Below, piece by piece: positions 1-57,470 of a stretch of DNA of 57,470 nucleotides. Every line of letters begins with the position of its first letter. The stretch's first letter is position 1. The stretch lies in the NCBI GenBank assembly GCA_022702935.2, contig JAKIML020000099.1, positions 1 to 57,470 of the forward strand. Reading direction: 5' to 3'. This DNA comes from Bacillota bacterium (GTDB taxonomy: Bacteria > Bacillota > Clostridia > DSM-8532). The translations under genes and the position numbers were made by a program. The notes beneath the pieces are model-generated. The model was not told where the DNA came from and ran no database searches. It saw only the letters and a list, made by a program, of their open reading frames with translations.

Positions 1-29
1 GGTGCTTCCATTCTACACCGTAATGGAGG

Positions 30-54
30 TTTACACAATTTTCGGGACAGTCTC
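30..54. mobile_element. Probable terminal inverted repeat of an IS256-family element (element lies to the left)
   Basis: Read from the outside inward on the minus strand, this stretch begins GAGACTGTCC and ends AATTGTGTAAA, the layout known for IS256-family ends (GA...GTCC...AATTGTGTAAA). The orientation puts the body of the element left of position 30, outside the window, so no transposase can be seen. The weak 78-codon frame running through positions 2-238 resembles no protein and I do not call it a gene. No target-site duplication can be tested because the other end is missing. Family assignment is from memory of the IS256 terminus. Confidence 0.5.
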
Positions 55-279
55 AGTGCTGAAGCCTTTATTTCTTTCTGAACCACACCAATGTCTCCCG
101 GAGTTCTTGTATTATTTGTTATTTTCAGTTCTTCAACAAATAGCTCTATTACATTCTTGTCCTCACTTCCGACACTATCATAGTTTTATCTTTTTTAAGC
201 CGTACTTTCATATTACCTTTTCTATTTGGGCATATTAATCAATCAGTCATATAATATTGGATTCAAAATAGGTGGTGCC

Positions 280-2313
<2,034 letters not shown>

Positions 2314-2323
2314 ATAAAGCAGC

Positions 2324-2352
2324 AAAAAGGCCCACTTTAAAAAGGTGGGCCT
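2324..2352 (-). terminator. Rho-independent terminator between two convergent genes
   Basis: AGGCCCAC (2328-2335) pairs with GTGGGCCT (2345-2352). On the minus strand the stem is followed by TTTTT, so it best serves the membrane-protein gene at 2397-3326; it may act in both directions because the plus-strand gene ends at 2313. Confidence 0.8.
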
Positions 2353-2396
2353 CATTTATAACGGAGTGATGAGTATTCAATATATCTCTTTAATAG

Positions 2397-3326
2397 TTAA
2401 ACCTGAGGATCGGGCTGCTGAGCTTTGCCAAACAGTTCTGCGAACTTCTTGCTCATGTTCTGCAGCTTGCCGTAGAGGTCATAGCTGGGCTGTGCGCCAT
2501 AGGCAACCTTTAAGTAATTGGTCATCATGTAAATCATGATAACAGAATCCAGAACAGCCCACTTTAAGACCAATACAAAGACATAGGTCATCAGCAGGGA
2601 GATGGGGGAAGCCAGAACACCGAGCCCATCGGAGCTTTCAAAGATACCAAAGAAGACACCCTTGAAAAGGAAGAAGGCCACAACAAAGAATATCAATAAA
2701 AAGACTAATACTTTAAGACCTGTCTTGAGAATGGTCTTCCAGTTCTGTGCATACAGAACAACACCATCGGCGGCGCTCTTCCAAACACTCTGGCCTTCAT
2801 GCAGGAAAATGTAGGCCATAATGCACTCATCGACATAATTAAGGATAATATCGACGAACAGGTTGATAATTCTCATAAGGTTCTTAACGCCGGGAATAAA
2901 ACGCAGGAATTCACCAATACCTCCAAAAACCCTTTGGATTTGCTTAACGGTGCTGCTGACCAGCCTATCCACAGCAAATAGTACATTGGTTGCGGCAAAG
3001 TGTTTCTTAACCTTATCCACACCATGCTTGTACATGCTCATGCCTTCCGGTACTGTGCCAAATATAGCCAATTCAGAGACAACCGCCACATGCGCTGCCT
3101 TGATCATATAGCTTATGTAATCCCTTGCTAACCGGTAAAGATACCAGCCGCCGCCTGCAAAGAAAGCAAAGAAGACAAAGGCAAAGAATCCTTCGGGTTC
3201 AATGGCACCAATTATCCACACCACAATGGCGGTATAGATGCAAATACCCACGAAGAAAATAAAATAAGCCGCCAATCTGATGAGCATAAAAGGTATGGTT
3301 TTGGCTATGATTTGAGAGGGCTTCAT
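2397..3326 (-). CDS. Multi-pass membrane protein of unknown function
   Basis: A 309-residue membrane protein that I do not recognise. Hydrophobic segments lie near residues 14-40 and 46-64, a further amphipathic stretch carries charged residues (KKHFAATNVLFAVDRLVSS), and strongly hydrophobic segments appear near 150-175, 205-230 and 240-270, giving perhaps five to six membrane passes. The C-terminus is a soluble tail with MSKKFAELFGKAQQ. The start is supported by AGGAGG eight bases before the ATG. It is a single-gene unit with its own terminator, convergent with the YyaL-type gene and divergent from the YqeG-type gene. The layout faintly resembles choline-transporter-like (CTL/SLC44) multi-pass proteins, but I would not assign that. 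Confidence 0.8.
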   Translation of the reverse strand: MKPSQIIAKTIPFMLIRLAAYFIFFVGICIYTAIVVWIIGAIEPEGFFAFVFFAFFAGGGWYLYRLARDYISYMIKAAHVAVVSELAIFGTVPEGMSMYKHGVDKVKKHFAATNVLFAVDRLVSSTVKQIQRVFGGIGEFLRFIPGVKNLMRIINLFVDIILNYVDECIMAYIFLHEGQSVWKSAADGVVLYAQNWKTILKTGLKVLVFLLIFFVVAFFLFKGVFFGIFESSDGLGVLASPISLLMTYVFVLVLKWAVLDSVIMIYMMTNYLKVAYGAQPSYDLYGKLQNMSKKFAELFGKAQQPDPQV

Positions 3327-3488
3327 GAAGATACCTCCTTAAATTTTTATATCATTATACTATATACTGGTAATTGAAACAATAAGATTGCCGTATGACA
3401 TGCAGAACCATTCGTTATGAGCCATACCGCATTGCGGAAATAGGCATTCTGGTGTAAGCTAATAAAAGTAAATCACACGGAGGAGAAA

Positions 3489-3992
3489 ATGAAAAAGCTC
3501 TTAACGGCAGACGCTTATATCAACTCAATCTATGACATTACCGCCGATGACTTAAAAAGGCATGGGATTTATGGCCTCATTCTGGATATCGACAACACTT
3601 TGGTGGCCACTCATACCAAGGAAGCTGATGAAAAGGTCATTTCCTATATTAAATCTCTCAACAATCAGGGAATCAAAACTGTCATCGTCTCCAATGCCCG
3701 AAAGGAAAGGGTGGAGCTTTTCAGCAAGCCCTTTAACATCGAATATGTCTACAAAGCTTCAAAGCCCTTAGGCCGAGGCTTCAATCTGGCTATAGAGAAA
3801 ATGGGCCTTGCCAAGGAACAGGTAGCCATTGTCGGCGATCAATTGTTCACCGATGTCCTGGGCGGCAATCTCAAGGGAATCCACTCCATTCTCATCAAAC
3901 CCATTGATCCAAAAGAGCCCTGGCCCATCCGCCTTAAGAGAATCTTTGAAAAGCCCTTCCTGAGAAAGAAAGAATTTAAGGATAAATATTAG
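3489..3992 (+). CDS. YqeG-family HAD-type phosphatase (class IIIA)
   Basis: A 167-residue HAD hydrolase. Motif I is DIDNTL (33-38, Asp33 nucleophile and Asp35), motif II is VIVSNAR (about 65-71), Lys92 fits motif III, and GDQLFTD (116-122) is motif IV. Length and the conserved SNARKERV and SKPLGRGF blocks match YqeG, a Bacillus protein found beside the yqeH ribosome-assembly GTPase and shikimate genes; the substrate in vivo is not established. An AGGAG site lies just before the ATG. Here it stands alone, followed after about 70 bases by the ComFB-like gene. Confidence 0.92.
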   Translation: MKKLLTADAYINSIYDITADDLKRHGIYGLILDIDNTLVATHTKEADEKVISYIKSLNNQGIKTVIVSNARKERVELFSKPFNIEYVYKASKPLGRGFNLAIEKMGLAKEQVAIVGDQLFTDVLGGNLKGIHSILIKPIDPKEPWPIRLKRIFEKPFLRKKEFKDKY

Positions 3993-4063
3993 AAGATTTA
4001 GTGTATTCTTATGTCACAATATGCTAAAATTTTAAAAGAAAACAACAGCGGGAGGGCTGTACC

Positions 4064-4330
4064 ATGCACCAGATGAAAAATTACATGGAAGAGATTGTTA
4101 TAGGCGCATTGGACGATATTCTGAAGGATATTAACATGTGCCATTGCGAGCGCTGTAAGCTTGATATTGCCGCAAAGGCCTTGAATGATTTGCCTCCGCA
4201 GTATATCGTCACTCAAAAGGGTGAAATCTATTCAAAGATCAATAACTTAAAGATTCAGTTTGAGGTTGACGTCATTTCCGCCATCACCAAGGCGGCCATC
4301 ATTGTTAAAAGAAACCCCAGCCACGAATAA
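4064..4330 (+). CDS. ComFB-family (late competence development) protein
   Basis: An 88-residue cytoplasmic protein. The cysteine-rich block CHCERCKLDIAAKALNDLPP (26-45, Cys26, Cys28, Cys31) and the following PPQYIVT are the ComFB signature. In Bacillus comFB sits in the comF operon, but its role is unclear; more recent work links ComFB-like proteins to nucleotide second-messenger binding in other phyla. No comFA or comFC is seen here, so a competence role is not supported by context. GGAGGG stands ahead of the ATG. Confidence 0.85.
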   Translation: MHQMKNYMEEIVIGALDDILKDINMCHCERCKLDIAAKALNDLPPQYIVTQKGEIYSKINNLKIQFEVDVISAITKAAIIVKRNPSHE

Positions 4331-4351
4331 ACCAATATTTTTAGACAATAC

Positions 4352-4380
4352 TTGTCAATGAAAATAACCCGTGCTATAAT
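4352..4380 (+). promoter_or_regulatory. Sigma-A type promoter of rpsB
   Basis: TTGTCA (4352-4357), 17-base spacer, TATAAT (4375-4380). The promoter lies just after the ComFB-like stop codon and drives a leader of about 110 bases ahead of rpsB. Confidence 0.85.
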
Positions 4381-4494
4381 GTTACGGGTATTTAATACGC
4401 ACGCCGTCGGATTTGATTAGATGTGCTTATGATGAGCATCATAAGTCCTTTTCAAAGACGAAGACGACGGAGGAAAAACAAGGAGGATTTTATC
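4381..4494 (+). promoter_or_regulatory. Structured 5' leader of rpsB, candidate ribosomal-protein autoregulatory element
   Basis: CCGTCG (4404-4409) can pair with CGACGG (4465-4470), closing a domain that contains a perfect hairpin: CTTATGAT (4426-4433), loop GAGC, ATCATAAG (4438-4445). The 3' arm of the outer stem ends only about 10 bases before the AGGAGG site of rpsB, so folding could influence translation. Autogenous control by S2 through leader RNA is known in other bacteria; whether this fold matches a described class I cannot tell. Confidence 0.6.
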
Positions 4495-5280
4495 ATGTCA
4501 GTTATTTCTATGAAGCAACTGCTTGAAGCAGGTGTGCACTTTGGTCACCAGACAAGAAGATGGAACCCTAAGATGGCGGAGTACATCTTCACCGAAAGAA
4601 ACGGTATCTACATTATCGATCTCCAGAAGACTGTTAAGAAAATCGACGAAGCTTACTTCTTCATCAGAGATCTGGTGATGGAAGGCGGAAACATTCTTTT
4701 TGTCGGAACCAAGAAGCAGGCTCAGGACGCCATTAAAGAGGAAGCTGAACGTTGCGGTCAATTCTATGTTAACAATAGATGGCTCGGCGGTATGCTGACC
4801 AACTTTAAGACCATCCGCAAGGGTATTGATCGTCTGCAGGAACTCAAGAAGATGGAGTCCGATGGTACTTTCGATGTACTGCCCAAGAAGGAAGTCAGCA
4901 AGTTGATGCTGGAAATGGAGAAGCTGGAAAAGAACCTCGGCGGTATCGTTGAGATGAAGAAGCTTCCCGTTGCATTGTTTATTGTCGATCCCAAGAAGGA
5001 AAGAAATGCTATTCTTGAAGCAAGAAAGCTCGGTATTCCCATCGTAGCCATTGTTGATACTAACTGTGATCCTGACGAAGTGGATTATGTTATCCCCGGC
5101 AATGATGACGCAATCAGAGCAGTTAAGCTCATCAGCTCCAAGATCGCTGACGCCATTATCGAAGCTAAACAGGGTGAAATGGGCTCTGCTGCAGTTTCAA
5201 CTGAGGTTGAGGGCGAAGCCGAAGCTGCTGAACCTGTTGAAATGGTTGAGAAGGTCGAAGAAGAGGAAGCTGCCGAGTAA
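4495..5280 (+). CDS. rpsB: Ribosomal protein S2 (uS2)
   Basis: A 261-residue small-subunit protein that bridges head and body of the 30S subunit. Diagnostic blocks are [20 protein letters not shown] (residues 6-25), FVGTKKQAQ and [12 protein letters not shown]. The C-terminus is a long acidic Glu/Ala/Val tail, common in clostridial S2. The start is fixed by AAGGAGG eight bases ahead; the frame stays open upstream to 4423 but that would add an Arg-rich stretch encoded by the leader hairpin. It is the first gene of the rpsB-tsf pair. Confidence 0.98.
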
Positions 5281-5316
5281 GGATTACTTAACACAGTATA
5301 GGAGGATGGTTATTTT

Positions 5317-5964
5317 ATGGAAATCAGCGCAAGCATGGTTAAAGACTTACGCGAACGTACTGGTGCCGGTATGATGGATTGCAAAAAGGCACTTACCGAG
5401 ACCAATGGGGATATCGAGAAGGCTATTGAATACCTCCGTGAAAAGGGTATTGCCAAAGCCGCTAAGAAGGCCGGCAGACTCGCTTCCGAAGGTGTTGTTG
5501 AAGCTTATATTCATGGCGGCGGCCGTATCGGCGTTCTGGTAGAAGTAAACGTTGAAACCGACTTCGCAGCCAAGAATGAAGAATTCCGTGCCTTTGTTAA
5601 GGATGTTGCAATGCAGATTGCAGCTATGAGCCCCCGTTATGTGAGAAGGGAAGAGGTTCCTGCCGACGAAGTTGAAAAGGAAAAGGAAATCCTCAAGGCT
5701 CAGGCCATCAACGAGGGCAAGCCCGCTAACATCGCAGAGAAGATGGTTCAGGGCAGAATCGAAAAGTTCTACAATGAAGTTTGTCTTTTGGAACAGCCCT
5801 TCATCAAGGACAGCGACAAAACCGTTGAGCAGGTTCTCAAAGAAAAGATTGCAACCATCGGTGAGAACATGAACATCAGAAGATTTGTTCGCTTCGAGAT
5901 GGGCGAAGGGTTAGAGAAGAAAGAAGAGAATTTCGCCGAAGAGGTTATGAAACAAATTAAGTAA
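5317..5964 (+). CDS. tsf: Translation elongation factor Ts
   Basis: A 215-residue nucleotide exchange factor for EF-Tu. The N-terminal UBA-like module includes [19 protein letters not shown] (9-27), and the core carries [14 protein letters not shown], the site that contacts EF-Tu to displace magnesium and GDP. The protein is of the shorter Gram-positive form. It lies 36 bases after rpsB, with its own GGAGG, and is followed by a clear terminator, so rpsB-tsf is likely one transcript. Confidence 0.98.
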
Positions 5965-5970
5965 TTTACC

Positions 5971-6007
5971 AAGGGGTATTTTGATCATTCATCATAATAC
6001 CCCTTTT
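5971..6007 (+). terminator. Rho-independent terminator of rpsB-tsf
   Basis: AAGGGGTATT (5971-5980) pairs exactly with AATACCCCTT (5996-6005), followed by a short T-run. Confidence 0.88.
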
Positions 6008-6170
6008 AGTACCGTCACTGTACTTAATAGCCAACCATTAGGCCCTTCAACTCTTGCTGGTTATATACAAGCATACGGATTTTACGAAGTACTCTTTAGC
6101 CTATGATTGACCGTTAAACAGTATTTCTTCAGGTAGGGCAGAACGAAATTAATATATATACGGAGGCATT

Positions 6171-6881
6171 ATGAGTTTAAAGTATAAGCGTATTATGTTG
6201 AAAGTAAGTGGAGAAGCCCTATCGGGGAAAGGTATGGGAATTGACCAGGGAATCCTGTCCGAAATCAGCGACAAGATCAAGGAATGCTGGGAAATGGGCG
6301 TTGAAATTGGCATTGTCGTAGGTGGAGGAAACTTCTGGCGCGGCCGCAGCAGCACCGGCATGGACAGAACCACCGCCGATCATATGGGAATGCTGGCAAC
6401 TGTCATGAATTCTTTGGCCTTGCAGGACGCTCTGGAAAACAGAGGGGTACCCACAAGAGTACAATCCGCTTTAGAGATGCCCAGAATTGCAGAGACCTAT
6501 ATCAGAAGAAGAGCCGTCAGACATCTGGAGAAGAAACGGGTAGTCATCTTTGCCTGTGGAACCGGAAATCCCTATTTCTCAACCGATACCGCTGCCGTAT
6601 TGAGAGCCGCAGAAATCGAGGCCGAGGTTATCCTGTTGGCCAAGAATGTGGATGCGGTTTATGACAGCGATCCCAAGCTCAATGAAAATGCACTTCGTTT
6701 TGACCGCATCAGCTATCAGGAAGTATTACAGCGTCAATTGGGTGTTATGGACTCCACAGCTACGACTCTCTGCATGGAGAATAATATTCCGCTTATGGTA
6801 TTCAGTATTAAAGAGCCGGAAAACATTCTGAAGGTTTTAAAGGGTGAGAATGTTGGTACATTTGTTGCCAGGGAGGTTTGA
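6171..6881 (+). CDS. pyrH: UMP kinase
   Basis: A 236-residue hexameric amino-acid-kinase-fold enzyme that converts UMP and ATP to UDP and ADP in pyrimidine nucleotide synthesis. Visible signatures are KVSGEALSG (11-19), the GGGNFWRG nucleotide loop, [13 protein letters not shown], and [17 protein letters not shown]. Length is normal. A CGGAGG site precedes the ATG. It overlaps nothing but is only three bases from frr, indicating one operon, as is common in Bacillota. Confidence 0.98.
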
Positions 6882-6884
6882 ATT

Positions 6885-7439
6885 ATGAATAAGAATTATT
6901 CTGAATTTACAAACAAAATGGACAAAACACTCAATGTTCTTCGGGATGAATTGGCATCCATTCGCGCTGGCAGAGCCAATCCGCATCTCCTTGACAAGAT
7001 AACCGTTGATTATTACGGAGCACCCACACCCATTCCACAGCTTGCAAATGTTCAGGTTCCCGAGGCCCGTCAGATAGTGATTCAGCCCTGGGATGCAAAG
7101 ATCCTTAATGATATTGTAAAAGCCATTCAGACCTCGGATTTGGGATTAAACCCCAACAATGACGGAAAGGTTGTTCGTCTTGTTTTCCCGCCCCTCACTG
7201 AGGAAAGAAGAATTGAACTGACTAAGGAAGTCAAGAAGCTCGGTGAACGTGATAAGGTAGCCATTCGTCAGATTCGTCGTGATGCCATTGAAACCTTCAA
7301 AAAGCGTGAGAAGGCAAAGGAAATCACCGAGGACGATTTAAAGACCGCCGAGAAGGATATTCAGAAGATCACCGACGATTATATTGAGAAAATTGATAAA
7401 ATCGTCGAGGGCAAGATCGCCGAGATCATGGAAGTATAA
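6885..7439 (+). CDS. frr: Ribosome recycling factor
   Basis: A 184-residue tRNA-mimicking protein that, with EF-G, splits the post-termination ribosome. The signature [15 protein letters not shown] (24-38), [14 protein letters not shown] and the C-terminal helices with VRQIRRD-type and KKREKAKEI sequences are all present. The ribosome binding site GGGAGG lies inside the 3' end of pyrH, implying translational coupling. A strong terminator follows. Confidence 0.98.
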
Positions 7440-7475
7440 AGCTCTGATTAAATCAGATTCATTTGAGGCAGGAAT

Positions 7476-7509
7476 GGAATTAAGCAGATAACATGCTTAA
7501 TTCCTTTTT
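7476..7509 (+). terminator. Rho-independent terminator of pyrH-frr
   Basis: GGAATTAAGCA (7476-7486) pairs with TGCTTAATTCC (7494-7504), followed by TTTTT. Confidence 0.92.
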
Positions 7510-7585
7510 ACTTATAGGTGATTTATAATAGAATCGTTGACGTCAGGAATATACATAATCAAATCTATGGAGTAGGAGATTTTCC

Positions 7586-8224
7586 ATGTGCGGACGTTTT
7601 TATGTTCCTGAAAAGGACTTGGACGATTTTGCAGCCCTGGTGAATAAGGTTGAAAAGGATTTGCTGAAAAAAGCGGGGGAAATGTACCCCGGGGATTATG
7701 CACCGGTGATAACGCCGGCGAAGACAGAGGCTGAAGCCTCGCCTGAGAGCCGGGAGGGGGAGGACGTTCACATTATTAAGTGGGGGTTTCCCTTGCAGAA
7801 CGGTAAGCTTGTCTTTAATGCCCGAGCTGAAACCGTTCATGAAAAGCCTCTTTTCAAGATGCCCTTTGCATCCAGACGGTGTCTGATTCCGGCGCGCGGT
7901 TTCTTTGAATGGAAGGATGCACCGGAAGAAGAAAAGAGCAAGAAGCGTATCAAGCATTATATTACTTTGATAGATGGGCAAATGATGTATTTTGCAGGGC
8001 TTTACTGGTTCTTCAAGGATAGGGAGGGCGTTATAAAACCCCATTTTACCATCCTGACCACTGAGGCCAACGAGGATATCCGCACCCTCCATGACAGGAT
8101 GCCGGTGATCATCCCCAAGGATGAACACCGTACATGGCTTTATGAGCCGCCCCAGAACCAGCGCTTGCTGCTTTTGATGCGGCCCATGGAGAATGGAAGG
8201 CTGGCCGTCACCCGCAGTGAATGA
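7586..8224 (+). CDS. SOS response-associated peptidase-like protein, YedK/HMCES (SRAP) family
   Basis: A 212-residue SRAP-domain protein. Members crosslink covalently to abasic sites in single-stranded DNA through the alpha-amino/thiol group of Cys2, which is exposed after methionine removal. Here the protein starts MCGRFYVP, and the other family residues are seen: Asn78 in FNARAET, Glu108 in RGFFEW and His169 in LHDRMPVI. No LexA-type box (CGAAC-N4-GTTCG) is obvious upstream. GTAGGAG precedes the ATG. The MFS gene begins 49 bases downstream and may be co-transcribed, though no functional link is evident. Confidence 0.95.
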   Translation: MCGRFYVPEKDLDDFAALVNKVEKDLLKKAGEMYPGDYAPVITPAKTEAEASPESREGEDVHIIKWGFPLQNGKLVFNARAETVHEKPLFKMPFASRRCLIPARGFFEWKDAPEEEKSKKRIKHYITLIDGQMMYFAGLYWFFKDREGVIKPHFTILTTEANEDIRTLHDRMPVIIPKDEHRTWLYEPPQNQRLLLLMRPMENGRLAVTRSE

Positions 8225-8273
8225 CAGCATAGCTATTCCATACAACATTACTCGATTGCTAGGGATTATTACT

Positions 8274-9476
8274 ATGGCGACTTTATTTCTATGTATTATC
8301 TATATGGCATTTATCAGCCTGGGACTTCCGGACTCGCTTCTTGGCGTTGCCTGGCCTGTCATGCACCTTGAATTTGGCGCCCCTTCGGAATCAGCCGGAC
8401 TGGTCTCCATGGTCATCTCCGGCGGGACCATTGTATCCAGTCTTATGAGCGGGGTTGTGGTCAAAAAACTGGGAACGGGATGGGTGGTGTTTATAAGCTG
8501 CCTGATGACGGCTTCAGCCCTTTTAGGCTTTTCACTTGCACCGTCCCTTATCTGGCTTATTGTGTTAGCCATTCCGCTGGGGCTGGGCGCAGGCTCGGTG
8601 GATGCCGGCTTAAACAACTATGTGGCCACCCATTATAAAGCGCATCATATGAGTTGGCTCCATTGCTTTTGGGGCGTAGGCGCAACCATTGGTCCTCTGA
8701 TTATGTCGGGTATGATAGACAAACAGAAAAGCTGGCGAAGCGGTTATTTCACCGTGTCCATGATCCAGTTTGCTCTGGTTGTCATACTCTTTTTAGCCTT
8801 GCCTTTATGGGGCAGGATTCATCCTGTTTCAAGCAATGTTGTCCCGAATGAAGATGAAGGCAAGAAAACAGAATCGGCTAAGCCTTTGCGCATCAAGGGT
8901 GTAAAGTTCGCACTGGCCGCCTTTTTATTCTACTGTGGCGCCGAATCCACCATAGGGCTGTGGGGAAGCAGCTTTCTTGTTCAAATAAATGGTCTGTCAC
9001 CGGCAGTCGCAGCCCAATGGGTTTCACTGTATTATGGTGGAATCACCGTAGGACGCTTCATCAGCGGGTTTATTACGCTCAAACTGAGCAATAAAAAACT
9101 CATCAGACTGGGGCAGGGCCTGTCTTTGACCGGAATACTGCTCGTTTTGCTGCCTTTGCCGTCCTGGTTCTCGTTTATAGGCTTTATCATGATTGGGCTG
9201 GGCTATGCACCCGTGTTCCCATGCATGATTCACGAAACACCCGTTCGTTTTTCAGCCGAGCATTCACAAACCATCATTGGATACCAGATGGCACTGGCTT
9301 ATACAGGAACGACGTTTTTGCCGCCGCTATTAGGGGGCATAACCGCCATTACAGGAATGAGCATTTTCCCGTACTTTGTAGTGCTCTGCAACGTTCTGAC
9401 CATAATAAGCTGTGAAATCATCAACAGAATCATGAAAAGGAAGCAAACCATTCAAAAGGCTATGGTAAACGAGTAA
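8274..9476 (+). CDS. Major facilitator superfamily transporter (fucose permease-like group)
   Basis: A 400-residue membrane transporter with about 12 hydrophobic segments and a central loop after LPLWGRI with charged residues. The start MATLFLCIIYMAFISLGLPD is typical of a Bacillota MFS group related to sugar permeases such as FucP; ATG 8274 follows AGGG, and an earlier in-frame ATG at 8193 would overlap the previous gene and add non-homologous residues. DAGLNNYVATH and HCFWGVGATIGP are conserved family blocks. The substrate cannot be told from sequence. A hairpin terminator follows. Confidence 0.9.
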   Translation: MATLFLCIIYMAFISLGLPDSLLGVAWPVMHLEFGAPSESAGLVSMVISGGTIVSSLMSGVVVKKLGTGWVVFISCLMTASALLGFSLAPSLIWLIVLAIPLGLGAGSVDAGLNNYVATHYKAHHMSWLHCFWGVGATIGPLIMSGMIDKQKSWRSGYFTVSMIQFALVVILFLALPLWGRIHPVSSNVVPNEDEGKKTESAKPLRIKGVKFALAAFLFYCGAESTIGLWGSSFLVQINGLSPAVAAQWVSLYYGGITVGRFISGFITLKLSNKKLIRLGQGLSLTGILLVLLPLPSWFSFIGFIMIGLGYAPVFPCMIHETPVRFSAEHSQTIIGYQMALAYTGTTFLPPLLGGITAITGMSIFPYFVVLCNVLTIISCEIINRIMKRKQTIQKAMVNE

Positions 9477-9550
9477 GCGAATAGCCATGTGAGGATGCAT
9501 TACCAAAATCTGAATCGCACCAATACTAGAAGAAGGGCTTGTAATAAGGG

Positions 9551-9575
9551 GAGCAGACACTGTCTGCTCTCTTTA
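9551..9575 (+). terminator. Probable terminator after the MFS gene
   Basis: GAGCAGA (9551-9557) pairs with TCTGCTC (9563-9569), followed by a modest TCTTT. Confidence 0.55.
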
Positions 9576-9609
9576 AAGAGACCTCACATTAGACAAAATA
9601 AAAATTTTG

Positions 9610-9638
9610 TTTAATAGAGTGGAGTATTGTGGTATAAT
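9610..9638 (+). promoter_or_regulatory. Extended -10 promoter of the tyrosine recombinase gene
   Basis: TGGTATAAT (9630-9638) is a perfect extended -10 (TGnTATAAT). The -35 region, TTTAAT at 9610-9615 with 17-base spacing, is weak, as expected for extended -10 promoters. The leader to the ATG is about 115 bases. Confidence 0.65.
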
Positions 9639-9754
9639 ATTGGTAAGGATTTCAATCCAAACATCCGATGATACCCATGAAGCTATTGATTATGCATTCT
9701 AAGAACATTGGACATTAAGAACATTATGAATCTCATTATCCTGGAGGCCTTATT

Positions 9755-10744
9755 ATGGTGCAAGACTTTAAGGACATGCCTGACATTGCTGTTGAGTTTC
9801 TGAATTACATGCTCACCATCAAAAATAAATCCATAAAAACCATTCAGGAATACTATTATGATTTGCGCACCTTTTTCAGATATATTAAGGTGACTAAATA
9901 CAACGCCAATGAAAAGGATTTTGAGGATATTCAGGTCAATGACATTTCATTGGATGATATTAAGAAGATTGATTTAACCGACCTCTACAGCTATATGGCC
10001 TTTGTCAGCCGGGATCGTGACAATACGGCCGTAACCCGTGCCCGCAAGGTCGCCTCTTTAAAGTCCTTTTATAAATATCTGCATACCAAGCTTAAGTTTA
10101 TCGAATATAATCCTGCTGCTGAGCTGGATTCACCCAAGATTGTCAAGCGCTTGCCAAGGTACTTGAACCTGGATGAAAGCGTCCAATTACTCAACAGCGT
10201 TGACGGCAAAAAAAACGTGGAACGGGATTTTGCCATTCTGGTCCTGTTTCTGAACTGCGGTTTGCGGCTCTCGGAGCTTGTTGGCATCAATGTCAACCAT
10301 ATCCGCGGCGATACACTTACAGTTATTGGTAAGGGCAATAAAGAACGGACGGTTTATCTCAATCAGGCCTGCAAGGACGCTATTGCCGCTTATTTGGATA
10401 AACGGAACAAAATGATGAATATAAAAGACCCGAAGGCCTTGTTTTTAAGCGAGCGTAAAACCCGCATCAGCCCTAAAACCGTACAATATCTGGTTAAGAA
10501 GTACATACAGGCCTCGGGCCTGGATCCCGATAAATACTCCCCTCACAAGCTCCGACACACGGCCGCCACCCTCATGTATAAGCATGGCCACGTGGATATA
10601 CGGGCTCTGCAAGCCATTCTTGGCCATGAGAGCATTGCCACCACAGAGATTTACACCCATATCGATGAAGAACATCTCCGGCAAGCAGTGCAGAGCAATC
10701 CCCTCTCCTCCATCAAACCTAAGGAGAAGACCGGAAATCCATAG
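9755..10744 (+). CDS. Tyrosine recombinase XerC/XerD type
   Basis: A 329-residue site-specific recombinase. The N-terminal SAM-like core-binding domain covers about 8-118 and the catalytic domain about 130-315. All active-site residues are visible: Arg171 (CGLRLSEL), Lys196 (GKGNKER), His264 and Arg267 (HKLRHTAA), His291 (LGHESIATT) and nucleophile Tyr300 (EIYTH). Length and composition fit the housekeeping enzymes that resolve chromosome dimers at dif rather than an integrase of a mobile element; no attachment site or phage gene is adjacent. GGAGG precedes the start. I do not decide between XerC and XerD. The next gene is convergent, 11 bases away. Confidence 0.93.
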   Translation: MVQDFKDMPDIAVEFLNYMLTIKNKSIKTIQEYYYDLRTFFRYIKVTKYNANEKDFEDIQVNDISLDDIKKIDLTDLYSYMAFVSRDRDNTAVTRARKVASLKSFYKYLHTKLKFIEYNPAAELDSPKIVKRLPRYLNLDESVQLLNSVDGKKNVERDFAILVLFLNCGLRLSELVGINVNHIRGDTLTVIGKGNKERTVYLNQACKDAIAAYLDKRNKMMNIKDPKALFLSERKTRISPKTVQYLVKKYIQASGLDPDKYSPHKLRHTAATLMYKHGHVDIRALQAILGHESIATTEIYTHIDEEHLRQAVQSNPLSSIKPKEKTGNP

Positions 10745-10755
10745 ACATCGCGCTA

Positions 10756-11010
10756 TCAGGCTTTGGTCGCTTCTTCAAGCTCGGCAAGAATACGATAGGC
10801 ATCCTCATTGGTCTCTCCGCAGGTTTTCTGGGAGGGATTGAAATTGATACAGACCTGGGGTCTTTCCGGTTTGCCAAAGAGCCTGCATTTATTATCTGGC
10901 GTCAACTGGACGCATCGAATGCCCGCAGGCTTACCATCAGGCATACCGGGAATACTTGAAGATATGCTGATGACGATGCAACAGGCTGCACAGCCCACTC
11001 TGCATTCCAT
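10756..11010 (-). CDS. Small cysteine-cluster protein, YkgJ (CxxCxxCC) family
   Basis: An 84-residue protein with eight cysteines (3, 7, 10, 11, 33, 42, 54, 64). The CRVGCAACC start and later KCRLFGKPERPQVC are typical of the putative zinc- or iron-chelating YkgJ family. Function unknown; metal binding is inferred from cysteines. It lies downstream of the M18 aminopeptidase gene on the same strand, separated by a long perfect hairpin, and ends 11 bases from the convergent recombinase gene. A GGGGG stretch precedes the ATG but is rather far from it, so initiation is not certain. Confidence 0.85.
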   Translation of the reverse strand: MECRVGCAACCIVISISSSIPGMPDGKPAGIRCVQLTPDNKCRLFGKPERPQVCINFNPSQKTCGETNEDAYRILAELEEATKA

Positions 11011-11055
11011 AGGCGTTATTGAACCCCCAATCGATGATAATAAGCCTTTATAGAA

Positions 11056-11088
11056 TCAATGGAGGATGAATCCCTCATCCTCCATTGA
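11056..11088. repeat. 14-bp perfect inverted repeat (hairpin) between two minus-strand genes
   Basis: TCAATGGAGGATGA (11056-11069) pairs exactly with TCATCCTCCATTGA (11075-11088) across a five-base loop. It follows the stop codon of the aminopeptidase gene. Neither side has a run of T, so it is not a classical terminator; it may be an RNA-stabilising or processing hairpin, or a weak terminator. Confidence 0.7.
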
Positions 11089-11106
11089 CTGAATCATTAT
11101 TCTTTA

Positions 11107-12657
11107 TTATTGAAGAAAGACACAATAGGCTCTGTAGGTTGCGAAGAGATCGGCCTTACTGGCAACCTCAAAGGGTGCATGCATGGACAGAACGGGAACA
11201 CCGATATCAATAACATCCACGCCCAGGTTGGCAATCATCATGGCAATGGTTCCGCCACCGCCCTTGTCTACTGCGCCCAGCTCGGTGATATGCCAGGGAA
11301 TCTGATGGTCATTGAGGAGCTTGCGGATCTCGCCCAGATACTCGGCATTGGCATCGCTGGCTCCCGACTTACCCCTGGAGCCGCTGAACTTCATGATGGC
11401 CACACCTTTTCCAAGATAACCGGCATTCATCTTATCATGGGTTCCCTCATAGTTGGGGTCCACAGCCGCATTGACGTCGGCAGAAAGCATCTTGGAGCGA
11501 TCCAGGGAGGCCCGCACCAGACGATCGGTGTAGGTGCCGCTGGTAGTCATGGCACAAAGATCAGCCACAAAGTTCTCCAAAGCTCTGGATTCGGCGCCGG
11601 TATTACCCACACTACCGATTTCTTCTTTATCAGTCAAATAGCAAATGGCTGTATACTCAGGGTTCTTGGTCTCAAGGATGGACATGAGGGCAGGATATGC
11701 ACAGATTCTGTCATCATGGCCATAGGCCCCTATCATGCTTCTGTCCAGACCCACATCACGCGCCTTGAAGGCCGGAACAACCTGCAACTCTGAGGAAATC
11801 AAGTCCTCTTCCACAATGCCATATTTCTCATGGAGCAGTGAAAGAATATTCTTCTTGACCCGATCCTTTTCATCCTTATCACCTACGGGCTCGGAGCCAA
11901 TAAGAACATTCATGTTCTCGCCCTGGAAGGCCTCATTGAGCTTCTTTTCATACTGATCCTTGGCCAGATGGGGCAACAGATCGGTAATGGTGAACACAGG
12001 GTCCTTTTCATCCTCACCAATATTCACATTGACCACTGTTCCATCGGCCTTGACAATGACACCGTGAAGCGCCAGCGGAATGCTCACCCATTGGTATTTC
12101 TTAATGCCGCCGTAATAATGGGTCTTGAAAAATGCCATTTCAGTATTTTCATAGAGGGGATTTTGCTTGATATCAATGCGGGGCGAATCCACATGGGCAC
12201 CTACAATGCGGGTTCCCTCCTCGGCTGGCTTACGTCCGACAACTGCCAGGAGCATAAGCTTATCCCGTACAACACGGAACACCTTGTCCCCAGGATTGAG
12301 CTTGGCATCGCCCAGGCTGTCTATATTGACAAAGCCCCTTTCCTGAGCCATGATAATGGCCTCACGGATAAATTCACGTTCAGTTCTGGCCTTGTTCATA
12401 AAGGCCTTATAGCCCTCGCTGAAGGACATGATGTTGCGCCTGCTGAACTTCGGGTTATCCCACACATTAACAGGCTTATAGGTCAGATTCTTAATATCTT
12501 TCTTCGCATCTATATTCTTAAGCGGCTTCTTATTGGATGAGCCCTTCGGACGTCCGCGCCCCCGTTTTACCTCAACTGCTGCCACTGTATCATTTGCTGC
12601 AACATTCTTTTTAGGTCTTCCCCTTCTTTTTTTCTCAGTGGTTACATCGTCTTTCAT
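11107..12657 (-). CDS. M18-family aminopeptidase with N-terminal AT-hook-like extension
   Basis: A 516-residue protein. From about residue 58 (TYKPVNVWDNP) onward it is a metallo-aminopeptidase of family M18 (aspartyl aminopeptidase/aminopeptidase I), forming large cytoplasmic shells that remove N-terminal residues from peptides. Metal and catalytic blocks seen are GAHVDSPRIDIK, DKEEIGSVGNTGAES, GHDDRICAYPAL and SMHAPFEVASKADLF near the C-terminus. Residues 1-55 are an unusual basic extension with two AT-hook-like cores, RRGRPKK (11-17) and RGRGRPKGS (32-40). ATG 12657 is chosen because AAGGAG lies 8 bases upstream; a 9-codon longer start exists. It has its own promoter and no operon partner upstream. 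Confidence 0.92.
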   Translation of the reverse strand: MKDDVTTEKKRRGRPKKNVAANDTVAAVEVKRGRGRPKGSSNKKPLKNIDAKKDIKNLTYKPVNVWDNPKFSRRNIMSFSEGYKAFMNKARTEREFIREAIIMAQERGFVNIDSLGDAKLNPGDKVFRVVRDKLMLLAVVGRKPAEEGTRIVGAHVDSPRIDIKQNPLYENTEMAFFKTHYYGGIKKYQWVSIPLALHGVIVKADGTVVNVNIGEDEKDPVFTITDLLPHLAKDQYEKKLNEAFQGENMNVLIGSEPVGDKDEKDRVKKNILSLLHEKYGIVEEDLISSELQVVPAFKARDVGLDRSMIGAYGHDDRICAYPALMSILETKNPEYTAICYLTDKEEIGSVGNTGAESRALENFVADLCAMTTSGTYTDRLVRASLDRSKMLSADVNAAVDPNYEGTHDKMNAGYLGKGVAIMKFSGSRGKSGASDANAEYLGEIRKLLNDHQIPWHITELGAVDKGGGGTIAMMIANLGVDVIDIGVPVLSMHAPFEVASKADLFATYRAYCVFLQ

Positions 12658-12695
12658 ACTTTTTCTCCTTTCGGGGTTTATCAAAATTCATGAAT

Positions 12696-12721
12696 ATTAT
12701 ACCACTTTTTTTCATGAAAAA
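12696..12721 (-). promoter_or_regulatory. Extended -10 promoter and AT-rich palindrome upstream of the M18 aminopeptidase gene
   Basis: On the minus strand TGGTATAAT (plus positions 12696-12704) is an extended -10. Just upstream lies a perfect palindrome, TTTTTCATGAAAAA (12708-12721), in the spacer/-35 zone, a possible regulator site. No good -35 is seen. Confidence 0.5.
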
Positions 12722-12828
12722 TCCATTGAAACGGCTTAATTTCCTCAATTTTAGCTTTTTAATTTTTTATTTGATGAGGAAAATTTAATACTTCGTATTC
12801 CCTACCATTTTATCCGACCCGAATATAA

Positions 12829-12852
12829 AATAAAAAGCCCAAAAAGGGCTTT
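12829..12852 (-). terminator. Rho-independent terminator of spoIVA
   Basis: On the minus strand AAAGCCC, loop TTTTT, GGGCTTT, then a T-rich run (plus positions 12852 down to 12829). Confidence 0.85.
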
Positions 12853-12876
12853 AGATGATTCCTTGGCATTGGTCTG

Positions 12877-14358
12877 TCAAAGGATAATGCAGATAAGGCC
12901 TCCGCTTCCTTCGTTGATGATTTTCTGCAGAGTTTCCTGAAGCTTAAGCTGTGCATCCTCCGGCATTCTGTAAAGCTTATTCTGAAGCCCCTCGGTGATA
13001 AGCTCATGAAGGGATTTTCCGAAAATATTGGATTCCCAGAGCTTTTCAGGTTTACCTTCAAACTCCTTGAGCAGGTAGTTCACCAGCTCTTCCGATTGCT
13101 TCTCAGTGCCGACCAAGGGCGCAATCTCGGTCTCAATATCAGCGCGGATCATATGGATGGAGGGAGCGCTGGCTCTGAGCTTAATGCCAAACCTTGTTCC
13201 CTGGCGCACAATTTCCGGCGGCTCAAGAGTAAGCTCTTCAAGACGCGGGGTAACCACACCATAGCCCTTGGTTCTGACCTCAGCCAAAGCAGCCTCCACC
13301 TTACTGTACTCTTCACGAATATTGGAGAGCTCCTTCAGCACCGAGAACAGCCGCTGCTCGCCGTCAATCTCAAGACCAATATCCTCCTTCACAATCCTGT
13401 AGAACAGTCCGTCGGCGGGCTTAATCTCCATGCAAAGCTCGCCGCTGCCCATCTTTACATTATTGATGGCAGCCTTGTTCAGGAAGTTGTAATTCTTAAG
13501 CTTTTCAGCCGAATCATAAGCCATCTGAACGGTGGATCTGTCTATAAAGGATTCCCGCAGGGCATTGAACATTTCCTTTCTGAGCCAGTGATCATTGTCC
13601 AGGGAGAGAATCCAGCCCGGCAGATTGAAGCAGATCTCTTTAACCGGGAAGTCCATCAGGATGCCGTTCATGATTTTGTTGATGGATTGGTTGTTCAGAT
13701 TCAGGCAGTCCACAGGAATAACCGGCTTTAAGTATTTATTGCTGAGTTCCTTTGCCAGTTCCTTGGTTTCATCCGCTTCGGGCGAAGCACTGTTCAGGAG
13801 AATGACAAAGGGTTTGCCAGAGGCCTTCAGCTCCTTGACCACGCCTTCCTCTGCTTCCTGGTATTCGCTTCTGGAAAACTGGGTAAACGTACCATCGGCC
13901 GTAATCATTATACCAATGGTGGAATGATCATTGATGACCTTCCGGGTTCCAATAGCCGCTGCTTCCTCAAAAGGAATCTCATATTCCGACCATGGTGTCT
14001 TTACCATACGGGGCATTTCATCCTCCATATGGCCTATGGCACTCTTCACCATGAAGCCCACGCAGTCCACCAGACGAACCTTGAGGGTCACATTGTCATC
14101 CATGGTAATGGTGACAGCTTCATTGGGGATAAATTTGGGCTCGGTGGTCATGATCATTCTTCCTGATGCACTTTGTGGGGTTTCATCAACAGCCCTTTCT
14201 CTCTCGTATTGATTTTTGATATTGGGCACCACAAGAGTATCCATAAACTTCTTTATGAATGTGGATTTTCCCGTTCTGACAGGTCCAACAACTCCTATGT
14301 ATATATCACCCTTTGTCCTCTCAGCAATATCGTTATATATGCTGTACAAACTTTCCAC
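12877..14358 (-). CDS. spoIVA: Stage IV sporulation protein A, spore coat morphogenetic ATPase
   Basis: A 493-residue protein, matching the 492 residues of the Bacillus protein. SpoIVA polymerises on the outer forespore membrane using ATP hydrolysis and forms the basement layer on which the coat is built; it is also needed for cortex formation. Walker A is GPVRTGKS (25-32), followed by TRAFAC-like motifs such as VDCVGFMVK, and the highly conserved C-terminus ends GGLICIIL. I chose GTG 14358: it gives MESLYSIYNDIAERTKGD, aligning with the family start, and GGGGG lies seven bases ahead. A longer ATG frame to 14388 would swallow the ribosome binding site. Expression in the mother cell under sigma-E is expected; I could not define the promoter. 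Confidence 0.97.
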   Translation of the reverse strand: MESLYSIYNDIAERTKGDIYIGVVGPVRTGKSTFIKKFMDTLVVPNIKNQYERERAVDETPQSASGRMIMTTEPKFIPNEAVTITMDDNVTLKVRLVDCVGFMVKSAIGHMEDEMPRMVKTPWSEYEIPFEEAAAIGTRKVINDHSTIGIMITADGTFTQFSRSEYQEAEEGVVKELKASGKPFVILLNSASPEADETKELAKELSNKYLKPVIPVDCLNLNNQSINKIMNGILMDFPVKEICFNLPGWILSLDNDHWLRKEMFNALRESFIDRSTVQMAYDSAEKLKNYNFLNKAAINNVKMGSGELCMEIKPADGLFYRIVKEDIGLEIDGEQRLFSVLKELSNIREEYSKVEAALAEVRTKGYGVVTPRLEELTLEPPEIVRQGTRFGIKLRASAPSIHMIRADIETEIAPLVGTEKQSEELVNYLLKEFEGKPEKLWESNIFGKSLHELITEGLQNKLYRMPEDAQLKLQETLQKIINEGSGGLICIIL

Positions 14359-14599
14359 GGCCAATCCCCCTTCAGTATATCGGTACATGCAACTGCATGA
14401 CCCATTCGGTCAGTATAAGTATATTGGACGGGATGGCGATATATTCGATATTTTATAGTTCAAATTTCATTTTTGGAAAAAATGAGCCCTGTCTCAGTGT
14501 AATTATTCAAAATACCCCATTAAATTTATTCATAAAAAGAGTGCAACCTGAGAAGAATATTCACGTCTAGTACACTTTTAATATCCGGAGGTGGATTAC

Positions 14600-14896
14600 A
14601 TGAATACTACGCAGCAAAACAATCAACATCAAGGGCAGCAGGTGCAGCAAAATCCCGGCATGCAGCAAAACCAGCAGAACCAGTCCATGCTCACCAGCAA
14701 AAACCTCACAATCCTGGAAGATATGATGAACTATGAAACACTGTACTACAAGAAGCTGGATATGTACGCACAGAGCGTGAACGATCCCCAGCTTAAGGAT
14801 ATCTGCAGCAGAGCGGCCCAGCTTCACAAACAGCATTTTGATATTCTGTTCAATTACCTGAACAGCCATAATAAGCCTGCGCAGCAGCAACAGTAA
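14600..14896 (+). CDS. CotF-family spore coat protein with Gln-rich N-terminus
   Basis: A 98-residue protein. The first 32 residues are Gln/Asn-rich (NNQHQGQQVQQNPGMQQNQQ), and the remainder is a short helical hairpin, LTSKNLTILEDMMNYETLYY...QLHKQHFDILFNYLN, typical of Coat_F domain proteins found in clostridial spores. ATG 14600 lies eight bases after CCGGAGG. It is divergent from spoIVA and 12 bases ahead of a second CotF-like gene, forming a small coat operon. Coat localisation is inferred from family and neighbours. Confidence 0.85.
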   Translation: MNTTQQNNQHQGQQVQQNPGMQQNQQNQSMLTSKNLTILEDMMNYETLYYKKLDMYAQSVNDPQLKDICSRAAQLHKQHFDILFNYLNSHNKPAQQQQ

Positions 14897-14908
14897 GGAG
14901 GGAGATCT

Positions 14909-15187
14909 ATGCAGCATCAAGCAGTCTTTACCGAACAGGAAATCATGAATGACGCCTTAAGCAGCGAGAAGCAAGTGATAACAGCCTATGGCACCTATTT
15001 AGCCGAGTCGACCTGTCAGAACTTAAGAAGTGAGCTTGTTAAGATTCTGAGTGAAAAGCAGCAGATTCAATTCCAAATCTTCGATGCCATGCGTCAGAAG
15101 GGCTGGTATAACACCAAAAACGCCAATCTGACCGATGTTCAGAATGCCGCACAAAAATTCCAGAGCATGAAACAAGGCATGCAATAA
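14909..15187 (+). CDS. CotF-family spore coat protein
   Basis: A 92-residue, mostly helical protein with the CotF pattern: TEQEIMNDALSSEKQVITAY (residues 8-27), TCQNLRSELVKILSEKQQ and the ending FDAMRQKGWYNTKNA. The GWY motif near the C-terminus recurs in clostridial CotF-like proteins. AGGAGGGA precedes the ATG, 12 bases after the previous gene. The two are likely partners of one coat layer; they share the helical core but not the Gln-rich arm. Confidence 0.9.
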   Translation: MQHQAVFTEQEIMNDALSSEKQVITAYGTYLAESTCQNLRSELVKILSEKQQIQFQIFDAMRQKGWYNTKNANLTDVQNAAQKFQSMKQGMQ

Positions 15188-15215
15188 CAGAAGGCCAACA
15201 CCTGAGCATAAAGTC

Positions 15216-15242
15216 GGGCTATGGACTTAAGCGCCATAGCCC
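15216..15242 (+). terminator. Hairpin terminator shared by convergent genes
   Basis: GGGCTATGG (15216-15224) pairs with CCATAGCCC (15234-15242); TATCTTTTC follows on the plus strand. The stem overlaps the last codons of the convergent beta-propeller gene, so it may act in both directions. Confidence 0.55.
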
Positions 15243-16142
15243 ATATCTTTTCACTGAATCCTCCATACAGAGCTGACCGAGCTGACACATATCCGTTTGA
15301 TAAATCGTTTTTCCGTCATAGGTTGTAAAGTATATGGACTTATCATCGAAGCCCTTCCCCCCAAAGGCGATATAATGATTTTGCACAGGTGCATTAAGAT
15401 GAATAAAGGACAGGTTTCCTTCAGCATCCATCTTCAGAATCTGTGCTTTGCAATCCAGTGAGCTATAGAGATTGCCATTCCTGTCATAAACCATATTCAA
15501 TGGCGCACCATAGGGCTTTGCGTCTTTAATGGGCTCCTGGATGATGAGAACAGGAGATTCAGCCCCTCCCCGCTCTGTCAGAGGAATCCTGTAAAGTGAG
15601 CTGGTATAAAAATCGGTGGCATAAAGATTCCTGTACTCCAGGTCAAATCTCAGAGAGAATAACGATTCCAGCCCTATATTTTTCCCGTCGAACCAATCGA
15701 TTGTCTTGCCGTCTAAAGTCAGCTTCATGATATGACCACCATGGGTAAAATAAAGGTTACCTTCTTTGTCACACTCAAGGCCACTGATGCCCAGAAAACC
15801 ATCAAAGCTGCCTTCAATCAGTGTTTCAAATTTGCCATCCTTTGAAATTTTCAGTATTCTGTCCTGAGCTGCCGCATAGATGACGCCCTCATCAGCGAGC
15901 ACCATGTCCCAAACCAGAGGGCTTTCAAAGTAGTAGTGCTTCTTAGCCTCAATCTCTCTGAAGCTGCATAGGACTGTTGCTTCGCCTTTAGGGCTGATTC
16001 TCAAGATTTCCTTGTCCTTTCCGACGATCATATGACCCTCATTGTCAAAAATAATGCCAGAGGCCACATTGCCATCCAGCTCGGCAAATACTTTAACTTC
16101 CTTTAAGCACCTTTCTATCTTTCCATATACCGCCTTTTTCAT
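15219..16142 (-). CDS. SMP-30/gluconolactonase-like beta-propeller protein
   Basis: A 307-residue protein with repeating strand motifs: ASGIIFDNEGHMIVGKD, WDMVLADEGVIYAAAQD, ISGLECDKEGNLYFTHG, SLRFDLEYRNLYATDF and NMVYDRNGNLYSSLD. Such D-x-x-G-N-L-Y repeats with about 45-residue spacing are characteristic of six-bladed propellers of the SMP-30/gluconolactonase/NHL type. No signal peptide is seen, so it is probably cytoplasmic. A sugar-lactone hydrolase role is possible but neither context nor an obvious catalytic set supports it. Its 3' end converges with the coat operon. Confidence 0.75.
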   Translation of the reverse strand: MKKAVYGKIERCLKEVKVFAELDGNVASGIIFDNEGHMIVGKDKEILRISPKGEATVLCSFREIEAKKHYYFESPLVWDMVLADEGVIYAAAQDRILKISKDGKFETLIEGSFDGFLGISGLECDKEGNLYFTHGGHIMKLTLDGKTIDWFDGKNIGLESLFSLRFDLEYRNLYATDFYTSSLYRIPLTERGGAESPVLIIQEPIKDAKPYGAPLNMVYDRNGNLYSSLDCKAQILKMDAEGNLSFIHLNAPVQNHYIAFGGKGFDDKSIYFTTYDGKTIYQTDMCQLGQLCMEDSVKRYGLWRLSP

Positions 16143-16246
16143 TGATTCGACCAGTTATTTTAAATGATACCATAAAATCTCATGGTTTGTCTTTTCAATC
16201 CAGAGGTTGTATAATGATTCAAAGCAATCATGGAGGTTGATGAGCA

Positions 16247-17980
16247 ATGCCATTAAAGCGAATCCTTTCAGTCATTGTTATTGCAGCCCTGCTCTCCGGA
16301 TTTTTTCTGCCCCTCCTTGAGGCAAACGCAGAGACTGTCAATTTCTCAGATGTACCGGAAAATCACTGGGCCTATCAGCAGGTGCTGCGTTTAAAGGAGT
16401 TGAAAATCACACAAGGCATAGGCAACAACCAGTTCGGCCTGGGCAAAACCATAACCCGGGGCGAATTTGTCACCTTTCTGGTACGGCTTATGGGATGGGC
16501 GCTGATAAAGCCCGAGACCCAAAGCTTTAAGGATTTGCCTGACTCCCATCATTTTTATAGCTCCATCGAAACCGCCAGGACCCACGGTGTCATTGTTAAA
16601 GACAGTGATAACTTCCGCCCCAATGATCCCATCACCCGAGAGGAAATGGCCGTGATGATTGTGCGCACCCTGGGCTATGATACCCTGGCCAATCAACTGA
16701 GTTATCTTGGAAAGCCTTTTCCGGATGTGGTAAGCCACGCGGGCTATATTACCATTGGCAAGGACCTTGGCATCATCAATGGTGTGGACAAACAGCGTTT
16801 TGCACCTTCCGAATCGGCCACCCGTGAACAGGCGGCTGCCATGATGATAAGAATGTATGACAAGCTCAATGCGCCCCTCAACGAGCTCCATGCCTTCTAT
16901 GCCATCAGCTCATCCAGTCAGATGGACAAGTTCTCTCAATTGGATTCGGTCAGCTTCGGCTGGGCGCGCCTTGAGTATGATTCCTCAGCCCAAACCGTCA
17001 TAATAAACACCGACAGACAGGATAATGACTATTACATACCCGACCAGTACAGTGAAGTTATCAGCAAGGCTCAGCAAAATGGACTCTCCCGACAGTTGAT
17101 GTTCTTTGTCAAGGAAGAAATGGTCTATGATGAGGCCGCCCAAAGGAATGTTCCCCTGGCTGAGTTCATTATCACCAATCCCGAGGTCCGCAAGCAGGTC
17201 ATTAACGCCATGGTCAATCAAGTCATCCTTACTGAAAAGCATGGTTCACAGACCAGCTTTGACGGCCTGGTTTCGGATTTTGAAGGACTTAAGGGTGAAA
17301 GCCTGAAAAGCGCCTATAACGCTTTTTTGACCGAGCTTAAAGCAGAGCTGACCAAGGCGGGCAAAAAGCTGTATGTGACCGTTCATCCTATGAGAAGACC
17401 GGGCCTGGAGTGCTATGACGGCTATGATTACAGGACCATAGGCAAGCTTGCCGACCGCGTAATTCTCATGGCCCACGATTATGACGCCACCGCTTTAACC
17501 GATGCCGAAAGAGCCATGGGCTATAACGATACCCCTGTAACCCCTCTGGACGAAGTGTACTATGCCCTGAAAAGCATCACCGACCCGGTAACGGGCGTGG
17601 AGGATGTGAGCAAGGTATGGCTCCAGCTTTCCATGGATACCTCCCAATGGAAACTGAAGAACGGCAAGGTGGATCACCGCTTTGCATATCATCCCACCTA
17701 TGAGCAGCTTTATCAGCGCTTTTTGAAGGGAGTTTCCATCAATTACTCGAACTTAAGCCAGAATCCATATGCCAAGTATTACAACACCGAGGACGGGACG
17801 GACAACATCATCTGGTACGAGGATCAGCGAAGTGTGGCCGCTAAAATCAAGCTGGCCAAGATGTTTGGCATCAAGGGCCTGTCCCTATGGCGCCTGGGCA
17901 ACATCCCCGAGTATCCCGATGCTGCCGGGCAAAGCTTCTATTTGAATATCTGGCAGGAGATTATACAGCATTATCAATGA
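16247..17980 (+). CDS. Secreted SLH-domain protein with GH18-like catalytic domain
   Basis: A 577-residue surface protein. Residues 1-28 form a signal peptide ending in LEANA. Three SLH repeats follow (about 33-80, 93-145, 157-205), with FSDVPENHWAY, ITRGEF and ITREEMAVM motifs, which attach proteins to pyruvylated wall polymers. From about 230 a TIM-barrel-like domain resembles family 18 glycosidases/YaaH-type proteins: DGLVSDFE (339-346) aligns with the DGxDxDxE motif, with Glu346 as likely acid but the middle Asp replaced by Val. VTVHPMRRPGLE, ILMAHDYD and the C-terminal GIKGLSLWRLG also fit GH18. It may act on peptidoglycan or cortex. GGAGG lies ten bases ahead of ATG. Confidence 0.85.
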   Translation: MPLKRILSVIVIAALLSGFFLPLLEANAETVNFSDVPENHWAYQQVLRLKELKITQGIGNNQFGLGKTITRGEFVTFLVRLMGWALIKPETQSFKDLPDSHHFYSSIETARTHGVIVKDSDNFRPNDPITREEMAVMIVRTLGYDTLANQLSYLGKPFPDVVSHAGYITIGKDLGIINGVDKQRFAPSESATREQAAAMMIRMYDKLNAPLNELHAFYAISSSSQMDKFSQLDSVSFGWARLEYDSSAQTVIINTDRQDNDYYIPDQYSEVISKAQQNGLSRQLMFFVKEEMVYDEAAQRNVPLAEFIITNPEVRKQVINAMVNQVILTEKHGSQTSFDGLVSDFEGLKGESLKSAYNAFLTELKAELTKAGKKLYVTVHPMRRPGLECYDGYDYRTIGKLADRVILMAHDYDATALTDAERAMGYNDTPVTPLDEVYYALKSITDPVTGVEDVSKVWLQLSMDTSQWKLKNGKVDHRFAYHPTYEQLYQRFLKGVSINYSNLSQNPYAKYYNTEDGTDNIIWYEDQRSVAAKIKLAKMFGIKGLSLWRLGNIPEYPDAAGQSFYLNIWQEIIQHYQ

Positions 17981-18130
17981 GCTTTTTACTCCTGCAAAGA
18001 AGCCAGGGAGTTCTCATCTGATAAGCCTTAAGCAGGAGCAGATGAATGCTGTAATGTGAGGTTGTAGGTCGGATGGCTTATCGCTGTCGGTCTTGAGACA
18101 GTCTCCATTTATTTCCACGGTCTCATAAAC

Positions 18131-18185
18131 ACAAAAAGATGATCCCTTCATACGGGCGCATTTTACGCCGTATAGAGGGATCATC
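18131..18185 (-). terminator. Long hairpin terminator of the GntR-family gene, probably bidirectional
   Basis: GATGATCCCT (18138-18147) pairs with AGGGATCATC (18176-18185), and the interior ATACGG and CCGTAT also pair. On the minus strand it is followed by TTTTTGTGTTT; on the plus strand by ATATTTTC. Confidence 0.85.
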
Positions 18186-18213
18186 ATATTTTCACGGTTG
18201 GATTTCCATCACC

Positions 18214-18948
18214 TTATTTATGATTTTCAAACTGGAGCATGGTTTTATCAGCCCGATACTTGGTCACAATGTATTCCACAGGCTGTCCGCTTTTGGAATA
18301 AAGCACATTATTAATACGAATCAAAGGCTGACCGGGCTGAAGCTGCAAATAGGCCGCATCCCTTTGGTCGGTGCTGATAATATCCAGCATGCTCTTGGAG
18401 CTGTTGGGAATCAACGGATACTTGCCGCGCAAAACATCCTTGTTGCTTTGGATATCATCGCAGATCTCAGGAAACAGGCTTAAGGGAATATAGGAAACAC
18501 TTAAGGAAACCAAATCATTGCTCAGTTTATTGGTATAGGTAATGGCGGCAAATTCATTACGTCCATCGGCCTTGGCGCCAAAAATTTCTGAGAGCTTGGG
18601 ATGCTCCTGAGCATCAATGGTTTCAATGGACAGAATATTCTTTTCAGAAAGATTCTTGCTGTCCAGAATAGAGTCAGTAAAGCCCGTATAATCCTTCACA
18701 TGGATATAGGTTTTTTGGGCAGAGACAAAGGTTCCCTTGCCCTTGAGCTTATAAAGCCGGCCGCTGGCCGTCAATTCATTAATAGCCTGTCTCACTGTGG
18801 GACGGGAAATATCATATTGCTCACAAAAATCCTGTTCGGATGGAATTTTCGAGTCAGCTACAAATTCACCTTTTTCAATCTTCTCGACAATCAGGTTCTT
18901 GAGCTGGCAGTATAACGGAACGTTGCTATATTTATTAATGGTAACCAT
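18214..18948 (-). CDS. GntR-family regulator with UTRA ligand domain
   Basis: A 244-residue transcription factor. A winged-helix GntR DNA-binding domain covers 1-75 (PLYCQLKNLIVEKIEKGEF, KIPSEQDFCEQYDISRPTVR, GKGTFVS) and a UTRA effector domain about 90-240 (LIRINNVLYSKSGQPVEY ends the fold). HutC-subfamily members usually sense a sugar phosphate or amino acid metabolite and repress a neighbouring pathway. Here no pathway gene is clearly linked: purB is upstream on the same strand and the SLH-GH18 gene is convergent. ATG 18948 lies eight bases after GGAGG. The effector cannot be predicted. Confidence 0.93.
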   Translation of the reverse strand: MVTINKYSNVPLYCQLKNLIVEKIEKGEFVADSKIPSEQDFCEQYDISRPTVRQAINELTASGRLYKLKGKGTFVSAQKTYIHVKDYTGFTDSILDSKNLSEKNILSIETIDAQEHPKLSEIFGAKADGRNEFAAITYTNKLSNDLVSLSVSYIPLSLFPEICDDIQSNKDVLRGKYPLIPNSSKSMLDIISTDQRDAAYLQLQPGQPLIRINNVLYSKSGQPVEYIVTKYRADKTMLQFENHK

Positions 18949-18979
18949 ACCATGAACCTCCAACGAATTTTTATGGCAA

Positions 18980-19008
18980 TATATAAGGATGACATGACAA
19001 TATTACAA
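18980..19008 (-). promoter_or_regulatory. Promoter of the GntR-family gene
   Basis: On the minus strand TTGTAA (19008-19003), 17-base spacer, TATATA (18985-18980). The spacer contains two overlapping TGTCA half-site-like words, possibly part of an autoregulatory operator. Confidence 0.6.
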
Positions 19009-19020
19009 CATAACAGAGAA

Positions 19021-19052
19021 AATAACAATAGGTCTAATGGCTTATTGCTATT
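19021..19052 (-). terminator. Weak hairpin after purB
   Basis: AATAACAATA (19021-19030) can pair with TATTGCTATT (19043-19052) with one G-U pair; only TTCTC follows on the minus strand, so this is a weak candidate. Confidence 0.35.
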
Positions 19053-19066
19053 TTTTATGTGCTTCG

Positions 19067-20497
19067 TTATGCCTTCAGCTCAATGTGTTTTTCCTGGATT
19101 TGATTCTTTTGTAGAATGGGACGAACATGCTCGTTAAGGAATTCCTCAACCTGCTGACTGCTTCTGCCAATGTAATTCTCGGGAGAAAGAACCGCGTTAA
19201 GTTCCTCAAGGCTCATGCCAAACATAGGATCGCCAGCGATTCTCTCAATAAGATCATTGGCTTTCCCCTCTTCTTTGACCATTCGGGCAGCTTCCATGGA
19301 GTGAACACGGATGCGTTCGTGAAGCTCCTGTCTATCCCCTCCGCGCTTGACAGCCGCCATAAGGATGTTTTCGGTGGCCATGAAGGGCAGTTCTTCCATG
19401 ACTCTCCTGCGAATGATTTTGGGATAGACAACAATTCCGTCTGCAATGTTGTTATAGATATTGAGTATGGCATCAATGGCTAAAAAGGCCTCAGGAATAG
19501 CGATTCGCTTATTGGCCGAATCGTCCAGAGTTCTTTCAAACCATTGCGTGGAGGCAGTAATGGCAGGATTCAAAGCATTGACAATGACGTAGCGTGCCAA
19601 TGAAGAGATACGCTCACTGCGCATGGGGTTCCGCTTATAGGCCATGGCCGAGGAACCGATCTGCTTCTTTTCAAAGGGCTCTTCCAGCTCCTTCAGATTG
19701 GCAAGAAGCCTCATATCATTGCTGAATTTGTATGCGCTTTGAGCAATGGCGCTCAATGTGCTGAGAATGCGCGAGTCTTGCTTCCTGGAATAGGTTTGAC
19801 CAGAAACAGGCATTACATTGGTAAAGCCCAGTTTCTCCGCAATAAGCTTCTCCAGACGCTTAACCTTCTCATGATCATTATCAAAGAGCGCTAAGAAGCT
19901 GGCCTGGGTACCGGTGGTTCCCTTGCTTCCCAGCAATCTGAGATGATCCAGGGTAAAATCCAGTTCCTCTAAATCCAGAAGCAGATCCTGAATCCACAGA
20001 CATGCTCTTTTGCCAACTGTAACAAGCTGGGCGGGCTGATAATGGGTAAAGCCCAGAGTGGGCATGTCCTTATACTTTTCTGCAAAACGGGACAGCTTTG
20101 ATATCACCGACAGGAGCTTGCTCCTGACAAGCTTCAGGGCCTCGGCATAGATAATGACATCGGTATTGTCACCTACATAACATGAGGTGGCTCCTAAATG
20201 TATAATGCCCTTTGCTTTTTCACATTGGGCCCCATAAGCATGGACATGGGACATGACGTCGTGTCGGGTTTCCTTCTCAATTTGTTCGGCGAGCTCGTAG
20301 TTAATATCGTCTTTGAAGGCTTTGAGCTCTTCAATTTGTTCATCTGTGATGTCCAACCCAAGTTCTTTTTCTGATTCGGCCAGAGCAATCCATAATCTTC
20401 TCCATGTTCTGAACTTGGTATCAGGAGAAAACAGCTCTAGCATTTCTTGACTTGCATAACGCGCATTAAATGGACTTTCATAGATATTCCTGGACAA
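19067..20497 (-). CDS. purB: Adenylosuccinate lyase
   Basis: A 476-residue enzyme of the fumarase/aspartase superfamily. It removes fumarate from SAICAR and from adenylosuccinate in purine synthesis. The signature [15 protein letters not shown] (around residue 288) carries the catalytic serine loop; [14 protein letters not shown] and [18 protein letters not shown] are the other two conserved regions. The start appears to be TTG at 20497, nine bases after CCGGAGG, giving [10 protein letters not shown], which aligns with the family; no in-frame ATG lies nearby. It stands alone rather than in a pur operon. Confidence 0.96.
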
Positions 20498-20704
20498 ATT
20501 ATGTATCCTCCGGCTTCCTATTGGTATATAACGTCGTCATGATGTCTTGATATTAAAGCGTCATCATATCTTATTGTATTGAATTAATAAGTGCAGAGAA
20601 TATTATATATCGAAACACGGCAAAAATCCAGAGTGAAATTGAATTTTGACAGAATTTTGACAGGTTTGTGATGTTCAAAACCATAAATCACTTTAGACAA
20701 GGAA

Positions 20705-20734
20705 TAAGGTGAACGAGATGGCTCATTCACCTTA
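20705..20734 (-). terminator. Probable terminator after the aminotransferase gene
   Basis: TAAGGTGAACGAG (20705-20717) pairs with CTCATTCACCTTA (20722-20734) with one mismatch. The T-run is poor, so termination efficiency is uncertain. Confidence 0.55.
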
Positions 20735-20784
20735 ATACCGTGCTGTTTCAAGCGTTATAGAATCTATGTATTGTTTGCTGTCCC

Positions 20785-22056
20785 CTATGCCAATACCTTC
20801 TCCAGGGCAGCCAGTTCAACACAGAGGGTTAGAATTTCAATAGCCTTCTTTAGCTCATCCATGGGAGGATAGGTGGGCGCAATGCGGATATTGCTGTCCT
20901 GAGGATCCTTTCCGTAAGGGAAGGTAGCCCCGGCAGGAGTAAGGGTCACACCCGCTTCCTTGGCCAACTGAACAGTTCTCTTGGCACAGCCCTCCAGAAC
21001 ATCCAGGCTGATAAAGTATCCGCCATTGGGCTTATTCCAGCTTGCTATGCCCTTTCCTTTCAGATTCTTTTCCAGGATCTCAGTCACTGCTTCAAACTTG
21101 GGACGCAGAATCTGTGCATGCTTTTTCATATGCTGCTCAAGGTTTTGAGCGTTCTTGAGGAACCTGACATGAAGGAGCATATTGATCTTGTCATGGCCAA
21201 TGGTCTGAATGGCGATCTGCTTCTTAATATGAGCGATGTTTTCCTTGCTGGATGCCATAATAGCCAAACCCGCACCCGAGAAGGTGACCTTGGAGGTTGA
21301 GCTGAACATATAGACACGGTCAGGATTGCCGGCCTTTCTGCACTCAGAGAATATATCCAGAAGGGTATCGGGGGTATCATAGAGATGATGGAATGCGTAG
21401 GCGTTATCCCAGATAATTCTGAAATCAGGTGCTTTGGTCTTCATGAACGCCAAACGCTTAACCACCGTGTCGGAATAAGTAATCCCCGTAGGATTGCTGT
21501 ATTTGGGCACGCACCAGATCCCTTTAATGCTCTCATCCTGAGCCACCAGCTCCTCCACCTTATCCATGTCCGGGCCTTCCTTGGTCATGGGAATGATAAT
21601 CATTTCAACGCCGAAGAGCTCGGTGATGGCAAAATGGCGATCGTAGCCGGGCGCAGGACAAAGGAACTTTACCTTATCCAGCTTGCACCAGGGTTTTTCA
21701 AAACCGTTAAGACCATGGATAAAAGCCTTGGAAACCAGATCATACATCAGGTTAAGGCTTGAATTTCCACCAATGAAAAGTTCATCCTCGGAGAGCCCGA
21801 AGACCTCGGCAAAGAGCGCCTTGGCTTCCCTGATACCGTCCAAAAGACCATAGTTGCGACAGTCGGTGCCATCCGCAGAAAACAGGTTATTGGTATCCTT
21901 GAAAAGATCCGCTGAGAGATCCAATTGCTCAGAACAGGGCTTTCCTCTGGACATATCGAGCTTCAGTCCCTGGCTCTTGTATTGGTCATAGGCCGACTGC
22001 ACTTGTTGCTTTCTTTCAATGAGTTGTTCCTTTGATAAACCCTCAAACGCACACAT
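20785..22056 (-). CDS. PLP-dependent aminotransferase, class I (aspartate aminotransferase subgroup Ic)
   Basis: A 423-residue fold-type I PLP enzyme. LDMSRGKPCSEQLDLS (33-48), the tetrapyrrole-like GGNSSLNLMYD cofactor pocket, PKYSNPTGITYSD, IWDNAYAFHHL and the Schiff-base lysine in SSTSKVTFSGAG are visible. The pattern resembles the group of unusual aspartate aminotransferases seen in Actinobacteria and Clostridia rather than AspC. The likely reaction is aspartate plus 2-oxoglutarate to oxaloacetate plus glutamate, but aromatic amino acids are possible, notable because the aro operon lies upstream. It has its own promoter, so it is not an aro operon member. GGAGGG precedes the ATG. Confidence 0.9.
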   Translation of the reverse strand: MCAFEGLSKEQLIERKQQVQSAYDQYKSQGLKLDMSRGKPCSEQLDLSADLFKDTNNLFSADGTDCRNYGLLDGIREAKALFAEVFGLSEDELFIGGNSSLNLMYDLVSKAFIHGLNGFEKPWCKLDKVKFLCPAPGYDRHFAITELFGVEMIIIPMTKEGPDMDKVEELVAQDESIKGIWCVPKYSNPTGITYSDTVVKRLAFMKTKAPDFRIIWDNAYAFHHLYDTPDTLLDIFSECRKAGNPDRVYMFSSTSKVTFSGAGLAIMASSKENIAHIKKQIAIQTIGHDKINMLLHVRFLKNAQNLEQHMKKHAQILRPKFEAVTEILEKNLKGKGIASWNKPNGGYFISLDVLEGCAKRTVQLAKEAGVTLTPAGATFPYGKDPQDSNIRIAPTYPPMDELKKAIEILTLCVELAALEKVLA

Positions 22057-22117
22057 TTAATAAACCCTCCAAAAATAAAACCACAGTAATCAGAAAGACT
22101 TATCTTTATCTCTCATT

Positions 22118-22146
22118 ATTGTATGACAGATCATAAGAATTTGCAA
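22118..22146 (-). promoter_or_regulatory. Sigma-A type promoter of the aminotransferase gene
   Basis: On the minus strand TTGCAA (22146-22141), 17-base spacer, TACAAT (22123-22118); the leader to the ATG is about 55 bases. Confidence 0.8.
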
Positions 22147-22298
22147 GTTTAGTTATTGAATATTGCAAAGAAAATGTTAAGAATTTGACTATCTCACTGA
22201 TGAACAGGCAGCGGCGCCGTCTGGTGACCGACAAAATAGCAAATCTGCAGAAACATAAAGGCATCTCTGCTTAAGCCCATCACCTCATACAAAAAAGA

Positions 22299-22336
22299 CA
22301 ATAAAAATAAATGCCCTCGGAGAAATGGGGCATTTA
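22299..22336 (-). terminator. Rho-independent terminator of the dacF gene (possible end of the aro operon)
   Basis: TAAATGCCC (22308-22316) pairs with GGGCATTTA (22328-22336); on the minus strand TTTTTATTG follows. Confidence 0.85.
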
Positions 22337-22397
22337 TATACACATTGCAGGACAAATGCTTTAATTATTCATTAAGATAGATGTTTCTCCAGGACCA

Positions 22398-23606
22398 TCA
22401 ACCCGTCATAAAGAGCCAATGACTCAAAACATAGGCGATATAGTCCAATAGTTCCATTTTCTCAGCGCTGCCCATAGCAATCAAAGAAGTTTCAGCAATG
22501 ATTTTATCCCCCTGATAGACCGAGACAGTGCCCAGAATGCTTCCCTGTTTAACAGGGGCTATAAGCTCCTCGGGCAGGGATACACGGGTATATAACGTAT
22601 CTTCCTGTCCGTTATAAATGACTGTGTTAAGGTTATCTGAGACCGCAACTTCTATCTCCTGCAGCGTTCTTGAGCGTTTTATCCTTACGCTTCCCAAAAT
22701 CTGCCCCTTGCTGAGGAGATTGACACGGCCATAATGGCTGAAGGAATAGTCCAGAATCTGCTTGCTGCTGGAGGTTCTCAGGCTTTTGGAGTCACAGAAC
22801 AAAACCACTGAGATAAAGCGCATATCATTCTTGGTGACACTGGTGACCAGGCAGCGTCCGGCAAGCCCCGTATAACCGGTTTTAACACCATCGGCTCCCG
22901 CATATTCGGTCAGCATTTCGTTGGTGTTCTTTAAGACTCTGCCGTTATAATAATACTCCCGGGTCCTTACAATCTCATTGAAAACCTCGTTTTTCAAGGC
23001 ATATCGGGTAATCTTGGCCAGGTCGTAGGCAGTGGTATAATGATTCTCGGCATCCAGGCCGTGGGGATTGGAAAAGCTGGTGGAATATGCACCTATTTCG
23101 ATGGCTTTTTGGTTCATCATCTCCGCAAAGCCCTCTATGCTTCCTCCCACATGCTCGGCAATGGCCACAGCGGCATCATTGCCCGAACAAAGCAGCATGC
23201 CATAGAGGAGATCCTTGAGCTTCATGGTGCTCCCTTCCTTGATGCCCATCACCGAGCCGCCCATATGGGCCGCCTTGCCGCTGATGACCACATCCTCGTC
23301 CAAGGAACAGTTCTCCAAAGCTACAATGGCCGTCATAATCTTGGTGGTGCTGGCCATGGGCCGTTTCACATAGGCATTCTTTTCATAGAGGATATTTCCG
23401 GTCTCAAAATCTATCACAATGGCGGAACGGGCATTTATGGAGGGCAGGGTACTCACTTCCAAAGCGTCATCCTTCATTGCAACAGCCCGAGCCGTTTCCT
23501 GGACAACCGGGACATCGGCAGCGGGCTTATTTTGAAGGAACTCTGTTGAAAAAAAATAGATTCCCAGCATAATGAGCACAAGATACAGGATATCAGTTTT
23601 CTTCAA
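22398..23606 (-). CDS. D-alanyl-D-alanine carboxypeptidase (peptidase S11, DacF type)
   Basis: A 402-residue membrane-anchored or secreted low-molecular-weight penicillin-binding protein that trims the terminal D-Ala of peptidoglycan stem peptides. A hydrophobic N-terminus (6-24) has no clear cleavage site. The catalytic triad motifs are STTK (SxxK, near residue 86), SGN (near 141) and KTG in DGVKTGYTG. A C-terminal beta-rich domain (PBP5_C-like) and a final hydrophobic helix LLDYIAYVLSHWLFMTG follow. The frame opens with TTG at 23606, nine bases after GGAG. It lies 55 bases after aroK on the same strand and may be read through from the aro operon. Confidence 0.93.
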   Translation of the reverse strand: MKKTDILYLVLIMLGIYFFSTEFLQNKPAADVPVVQETARAVAMKDDALEVSTLPSINARSAIVIDFETGNILYEKNAYVKRPMASTTKIMTAIVALENCSLDEDVVISGKAAHMGGSVMGIKEGSTMKLKDLLYGMLLCSGNDAAVAIAEHVGGSIEGFAEMMNQKAIEIGAYSTSFSNPHGLDAENHYTTAYDLAKITRYALKNEVFNEIVRTREYYYNGRVLKNTNEMLTEYAGADGVKTGYTGLAGRCLVTSVTKNDMRFISVVLFCDSKSLRTSSSKQILDYSFSHYGRVNLLSKGQILGSVRIKRSRTLQEIEVAVSDNLNTVIYNGQEDTLYTRVSLPEELIAPVKQGSILGTVSVYQGDKIIAETSLIAMGSAEKMELLDYIAYVLSHWLFMTG

Positions 23607-23661
23607 AACGCTATCTCCAGAAATTTATACCCTGTGTCAAATATATGATGGATCTTCCTAT

Positions 23662-24159
23662 CTATACCCCATTCTTCCAGATCTCCGCAATGGCTGAAAC
23701 CGCCTTCTCCATATCGGTATTATCAATAACATAATCACTGTATTTTCGGTAAAGGGGGTCCCTCTCTTCCAGGAGCCTAAATAAAACGTCGGTTCCGTTT
23801 TTCAGAAGGGGCCTGTTGGACACGTCCACGGTACGCAAGATATCCTCAATGGGACGTACCAGATAAAAGACAAGCCCCGTGGCCTTTAAAGCCTCCATGT
23901 TCTGGGGACGAAGAACCACGCCGCCGCCGGTGGAAATGACTATGTGTTCTTTTTGGACCAGGGTTTTCACCATTTCGCTTTCGATAGCTCTGAAATATGC
24001 CTCGCCTTTTTCTTCAAAGAGCTTTCTGATGGTGCCATGCCGCTTTTCGATCTCCTCATCGGCATCCACAAAAGGCATATCCAGCACCTCAGCCAGTCTT
24101 CTTCCAAGGGTTGTTTTCCCTGAGCCCATCATGCCAATAAGTACAATATTCCTTTTCAT
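23662..24159 (-). CDS. aroK: Shikimate kinase
   Basis: A 165-residue P-loop kinase that phosphorylates shikimate at the 3-hydroxyl, step five of the shikimate pathway. Walker A is GMMGSGKTT (9-17), the shikimate-binding DAD is in PFVDADEEIEKR (29-40), and ISTGGGVVLR and the lid NRPLLKNG are present. Its ATG overlaps the aroE stop (ATGA), showing translational coupling. It is the last aro gene of the operon. Confidence 0.97.
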   Translation of the reverse strand: MKRNIVLIGMMGSGKTTLGRRLAEVLDMPFVDADEEIEKRHGTIRKLFEEKGEAYFRAIESEMVKTLVQKEHIVISTGGGVVLRPQNMEALKATGLVFYLVRPIEDILRTVDVSNRPLLKNGTDVLFRLLEERDPLYRKYSDYVIDNTDMEKAVSAIAEIWKNGV

Positions 24160-25265
24160 GAGCGATTCAATTCCTCATATATCTCTTCAATCATTCCAGG
24201 GCTGACCTTGTACCCCTGCCATATCTCCTGGGCGCACAGGGCCTGGGCCACCAGCATGAACAAGCCGTTGGCGCATGGGATACCCAATGCTCTGCAGTAA
24301 CTCAGAAGCACTGTTTCCTTGGGATTATAGATCAGGTCCATAACAGCACCTGCCCCCTTCAACTGATCCTCGGTCAGCGGTGAGGCCTGGCTGTGGGAGG
24401 ACATGCCCACCGGGGTAGTATTAACGACCAAATCAAAACCAGAGGCCGTAAAGGCTTTAATATCAGTGCAGGGCAGATCCGGGAACTTCTGCTTTGCCTC
24501 CTGGGGATTACGGGTGACAAGATGAATCTCTGAGGCTCCATGGTCCTTCAGAAAGGCAATGACTGCCCGGGATGACCCTCCGCTTCCGAGAACGGCACAG
24601 CGCTTGCCCTCATAGGATAGCCCATGATGGTCCAGGGCCATGCCAAAACCATAATAATCGGTATTATAACCCCTATATTCCTCCCCGAGGAGGATGGTAT
24701 TGACAGCACCAATATTCCTGGCCTCATCGGATATAAAATTCAAAGCGCTCATTAATTCGGTTTTATAGGGAATGGTAATATTAATGCCTGCATAGCCTTC
24801 TTCCTTCAGCCTGTCTAAAAGCCCCGCCAACTGATCCCTGGGGACTTCTTTTAAATTATAAGTGGCATTGAGCCCGGCCTTTTCAAAGAAAAGGGAATGA
24901 ATCCTGGGCGAAAGGCTATGGGAGAGCTTCTCCCCAATGAGGGCATATTTCTTTGGGGATGTTGATGAAGATGAAAGCCTTTTTGTCTGAAACTCCCGTG
25001 ACTGAGCCATTATCCCTTCATAGGTCAATTTCAGGCACTGGGCATATTGAGGGTTTTGGAGCACTGAAAGTACATTTTCAATGACCTTTTCCTCCCGCCC
25101 CCTGTCCAGAACCTGAATATGGTTTTCTTTTTTATAGTCCGCAATCCTGGTCACTAAATCCAGACGCTTTTGAAGGAGCAGGGACAGCTCCCTGTCCAGA
25201 GCGTCCATCTCTTCCCGCAGCTTCTCAAGGGGGGTGAGCCCCCAATCCGTTTTTTTATCCTTCAT
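24156..25265 (-). CDS. aroE: Bifunctional chorismate mutase / shikimate dehydrogenase fusion
   Basis: A 369-residue fusion. Residues about 12-95 form an AroQ-class chorismate mutase (LREEMDALDRELSLLLQKR, Arg34 and Arg40, with K45/K46 and the final helix MAQSREFQ). After a Ser-rich linker (98-104) comes AroE: SHSLSPRIHS (115-124), catalytic Lys168 in NITIPYK, Asn189 and Asp203, NADP loop GSGGSSRA (227-234) and NTTPVGM. The enzyme would reduce 3-dehydroshikimate to shikimate and rearrange chorismate to prephenate, steps that are not adjacent in the pathway. The ATG overlaps the aroC stop by four bases and its stop overlaps aroK the same way. Confidence 0.95.
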   Translation of the reverse strand: MKDKKTDWGLTPLEKLREEMDALDRELSLLLQKRLDLVTRIADYKKENHIQVLDRGREEKVIENVLSVLQNPQYAQCLKLTYEGIMAQSREFQTKRLSSSSTSPKKYALIGEKLSHSLSPRIHSLFFEKAGLNATYNLKEVPRDQLAGLLDRLKEEGYAGINITIPYKTELMSALNFISDEARNIGAVNTILLGEEYRGYNTDYYGFGMALDHHGLSYEGKRCAVLGSGGSSRAVIAFLKDHGASEIHLVTRNPQEAKQKFPDLPCTDIKAFTASGFDLVVNTTPVGMSSHSQASPLTEDQLKGAGAVMDLIYNPKETVLLSYCRALGIPCANGLFMLVAQALCAQEIWQGYKVSPGMIEEIYEELNRS

Positions 25266-26380
25266 GGCTCATGACTTCCTTCACAGAATGCTTCCAATCC
25301 AAACTGCCCAATAAGCATATCACAAAGCACAAAGGCAGTGGCCGCCTCAATGACAGGAACAGCTCTCGGTACAATACAGGCGTCATGACGTCCCCGAACC
25401 TTTAATTTCGCGTTTTCCATGGTCCTTATATCCACGGTGTCCTGCTCCAACGCAATGGAAGATGTAGGTTTTATGGCCACTCTGAAGACTACGGGCATAC
25501 CGTTGGTAATTCCGCCGTTGATGCCCCCGTTATTGTTGGTTTGGGTTTTAATCGTCTCACTGTCCATATAAAAGGCATCATTGGCCTGACTGCCCCGAAG
25601 GGTGGTAATGCCGAAGCCCTCCCCGAACTCTATGCCCTTAACAGCCGGTATGGAGAAAAGCATGGCCGAAAGATTGGCCTCCACATTGTTGAAGATGGGC
25701 GAACCCAATCCTGGGGGCAGCCCTACCACGGCTGTTTCAATAATCCCTCCCACCGAGTCGGTGGCCATTCTGGCTTCCTCAATGATCTCCAGATAGGCCT
25801 CGCGGCAGGACAGATCATTGACTGGAATATCCATGGTCCTTAAGGCCAGGAGCTGTTCCCTGGTCACGCCAGCCTTGTCAAAGCCAATATCCTTCATGTC
25901 CTGGATGGTATCAATATGGGAACCAATGGTAATATCCTGTTCATCCAGGATGTGCTGGGCCACAGCCCCTGCGAAAACCAATGGCGCTGTAAGCCGTCCT
26001 GAGAAATGCCCACCGCCGCGGATATCATTAAACCCTTTATATCGGACAAAGCCCGAATAATCAGCATGGCCGGGCCTTGCAAGCCGCTCTATATCTCCAT
26101 AGTCCACCGAATGGGCATCCCGGTTTTTGATCATGGCACATAGCGGTGTTCCGGTGGTTCTCCCACGATGAACCCCGCTTAATATCTCCACCAGATCCGA
26201 CTCCTGCCGCTTGGTGGAATGGGGACCCTTGCTGGGTCTCCTTCTGGCCATTTCCTGGGAAATCTTTTCAGAATCCAGGAGAATCCCCGAAGGAAGTCCA
26301 TCCAGAACCACGCCAATAGCCGGGCCATGGGATTCTCCGAAGATGGATAGCTTTAAATTCTTACCGAAAATACTACTCAT
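25262..26380 (-). CDS. aroC: Chorismate synthase
   Basis: A 372-residue FMN-dependent enzyme making chorismate from EPSP by 1,4-elimination of phosphate. Three family signatures are visible: GESHGPAIGVVLDGLPSG (15-32), the RPGHADYSG/DIRGGGHFSGRLTAPLV region, and RGRHDACIVPRAVPVIEA (residues about 332-349). Length is normal. It overlaps aroA by eight bases and aroE by four, so translation is coupled. Reduced FMN must be supplied by a separate reductase, as in most bacteria. Confidence 0.98.
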   Translation of the reverse strand: MSSIFGKNLKLSIFGESHGPAIGVVLDGLPSGILLDSEKISQEMARRRPSKGPHSTKRQESDLVEILSGVHRGRTTGTPLCAMIKNRDAHSVDYGDIERLARPGHADYSGFVRYKGFNDIRGGGHFSGRLTAPLVFAGAVAQHILDEQDITIGSHIDTIQDMKDIGFDKAGVTREQLLALRTMDIPVNDLSCREAYLEIIEEARMATDSVGGIIETAVVGLPPGLGSPIFNNVEANLSAMLFSIPAVKGIEFGEGFGITTLRGSQANDAFYMDSETIKTQTNNNGGINGGITNGMPVVFRVAIKPTSSIALEQDTVDIRTMENAKLKVRGRHDACIVPRAVPVIEAATAFVLCDMLIGQFGLEAFCEGSHEP

Positions 26381-27671
26381 AGGCTTCTACCTTTCCTCCT
26401 AAAGCCACAAAGTCCTCCCAGAATTCCGGGTACGACTTGTTTACGGCATCACTGCCCTCAATGTCTATAATCTCCTGGCAGGCCGCCGAAGCCACGGCCA
26501 GGGACATAACAATGCGGTGATCCCCCGAACCATGGGTTTTGCCTCCATGCAATCCGGGAACACCATCAATAATGAGTCCCTCGGGTTCCTCGACGATGCG
26601 CGCTCCCAGGGCTGACAGCTCACGGCAGGTGGTGGCCAGCCGATCCGATTCCTTGATACGAAGCCGGGCGGCGTTCTTGATATGGGTTCGCCCCTCTGCC
26701 AGGGACGCCGCCACTGATAATACCGGCACCAGATCGGGACACTGGGACACATCGATGTCCATGCCCGTAAGCCTTTCCTTTTTGAAGGTTATACGCTCTG
26801 CCTCCACCCGGGGCTGGGCGCCCATGGCCTTAAGGATATCCAGAATAACCTTATCCCCTTGAAGCGAGTGGGGATTTAAACCTTCAATGGTGATTTCATC
26901 AGAAAGGGTGCCCAGTACGCAGAAAAAGGCTGCCTGGGACCAGTCCCCCTCCACAATGTATTCAGAAACGGGTTTATAACGCTGGCCTCCGGGAATGTGC
27001 AGGACTTGCTCGGCTGGCTTAAACTCACATTGGATGCCGAAGGTTTCAAGCACCTGAAGGGTCATATGGATATAGGGCTCTGATTCGATGCGCTCAGTGA
27101 TTTTAATCACTGAATCCCCCTCCAGCAGCGGCAGCGTGAAGAGCAGCCCTGATATAAACTGGGAGCTCACATTGCCGGGCAGAACATACTCCCCGGGAAC
27201 CAGCCTGCCTGACAGGGTAATGGGCATCCTTCCCTGATTGTCCCTGTAGACAATCCCCCTGGCTTCAAACAGCGCCTGATAGAGGGAGAAAGGACGTTCC
27301 ACAAGCCTTCCTCGGCCAACAAGGGTCACTTCATCCGCCGTTAGTCTGGTGATGGGCATGATAAAGCGGGCGGTGGACCCTGATTCCAGACAATCAATGG
27401 TCTTTTCGCGCAGGGTCACCAAGCCCTGGCCGCGAACACGGAGGCATTTCCTGCCCTTGAAGCGCACGCTGTCGGACAGGGTGAGCTCTGCCCCGAGAGC
27501 ACGAATAGCTCCCATGGTGGCCTGCATGTCATCGGACAGAACCATATTGTCAATAAGGGTTTCCCCCTTGGCCAGGGCTGCGCAGATCATGGCTCTGTGG
27601 GCCATGCTTTTGGAAGGCTGAGCCAAAACCTTGCCTTTAAGAGGCTTTGCAAATATGCGTAAGGACGCCAT
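26373..27671 (-). CDS. aroA: 3-phosphoshikimate 1-carboxyvinyltransferase (EPSP synthase)
   Basis: A 432-residue enzyme joining shikimate 3-phosphate with PEP to form EPSP, the glyphosate target. KGKVLAQPSKSMAHRAMICA (residues 11-30) holds the conserved Lys-Ser pair, LESGSTARFIMPI replaces the usual NSGTxxR, and RIKESDRLATTCRELSALGA is the second signature. The sequence is divergent from AroA class I and closer to Bacillota/class II-like forms; sensitivity to glyphosate cannot be read from it. ATG 27671 follows TTGGAGGAG by nine bases; the gene begins 35 bases inside the end of aroB. Confidence 0.95.
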   Translation of the reverse strand: MASLRIFAKPLKGKVLAQPSKSMAHRAMICAALAKGETLIDNMVLSDDMQATMGAIRALGAELTLSDSVRFKGRKCLRVRGQGLVTLREKTIDCLESGSTARFIMPITRLTADEVTLVGRGRLVERPFSLYQALFEARGIVYRDNQGRMPITLSGRLVPGEYVLPGNVSSQFISGLLFTLPLLEGDSVIKITERIESEPYIHMTLQVLETFGIQCEFKPAEQVLHIPGGQRYKPVSEYIVEGDWSQAAFFCVLGTLSDEITIEGLNPHSLQGDKVILDILKAMGAQPRVEAERITFKKERLTGMDIDVSQCPDLVPVLSVAASLAEGRTHIKNAARLRIKESDRLATTCRELSALGARIVEEPEGLIIDGVPGLHGGKTHGSGDHRIVMSLAVASAACQEIIDIEGSDAVNKSYPEFWEDFVALGGKVEAYE

Positions 27672-28773
27672 CAATTCTCTCCTCCAACTCCTCAAGGTTC
27701 ATGCTGTGAAGCCTGCCCAGGCCGATTCTTTCTATGTAGGCAATGGTTATCATGCCGGACCGATTTTTCTTATCAATACGAATGGCCTTAAGCACCTCTT
27801 CTTTGCAAAGATCAGGAACGCAGGTTGGAAGGCCGTAAAGCTTAAGGACATGGATGAGCTTATCGGTTTCGCCCTTTACAGTGAGCCCCATGGCCTCGGT
27901 CATACGGGTGAAGGCAGCCATGCCCACCGCCACAGCCTCACCGTGGGACAGACCCTGATAGTTCTGTACCCGTTCAATGGCGTGGCCCAGGGTATGACCG
28001 AAATTGAGAAGCTGACGAAGATCATTATCAAACTCATCGGCCTCCACAATGTCCCTTTTAATCTGGCAGCACCGCATAATCAGATACTCCAGCTTTTCAT
28101 TAAGACGCTGACGCAAAGAGGGGTTAAGGACTCCCTTGGTATCAGCCCCATGCCCTTCGGCAAGCTGCACAAGGGTGTCAAAAAGCTGTGCGTCCCGAAT
28201 CATGCCTGCCTTGATAAGTTCTCCCATGCCATTGATCAGTTCATTATCGGGCAGTGATAAGAGAAAGTCGGGATCGGTGTAAACAGCGTCGGGCTGATAA
28301 AAGGCCCCTACCAGGTTCTTGCCCTGGGGCAGGTCAACAGCCACCTTGCCTCCCACACTGGAATCCACCATGGCCAAAAGACTGGTGGGAATCTGGATGA
28401 AGCCCATGCCCCTTAAGAAGGTCGCCGCGGCCAGCCCCGTCATATCCCCGGTGACGCCGCCGCCCAAAGCGATAAGGATATCGCTTCGGGTAAACAGGCC
28501 TTCGGCCAGACATGCATAAATCTGGGTCAGGCTTTCCAAACTCTTGTGCTTCTCACCTGCTTCAAAAATAATGGGCACTACATCAAAGCCCCCATGGCGA
28601 AGCTTTTGGACGAAGCTTTCCCCGTAGAGGGGGTAAATATGGGTATCACAGACCACAGCCAGCTTTTTGCCGTGGTATCTTACCTTGAAAATCTCCGGAA
28701 GACGCTGAAAGAGTCCTGATTCTATGAGAATATCATAAGTTTTATCGCGGGATTTCACTTGCACCTTTTCCAT
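27637..28773 (-). CDS. aroB: 3-dehydroquinate synthase
   Basis: A 378-residue NAD- and zinc-dependent enzyme converting DAHP to 3-dehydroquinate. GGGVTGDMTGLAAATFLRG (residues 103-121), PTSLLAMVDSSVGGKVAVD and the zinc ligands Glu in NGMGELIKAGMI, His in LLNFGHTLGHAIE and His in LSHGEAVAVGM are all present. It lies three bases after aroF and overlaps aroA by 35 bases. Confidence 0.98.
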   Translation of the reverse strand: MEKVQVKSRDKTYDILIESGLFQRLPEIFKVRYHGKKLAVVCDTHIYPLYGESFVQKLRHGGFDVVPIIFEAGEKHKSLESLTQIYACLAEGLFTRSDILIALGGGVTGDMTGLAAATFLRGMGFIQIPTSLLAMVDSSVGGKVAVDLPQGKNLVGAFYQPDAVYTDPDFLLSLPDNELINGMGELIKAGMIRDAQLFDTLVQLAEGHGADTKGVLNPSLRQRLNEKLEYLIMRCCQIKRDIVEADEFDNDLRQLLNFGHTLGHAIERVQNYQGLSHGEAVAVGMAAFTRMTEAMGLTVKGETDKLIHVLKLYGLPTCVPDLCKEEVLKAIRIDKKNRSGMITIAYIERIGLGRLHSMNLEELEERIDGVLTHICKAS

Positions 28774-28776
28774 AGG

Positions 28777-29796
28777 CTAGACCTCCAGATGCCTGTCTTC
28801 CAGCGCCACATACTGTCTGAGCTTTGGAAGAATGGAGGCATACTCGGCGGGCGTAATGGACTGCTCCCCGTCGGATAATGCGCACTTGGGATTGTTATGA
28901 ACCTCAATGACCACCCCATCTGCCCCCGAAACTACAGCGGCCTTGGACATGGGCCCCACCATCCAGGACTTGCCTGTGCCATGGCTGGGGTCTACAATAA
29001 CGGGCAGGTGGCTGAGCTTTTTAATGGCGGGTACGGCGCTCAAGTCAAGGGTATTGCGCGTATAGGTTTCAAAGGTGCGGATACCCCTTTCGCAGAGAAT
29101 TACCTTCTCATTGCCTTCGCTTAAGATATACTCCGCCGACATGAGCCATTCCTCCAAGGTGGCCGAAAGGCCCCGCTTAAGCAGAACAGGCTTCTGGGTG
29201 CGCCCCAGCTCCCTTAACAGAACAAAGTTTTGCATATTTCGTGCGCCCACCTGTATGATGTCCACATCCTCCACAAAGCGATCCAGAACATCGGTGGACA
29301 TGATTTCAGAAACAATGGGCAGGCCGGTCTCGGCTCGGGCAATCTTCAACAGTTCCAGCCCTTCCAGCCCCAGCCCCTGAAAGCTATAGGGAGAGGTGCG
29401 CGGCTTATAGGCACCGCCCCGCAGGAAGGAGGCCCCTGCTTTCTTGAGGTCCCGCGCAATTCCCACAATCTGGTCCTCGTTTTCTACCGAACAGGGGCCG
29501 GCGATAATGACAAAATGACCCTGGCCAATCTTTCTGCCATTGACATCAATGACGGTATCAAAGGGCTGGAACATTCTGTTGGCCTTCTTAAAGGGTTCGG
29601 TGACGCGAAGGACATTAATGACAATGTCATAAGAGGAAAAGGTATAGGCATTGACCTTGGAAGTATCTCCCACCAAGCCTATAATGGTGGTTTCCTCACC
29701 CACAGAGACATGGACATTCAAGCCCATCTCTTCAATGTGCCGTACTAACTCGTTCTTCTGTTCCTGGCTGGCACCAGGCTTCAAAACTAGAATCAT
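28777..29796 (-). CDS. aroF: 3-deoxy-7-phosphoheptulonate (DAHP) synthase, type I-beta
   Basis: A 339-residue enzyme that condenses PEP with erythrose 4-phosphate, the entry step to aromatic amino acids. The first about 70 residues form a ferredoxin-like regulatory domain ([20 protein letters not shown]), as in the feedback-sensitive Thermotoga enzyme. The barrel has [44 protein letters not shown] and the metal-binding DPSHGTGK. It is the first gene of the aro operon, preceded by TAGGAGA, a 24-base palindrome and a strong promoter. Confidence 0.97.
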
Positions 29797-29827
29797 AATG
29801 TGTCATCTCCTACCATACTACAATTTT

Positions 29828-29842
29828 GTGCCCCATGGGCAC
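29828..29842 (-). promoter_or_regulatory. Short hairpin in the aro operon leader
   Basis: GTGCCC (29828-29833), loop CAT, GGGCAC (29837-29842), located between the 24-base palindrome and the aroF start. On the minus strand AAAATTG follows, not a T-run, so it is not an intrinsic terminator. Confidence 0.55.
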
Positions 29843-29843
29843 C

Positions 29844-29867
29844 TTTATTCCATGCGCATGGAATAAA
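29844..29867. promoter_or_regulatory. Perfect 24-bp palindrome at the aro operon transcription start, candidate operator
   Basis: TTTATTCCATGC (29844-29855) is followed directly by its exact reverse complement (29856-29867). On the minus strand it begins eight bases after the -10 box, covering about +1 to +25. A full dyad without loop suits a dimeric repressor site better than an RNA hairpin. The regulator is not known. Confidence 0.7.
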
Positions 29868-29875
29868 TTATATCT

Positions 29876-29904
29876 ATTATAGCGACATTGAACTAATAAA
29901 GCAA
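29876..29904 (-). promoter_or_regulatory. Sigma-A type promoter of the aro operon
   Basis: On the minus strand TTGCTT (29904-29899), 17-base spacer, TATAAT (29881-29876). The -35 lies inside the last codons of the upstream MFS gene. A second TATAAT (29872-29867) follows. Confidence 0.82.
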
Positions 29905-31095
29905 TTTCTTCCCGCAGAAAAGAATGATTAAAAGTTGGGCCAGCAATATGAGCGGAATAACCAAAAGAATGGCCTTTACCGAAAAATAAACCGAGATCAG
30001 GCTCCCTAAAAGGGGTGAAGCAGCCCAGGCAAAGCTGGAGACAAAGGTTTGAATGCCAAAGAGCTGTCCCCGCTGATTGCTGGGCAGCCTGGAACTGGAA
30101 ACCGACATAACAATGGGCTCAATCCCCCCCAGCACAAACATCATCAAACCGTAATTCACCGCAAGCATAAGAACACCTGTGGACCAGAACAGCGGAATGG
30201 CGATAAGCAAACTGGTCAATGCACAGGTCATAAGCAGCCTGTATCGGTTGACCCGATCACCTAACCGACCCAGTATGTATCCTGAGAGCCCAGTCATTAA
30301 GCCGATAAACCCGTTCATGAGCCCTGTAATCCGTGATGCGCCATCCAGGGTTCCCAGACTTTCCTGGACGAAAATGGCCATATAGGGAGAGAATACATTG
30401 GTGGCCAGACGAATGATAAGGATAAGGGCCAGTCCTACCAAAAGCCAGGGACCAAAGAAGGGCTTGCCCTTGGTCATGCTCTTCTCCCCATCCCCCTTAA
30501 GGACATTGATGGATGGTTTATTTATCTTACTGCTGTCCCGAACCAGGATCAGTACCAGCAAAAAGTCCATCAACAGCAAGGTACCGCCGAATATAAAGCT
30601 GTTGCGATAGCCCAGCCATTCGGCCACCATCCCGCCTAAGGCAGGCCCCACACAGGCCCCGATCTGGGTAGAGGTGGATAAAAAACCCAGCGCAAAGCCT
30701 AGCCGGTTCTCAGGGGCGGATGAGGCCACCAGTGCTGCCGAGGCAGTGATGGTTCCTGTGAATACTCCCTGGAGAAATCTTAAAACCAGAAGTTGATACA
30801 CATTGGTGGATAAGCCCATGCCCAGCATGACAAGACCGCCGGCTGCAATGGCCCGAAGCAGCATCATCTTTTTGCCGTATTTGTCGGCAAGCCTGCCCCA
30901 TACAGGAGCCATCACCCCCGCGCTGATGCCTGACACAGCCGTCAATAGCCCCACATAGGTCTTGACGAGGTCTGGTTCTGTAACCCCCAGCTCCTGAATA
31001 TAGTAGGACATAAAGGGTAAGCCCAGATTAAAGCTCATCAGGGAGATGGTCTGTGTCATCCATATGATATAAAGGTTTGATTTCCATCGTTCCAT
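29893..31095 (-). CDS. Major facilitator superfamily multidrug-type exporter
   Basis: A 400-residue, 12-segment transporter. The motif GRLADKYGKKMMLLRA (about 67-82) is the loop 2-3 signature, and QGVFTGTITASAALVAS plus GFLSTSTQIGACVGPALGG is the drug/H+ antiporter motif C region, so an efflux role is likely (TetA/YfmO-like group). A short hydrophilic loop (DSSKINKPSINVLKGDGEKS) separates the halves. Initiation may be GTG 31098 or ATG 31095; the Shine-Dalgarno is poor. It is followed by the aro promoter; a physiological link to aromatic compounds is only a guess. Confidence 0.9.
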   Translation of the reverse strand: MERWKSNLYIIWMTQTISLMSFNLGLPFMSYYIQELGVTEPDLVKTYVGLLTAVSGISAGVMAPVWGRLADKYGKKMMLLRAIAAGGLVMLGMGLSTNVYQLLVLRFLQGVFTGTITASAALVASSAPENRLGFALGFLSTSTQIGACVGPALGGMVAEWLGYRNSFIFGGTLLLMDFLLVLILVRDSSKINKPSINVLKGDGEKSMTKGKPFFGPWLLVGLALILIIRLATNVFSPYMAIFVQESLGTLDGASRITGLMNGFIGLMTGLSGYILGRLGDRVNRYRLLMTCALTSLLIAIPLFWSTGVLMLAVNYGLMMFVLGGIEPIVMSVSSSRLPSNQRGQLFGIQTFVSSFAWAASPLLGSLISVYFSVKAILLVIPLILLAQLLIILFCGKKLLY

Positions 31096-31135
31096 CACGA
31101 AATCTCATTCTTAATACTTTTGAATCGTTTTTTAT

Positions 31136-31165
31136 AAACAAAGCCTGCCCGATAACCGGACAGGC
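31136..31165 (-). terminator. Rho-independent terminator of the aspartate kinase gene
   Basis: GCCTGCCCG (31143-31151) pairs with CGGACAGGC (31157-31165), one G-U pair; on the minus strand TTTGTTTAT follows. Confidence 0.82.
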
Positions 31166-31217
31166 ATTGATTGAATATGTATCACACTGTCATATGAACT
31201 CTGAACTGCCTGAAGGC

Positions 31218-32567
31218 TTACTTAAAAAACTCATCATAAATGCTTACGATGGCCTTATCCACATCATCCTCGCAAACCCCCAGCATAATGCTGACCTCAG
31301 AAGAGCCCTGGTTGATCATGCGGATGTTGACGCCATTTAAGGCAAGTGCCTTGGCGATGCGATGGGTGATGCCCACCGTATGCTTCATACCTTCACCAAC
31401 CACCATTACAAGCCCAAGGTCATACTCAATGCTGATGGAATCCACCCGGAGCTCCTTGGCCACTCTTTCCATGATTCTGCTCTTCTTCTCATCATCCATA
31501 TACTTCTTACGAATAATGATGGATATATCGTCAATTCCCGAAGGCATATGCTCAAAGGGCACAAACTCCTCCTCCAGAATCTGCAGCACCTTGCGGCCAA
31601 AACCGATTTCACGGTTCATCATATACTTATTGATATTGATGGAACAGAAGCCCTTGTCCCCGGCTATACCGGCCACGGGGTTCATATGGTTGTCTCGGGT
31701 GGGCGTGATAAAAGTACCGGGTGCCGAAGGATTATTGGTATTACGAATATTGACAGGAATACCTCTCTGGAAAACAGGTTCCAGGGTTTCCTCATGAAGC
31801 ACTGAGAAGCCTGCGTAAGAGAGCTCCCGCATTTCACGATAGGTAAGCTCAGAAATAGGCTTGGGATCCTTAATGAGCTTGGGATTGGCCACAAACACCG
31901 AATCCACATCGGTGAAGTTCTCATACACATCCACCTCAAGGGCAGCAGCCAAAATGGAGCCGGTGATATCCGAGCCCCCTCTGGGGAAGGTGACCACTTC
32001 ACCCGACAGGGAGTAACCAAAGAAGCCGGGGAAGATAATAATCCCTTCCATATCCTTCAGCCTGGTGAGATTTTTGAAGGATTGAGGAAGCACTCTTGCA
32101 TTTCCATATTCATCGCTTAAGAATAGTCCTGCATCCCTGGGGTTCACATATTGGGCCTTGATCCCCTGGCTTTCAAGATAAAAAGCCACGAGCCTGGCCG
32201 CATTGTCCTCACCTGCGGCTTTCATGCGATCCATAAACTTCTCGGATGAGTTATACGGGAGGGAAACACGGGTGATGAGATTATTTTCAATATCCTTGGT
32301 AATCTGCTCGTTAAGCTTCAGATCCCTTGCGATTTCCGCATAGCGCTCAACAATGGCCTTAAGAACGGTTTCATAATCCTCGTTTTTCAAGTATCTGTTG
32401 GCACAGTCAATGAGCATGTCGGTGATTTTTGTGTCGGAATCAAAGCGCTTGCCAGGCGCTGAAACCACAACAATGCGTCGGTCCGGATCACTGGTGACAA
32501 TGGAACAGACCTTTTTTATCTGTTCAGCATTGGCCATGGATGTCCCGCCAAATTTGCATACCTTCAT
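31218..32567 (-). CDS. Aspartate kinase
   Basis: A 449-residue monofunctional aspartokinase that makes aspartyl phosphate for lysine, threonine, methionine and diaminopimelate synthesis. KFGGTSMANAEQI (5-17), VSAPGKR, the FPRGGSDITGS loop and ENFTDVDSVFVANP mark the catalytic domain; two ACT-type regulatory domains occupy about 305-449 (ISIIIRKKYMDDEKK, NGVNIRMINQGSSEVSIML). It belongs to the lysC/thrA-like clade used in Clostridia; which end product inhibits it cannot be told. ATG 32567 follows GGAGG by nine bases. No asd or dap gene is adjacent. Confidence 0.96.
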   Translation of the reverse strand: MKVCKFGGTSMANAEQIKKVCSIVTSDPDRRIVVVSAPGKRFDSDTKITDMLIDCANRYLKNEDYETVLKAIVERYAEIARDLKLNEQITKDIENNLITRVSLPYNSSEKFMDRMKAAGEDNAARLVAFYLESQGIKAQYVNPRDAGLFLSDEYGNARVLPQSFKNLTRLKDMEGIIIFPGFFGYSLSGEVVTFPRGGSDITGSILAAALEVDVYENFTDVDSVFVANPKLIKDPKPISELTYREMRELSYAGFSVLHEETLEPVFQRGIPVNIRNTNNPSAPGTFITPTRDNHMNPVAGIAGDKGFCSININKYMMNREIGFGRKVLQILEEEFVPFEHMPSGIDDISIIIRKKYMDDEKKSRIMERVAKELRVDSISIEYDLGLVMVVGEGMKHTVGITHRIAKALALNGVNIRMINQGSSEVSIMLGVCEDDVDKAIVSIYDEFFK

Positions 32568-32668
32568 TTCATCCAACCTCCGAATATGTAGGCTTTTTCT
32601 CTCTAAAGACCGGACCTGAACCCGGACTCGGGATGCTTACTTAAAGCACCAAAAAACTGAAAATATAT

Positions 32669-32699
32669 TAAAAAAGGTAAAGGGTCTGCCCTTTACCTT
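32669..32699 (-). terminator. Rho-independent terminator of pta-ackA
   Basis: AAGGTAAAGGG (32674-32684) pairs with CCCTTTACCTT (32689-32699); on the minus strand a run of T follows. Confidence 0.93.
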
Positions 32700-32734
32700 C
32701 TCATTCTATAGTGCAGCTTTATTGTTGTCAACCT

Positions 32735-33928
32735 TCATACAATCAATTTTTTCGTCTCTTTGGCAATGGCAAGCTCTTCGTTGGTGGGAATGACCAGGGT
32801 TCTTACCTTGGCACCGGGAGCACTGATATCCAGCTCCTTGCCCCTGACCTCATTCTTCTCCAAATCGATGGAAATTCCCACAAAATCAAGGTTCTCACAA
32901 ACCATTCTGCGGATTTTGGGATTGTTTTCGCCAATACCTGCCGTAAAGATGACTGCATCCAGGCCGCCCATGGCAAAGGCATACTCACCAATAGTCTTTT
33001 TCACCTTATAGGTAAAGACCTCCAGAGCAAGAGCGGCACGCTCATTACCCTCGTCCACGGCAGTATCCAGATCACGGAAGTCGCTGCTGACACCTGAGAT
33101 ACCCAGTACACCGGACTTTTTGTTCATGACGGCATCCACTTCCTCAGCAGTCAAGCCTTCCTTGTTCATTAAGAAGGTAACCACAGCGGGGTCAATGGTT
33201 CCGCAGCGTGTGCCCATAGCCAGACCATCCAGAGGTGTAAAGCCCATGGAGGTGTCAACGGTCTTTCCACAGTCAATAGCGGCAACACTGGAGCCATTGC
33301 CAAGATGGCAGGTTACCAGCTTCAGTTGATCATAGGGCTTGCCTAAAAGGGCAGCGGCACGCTCAGAGACATACTTATGGCTGGTGCCATGGAAGCCGTA
33401 TTTACGAAGCTTATATTTCTTATAATACTCATAGGGCAGTGCGTAAATGTAAGCCTTGGGAGGAATGGTCTGATGGAAGGCTGTATCGAACACAGCCACC
33501 TGGGGTACTCCTTCCATGGTCTGCTGGCAGGCGCGAATACCTGTAATATTGGGCGGATTGTGAAGGGGAGCAAGCTCAACGCACTCCTCCAGGGTTTTCA
33601 TTACCTCATCGTCTATAATCACTGACTTAAAGAACTTTTCACCGCCATGAACCACACGATGGCCTACGGCAGAAATCTCGGACAGGGATTTAATGACGCC
33701 CCATTCCTTGTCGGTCAGTACCTTAATCAGGTTCTCAATGGCCTCTTTATGGGTTTTCATCTCAATCTCTTTTTCAACCGAACGATCATCAAAGGTTTTG
33801 TGCTTGATGATGGACGCGGGTAGACCGATGCGATCACATAAACCCTTGGCCAGTACCTTTTCATCACTCATGTCAATCAACTGATATTTGAGTGATGAGC
33901 TGCCTGCATTGATGACTAAGATTAACAT
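32735..33928 (-). CDS. ackA: Acetate kinase
   Basis: A 397-residue ASKHA-fold kinase catalysing acetyl phosphate plus ADP to acetate plus ATP, the energy-yielding last step of acetate fermentation. Signatures are [14 protein letters not shown] (4-17), [43 protein letters not shown] and [10 protein letters not shown]. It follows pta by 23 bases on the same strand and is closed by a strong terminator, the standard pta-ackA unit. Confidence 0.98.
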
Positions 33929-33951
33929 TTTAAAATTATCCCCCTTTTATT

Positions 33952-35039
<1,088 letters not shown>

Positions 35040-35104
35040 GGCAAGTTGCAAAAAAATATTTAAAAATCTATCAAAATCCCTATTCCTCTTTTCAAAACGC
35101 CTAA

Positions 35105-35139
35105 AAATCAAAAAGAAAAGGGTAGAATACTCCACCCTT
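35105..35139 (-). terminator. Rho-independent terminator of the acyl-CoA synthetase gene
   Basis: AAGGGT (35118-35123) pairs with ACCCTT (35134-35139), with partial pairing inside; on the minus strand TTTTCTTTTTGATTTTT follows. Confidence 0.8.
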
Positions 35140-35142
35140 GGA

Positions 35143-36993
35143 TTAATAGCTTTCAACGCCTTTCGCAAGCATCTCTCTCAGCTTATCAATATTTCGTCCG
35201 GTTATAATCTTAATATTCATGGCCAGCTCATTGAGGGTTTTTCTTATCTGATCCAGCTCCACATAGCGCTTAACCTTCATGGAGGTCGTTTTTATCAGCT
35301 CCTCATAGCCAAAGACGTAATAGCGTATCGTCTTGTAGACAGGCATGAGCTTGTTGATATCCTTAATGGCCTTATCCAGCAGCTTTCGAATACTGCTCTC
35401 ATCATCGGGAGACGGAACCATAGCCAGGATCTTCTCCTTATCCAGCACTATCTTGGAGCAAATCTCCACATTCCCGTCTGCAGTAGCCTCACCCCATACT
35501 AAGGATTCCTTGACAAACTGCAGCTCGTTAATATGGGATTCCAGCTCTTCAGGAAAGACCTTTTTCCCGTTCTTAAGGACGATCATGGACTTAACGCGGC
35601 CCGTCACATGCAAAAGACCCTTCCTATCGATCTTTCCCAGATCTCCGGTATGGAACCAGCCGCCCCTAAGGGCTTCGGCAGTAGCCTCTTCATTCTTCCA
35701 ATAACCCAGCATAACATTTTTGCCCTGTACCACAATCTCCCCCGTTCCATCGGGTGAGGGATTGGCAATGGCCAGCTTCACACCGGGCAAGGGCTGTCCG
35801 CAGGTTCCGATCTTTCGAACCCTGTCGCAGCCACCGGCAACCACCGGAGCCGTTTCGGTAAGACCATAGCCCTGGTAAACCCTGATACCAATATTCTCAA
35901 ACCATTTGGCTGTTTTGGGCTCCATGGCTGCACCGCCGGTAACAATAACCCGAAGCTTTCCGCCCAGGGGCTCTAAAAGCTTCTTAAAGATTTTTCGCCT
36001 GAGATCAATGCCCAAATGAGCAATGGCATTGGCGGTCTTCATCAGGGCCTGAACCTTTTTATCCAGCCCCTTTTTCTTAACCTCTTCCATAATACGGTTC
36101 TTGAACTTATCAAATATCAAAGGAACCCCCACAAGACAATGGGGCTGATACTCAGTCAAGTTCTTATTGATATATTTCAGACCATCGCTGATGGACACGG
36201 TCATCCCCAGATAGAGCGGGAACAACAGGCCTGCTGTGTTCTCAAAGGTATGGTGCATGGGGAGAATGGACATCACAGACTCTCCAGGTTCAAAGCGTAC
36301 CACGCCGCCAAGACTCATAATGTCAGCACAGATATTGCTATGGCTCAGCATGACGGCTTTGGAGCTGGAGGAAGTCCCGGAAGTAAACAAAAGAACGCTC
36401 ATGCCTGTGGGGTCCACTTCTATGGAGGTATACTCAGCATAGTGATCCTTCAGCAATTGCTGACCCTGCTCCAGTAACTGATAAAAAGCATGGAAGCGGG
36501 AATCCTCATTTTCTTCCGGCGATGCATTCATGCAGATGAGAGCCTTAAGACGGCTGTTGCGCTGGGCAATGGCCTTGATGTCATCAGAGAAGGCATTGGA
36601 ATAAACCAGAACATCCACTTCGCCCCGTTCCAGCAAGGACTCAATCTCATTGGGCGGTAAAAGTCTGTCCAGTGGAATGGCAATCCCCACCCCATTTACA
36701 GCAGCCAGATAGGAAACCACCCATTCATAGCGGTTCTCACCGATAATGGCAACGCGGCTGTTTTTCAGGCCCAGCTTCACCAGGGCGCTGCCCAGGGCAT
36801 TGACATCGTCGAAAAACTCGGAATAGGTCTTGCAAACTGTTTCATCCTTGGGTTCATGACGGTATTTGAAGGCAATTTTGTCACCATATTTAACTCTGCA
36901 TTTATTGAGCATATCCTTTAGACTATTTATCTCCATTGCGCGATACAATGGCTTTCCTTCAACAATATTGACGAGCTTGAGGGTTTCGTTCAT
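35143..36993 (-). CDS. AMP-binding long-chain acyl-CoA synthetase-like protein
   Basis: A 616-residue ANL-superfamily enzyme. Core motif A3 is LLFTSGTSSSSKAVMLSHSN (about 200-219), A5 is YQGYGLTETAPVV, A7 is WFHTGDLGKID, A8 is GRVKSMIVLKNGKKVFPEELE, and the C-terminal catalytic lysine region is ELIKTTSMKVKRY. The sequence resembles FadD15/AMP-dependent synthetases that activate medium- or long-chain fatty acids with ATP and CoA, possibly for membrane lipid recycling. Its substrate is not shown. It forms a single-gene unit upstream of pta. Confidence 0.93.
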   Translation of the reverse strand: MNETLKLVNIVEGKPLYRAMEINSLKDMLNKCRVKYGDKIAFKYRHEPKDETVCKTYSEFFDDVNALGSALVKLGLKNSRVAIIGENRYEWVVSYLAAVNGVGIAIPLDRLLPPNEIESLLERGEVDVLVYSNAFSDDIKAIAQRNSRLKALICMNASPEENEDSRFHAFYQLLEQGQQLLKDHYAEYTSIEVDPTGMSVLLFTSGTSSSSKAVMLSHSNICADIMSLGGVVRFEPGESVMSILPMHHTFENTAGLLFPLYLGMTVSISDGLKYINKNLTEYQPHCLVGVPLIFDKFKNRIMEEVKKKGLDKKVQALMKTANAIAHLGIDLRRKIFKKLLEPLGGKLRVIVTGGAAMEPKTAKWFENIGIRVYQGYGLTETAPVVAGGCDRVRKIGTCGQPLPGVKLAIANPSPDGTGEIVVQGKNVMLGYWKNEEATAEALRGGWFHTGDLGKIDRKGLLHVTGRVKSMIVLKNGKKVFPEELESHINELQFVKESLVWGEATADGNVEICSKIVLDKEKILAMVPSPDDESSIRKLLDKAIKDINKLMPVYKTIRYYVFGYEELIKTTSMKVKRYVELDQIRKTLNELAMNIKIITGRNIDKLREMLAKGVESY

Positions 36994-37129
36994 TAAAACA
37001 TGTCTCCTTGATTCTTAACCGGGCAATTAAACCGTGGCATAATTATTATATATGTTTATCATAGCATTGCCCCAGGTAAATGTATATACCAATCATAGAT
37101 AATTTACCAATTTTATAGGCAAACTGGTG

Positions 37130-39613
37130 TTACAGCCCCATGATCATGTAGCGAATGGGAATATAGCGCTTAATGCCCAGATCTTTAAGGACGGCCTTTT
37201 TGAGATCGTTAAACAGGCTCTCGACCTTTTGAACCTCCTCGGCTGACACCGGCCTTCCCCCATAGCATACCTTGACAAAGACAGGCGCAACATCCTTGAA
37301 TTTGGTACGGGACAGGATAAAGAGCTGATCCATTCTCTCACTGAACTCCCTGATGGTCTCACCAGGTTTCATCTGATAGCCCAGGTGAGAAAGCCATTTT
37401 AACATCAGTGCAAAGCATTTCATCACCTTTTTCCCGCTGCCATACCCTTTCATGCGAAGGCCTCCGATGAGCATCAGCGCATAATTGACGAGGACCGTCA
37501 GCACCACAAGCCCTGCCAGAATCCATGGTACGGCCTTCAGGGCGTTATTGGCCGGAGCAGCTTCCACATCAGTGATAGGAGTCATGGGCAAATAATCGGA
37601 GCTGTCTGCATAGCCACGATAGCGTGCCATCATTTCCTCCAGGGTGGGTATATTATAGGCTGCGGCGCTCAGGACCTCATTGGACACCCTGTAATTCATG
37701 GAATTGGCATAAACGGCGGTGGGCTCGAAGATAAGCCACCCGAACCCTTCAAAATAGACCTCCACCCATGCGTGGGCATATCGGTTGGAGACAACATAAA
37801 TTCCATTGGTGGCTTGCTCGGGCAGTACATAGCCTTCCACATAGCGGGACGGGATATTGAGGCACCGCAGCAGAACGTTCATGGCAGTGGCAAAGTAGGT
37901 ACAATAGCCCTGGGGGTCCTCAAACAGGAAATAGTCCACAAAATCCATATTCTCGGGAACATAGCTGGTATTCAGGTTATAGGTGTAATGGTTACGCAGA
38001 TACTGCTCTATGGCCACTACACGTTCGTAATCGTTCTTACAGTCCTTGGTGATTTCAAAGGCCAGTTCCCTGATCCTTTGCGGGGTATCGGGACTTAACT
38101 GGGTGTATTCATGACGAATGTTGGCAGCCTGGGAACTCAGCTCATCCAGGATATTGATGCGTTCAAACAAAGCATTTTCCTGATCGATAACATAGGAGGA
38201 GGAACGCCATTGGCTATATCTATACCTCTCTCTCAGGCTGTTCACTTCCTCCGCCAGTATGTTGGCAGCCTGTGCATATAACCCCTTGTAACTGAAGGTT
38301 AAGGCCTTTTTCAGCAACGGCTCACCATACATGGGCTGGATATAGTCCAGCTTATAGCTGCTGTTGGTGGGCAGCTTTTCCTGGCTTTTGGCAATGCCAT
38401 GCAAATCCTGAACAATGCTCATGGTCGAATCATCCATATTGTGGATGGGGAAAATGGTTTTGAGCGGCATGAAGACAGTTTGCGTCGTCATATTCCGATA
38501 CTTGATTTCAAGAGAATCGTTGGAAAACAGGATATCGGTAAGATTCCCTGCCGCCAGATTGGTAAGCAGCTCCCTGTCCTCTTCACTGGCATAGGAGAAA
38601 AGTTTTTCAACGGGAATATTGGGCCAGCTTTTGGAGAAATCCTCGTGCTGATTCATATAATCAATGCTTTGATTTAAATACCAGTCCAGATTGGCGGTCT
38701 GAATCCAGGTATTATTCTCATACCAGGAATAAGCCGCGCCCCGCAGATAGGTGCGCCTGTCGGCCTTAACCTCCATAACAATGACATTATTGGGTCTTAC
38801 AGGACCACCCAGGCGTTTGGACCCTCCACTGAATCCCGTGGAGGCCAGACTGAAGAAATCCATATCAATGGTCTTATAGCGCTGCTCATAATAGTTGATG
38901 GCCTGCATAATCTTCTGATCAAGCCAGGGCCATTGAATAGGATAGTTATTCTTGGGAATAAAGGAAATGATAATAACGGGCAGCAAGGCCAAGGGCAAGG
39001 TATAGACCAGCATGGTTCCCAGGGGCAGGCCCTCAGGCACCAGCCCCAATTTACTCCTGCTTTTATAAACATGCCGTATATAGGCGAGGATGGTCAGGGT
39101 GCACAGGACGCCAAAAAGCAGCCGGTTTTCCTTTCCTGACATGATCCATGAAAAGATGGCCAGGGCCAGGGAGCAGCCCGTCATCAGGTAGAAGCTGAAG
39201 TAGCGCAAATAGAGCAGCACCACCACTATGGAAGCCACAATGGCCGCAATAATGGTTGAAATCTGCGCAAAGACCAGCATCTGTGGGTATTTAACAGGAA
39301 AGCTGTATGTGATGCAATACCACAGATCAAGGACGCCCTCCACAATATAGAGCACAGGCTTTGAGATGGGTGTGTCCACCCAACATACAAAGGTAACGAC
39401 AGCGGCTCCTGCGGCCGAGGCTCCAAGGAGAAGCCATGTAACCGCACGGCTCTTTGCAACAAGGTTAATAAACAGATAGACCGCAAGAGAAATGAGCAAT
39501 ATCTCAAGTACCGGCGGCTTATTATACGGGATATGGGCAATAAGCAAGGTAAATACAGCAGTATAGCCCCAACCTATCAGGAGGTTGGCCCATCCATCAA
39601 GCTTTGCTTTCAC
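37130..39613 (-). CDS. Membrane-bound transglutaminase-like protein (TgpA/YebA type)
   Basis: An 827-residue protein. About six N-terminal membrane segments (to residue 235) precede a long extracytoplasmic region (DUF3488-like, then a transglutaminase core) and a further segment near 735 followed by a cytoplasmic DUF4129-like tail. The catalytic Cys571 sits in DPQGYCTYFATAMNVL and His614 in RYAHAWVEVYFEGFGW, followed by FEPT. I chose GTG 39613, next to GGGAGG, because the longer frame to 39691 reads deep into the DUF58 gene. The 17-base overlap with that gene and the MoxR gene upstream form the known MoxR-DUF58-transglutaminase operon, probably acting in envelope protein processing. Confidence 0.93.
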   Translation of the reverse strand: MKAKLDGWANLLIGWGYTAVFTLLIAHIPYNKPPVLEILLISLAVYLFINLVAKSRAVTWLLLGASAAGAAVVTFVCWVDTPISKPVLYIVEGVLDLWYCITYSFPVKYPQMLVFAQISTIIAAIVASIVVVLLYLRYFSFYLMTGCSLALAIFSWIMSGKENRLLFGVLCTLTILAYIRHVYKSRSKLGLVPEGLPLGTMLVYTLPLALLPVIIISFIPKNNYPIQWPWLDQKIMQAINYYEQRYKTIDMDFFSLASTGFSGGSKRLGGPVRPNNVIVMEVKADRRTYLRGAAYSWYENNTWIQTANLDWYLNQSIDYMNQHEDFSKSWPNIPVEKLFSYASEEDRELLTNLAAGNLTDILFSNDSLEIKYRNMTTQTVFMPLKTIFPIHNMDDSTMSIVQDLHGIAKSQEKLPTNSSYKLDYIQPMYGEPLLKKALTFSYKGLYAQAANILAEEVNSLRERYRYSQWRSSSYVIDQENALFERINILDELSSQAANIRHEYTQLSPDTPQRIRELAFEITKDCKNDYERVVAIEQYLRNHYTYNLNTSYVPENMDFVDYFLFEDPQGYCTYFATAMNVLLRCLNIPSRYVEGYVLPEQATNGIYVVSNRYAHAWVEVYFEGFGWLIFEPTAVYANSMNYRVSNEVLSAAAYNIPTLEEMMARYRGYADSSDYLPMTPITDVEAAPANNALKAVPWILAGLVVLTVLVNYALMLIGGLRMKGYGSGKKVMKCFALMLKWLSHLGYQMKPGETIREFSERMDQLFILSRTKFKDVAPVFVKVCYGGRPVSAEEVQKVESLFNDLKKAVLKDLGIKRYIPIRYMIMGL

Positions 39614-40910
39614 AGACCTCCACCTCCCTGACAAGCCTTTCGGGCTCAATCTCACGATGGCACGATTTGCCCTCCAAAACGGCCGGTTCAAGTTTCCACA
39701 TGCGAATATTGCTCTTAATCAGGATATCGGCAAGCTCACGGGCGGCTTCCTCATCCTCTTCAGTGCCCTTAATGCGAATATAGAACAGTTCAAGATCCAG
39801 TCCCTTGTTTCTGATATGGAGGCACTTGCTTATCAAATCCCCATCCAGTTGAACTGTAAACAGGTAGACCAGATTGCTGGTATGCTCATTCTCGGTGAAA
39901 TACTCCAGATACTCGTAATCATTGAGTGCCTGACTAAACTTAACCTCTGAAAGGAACTGATAGATACCCTGGAACTCCATGGTTGACGAAGCCCGGAGAA
40001 CAAGCGGCTGATCCTTATGATAGCAAAGCTTCACTGGAATACTCCGCTTGAGCAGATAATTAACCTGGGAGACAATTTCCTCAATGAGACAATCCTCTTC
40101 TATGAGGGTGCGCTCATCCATCTTTTCAGGTTGCTGCAGATTCAGAAGCACCAGAACATCATTGTCCAGCTCATTTCGCGTTTCTTTTATCATAAGGCGG
40201 TTCAGCTTGGTAGAAAGCTTCCAGTGGATCTTGCGATAACTGTCTCCGTAAACATACTTGCGAATATCCTTGATTTCGTCATTACCGTTTTCCTGGACAC
40301 CCGAGGCCACTTCTCCTTCCGATATCAGGGCCACGGGTATATCCCGGTTTGCAATATCAAGGATTCGGGGCTTTACCAGAATGGTCTTTTTCTCCAGGGT
40401 ACGTATGGTAAAGGAAAACATCCCTAACAAGTCATTAATTTTAATACTTTTGATACCAATATCATATTTCCCTCTGAAGGCCAGCAGCATATCATACTGG
40501 AACTCCCGGGTGGCAAAGGGCGGCAGTGAAATGCGCATGCTCTTAAGGTTCTTGCAGATGAACTGCCCCTCCATATACATGTGTAATGTCACATAGGGCA
40601 TATAAAAGAATGAGGCATTCTGAAGAATAAGTTGATATGAGGCATACTCGCCCTTCATAAAGATTCTGTTGTTGAGCCGTTCACTCACCTTAAAGCAAAG
40701 GCAGACAATAAAAAGATGCACCAGAGACATGACGGGCAGCGCCAGGACCAGATACAAAAGTGTATAGGGAAAAAACCCTCCAAAAAAGTAGGCATAGGTG
40801 AGGCAGGTAAACAATACTGCGATATAGCGAAGAATATTTCGCTTGGTATTGACAGCTTCTTTTTTCCCTAACGACGGCTCATCCTCAAAGGTAATAAGTA
40901 TGGTGCTCAT
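39597..40910 (-). CDS. DUF58 domain-containing membrane protein
   Basis: A 437-residue protein with two hydrophobic N-terminal segments (about 27-45 and 47-72) and a cytoplasmic DUF58/von Willebrand A-like domain. The DUF58 signature G(D)-x-x-(R)-K-I-H-W is visible as VYGDSYRKIHWKLSTKLNRL. Members accompany MoxR ATPases and are thought to act as their cofactor, by analogy with VWA proteins. It lies 65 bases after the MoxR-type gene and overlaps the transglutaminase-like gene by 17 bases. Confidence 0.93.
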   Translation of the reverse strand: MSTILITFEDEPSLGKKEAVNTKRNILRYIAVLFTCLTYAYFFGGFFPYTLLYLVLALPVMSLVHLFIVCLCFKVSERLNNRIFMKGEYASYQLILQNASFFYMPYVTLHMYMEGQFICKNLKSMRISLPPFATREFQYDMLLAFRGKYDIGIKSIKINDLLGMFSFTIRTLEKKTILVKPRILDIANRDIPVALISEGEVASGVQENGNDEIKDIRKYVYGDSYRKIHWKLSTKLNRLMIKETRNELDNDVLVLLNLQQPEKMDERTLIEEDCLIEEIVSQVNYLLKRSIPVKLCYHKDQPLVLRASSTMEFQGIYQFLSEVKFSQALNDYEYLEYFTENEHTSNLVYLFTVQLDGDLISKCLHIRNKGLDLELFYIRIKGTEEDEEAARELADILIKSNIRMWKLEPAVLEGKSCHREIEPERLVREVEVCESKA

Positions 40911-40975
40911 GCTTCCTTCTTCCCCTTACGTCGTGTTCCATGGGGACCATCCCCCACCTTGAAAAAAGGACTTAT

Positions 40976-41926
40976 TTACTTGGGTTGCTTATTGAAGACC
41001 GGTATTTTCTGACGCTCAATGATATCATTAATAACGCTTTCATTGGTGACTCTCTTGAGCTTGGCTTCCTGTTTCAACAGGATACGGTGACTGAGAACGG
41101 GAACAGCCAAATCCCGAATATCCTCCGGGATGACAAAATCCCGTCCATCGTAGAGGGCTGCAGCCTGAGCAGCTCTGAAGAGGCTTAAGGAGGCTCTGGG
41201 ACTGCAGCCTAACAGGGTGTGCTCATGCCTTCTTGTGGCTGTGACCAGATCCACAATATAGCCAGCCAGACTTTCCACCACCTTGACCTCTCTGACGGCT
41301 TTCTGGATCTTAAGAAGCTCCTCCAGCGTGACCACCGCTTCTATGTCACGGAGCGGGTTATGGTGCTGGAATCTGTATAGAATACTGACTTCTTCCGACC
41401 TGGCGGGATACCCCATGGATATCTTCATAAGGAAACGATCCAACTGTGCTTCGGGCAGCGGATAGGTTCCCATGTATTCAACAGGGTTCTGAGTAGCAAT
41501 GACCATAAAGGGCTCAGGAACCTTATAGGTGGTTCCATCCACCGTCACCTGCTTTTCTTCCATGACCTCCAGCATACTGGCCTGGGTTTTGGGTGAGGTA
41601 CGATTGATTTCGTCGGCCAGAATGACATTGCTCATAATATTGCCCGAACGGTATTCGAACTCATTGGTCTTTTGATTGTATACGGTAAAGCCCGTGATAT
41701 CCGAGGGCAGGATATCGGGGGTGAACTGAATACGGTTAAAGGAAAGCCCCACTGATTTCGCCAGGGCGAAGGCCATGGTTGTTTTCCCGATGCCGGGGAC
41801 ATCCTCAATTAATACATGTCCGGATGCGGCCAGGGAAATTACCAGCAGTCGTGCCGGCCCCTCTTTGCCAACAATAATCTTGGAAATATTCTCAGTAATC
41901 CTTTGCATATAATATTGATTTTCCAT
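40976..41926 (-). CDS. MoxR-family AAA+ ATPase
   Basis: A 316-residue cytoplasmic ATPase. Walker A is EDVPGIGKTTMAFALA, Walker B is VILADEINRTSPKTQASMLE, followed by sensor 1 in VIATQNPVEYMGTYPLPEAQLDRF and an arginine-containing sensor 2 region SPRASLSLFRAA. MoxR proteins are thought to remodel client proteins, often together with DUF58/VWA partners, as found next to it. ATG 41926 lies eight bases after CGGAGG; the longer frame from 41944 contains that site. Confidence 0.97.
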   Translation of the reverse strand: MENQYYMQRITENISKIIVGKEGPARLLVISLAASGHVLIEDVPGIGKTTMAFALAKSVGLSFNRIQFTPDILPSDITGFTVYNQKTNEFEYRSGNIMSNVILADEINRTSPKTQASMLEVMEEKQVTVDGTTYKVPEPFMVIATQNPVEYMGTYPLPEAQLDRFLMKISMGYPARSEEVSILYRFQHHNPLRDIEAVVTLEELLKIQKAVREVKVVESLAGYIVDLVTATRRHEHTLLGCSPRASLSLFRAAQAAALYDGRDFVIPEDIRDLAVPVLSHRILLKQEAKLKRVTNESVINDIIERQKIPVFNKQPK

Positions 41927-42062
41927 GAAGATTTCCTCCGACATCTATTAATTTCTCTTTTGGTTAATTTTATCAAATCTCATTGGATATCGAAAAGGTA
42001 AAAAAATTGCTTTTTGGTATGTTTTCTATCACAGTTTTTATGGCGTACTGCAAAAAAAGACA

Positions 42063-42105
42063 CAAAAATTATACCCACCATGCGTCCAAATATGCTGGTG
42101 GGTAT
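42063..42105 (-). terminator. Rho-independent terminator of the MacB-type efflux operon
   Basis: ATACCCACCA (42071-42080) pairs with TGGTGGGTAT (42096-42105); on the minus strand ATTTTTGTGTC follows. Confidence 0.9.
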
Positions 42106-42128
42106 GGATTCTTTATATCCCATTTAGT

Positions 42129-43343
42129 CTACTCATAACGCAGGGCCTCGATAGGATCAAGCTTGGCGGCCTTTCGGGCGGGATAGATGCCGAAAAACAC
42201 ACCCACCATAGTGGAAAACAGAATAGCCACAATAACAGTCTGCGGAGAAACAGCAGGCGTTATACCGGCCAACTGTCCCAGGCCATAGGCCCCGGCCAGT
42301 CCCAAAATCAGGCCAATGGTGCCCCCTAAGCAGGAGATAATCACCGATTCGGTAAGAAACTGAAACATGATATTCCTAGTTTTTGCTCCAATGGCCTTTC
42401 GAATGCCAATCTCACGGGTGCGCTCGGTCACTGAAACCAACATAATATTCATGACGCCCACACCGCCCACCAGAAGTGAAATGGCGGCCACTGCTGCCAC
42501 AAAGGTGGTGAAAATGCTCATAACCTGATTGATCTGATCCATCTGCTGCATCACTGTTTCAGCCCTGTAAACCTCACGATCGCGGTTGCCGTGACGGTTT
42601 TCAAGAAACCTTACTGTAAGCTCTCCGGCCGTTTTGGCATTATCCTTGGAATCGGCCATGATATAGATCTGATAAACAGCCTTTTGCTCTGAGTAGAGAT
42701 TAACCAGGTATGTGGCCGGAATATAGGCGATAACAGGAAACTGGTCCTCAGGGATCATATCGGCAAACATTTCATAGGGTGATTTGATAAGGCCTACTAC
42801 CGTAACCTTGCGCATACTGTCATGGGGCCCCGCTTCCAGAGTTCTCCCCACCACGTCCTTGGTGCCGAAAAGCCGCTTGGCAGAATTCTCATCAATTACG
42901 GCCACCGCTTTGCCGCTTTGATACTCATAACGGTTGAAGAACCGTCCGTCCAGGAGGGTCAGTCCTTCTATCTTGACCATGTCCTCGGTTCCGCCGATGA
43001 AATAGGCATCCAAGGATTTTTTGCCGGTTCTGAGAACCCCGTCCATGGTCAGGGACATGGACGCATATTTCACATTGTTGATTTTTTCCTTGATCCTCTC
43101 CACATCGTCAAAGGTAATCCAATCGCTCCATTCAGCCTTGGACGTGTTCACGGTGATCTTGACAGTTGCGGCTCCGATTTTCTCAAACTCAGAAGTAATG
43201 GAGTTCTGGCCTCCCTGCCCTAAGGACACAATGGCAATCACCGAGCTGATACCGATAATAATACCCAGCATGGTCAGAAAGGAGCGCATTTTATTGGAGC
43301 GGATACTGTCCAATGCCATCTTTATATTCTCGAAAATATTCAT
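42129..43343 (-). CDS. ABC transporter permease, MacB/YknZ type
   Basis: A 404-residue protein with one N-terminal membrane segment (MRSFLTMLGIIIGISSVIAI), a large extracytoplasmic MacB_PCD domain (about 45-270) and three C-terminal FtsX segments containing GGVGVMNIMLVSVTERTREIGIRKAIGA, quoted here only as its key GVGVMN and TREIGIRKA parts. Such permeases work with an ATPase and an adaptor to move peptides, toxins or antibiotics across the envelope, or as mechanotransmission systems. It is the last gene of a three-gene operon, 11 bases after the ATPase gene. Confidence 0.95.
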   Translation of the reverse strand: MNIFENIKMALDSIRSNKMRSFLTMLGIIIGISSVIAIVSLGQGGQNSITSEFEKIGAATVKITVNTSKAEWSDWITFDDVERIKEKINNVKYASMSLTMDGVLRTGKKSLDAYFIGGTEDMVKIEGLTLLDGRFFNRYEYQSGKAVAVIDENSAKRLFGTKDVVGRTLEAGPHDSMRKVTVVGLIKSPYEMFADMIPEDQFPVIAYIPATYLVNLYSEQKAVYQIYIMADSKDNAKTAGELTVRFLENRHGNRDREVYRAETVMQQMDQINQVMSIFTTFVAAVAAISLLVGGVGVMNIMLVSVTERTREIGIRKAIGAKTRNIMFQFLTESVIISCLGGTIGLILGLAGAYGLGQLAGITPAVSPQTVIVAILFSTMVGVFFGIYPARKAAKLDPIEALRYE

Positions 43344-43354
43344 GCCGGGCCTCC

Positions 43355-44047
43355 CTACAGTATGGTTCGGTTTTCCACCGGACTATCGTCCAGTATGTTG
43401 CCGTCCTTCATTCGGATAATCCGTTTGGAATGCTGGGCCACATCGTGCTCATGGGTCACCATGAGTATGGTGGTTCCCTCGTCGTTGAGCTCCTGGATTA
43501 TCCTCAGAATTTCCTCAGTAACCTTTGAATCCAGATTTCCGGTAGGCTCGTCGGCCAAAATGACCGAAGGCCTGTTGACAATAGCCCTGGCGATGGCCAC
43601 CCTCTGCTTCTGGCCGCCCGAGATCTCATTGGGTTTATGGTGAATGCGATCGCTCAATTCCACCTTGCTCAAGGCTTCCAAAGCCTTAGCCCGCCTTTCC
43701 TTATGCGGAACACCCGCATAGACCATGGGCAGCTCCACATTCTCAAGAATGGTCATGCGTGGCAGGAGATTAAAGGACTGAAAGACAAATCCAATCTCTT
43801 TGTTGCGGATATCGGCCAGCTCATTATCGGACAATCTGGAGATATCCTTGCCGTTGAGAAGATACTGGCCCGAACTCATCTTGTCCAGGCAGCCCAGCAC
43901 ATTCATCATGGTGGATTTCCCGCACCCCGAGGGCCCCATAATGGAAACATATTCTCCAGGCTTAATATGAAGGGAAACCCCTTTAAGGGCGGTAAGCTCG
44001 ATATCACCGGTTTTATAGGTCTTTACAAGATCAGTAATTTTTATCAT
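43355..44047 (-). CDS. ABC transporter ATP-binding protein, MacB/LolD type
   Basis: A 230-residue ATPase. Walker A is [12 protein letters not shown] (38-49), the signature is [16 protein letters not shown], Walker B is [15 protein letters not shown], and the switch His is in MVTHEHDVA. It belongs to the MacB/LolD/YknY clade. Its ATG overlaps the stop codon of the adaptor gene by four bases, so the three genes of the exporter are translated as a unit. Confidence 0.97.
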
Positions 44048-45204
44048 TCCGCTTCACCCACAACCGTGACCAATGTACCATCGGTCAATAGATCCGAGGG
44101 ATTGACCACCAAATCATCACCCTCTGAAAGTCCATCCAGTACCTCCGCCTTAGTATCGGACTGAATACCAATGGTCACCGGTGTTAAAACAGCTTTTCCA
44201 TCCTTGACCACATAGACATAAGTCTTCTCGTTCTTATCATAGAACAGGCATTCCATGGGAGTCGTCAGCACATTTTGTGCCTCAGCGATAAGGATGTCGG
44301 CACTGATGTCAAAGTCCACCTTGAGATACTCATCGGGCTTGTCGATGGAGATTTCAATTTGAAGCATGGCCTCTCCTGCTGCCCCCATTTCCTTTTTAGC
44401 CACGGGATCAATAAAGGACACCACACCCTGATAGGTGCTGTTGGCATTGGTCAGCGTGACCTTTTGTCCCAGCTTTATCTTTTCGGCATCGTATTTGCCC
44501 ACTTTGACAATGCCCTTAAGGTTGTCCAACTGCTTGACCACAAAAGCGGCCTGAGCCATGGACAGGGGGGCTCCCTCCTGAGCATTGACCTCAGTCACCA
44601 CACCGTCAAATTCTGCTATAATCCCCTGAAGTGCCTTGTCAAGCTTATCCTGGGAAGACTTAAGGTTCAGCCTCGCCATCTCAATGCTGTTGTCCATAAG
44701 CCGGAATTTCTCCTGAGCTATGGGCTGTATGGCCTTGCGCTTTTGTATCAGTGTCTGAAGCTCAGCCATGTCCTGGGGATCGGTGCTTCCGCTTAAGGCA
44801 AAGATTTGCTGCTCCAGTTCAAGAATGTCCTTGTTGATCTGTTCTTGTTGTGCTGTCAACTCTGCCTTATTCAGAATGGCATTATCCAATTGGAGTTGCG
44901 CCTGTTGAACGGCCAGGGTTAAATCGGTGGTGTCATAGCTTAAAAGGATATCCCCCGCCTTAACCTTGTCGCCTACCTTTACATGGACCTTCTCCACGGT
45001 ATACTGGGCAGAGCCCATGTACTCTTTAGTTTTCTGGGATTGTATCAGCGCATTGGTGGACAGCACTGACTGAATATTCTCCCTGACGACCTTTGCTGTT
45101 TTTACGGGAAAATCCGTTTTGGTTCGGCCATTGGCAAGAATAAGGGCAAACCCTGCGACGACCCCTATCACAATGACAAATATAATCCATTTCCTTTTCT
45201 TCAT
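44044..45204 (-). CDS. Efflux adaptor protein, HlyD/YknX type
   Basis: A 386-residue periplasmic-adaptor-like protein of Gram-positive type. A single membrane segment (about 6-24, [17 protein letters not shown]) is followed by a barrel/lipoyl/helical-hairpin layout: [22 protein letters not shown]-type lipoyl motif, a coiled-coil hairpin of about residues 80-185 ([20 protein letters not shown]), then [19 protein letters not shown] 45204 has AAGGAG before it; the longer frame to 45225 does not. First gene of the efflux operon, divergent from the MscS gene. Confidence 0.93.
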
Positions 45205-45403
45205 TGCCGTGCTCCTTATCATCATAGCGATTGCTTACTTCCGCGGTTAACCATGACATGAACGAAAGCGCCGTTTTCATAACTATATACCTTTAACCCA
45301 TCCAATTGTCTGATACCCGTGGTAACGTATTGACACCATTGCCTCAATGAATGATAAGCCCGCAATCCTACTATAATAGAGCTAGGTGTGGGAGTGAATG
45401 AAG

Positions 45404-46513
45404 ATGAGTTTGGATGAAGTCATTAAAAAAATCGGGCAAATCATACACTTAGAGGGTCCCCTGCTCCGTGTGGTTTGTGCCCTGGCCATCGTCATATTGG
45501 GCATATTATTCAGACGCCTCTTTGTCAGATGGCTTATCTGCATCCTTCTTAAACTTGCCAAAAAGACAAAAACAGAGCTCGACGAAATGATCATCCAAGC
45601 TCTGGATAAGCCCGCCAATGCTTTAGTGCTCTTTACAAGCATCTGGACTGCCCTATTGGTGCTTTCCCCGCCCCCGTCCCTGCTAAGCTTTATTAACAAG
45701 GTTTATCGAACCGTCTTTATTATTCTGGTCTGCTGGTTCCTGTACCGTGCTTCGGGCAGCCTCATGTGGCATTTGGAGCGTACTCTTAACAAAACCGAAA
45801 AGAAAGCCAGCCCCATGCTGCTGGCATTCTTCAGAAAGGCCTTAAAGACCTTCATTGTGGTTCTTGAGATATTTATGATCATCAAGGAATGGGGCTTTGA
45901 CGTCAGCGGCCTTTTAGCAGGACTGGGCATCGGGGGCCTGGCCATTTCTCTGGCTGCAAAGGACGCTGCCTCCAACCTGATTGGCAGCATTACCATTATG
46001 CTGGACAAAACCTATAAAATCGGTGACTGGATCGAGACCGAAGAAGTGGAGGGGACAGTGGAAGAGCTGGGCTTCAGAAGCACGAAAATCCGCACCTTTT
46101 CCGATGCTCTGGTCACCGTCCCCAACGCGGTCATGAGCAATGAGCCCGTCACCAATTGGTCCAAGATGGGCAAGCGCAAGGTTTCCTATACCCTGGAAAT
46201 CCCCCTGGATACCCCTCTGGACAAGATAGAACTGCTGCTTCAGCGGATTAGGGATATGCTTAAGGGGCATGCCGATGTCAATCAGGACGTCATTGCAGTA
46301 AACCTTCAAGGCTTTGGCGAAGCCACGTTGAAGGTGCTGATTTATTATTTTACCAAGACCACCTCGTTTATCACCTATCTTAAGGTCACCGAGGATGTGA
46401 ACATCCGGGTCCTGCGTATCTTCGAAGAATTGGGCATCCCCATTACTGTTCCCGTACATCGTATGCTGGTGGAGAATAAGGATTTCTTCCACCAGCCATC
46501 TTCTAAACCTTGA
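45404..46513 (+). CDS. Small-conductance mechanosensitive channel, MscS family
   Basis: A 369-residue membrane channel that opens on osmotic downshock. Four hydrophobic segments lie in the first 200 residues, the last with the pore-lining pattern [20 protein letters not shown] followed by [17 protein letters not shown], then the beta domain [26 protein letters not shown] and cytoplasmic alpha/beta region. Either ATG 45398 or 45404 can start; 45404 has better spacing to GGGAG. Its last 11 bases overlap the convergent chemoreceptor gene. Confidence 0.94.
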
Positions 46514-48587
46514 ATTTCACCACCAGGGCCTGCAGATCCTTCGAGCTCTGCTTAACCAGATCGGTTTCATGGGCGATCTCCACGGCCTGCGCCTTAATCC
46601 TCATAATTTCGTCAGCGATGTGATTGGTGCCTTCAGAAACCGTATTGCTGGCATTGGATATCTCTGCAATGGTGGCCGATACTGATTTAATGGAAGCCAG
46701 AAGCTCTTCAGAGGTAGCACTTAAGTCGGTGGCCCACTCATTGATATACATGGCATCCTTGTCATAGTTTTCACCCACAACAACCGAATCCTTATAGCTT
46801 TCCACAACCTTGGTCTCCAGGTATTCCACCACACTGCGGCTGGCATCCACCAGACTCTGCACCGATTCGAAGATCACATTCAGGGTATTCTGTATTTCAC
46901 CAACGGTATTCTTGGAATCATCGGCAAGCTTTCTGATTTCTTCGGCTACAACGGCGAAGCCCCTGCCCGTCTCTCCTGCCCGTGCCGCCTCAATGGCTGC
47001 ATTCAGCGCAAGAAGATTGGTTTTGGAGGAGATGTCCATGATAACATCCGCCAATGCTCTTAACCGTTCAACCTCATCGGCCTTGGTCAGCGCGATGTCC
47101 ATGGTCTCCTTAATGCTCTGATGTCTCTTTTCAGCATCCTCCTGGAGGGCCATGGATTTGGCCTTCAACTCTTCCGCCTTTTTGCTGATCTCATTGGCAG
47201 AGATAGCACCTTCCTCAGCCTTCTCGGCTACAGTCTCCACAGCAGTCTCAATCTCTGCCGAGGTTTCGGCAATCTGATCAGTGGAGGATGCGGTCTCGGT
47301 CATGCCCGCGGCAACCTGCTGGACAGTGGCAGAGGCCTCGGCCAGTGCTTCCGACAGGATGGATATATTCTGATGGGAGGCGGCCACCGCTTCATTGACA
47401 TTTTTGGTCTCTTTCATAATCCTGGTGACCATCTCGCGCACATTCACAATAAAGCTGCTGAAGGACTTGGACATTTCTCCGATTTCGTCCTTTTGCTTAA
47501 GAAGGTCGGGGGCGATTTCAAAGGACAAATCCAGCGCACCCGCCCGGACGGTATATTCCTTAAGACGTTCCAAATGCTTTGTTAAGCCCTTGGTGAAGAA
47601 ATAGACCACGATAATGCTTAACACAAGAAAGGCCAGGGAGGTCAATCCAATCCCCCATACAAGGTTGTTAACACCCGCCATCAGCTCGGATTTTTCCACC
47701 TGCACTGCCACCGACCAATCGGCAATGCTCACAGGGGCATAACCCAGAAACATGGGTACACCATTGTAGCTGTATTCACCAAAACCTGATTCTCCCTTAA
47801 CCATTTCAGCCAGAACCTTGGTGTAATTCTCAAACCCCATACTGTTCTGTGCCAGATTGGGCACTGTTGCCGAAGAAACCGCATCAGCTTCACCGCTGCC
47901 TGCATTGGTGGTAGCCGATGAGACACCGTCCACCTCACTGGTCTTACTTTCAATAATGTTTTTAAGAATCTCCACATCGGAGTGGGCGATGGTTTTGCCG
48001 TTTTTGGCCGATATAAACACATTGCCGGTATGGCCTACAATGATCTCCTTAGCCAATTCACTGAGCTCGTAACCATCGGCTATGGCAATCAACACGCCCA
48101 CATTACCATCTCCCGATTTTACGGGAACGGCATAGATCATATCAATACCATCACCATTAGGATTCAGCATGGGCCCCTCAATGGCAGCCTCTCCCTGGAT
48201 GGTCTTCTGGAAGTAACTGGTTTCAGTAATGCTCCCTCTTTCACCGGTGTTGTAAACAATGGTTCCATTGGCCTTTGCATACCCCATCTGTTTATAACCC
48301 TGGCGTTCGGTGACCTGCTTAAGCAGGGCTATCACTTCAGGTTCGGGAGTGTTTGTATTGACTAACTCGCTGTTAGCAGCCAAAACCTCCAATGTATTGA
48401 TACGTCCGGTAATCTTGGTATCAACAACTCGAGAGGCCTCCATGGCCACCTTGGGCAGCATCTCTTCAATATTGGTGGAAAGGGCTTTATAGCTGTCCTG
48501 ATAGGCCATGAATCCAAGCCCGATGCATACAGCCACTAAAAGAGAACTCATGAGCAAAACAATTTTGAACTTTAAACTTCTTCTCAT
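46503..48587 (-). CDS. Methyl-accepting chemotaxis protein with dCache-like sensor and two flavinylation-like motifs
   Basis: A 694-residue chemoreceptor: membrane segment 1 (about 8-28), extracytoplasmic double-Cache-like sensor (30-305), segment 2 (309-332), HAMP (332-385) and a long signalling coiled coil whose tip is [20 protein letters not shown] with [13 protein letters not shown]. Within the sensor, the stretch of about 30 residues after IIESKTSE is an insert relative to ordinary Cache receptors and carries DGVSSAT (220-226) and DAVSSAT (235-241). This matches the Dx-V-(S/T)-(S/G)-A-T site used by ApbE flavin transferases, on the correct side of the membrane. Flavin attachment is inferred only. 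GAGG precedes the ATG. A flavoprotein gene lies 58 bases upstream on the same strand. Confidence 0.95.
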
Positions 48588-48645
48588 ATATCTATCTACC
48601 TCTATTCTATTTCTACAGATTTTAGTTTCTCTTTTGTATATAGCC

Positions 48646-49998
48646 CTACCGGTTCAGGCGCATGGTTTTATCCAGTACCTTACGATAGGGTGCAATCATG
48701 CCCTCGTTCATCCTATTCCCCATTTTCGCCTTAATCTTCTGGGAGGAAAGCAGGGCACCGACAGCATACATTTTAAGCATGTCCGCCTTTTTCTTATGCG
48801 GAAAATCGTACAAACCGTGGGATTTATAGTATTGATGATCGGCCTTCATCATACCGCGCATGAGATAAATCATATCGCGGAAAATCTTCAGGCCGCCTAT
48901 GCCATAAAAGTTCCGGGGCTGTACATACCTATGCGCCATGGCATAGGCCAAAGTTTTTGCCATTTGATCAATGGCTGTCTCAGGACTGGTTTCGTTTGTG
49001 GCAACACCGGCCAGAAAATTACCCCCCACCTCGGCGCGCCCCTCGATAACCATTTGCAGATTCTTCTCCGCACTGTAATGACCGTTGATCAGGTACCCTA
49101 TGGGCATGCCCGCTGTAACGGTCCGATGACCATTGCAGAACTGTCTGTCGTCATACATCTTGAATACCGAACCCATGGAATGGTCCTTGATGGTAAAGGC
49201 ATAGACTATGGCATCTGCCCGCTGAATGTCACTGCGCAAAAACTCATCAAAACCATCCTTATAAACACACCTGCCTGATACGGCACAGCTAAAGCAACCT
49301 AAGCAGCCACCCTGAAACGGGTATTCACGGATATTGACTACACGGCTTGCACAGGGCAACACTGCCTGGAATCGGGCAATCATATCCTTGAGCGGTTGAT
49401 CATCGGACTGACAGTCGGTGATGATAACCACATCCCCCTTGGTATGTAACGCAGCGGCCTTTGGTATGCTCACCGGCACCAGCTCATTATGCGGCAGATG
49501 CACGGGCATGGGCTCATAACAGTTCTCTTCCATGCACCATAGCACATAACCGAAGAAATCCAGCGCTTCTTTTCTGCCCTTTTCTGTGAGCAGATCGTCC
49601 ATATCGGCTGAGAGCCCTTTGATAAACTTCATACCCAAATCCTGGCAATTATCCTGGATGTAGCGGTGTGCTGTTACATCATAGAAATGCTTGGATGTGG
49701 TAATCTGAGTCGCAAATTTGTCCTTCAGATCAACCTCATGGGCTTTTAACAGTTCAATAAAGCGGTGAAGCTGACTTGGCGCCATAAAGGTATAAACGGG
49801 ATAGGAAAAAAGGATCAGGTCGGCATGTTCCAATACACTCGTGACAGAGCTGAAATCTCTCTCAAGAGCTTTAATCTGCTGACCCACATTCAGTACCTGG
49901 AAACGATGCTCAGGATACAACTTTTCCAAAAAAAGAACGGTCTGCAGGGTTATGCTGTACCTTCCCTTCGGGCTCCCGTTAACAACTACGATGTCCAT
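48646..49998 (-). CDS. Tandem flavodoxin-fold protein with iron-sulfur flavoprotein motif
   Basis: A 450-residue fusion of two flavodoxin-like domains. Domain 1 (1-165) starts with [15 protein letters not shown], the FMN phosphate loop of NADPH-dependent FMN reductases, and has [20 protein letters not shown]. Domain 2 (187-450) contains [15 protein letters not shown] with Cys232, 235, 238 and 244, a CX2CX2CX5C spacing as in archaeal/clostridial iron-sulfur flavoproteins, so an FMN and a 4Fe-4S cluster are likely there. The C-terminus adds a helical region with many basic residues. The substrate is unknown. It lies just upstream of the chemoreceptor gene, probably in one transcript, with GAAGAGG before its ATG. 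Confidence 0.85.
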
Positions 49999-50162
49999 AT
50001 CGGCCTCTTCCGCTATGCAACCTTTTGCATGACGCTTTTTATTATTTAACTATTATATCTCAAAGCCGCTATAAAAGCTATTATTAACGTAATGCCATAA
50101 GAGTTAAAATAAAGAAACCGTATATTGCCAGGAATGTGATAGATATGGTCGAAGCCTTGATG

Positions 50163-50828
50163 TCATTGGACAATGAAAATGGTGTTTTTCTCAAAGAAGC
50201 CAAAAGCAAATCCTAATGTATAGAATATCGGTATATCTTTAAAAGCGCGATAGCTGGTTCTGTCAAGAAAATCGTTCAGGGTCAGTTCCTCAGTATATCC
50301 ATAAGGATTGACCACGGTTATCCTGTCATTGGGAATATCCATGCCCACAATGATGGAATAATGCAGCGTCCAGACATCATCCAACTTTGCTGCCCAGGCA
50401 AAGGGGACGGGCATCCCTTTGGACAGACTGGCATAGGCTTTTTCAATCAATTCATGGTCGTGTAAATAGCTGTAGAGTTTGGTCTCATATTGAGGAAACT
50501 GCTTGTTCATTTCATCACAAAAGGACTTGCCGGTGGAGGTAACCACCTTACCATATTGATTGAACAAGGAGGCCTCGGTAATTCCATTCCCGTTCCAGGT
50601 CGAAAACATCTCAATGACGGCATAGCCGCAGGAGATCTGCTGGGTGATAACCGGCACATTTTCCACAGAAACGGGCTGAGCGTACTCAGGACTTGTATAG
50701 AGATAAGATATGTCCGTCTTCAAAGTCTTGGTTTTCTGGTTCATGATAACCACTGCACTTATAATGATTAATAGTGCGGCAGCAAGCAAAATGCCCAGAG
50801 CGATAGCAATCCTTTTGATAAGTCGCAT
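50163..50828 (-). CDS. Membrane-anchored C39-like cysteine peptidase
   Basis: A 221-residue protein with an N-terminal signal anchor (about 7-29) and an extracytoplasmic papain-like domain of the Peptidase_C39_2 type. The oxyanion glutamine and nucleophile lie in VITQQISCGYAVIEM (Cys67), the catalytic His156 in VWTLHYSIIVGMD and Asn174 in VVNPYG. Unlike bacteriocin-exporting C39 peptidases it has no ABC transporter, so it probably cleaves or modifies an envelope substrate. GAGGTG precedes the ATG. It lies on its own, between the TrpB2 and flavoprotein genes. Confidence 0.88.
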   Translation of the reverse strand: MRLIKRIAIALGILLAAALLIIISAVVIMNQKTKTLKTDISYLYTSPEYAQPVSVENVPVITQQISCGYAVIEMFSTWNGNGITEASLFNQYGKVVTSTGKSFCDEMNKQFPQYETKLYSYLHDHELIEKAYASLSKGMPVPFAWAAKLDDVWTLHYSIIVGMDIPNDRITVVNPYGYTEELTLNDFLDRTSYRAFKDIPIFYTLGFAFGFFEKNTIFIVQ

Positions 50829-50924
50829 CTTACACCTCGCAACATTTGACCTTTTTCTTTCTTCCTAAATGTTTATTCATATATTGCACACAGCAATGTC
50901 CACAGATAAGAAAGATTATCACAC

Positions 50925-50957
50925 TATAAAGAAAGGCATGCCACCAGCATGCCTTTC
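50925..50957 (-). terminator. Rho-independent terminator of the trpB2 gene
   Basis: GAAAGGCATGC (50931-50941) pairs exactly with GCATGCCTTTC (50947-50957); TTTAT follows on the minus strand. Confidence 0.88.
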
Positions 50958-50986
50958 CTTAAAAGTACTTAAAAATGTCAATTCCA

Positions 50987-52348
50987 TTAAACCTGGGGAA
51001 GGGTCTTGAATCCCTCTTCCAGGAGTTCATCGGGGTACTCAAAATCCTCCAGTCTGCCGGAGGTAAACTCCTCATAGGCCTTCAGGTCGAAATTGCCATG
51101 GCCGCTCAAGCAGAACAGAATGCTCTTGGACTCCCCGGTTTCCTTACACTTCAGGGCCTCATCAATGGCCACCTTTATCGCGTGGGAGGATTCGGGAGCA
51201 GGCAGGATGAGCTCGGATTTTGCAAACTGGATGGCCGCCTTGAACACATCGGTCTGATGCACGGCGCGGGCTCCTATCAGCCCCTCATGATAAGCCTGGC
51301 TGACCAAAGCCGAATCACCATGGTAACGCAGACCACCGGCATGAATTCCGGGGGGCATAAAGCCATGGCCCAGGGTATACATTTGAACAATGGGCGTCAG
51401 ATGGGCCACGTCACTATAGTCATAAGCGAACTTACCCTTGGTGAGGGTGGGACATGCGGCAGGCTCAACAGCAATAATCTCGGTCTTCTTTCCCTCTTTA
51501 AGATTATCATACAGGAAGGGGAAGGCAATACCGCCAAAGTTACTGCCGCCGCCACAGCAGGCGATAACAGTATCGGGATATTCATCTATCTTCTCCATCT
51601 GCTTCCTGGCTTCAAGCCCAATGATGGTCTGATGCAGAATGACATGGTTCAGCACACTGCCAAGGGCGTAGTTGGTATCGCCATGGGTAGCAGCATCCTC
51701 AACGGCTTCACTGATGGCAATACCCAGGCTTCCCATGGAGTCGGGGTCCTTCGAAAGTACTGCACGACCGGCCTCGGTCAAATTGCTGGGGCTGGGATGA
51801 ACCTTGGCGCCATAGGCCTCCATGAGCAGCTTTCTGTAGGGCTTTTGCAGGGAGCTGACCTTGACCATGTAAACGGTACATTCCATACCAAAGAGCTGGG
51901 TGGCTACCGACAGAGCTGTCCCCCACTGTCCTGCACCGGTTTCAGTGGCAAGGCGCTTAATACCTGCCTTATGGTTATAATAAGCCTGGGGAATGGCCGT
52001 ATTGAGCTTATGGCTTCCCGATGGGTTGTTTCCTTCATACTTGTAATAAATACGTGCCGGGGTATCCAGAAGCTTCTCCAGGTTGTGGGCCCGACAAAGG
52101 GGCGACGGACGGAAGGCGCGATAGAGCTCTCTGACCTCCTCGGGAATGGGAATATAACGTTCATCAGACATCTCCTGCTTTATGAGTTCCTCTGGGAAAA
52201 TAGCCAGCATCTCATCGGGAGCAACAGGCTTCTTGGTCTGGGGATTTAAATAGGGACTCAGATTTTTAAGATCAGCCCGGATGTTGTACCAACTCTCAGG
52301 CAGCTCGTTTTCAGATAAATAGACGCGATAGGGTACGTTCTTACGCAT
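50987..52348 (-). CDS. trpB: Tryptophan synthase beta chain, TrpB2 type
   Basis: A 453-residue PLP enzyme that joins indole and serine to tryptophan. The PLP lysine is in [18 protein letters not shown], the substrate loop is [14 protein letters not shown], the phosphate-binding site is [10 protein letters not shown], and the conserved ending SGHGNFDL is present. The long N-terminus ([23 protein letters not shown]) marks the TrpB2 class, which works without a tight TrpA partner and is thought to salvage indole or to use O-phosphoserine. No trpA, trpC or other trp gene is in the window, in agreement with that. A strong promoter lies upstream. Confidence 0.95.
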
Positions 52349-52445
52349 GTCATGTCTCCTCTCTTCTCTTGAATAGCTTCTCTCAACCTATCCTCATTTA
52401 TCACATCTTATTAATGACAACGGCGAAAAAGATTACTTTTGCTTT

Positions 52446-52475
52446 ATGATAATATCTTTGCTTTTGAAATGTCAA
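52446..52475 (-). promoter_or_regulatory. Sigma-A type promoter of trpB2
   Basis: On the minus strand TTGACA (52475-52470), 18-base spacer, TATCAT (52451-52446). No T-box or attenuator is evident in the leader of about 100 bases. Confidence 0.75.
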
Positions 52476-52611
52476 GCAAAAAAGGCATATGGACATGCCT
52501 CTCGATGTATCTGTTCAAAACATCTTCAGAGATAATAAAACCTGTAGGATGAACATCCTGCCCTTTTTCGCATAGTATGTACAATGACAACCTTTGGAAG
52601 GATGTTCTTTG

Positions 52612-53094
52612 ATGAGCCGTTATAACATGGACGTTTGTCCTAAATGGGTTAGATTCAGAAATCAGGAAGCAAGACCCATTCTCAATCACAATTGGGATGT
52701 CTGCCCGGATTGGGTCACTATTGGGAACCGTAAAACAACTTCAGTTGAAAATGCCAATACTCAGGAACAGCGTAAGGAAAAGCAAAAGCATGTGCATGAG
52801 TTTTTAGGCAGTACGAGACTGGCCGAGGGCGGCGATGAAAGGCATAATCATCGATTTGCCGGTATTACCGGAGAAGCCATACCCACCTCAAACAGGAATC
52901 ATATTCACAAGATCCTGGCAAAGACGGACTACGCCGATCACTTCCATGAGCTGGAGGATGTGACGGGTCCCGCCATTGATGTGGGTAATGGCAAGCATGT
53001 TCATTTTGTCAAAGGGAAAACAACGGTGAATGATGGGCATTGCCACAGATTCCAATTTGCCACCCTTATAGAAAGCCCCCTTCTCCCTCAATAA
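52612..53094 (+). CDS. YmaF-family protein with regularly spaced HxH motifs
   Basis: A 160-residue protein with no signal peptide. The N-terminus holds two copies of a DVCPxWV motif (7-13 and 29-35), 22 residues apart. From 60 onward six H-x-H pairs occur: 60/62, 78/80, 97/99, 110/112, 129/131 and 143/145, within HVHEFLGST, HNHRFAG, NHIHKI, HFHELEDVTGP, HVHFVKG and HCHRFQ. YmaF proteins of Bacillota carry this HxH repeat; function is unknown, and divalent-metal binding is inferred from the histidines. ATG 52612 follows GAAGGA by about nine bases. It is divergent from trpB2. Confidence 0.85.
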   Translation: MSRYNMDVCPKWVRFRNQEARPILNHNWDVCPDWVTIGNRKTTSVENANTQEQRKEKQKHVHEFLGSTRLAEGGDERHNHRFAGITGEAIPTSNRNHIHKILAKTDYADHFHELEDVTGPAIDVGNGKHVHFVKGKTTVNDGHCHRFQFATLIESPLLPQ

Positions 53095-53174
53095 GAATTA
53101 TTCCTTGGAAGGCTTTAAGCCTACCGGCACCCTACCCCCGCAAAGTGACCGTCCATCGGTCTCTTTCCTTATGC

Positions 53175-54131
53175 TCAGTTTTTCTGCCCGTAGGATTTTT
53201 GATTAAGAAGGCGAAGAATGAGCCATGAAATCAAACCCGAGAGGAGCATGACAAGATAGTCAACGGCGGCAAAAGGGAGGGTGCCAATGGGGCTAAAGAA
53301 AAAGCCCCGGCCATATTTGAACAGAACACCATTCATCAGAACCAATTCTCCCATGTACATGGCAAGGGTTGTCACAACGGCGGCAAGGCTGGGCAGCATC
53401 ACCGACCAGAAGCGTTTAAGGCCATAGAATATACAGCCCAGATACACGCCAAAGGTCACGCCGAAGACAATAAAGAACAGACTCATCAGGAAGGCTGAGA
53501 TGGCTGATATGTAGAGGGTTCCATTCCGGTAAAAGGCTGTAAAGCAAGCCAGGATGCACAAACCTACAAACACGGTCACACAGACGGCCTGGGCGATGAG
53601 GGGTTTTTTTCGGGATGTATCGTTTTCCTTAATCATGCGGGTGAAGCCATGGATTAAGCCAATGACCGTCAGCACGATAATCATGGCGATGATGTAAAAA
53701 TGCACCTTGAAGGCGGGGTTGTTTTCAGCGTAGATGGGCTCCCCTATGGCCCTGAGCACCTCTGGAGTTGCAATGCACAGGCTGTATTGCCAGCTTTCCA
53801 GAGGCAGCACTGTATACCCTTCTATAACCCTGAACTTTTCAAAGCCTGTCTCGGCCGCAAGAAAGATGCCCAGGCCCAATACGGAACCCACGGGCAGCGC
53901 ATACTTCTTAAACACCTTATATATCACAGGATAGAGGGCGGCAACCATGATGAGCGCAATGCAAATAGGTGTGTAAGGAATGATGTACTTAGGATAATCC
54001 TCGGACCTGACAGCACCTTTTTCAATGGCAAAGAGCAGGGTTTTAACACCCATATAAATCGGATAGCAAGAAACAAGAAGCAGGAATACCAGAGAGGACC
54101 AATAAAATACCCCATACTTATTTTTCATCAT
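53175..54131 (-). CDS. Multi-pass membrane protein downstream of blaR1-like gene
   Basis: A 318-residue protein with about seven hydrophobic segments. After an N-terminal segment there is an extracytoplasmic loop (about 35-55, ending with YPKYIIPYTPI), and a second loop around 100-135 with WQYSLCIATPEVLRAIGEPI. I do not recognise the family. Its ribosome binding site GAGGAG overlaps the end of the BlaR1-like gene, only about 10 bases away, so it is a third gene of that operon; a target or an accessory of the sensing system is possible. Two adjacent ATG codons (54131, 54128) and a GTG could start. Confidence 0.75.
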   Translation of the reverse strand: MMKNKYGVFYWSSLVFLLLVSCYPIYMGVKTLLFAIEKGAVRSEDYPKYIIPYTPICIALIMVAALYPVIYKVFKKYALPVGSVLGLGIFLAAETGFEKFRVIEGYTVLPLESWQYSLCIATPEVLRAIGEPIYAENNPAFKVHFYIIAMIIVLTVIGLIHGFTRMIKENDTSRKKPLIAQAVCVTVFVGLCILACFTAFYRNGTLYISAISAFLMSLFFIVFGVTFGVYLGCIFYGLKRFWSVMLPSLAAVVTTLAMYMGELVLMNGVLFKYGRGFFFSPIGTLPFAAVDYLVMLLSGLISWLILRLLNQKSYGQKN

Positions 54132-54140
54132 CACCACTCC

Positions 54141-55067
54141 TCACACAGCCGTGTTGGTCAGCAAAACCACGGCCAGCCACAAAATAAACAGTAAAAAGCA
54201 AAAACTGGATAACACAGTCATTCTTTTATAGGACAGGATTTTTTCGATGCGCGTTTTTAATCCGGCGCCTCCAAAAGCCGAGGCCAGCATGCTCTTATGG
54301 ACTTCACAGTTAACCAGAGCCAGGGCATAGGCCTTCTGCTCCTGAGGTTCCAGCCTTTTTATGACCTTTTCGTCACAGGATAGCTCCATATCAGCAAAGA
54401 AAGCCTTGAGCATCAGCCAAATCAAGGGATTGAACCAGTGAATACAGGCTGTTGCTATGGCCAATACCCGCCACAGATTATCAAGGCGGCGGATATGAAT
54501 GCGCTCATGCTGCAGAATATAGGGCAGATCCTCGTTGCGTATCCCCTCGGGCAGGATGATTCTAGGCTTTATAATACCGTATACCACCGGGGAATGGACT
54601 TTATGAGAAAGGTACTGGTTTTGGCCCAGGGGTATGACACCCCCTATCTCCCTTTTTGCCCTCCCATAGAAAAAGATGAAGGCCATGAGGGCAGCAAGAG
54701 CCATGATAAGCCATACTACCGAAACCAGTTCAAACACGCTTTCAAGTTGTTTTGTCTTATACTCAATAGGAAAGTAATCCTCTGCAGCCATGACAAAATT
54801 GGTATAGGTGAATTCCGACAGGGGTTGTTCCCTATAAAGGCGAACCGATCTGGAGGCAAGCCCGGAAATTATGTTCATCAGACTATACTTGCTGGCCCAT
54901 CCAAAAGGAACCCAAAAGCGAATGGCCGGAATAAGCCAGAGCAAATATGCGGCAAATCGCGGCAAAGCGCGTACCTTTCGCACAAGTAAAACAATGAGTC
55001 CTGCAAACGTACCCATAATACTCATATTTAAAACCCAGTAAAAGATTTCATCCAGCAAAGGCCTCAC
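54141..55067 (-). CDS. BlaR1-like M56 membrane metallopeptidase without beta-lactam sensor domain
   Basis: A 308-residue protein with four to five membrane segments. The zinc motif is HERIH (187-191), with the further conserved CDE in MELSCDEKVI (228-236). In BlaR1 and MecR1 this domain cleaves the repressor after a penicillin-binding C-terminal domain senses antibiotic; here the protein ends about residue 308 with a hydrophobic segment and no transpeptidase domain, so the stimulus must be something else. GTG 55067 overlaps the stop codon of the BlaI-like gene (GTGA), so the pair is translationally coupled. Confidence 0.93.
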   Translation of the reverse strand: MRPLLDEIFYWVLNMSIMGTFAGLIVLLVRKVRALPRFAAYLLWLIPAIRFWVPFGWASKYSLMNIISGLASRSVRLYREQPLSEFTYTNFVMAAEDYFPIEYKTKQLESVFELVSVVWLIMALAALMAFIFFYGRAKREIGGVIPLGQNQYLSHKVHSPVVYGIIKPRIILPEGIRNEDLPYILQHERIHIRRLDNLWRVLAIATACIHWFNPLIWLMLKAFFADMELSCDEKVIKRLEPQEQKAYALALVNCEVHKSMLASAFGGAGLKTRIEKILSYKRMTVLSSFCFLLFILWLAVVLLTNTAV

Positions 55068-55420
55068 CGCTTTTCTATCATCTTCCTCAATACGTCCAGC
55101 TCATCCTCAGACAGGTCGTCGTCCTCCAGCAGGGATGAAAACAAGGCACTTTTTGAGCCATTATACAACTTCTTGATCAGAGATTGGGTCTCGGCCTTGC
55201 GGATCTTTTCCCGGTCTACCAGAGCAGTACATATAAAATTGGGTTCGGTGCGCTGGATAACACACTTATCCACAAGCTTTTTAATGACGGTATAGGTGGT
55301 GTTTTTATTCCAGCCGTAACGCTGGTTGGCCGTGAGACTGAGCGCCTTGGCACTGACGGGCTCGCTTTCCCAAAGCAGGTCCATCAGCTTAAGCTCCCCC
55401 TCCGAAAGCTTGATTTCCAA
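55064..55420 (-). CDS. BlaI/MecI-family repressor
   Basis: A 118-residue winged-helix repressor (Penicillinase_R family). LSEGELKLMDLLWESEPVSA (5-24), KNTTYTVIKKLVDKC for the recognition helix, and a C-terminal dimerisation helix with SLIKKLYNGSKSALFSSLLEDDDLSEDELDVL are visible, quoted in parts. BlaI-type dimers are inactivated by cleavage near the junction, here likely by the BlaR1-like protease encoded next. Its own promoter is overlapped by TAGACTAT half-sites, so autoregulation is likely. Confidence 0.94.
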   Translation of the reverse strand: MEIKLSEGELKLMDLLWESEPVSAKALSLTANQRYGWNKNTTYTVIKKLVDKCVIQRTEPNFICTALVDREKIRKAETQSLIKKLYNGSKSALFSSLLEDDDLSEDELDVLRKMIEKR

Positions 55421-55458
55421 GGGTACTCCCCCCTTCCTGATTCCATACGGAATTAACG

Positions 55459-55497
55459 TAGACTATCTTTATAGTCTATACTATTATAATAGTCTAT
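55459..55497. promoter_or_regulatory. Candidate BlaI operator: array of ATAGTCTA half-sites
   Basis: TAGACTAT (55459-55466), four bases, ATAGTCTA (55471-55478) form a perfect inverted repeat; a third copy, ATAGTCTAT, lies at 55489-55497. The sites cover the -10 and spacer of the blaI promoter, so bound repressor would block transcription. Confidence 0.75.
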
Positions 55498-55506
55498 CAT
55501 TGTCAA
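55478..55506 (-). promoter_or_regulatory. Sigma-A type promoter of the blaI-blaR1-like operon
   Basis: On the minus strand TTGACA (55506-55501), 17-base spacer, TAGTAT (55483-55478). Confidence 0.78.
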
Positions 55507-55552
55507 GAATATCTTGATTAAGAGAAATTGAGGGATCCCTGGTTCATACCAG

Positions 55553-55574
55553 AAAAAAAGCGGGGTTTCCCCGC
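55553..55574 (-). terminator. Rho-independent terminator upstream of the blaI operon
   Basis: GCGGGG (55560-55565), loop TTT, CCCCGC (55569-55574); on the minus strand TTTTTTTCTG follows. It separates the blaI operon from the gene remnant upstream. Confidence 0.85.
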
Positions 55575-55596
55575 CTCGCATAATTGTTATGGCTGA

Positions 55597-55704
55597 TTTT
55601 TCCGTTGTCCGCCAACCTGCCAGTCTCACTGACCTGGCTCTGCCTTCGGGTTTTTCCGTTGCCCGCCAACCTGCCAGTCTCACTAACCTGGCTCTACTTT
55701 CGGA
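55597..55704. repeat. Two-copy tandem repeat with 54-base period
   Basis: Copies at 55597-55650 and 55651-55704, both containing CCGCCAACCTGCCAGTCTCA, differ at only a few positions. The period is a multiple of three, so the minus strand can be read as RLAGWRATEKPEG then RLAGWRTTEKSA in a 76-codon frame, but with no ribosome binding site I do not call it a gene. Confidence 0.85.
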
Positions 55705-55745
55705 TTTTTAAGGTGTCAGCCTCACCTATATCTATTATACCACAT

Positions 55746-55880
55746 TTATCCTTTGGTATATTTCTCTATAGTTCTCCGAATGTACTCTTCGATATCGATC
55801 TCACCGGCTAAAATTTGACGCCCCTCCTCCTCAAGCTCAGGAGGAATCTCAAAGCCTGATAATTCCGCCTCTTCTCTGCA
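55746..55880 (-). pseudogene. C-terminal remnant of an antitoxin-like (VbhA-type) or similar small protein
   Basis: A 44-codon open frame reads EEAELSGFEIPPELEEEGRQ and then ILAGEIDIEEYIRRTIEKY, ending TAA at 55746. A stop codon lies immediately upstream (55881-55883) and no start or ribosome binding site is present, so only a 3' end survives; the neighbouring frame upstream reads YQKELPINAEK, so a frameshift is possible. The pattern of a short helix, GFE-P, then 'AGEI-EE' resembles antitoxins that pair with Fic toxins, but no toxin is seen. Family resemblance is from memory only. Confidence 0.45.
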
Positions 55881-55907
55881 TTAATAGGCAATTCTTTCTG
55901 ATACAGG

Positions 55908-55924
55908 CCTAAGCCTGGCTTAGG
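55908..55924. repeat. 17-base palindrome after the DUF1801-like gene
   Basis: CCTAAGCC, central T, GGCTTAGG. It starts right after the stop codon of the DUF1801-like gene but has no T-run; its role is uncertain. Confidence 0.5.
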
Positions 55925-55927
55925 GCT

Positions 55928-56341
55928 TTAGGTATGGCTCCCTGTTTCATAGCACCATTGGGCAATCTCGGCAATGAGCTTAAGCGGCAATGGCTTGTCA
56001 TAAGGGAATTGAATAGCGCCCTTGCTCGTTTTGAACCCTACTAATCGGTCGGCAAAATGCTCAATGGCCCTATCGCCGGGGTATAGCCCAATATGCTTTT
56101 TGTGAGCGGCAAAATGAATGATATTATGCTTTTTCCAATAGGTGGGCATACTCCACGAGATCCGCTCCTCCGTATCAGGAATGGCTTTTTGCAGTGTTTC
56201 CCGCACCAAATTTAACAGGGGCTGAATCTCCCGGGGCTGTGCCAAGATATAGTCTTCTATGGTTGTGGGCTTTTCACCGCAAAAATGCTCTTGATTAAGT
56301 TTGGCGAACTCCCGGCCGCATTTGGGGCAAGTCCAGGACAT
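55928..56341 (-). CDS. DUF1801-like (iron-chaperone fold) protein with N-terminal zinc ribbon
   Basis: A 137-residue cytoplasmic protein. MSWTCPKCGREFAK (1-14) with a further Cys in EHFCGEK forms a small zinc-ribbon-like knuckle (Cys5, Cys8, then His19/Cys21). The rest, YILAQPREIQPLLNLVRETLQ, ERISWSMPTYWKK, NIIHFAAHKKHIGLYPG and TSKGAIQFPYDKPLPLKLI, quoted in parts, is typical of the DUF1801/YdhG fold, related to iron-binding frataxin-like proteins. Function unknown. AAAGGAG precedes its ATG. It is a single gene. Confidence 0.85.
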   Translation of the reverse strand: MSWTCPKCGREFAKLNQEHFCGEKPTTIEDYILAQPREIQPLLNLVRETLQKAIPDTEERISWSMPTYWKKHNIIHFAAHKKHIGLYPGDRAIEHFADRLVGFKTSKGAIQFPYDKPLPLKLIAEIAQWCYETGSHT

Positions 56342-56384
56342 AGGATCACTCCTTTTAACCAGAATGGGTTTTATTAAGCTTAGT

Positions 56385-57470
56385 TTACCACTTAATCGCC
56401 CTAATCAGTCGTTCAAGCATGGCCGCAACCTCGGCCCTGCTGGCAATGCCCTGCGGGTCAAACACATTACCGTTCTTGCCGTTTATCACACCGGCCCTGT
56501 ACATGGCCATAACGGCCTCTTTTGCAAAACCGCTGATATCGCCGGCATCGGCAAAGGAATGTTCACCGCTGTTCTGTTCATTGAGTTCAAGGCCCAGGTA
56601 TTGGAGGAAGTTGTACAGGATGACGGCAAGCTGTTCCCGGGTGACATAGGCATCGGCAAAGAATGAACCCTGGCCGTTGCCGCGGACAATGCCGTTCCGG
56701 GCCGCCCATTCCACATAACGGGCATAGAAGGCATCAAGATCCACATCCTTAAAGCTTTGGCCCGTATACTGCTCGGCAATAACGTCACAGAGCCTTCCTA
56801 ATACCGTAACAATCATGCCCCTGGTCATACCCAGAGCAGGGCTGAACCGATTGGCTCCCGTACCCTGGAACAGGCTTCTTGCGGCCACAAACTGGATATA
56901 TCCCTTCGCCCAATGGTTTTGAATATCGTTGAAGGACTGGGTATTATCCATAATACTGAATACGCAGGAACCCTTTAGCGGAATGACCATTCTGCCGCCG
57001 CCTGCCCAGGACAGCTTAACAAGGCTTGTGGAGCCATCCTCATGATGGATGACCGCAACAGTACCGCTGCCCGTATCCTCCATATCCATAAACACTATCA
57101 GATAGCCGTTGATAATCTCCACCCTCTGACCATCCACTAAGATGGTCACCGACGGATTTCCGTCCACCATCTCGATGACGATACGGATCTGGGCATTGCT
57201 GCTTCCTGCAAGATCGGCCACCGCACCGGCATCCAACACCACATCAAAGAGTGGCGTTGAAAGACCCAGTGAGCCGCTTAAGACCGCCAGGTATGCCATG
57301 CCGTCAGCCGGGAGGGTAAACACAAATCGTGTCTCATCACCCGTACCCCGTGCATTCAGCCATACCCGGTTCCCGCGTCCGACTTCATCTATGAGCTTTT
57401 TAATCGCTTCATTGGAAATCTCTGTGTAAGCCTGGCTGTTTGAACCATCCGAGCCGCTGCCGCCCGTGTT
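56385..57470 (-). CDS. SLH-domain surface protein, N-terminal part missing (runs off the window)
   Basis: The frame is open to the window edge, giving 361 codons without a start; a GTG at 57323 is internal. The visible N-terminal part begins with a Gly/Ser-rich linker (NTGGSGSDGSN) and continues with a beta-rich region (EAIKKLIDEVGRGNRVWLNA, VDGNPSVTILVDGQRVEI). Three SLH repeats close the protein: FNDIQNHWAKGYIQF, FKDVDLDAFYARYVEWAA and FADAGDISGFAKEAVMAMY, each with a TRG/TRE/SRAE box. It would be anchored to the cell wall by its C-terminus. The upstream extracellular function cannot be seen. Confidence 0.9.
   Translation of the reverse strand, partial: NTGGSGSDGSNSQAYTEISNEAIKKLIDEVGRGNRVWLNARGTGDETRFVFTLPADGMAYLAVLSGSLGLSTPLFDVVLDAGAVADLAGSSNAQIRIVIEMVDGNPSVTILVDGQRVEIINGYLIVFMDMEDTGSGTVAVIHHEDGSTSLVKLSWAGGGRMVIPLKGSCVFSIMDNTQSFNDIQNHWAKGYIQFVAARSLFQGTGANRFSPALGMTRGMIVTVLGRLCDVIAEQYTGQSFKDVDLDAFYARYVEWAARNGIVRGNGQGSFFADAYVTREQLAVILYNFLQYLGLELNEQNSGEHSFADAGDISGFAKEAVMAMYRAGVINGKNGNVFDPQGIASRAEVAAMLERLIRAIKW

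Follow-up and report, generated by a model that had tools for sequence, protein, structure and literature searches.

Candidate flavinylation motifs in the extracytoplasmic sensor of a clostridial dCache chemoreceptor family

The window, that is, the whole stretch of 57,470 nucleotides that was analysed, comes from a member of the Clostridia and contains a gene for a dCache methyl-accepting chemotaxis protein with two transmembrane helices around its sensor (Table 1). Both defining Pfam matches exceed their cut-offs, with 76.5 bits against 45 for dCache_1 and 99.3 bits against 34.6 for the MCP signalling domain. A HAMP domain after the second transmembrane helix is matched only weakly (E 0.15; 12.9 bits, where the cut-off is 25). 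Neither FMN_bind (PF04205) nor any PAS family is found among the Pfam matches of the receptor up to E 1. The CXXCH heme motif is absent from its sequence, and its single cysteine lies in the first transmembrane stretch. A first-pass annotation had drawn attention to two near-identical heptads in the sensor, DGVSSAT and DAVSSAT, and these are present in the 694-residue frame at residues 220-226 and 235-241. It had also placed them on the extracytoplasmic side. This agrees with the predicted topology, as the heptads fall within dCache_1, which is bracketed by hydrophobic stretches at residues of about 4-30 and 308-337 according to hydropathy; both therefore lie in the portion of the protein that is expected outside the membrane.

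Table 1. Coordinates of the receptor gene and of its domains, insert and candidate motifs in the window
Feature	Positions	Strand	Basis or remark
dCache methyl-accepting chemotaxis protein, 694 aa	46503..48587	-	Open reading frame with ATG start; Pfam dCache_1 E 3.1e-21, MCPsignal E 2.9e-28
First transmembrane helix, residues about 7-28	48504..48569	-	Hydropathy
Extracytoplasmic dCache_1 sensor domain, residues 38-295	47703..48476	-	Pfam; AlphaFold2 model, mean pLDDT 85.5; Foldseek to dCache ligand-binding domains
Disordered insert, membrane-proximal Cache module, residues 218-245	47853..47936	-	pLDDT <50; gap at motif 2 in 50/50 relatives compared from outside the clade
Candidate flavinylation motif 1, DGVSSAT, residues 220-226, acceptor Thr226	47910..47930	-	Sequence; spacing varies in relatives
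Candidate flavinylation motif 2, DAVSSAT, residues 235-241, acceptor Thr241	47865..47885	-	Sequence; the more conserved motif
Second transmembrane helix, residues about 309-331	47595..47663	-	Hydropathy
MCP signalling domain, residues 482-645	46653..47144	-	Pfam

On the same strand as the receptor gene and 58 bases upstream of it, a gene at 48646-49998 (minus strand) encodes a protein of 450 residues whose N-terminal domain is FMN_red/flavodoxin-like. An operon with this flavoprotein was considered and discarded, since the protein had no match at E 1e-10 in 29 relative loci. Among the other window frames of at least 120 residues beyond base 36000, an ABC-transporter ATPase was matched in 8 loci and two frames were matched once each. 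In the 29 relative loci (with up to 6 kb of flank, 556 open frames), BLASTP detected no apbE. The queries were six ApbE proteins, which match one another and include that of the window's own genome, and one unrelated frame.

Based on 28 sequences, an AlphaFold2 model of receptor residues 27-307 has high overall confidence (mean pLDDT as in Table 1, pTM 0.81). Confidence falls below 50 at model residues 192-219, which correspond to receptor residues 218-245 and hold both motifs. In the membrane-proximal Cache module of the model, a helix lies on either side of this loop, and the last three strands of the module follow. The top-ranked Foldseek matches are dCache sensor domains, mostly from chemoreceptors, and the fold resembles that of ligand-binding dCache domains whose solved structures contain amino acids and uric acid. 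A flavin pocket is not apparent in the sensor model.

A scan by two peptide patterns, applied to one genome per species for 84,980 species, returned 29 loci. The sensor search of 61 genomes gave full-length matches in 16 genomes besides that of the window, and a truncated match in one more (G030), while 391 genomes of the class, searched in the same way, yielded one further clade member (L205, in G795) and a distant relative, L223. Together with the window's receptor, 30 distinct homologues with the insert, 33-52% identical to it, make a set of 31 receptors. The named carriers, reached through the 29 loci of the species scan, are Ruminiclostridium cellobioparum subsp. termitidis (52% identity), Anaerobacterium chartisolvens, Thermoclostridium caenicola, and Lutispora thermophila. 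Insert-bearing receptors span six family-level groups (f1, f21, f22, f194, f209, f216), and L223 belongs to f202. A near copy of L071 (L072) and a truncated receptor (L073) were left out of the alignment of 28 sensors (A2) and of the counts, and L223 was excluded from the clade counts.

Conservation in homologues, on which the first-pass annotation had made its reading depend, was found: the insert and at least one D-x4-A-[ST] heptad are present in all 31 receptors. The inserts contain 60 such heptads, against 6.0 in composition-matched shuffles, which leave the shared descent of the 31 rows in place. With the looser pattern D-x-x-[ST]-x-A-[ST], 55 sites are found in 29 of the 31 receptors (2.15 in shuffles), and the strict motif D-x-x-[ST]-[GS]-A-T occurs 40 times in 26 of them, compared with a shuffle mean of 0.22 and a maximum of 3 in 2000 shuffles. 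The reversed strict motif does not occur in the inserts of the same 31 receptors. Alignment A2 gives a similar picture, with 35 strict motifs against 0.21 in shuffles, strict sites in 23 and looser sites in 26 of its 28 rows, and no site in the sensor outside the insert in any row.

Judged from these sequences, motif 2 is the core of the insert. Among the 31 rows, its D and its S are each kept in 29 and its A in 28, and the linker that flanks it varies in length and sequence among homologues. Two or more D-x4-A-[ST] heptads at variable spacing are present in 26 rows, and a single one in the other five (L048, L058, L066, L068, L071). Five rows have no strict motif: in L048, L055, and L059 all acceptors are Ser, and L060 and L065 lack Ser/Thr at position 4. 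Position 5 of the heptad is mostly Ser. The first-pass annotation had also raised the possibility of a disordered repeat unique to this strain. Disorder is indeed predicted (pLDDT <50), and uniqueness to the strain is contradicted by the 30 further homologues. The 50 relatives compared outside the clade all have a gap at motif 2, and the loop comprises 37 residues in the nine of these in which it was measured. These 50 rows are chosen search matches, with L221 included and with L026-L031 and matches without loci excluded. In the other 13 dCache places of the window's genome, D-x-x-[ST]-x-A-T is not found.

In a tree of 82 sensors calculated with the insert columns removed, from which L020 was dropped because of its short length, the 31 insert rows form a single branch (SH-aLRT 95). 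The distant relative L223 (L223:420-3131) is a 904-residue MCP with dCache_1, HAMP repeats, and MCPsignal. It carries a Ser/Thr/Ala-rich insert in the same place of the Cache fold, with EAASGAT, DGTSEAT, and DATTSAT. L223 is located elsewhere in the tree than the clade, and two changes are needed. Independent origins of the insert were considered, and a single origin is compatible with the data (p-AU 0.138); as one origin is not rejected, convergence between the clade and L223 is not claimed. Two receptors of another family (L221 and L222, 781 aa), which match the sensor profile along its length, carry an insert of another kind at a nearby position; it includes DGKVDVTGSASL and lacks the strict motif.

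In the window's genome as a whole, the DNA pattern of the strict motif has 28 matches and its reversed control 49, which rules out genome-wide enrichment; the case thus rests on conservation and position. Translated in open frames of at least 150 residues, five of the 28 sites give the strict motif: two in the receptor and one each in RnfD, a CotH-like protein, and an EF-P-like protein. The last of these, which we take by eye to be EF-P, would be cytosolic. The CotH kinase-like protein (PF08757; L151:562-2685, contig C80) has an exact DANSSAT at about residue 313 of its frame.

RnfD and RnfG carry covalent FMN on a Thr residue, attached by ApbE in the bacteria studied (PMC12174285), and covalent FMN in NqrB/RnfD by the action of ApbE is also described in PMC8238504. 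The first-pass annotation had named the absence of an apbE-type gene as evidence against flavinylation. One ApbE is encoded in the genome (contig C59, E 2.5e-67); it has a lipoprotein-like signal ending in APGC, with the lipobox recognised by eye, and is apparently exported. The genome's own RnfD (TIGR01946) contains DAVSSAT, a heptad identical to motif 2 of the receptor, which strengthens the ApbE reading, and RnfG in the same Rnf cluster contains QAVSGAT. The Rnf genes are located on contig C6, likewise apart from apbE, so adjacency to apbE is not a necessary feature of a substrate. An RnfD match was found in 52 of the 61 genomes, the window's own included, and the site was matched in 25 of the 30 loci examined. 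DGVSSAT, identical to motif 1, occurs twice among the RnfD sites of relatives and DAVTSAT once. Position 5 of these sites is S, T, A, F, or Y, and this variability weakens the objection that the receptor has Ser instead of Gly there.

ApbE is present in all 18 genomes with an insert receptor and in 33 of the 43 others (Fisher p 0.026, with kinship ignored). It was also found in 15 of 15 genomes of the named loci, several of which recur from other genome sets, and in 11 of 11 further genomes, some of them recurring, of which five have an insert receptor, one has L223, and five apparently have neither. Co-occurrence was rejected as proof: apbE is a necessary but weak test, since most relatives (51 of 61) have ApbE, and the enzyme serves Rnf anyway. 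FMN_bind proteins occur in all 15 receptor genomes examined, and none of these 15 has the receptor as the sole ApbE substrate. Five FMN_bind places each were counted in G051 and G601, some of them two per frame of 275-281 residues, and two in G491. G051 has no RnfD match.

The known properties of ApbE bear on whether a loop of this kind could be modified. According to a review of flavinylation (PMC12052999), the seven-residue motif is all that ApbE requires; labelling within a surface loop is possible, though less complete than at a terminus. In fumarate reductase of K. pneumoniae, labelling was lost when Thr was replaced by Ala, fell by half with Ala in place of Gly, and changed little with D to A; elsewhere, Ser in place of Thr lowered it (PMC12052999). 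The consensus in this review has Gly at position 5. Flavinylation has been demonstrated for FMN_red proteins whose extension, modelled as unstructured, bears one or two motifs (PMC11334425). By analogy with these extensions and with loop labelling by ApbE, the receptor loop is probably flavinylated, and on sequence and analogy we regard FMN attachment to the insert as likely. Weighing against it are the lack of an apbE neighbour and of FMN_bind homology, the imperfect motif in 5 of the 31 receptors, the Ser at position 5, the lower completeness of labelling in loops, and the missing enrichment of the motif across the genome.

The receptor shares the D-x-x-[ST]-x-A-T site with the ApbE substrates RnfD/NqrB and RnfG/NqrC, which are electron-transfer subunits with their own folds, whereas it is itself a dCache protein without FMN_bind or RnfD homology. 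Like the FMN_red proteins (PMC11334425), it has a motif-bearing addition on a pre-existing fold; the genes of those proteins lie near apbE and their flavin pocket is known, and its loci and model give the receptor neither. A 2026 preprint (PMC12889525) states the prevailing view that Cache domains function cofactor-free and describes the first covalently bound cofactor in them, a heme. This class, sCache_heme (DUF3365/Tll0287), is the nearest precedent found, as it likewise combines a Cache sensor with an acquired covalent-cofactor motif (PMC12889525); its c-type heme is attached via CXXCH, which the receptor lacks.

The dCache fold is common to the receptor and the amino-acid receptors PctA, PctB, Mlp24, and Tlp3, and the sequence match to PDB chains covers profile positions 87-197 at most. 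To our knowledge, PctA, PctB, Mlp24, and Tlp3 do not have this insert. Aer/Aer2-type energy-taxis receptors are chemoreceptors with a redox cofactor, as is proposed here. In Aer, FAD is bound non-covalently in a cytoplasmic PAS domain, whereas the receptor has no PAS match and its motifs are predicted outside the cell.

The explanation that we favour, and consider somewhat more probable than doubtful, is that these clostridial dCache chemoreceptors form a family of ApbE substrates in which a tethered flavin senses extracellular redox state. With FAD as the donor, an exported ApbE would attach FMN to Thr241, and as a rule to Thr226 too, in the flexible loop. The tethered flavin or flavins would then change state with extracellular redox conditions, as set by oxygen, quinones, humics, minerals, or electrons from membrane chains. 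The flavin may perhaps dock in, or leave, the PAS-like pocket of the membrane-proximal Cache module, and the second transmembrane helix and the MCP signalling domain would relay the change to CheA. Because the loop belongs to the PAS-like module nearest the membrane, redox-dependent docking would be well placed to move the second transmembrane helix. Given FMN attachment, we infer that redox signalling by the receptor is probable, and docking of FMN in the Cache pocket is a guess. The complete picture, in which each subunit bears one or two covalently bound FMN on a Cache loop outside the membrane and clostridia thereby swim by the redox state outside, has in our estimate an even chance of being right.

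Flavinylation could also occur without redox sensing, with the flavin acting as an electron relay, a sink, or a structural lid while the Cache module binds an ordinary ligand. In descriptions to date, ApbE substrates take part in electron transfer outside the cytosol (PMC12052999, PMC8238504), and the resemblance of the sensor fold to dCache domains that bind amino acids and uric acid in solved structures fits an ordinary ligand. A chemoreceptor with two transmembrane helices has no obvious electron partner, however, and the flavoprotein gene beside it in the window, when compared, did not recur beside the receptors of relatives. We regard this alternative as unlikely.

Unmodified heptads, or heptads with another modification such as O-glycosylation, would be expected if the insert were a flexible linker rich in Ser, Thr, Ala, and Asp. 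The inserts consist of 20% Ser, 15% Thr, 15% Ala, and 10% Asp, some members (L055, L059) have degenerate or repeated SAS units, and the segment is modelled as disordered, all of which fits a linker. Such a linker accounts poorly for the excess of strict heptads over shuffles, read with the shared descent that these keep, for the absence of the reversed motif, and for heptad letters that match the RnfD sites of the same lineages. This explanation therefore appears distinctly unlikely. Flavins in PAS/LOV domains sense light, and Cache modules are PAS-like, so a tethered flavin might serve as a blue-light chromophore instead of a redox sensor; nothing was found that points to light, the position of the sole cysteine makes a LOV-type adduct impossible, and we consider this highly improbable.

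Judged by titles and the beginnings of abstracts, no flavinylated chemoreceptor is described among the open-licence papers searched. Flavinylation and chemoreceptor terms occur together in PMC12727194, PMC4990184, PMC7512555, and PMC8836040, where they reflect unrelated uses or references. A word search found none of "chemotaxis", "sensor", and "Cache" in the main text of either survey (eLife 2021, mSystems 2024), and neither "chemotaxis" nor "sensor" in that of the flavinylation review.

The observation is real, and stronger than the sequence of one strain alone could show; flavinylation of the receptors is likely and redox sensing by them plausible. If the favoured explanation is true, ApbE would be part of signal transduction, beyond the electron-transfer proteins described so far, and the receptors would form a second covalent-cofactor Cache class, after heme. 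They would then provide anaerobes with a direct sensor of extracellular redox state, amounting to an energy-taxis receptor whose flavin sits outside the cell.
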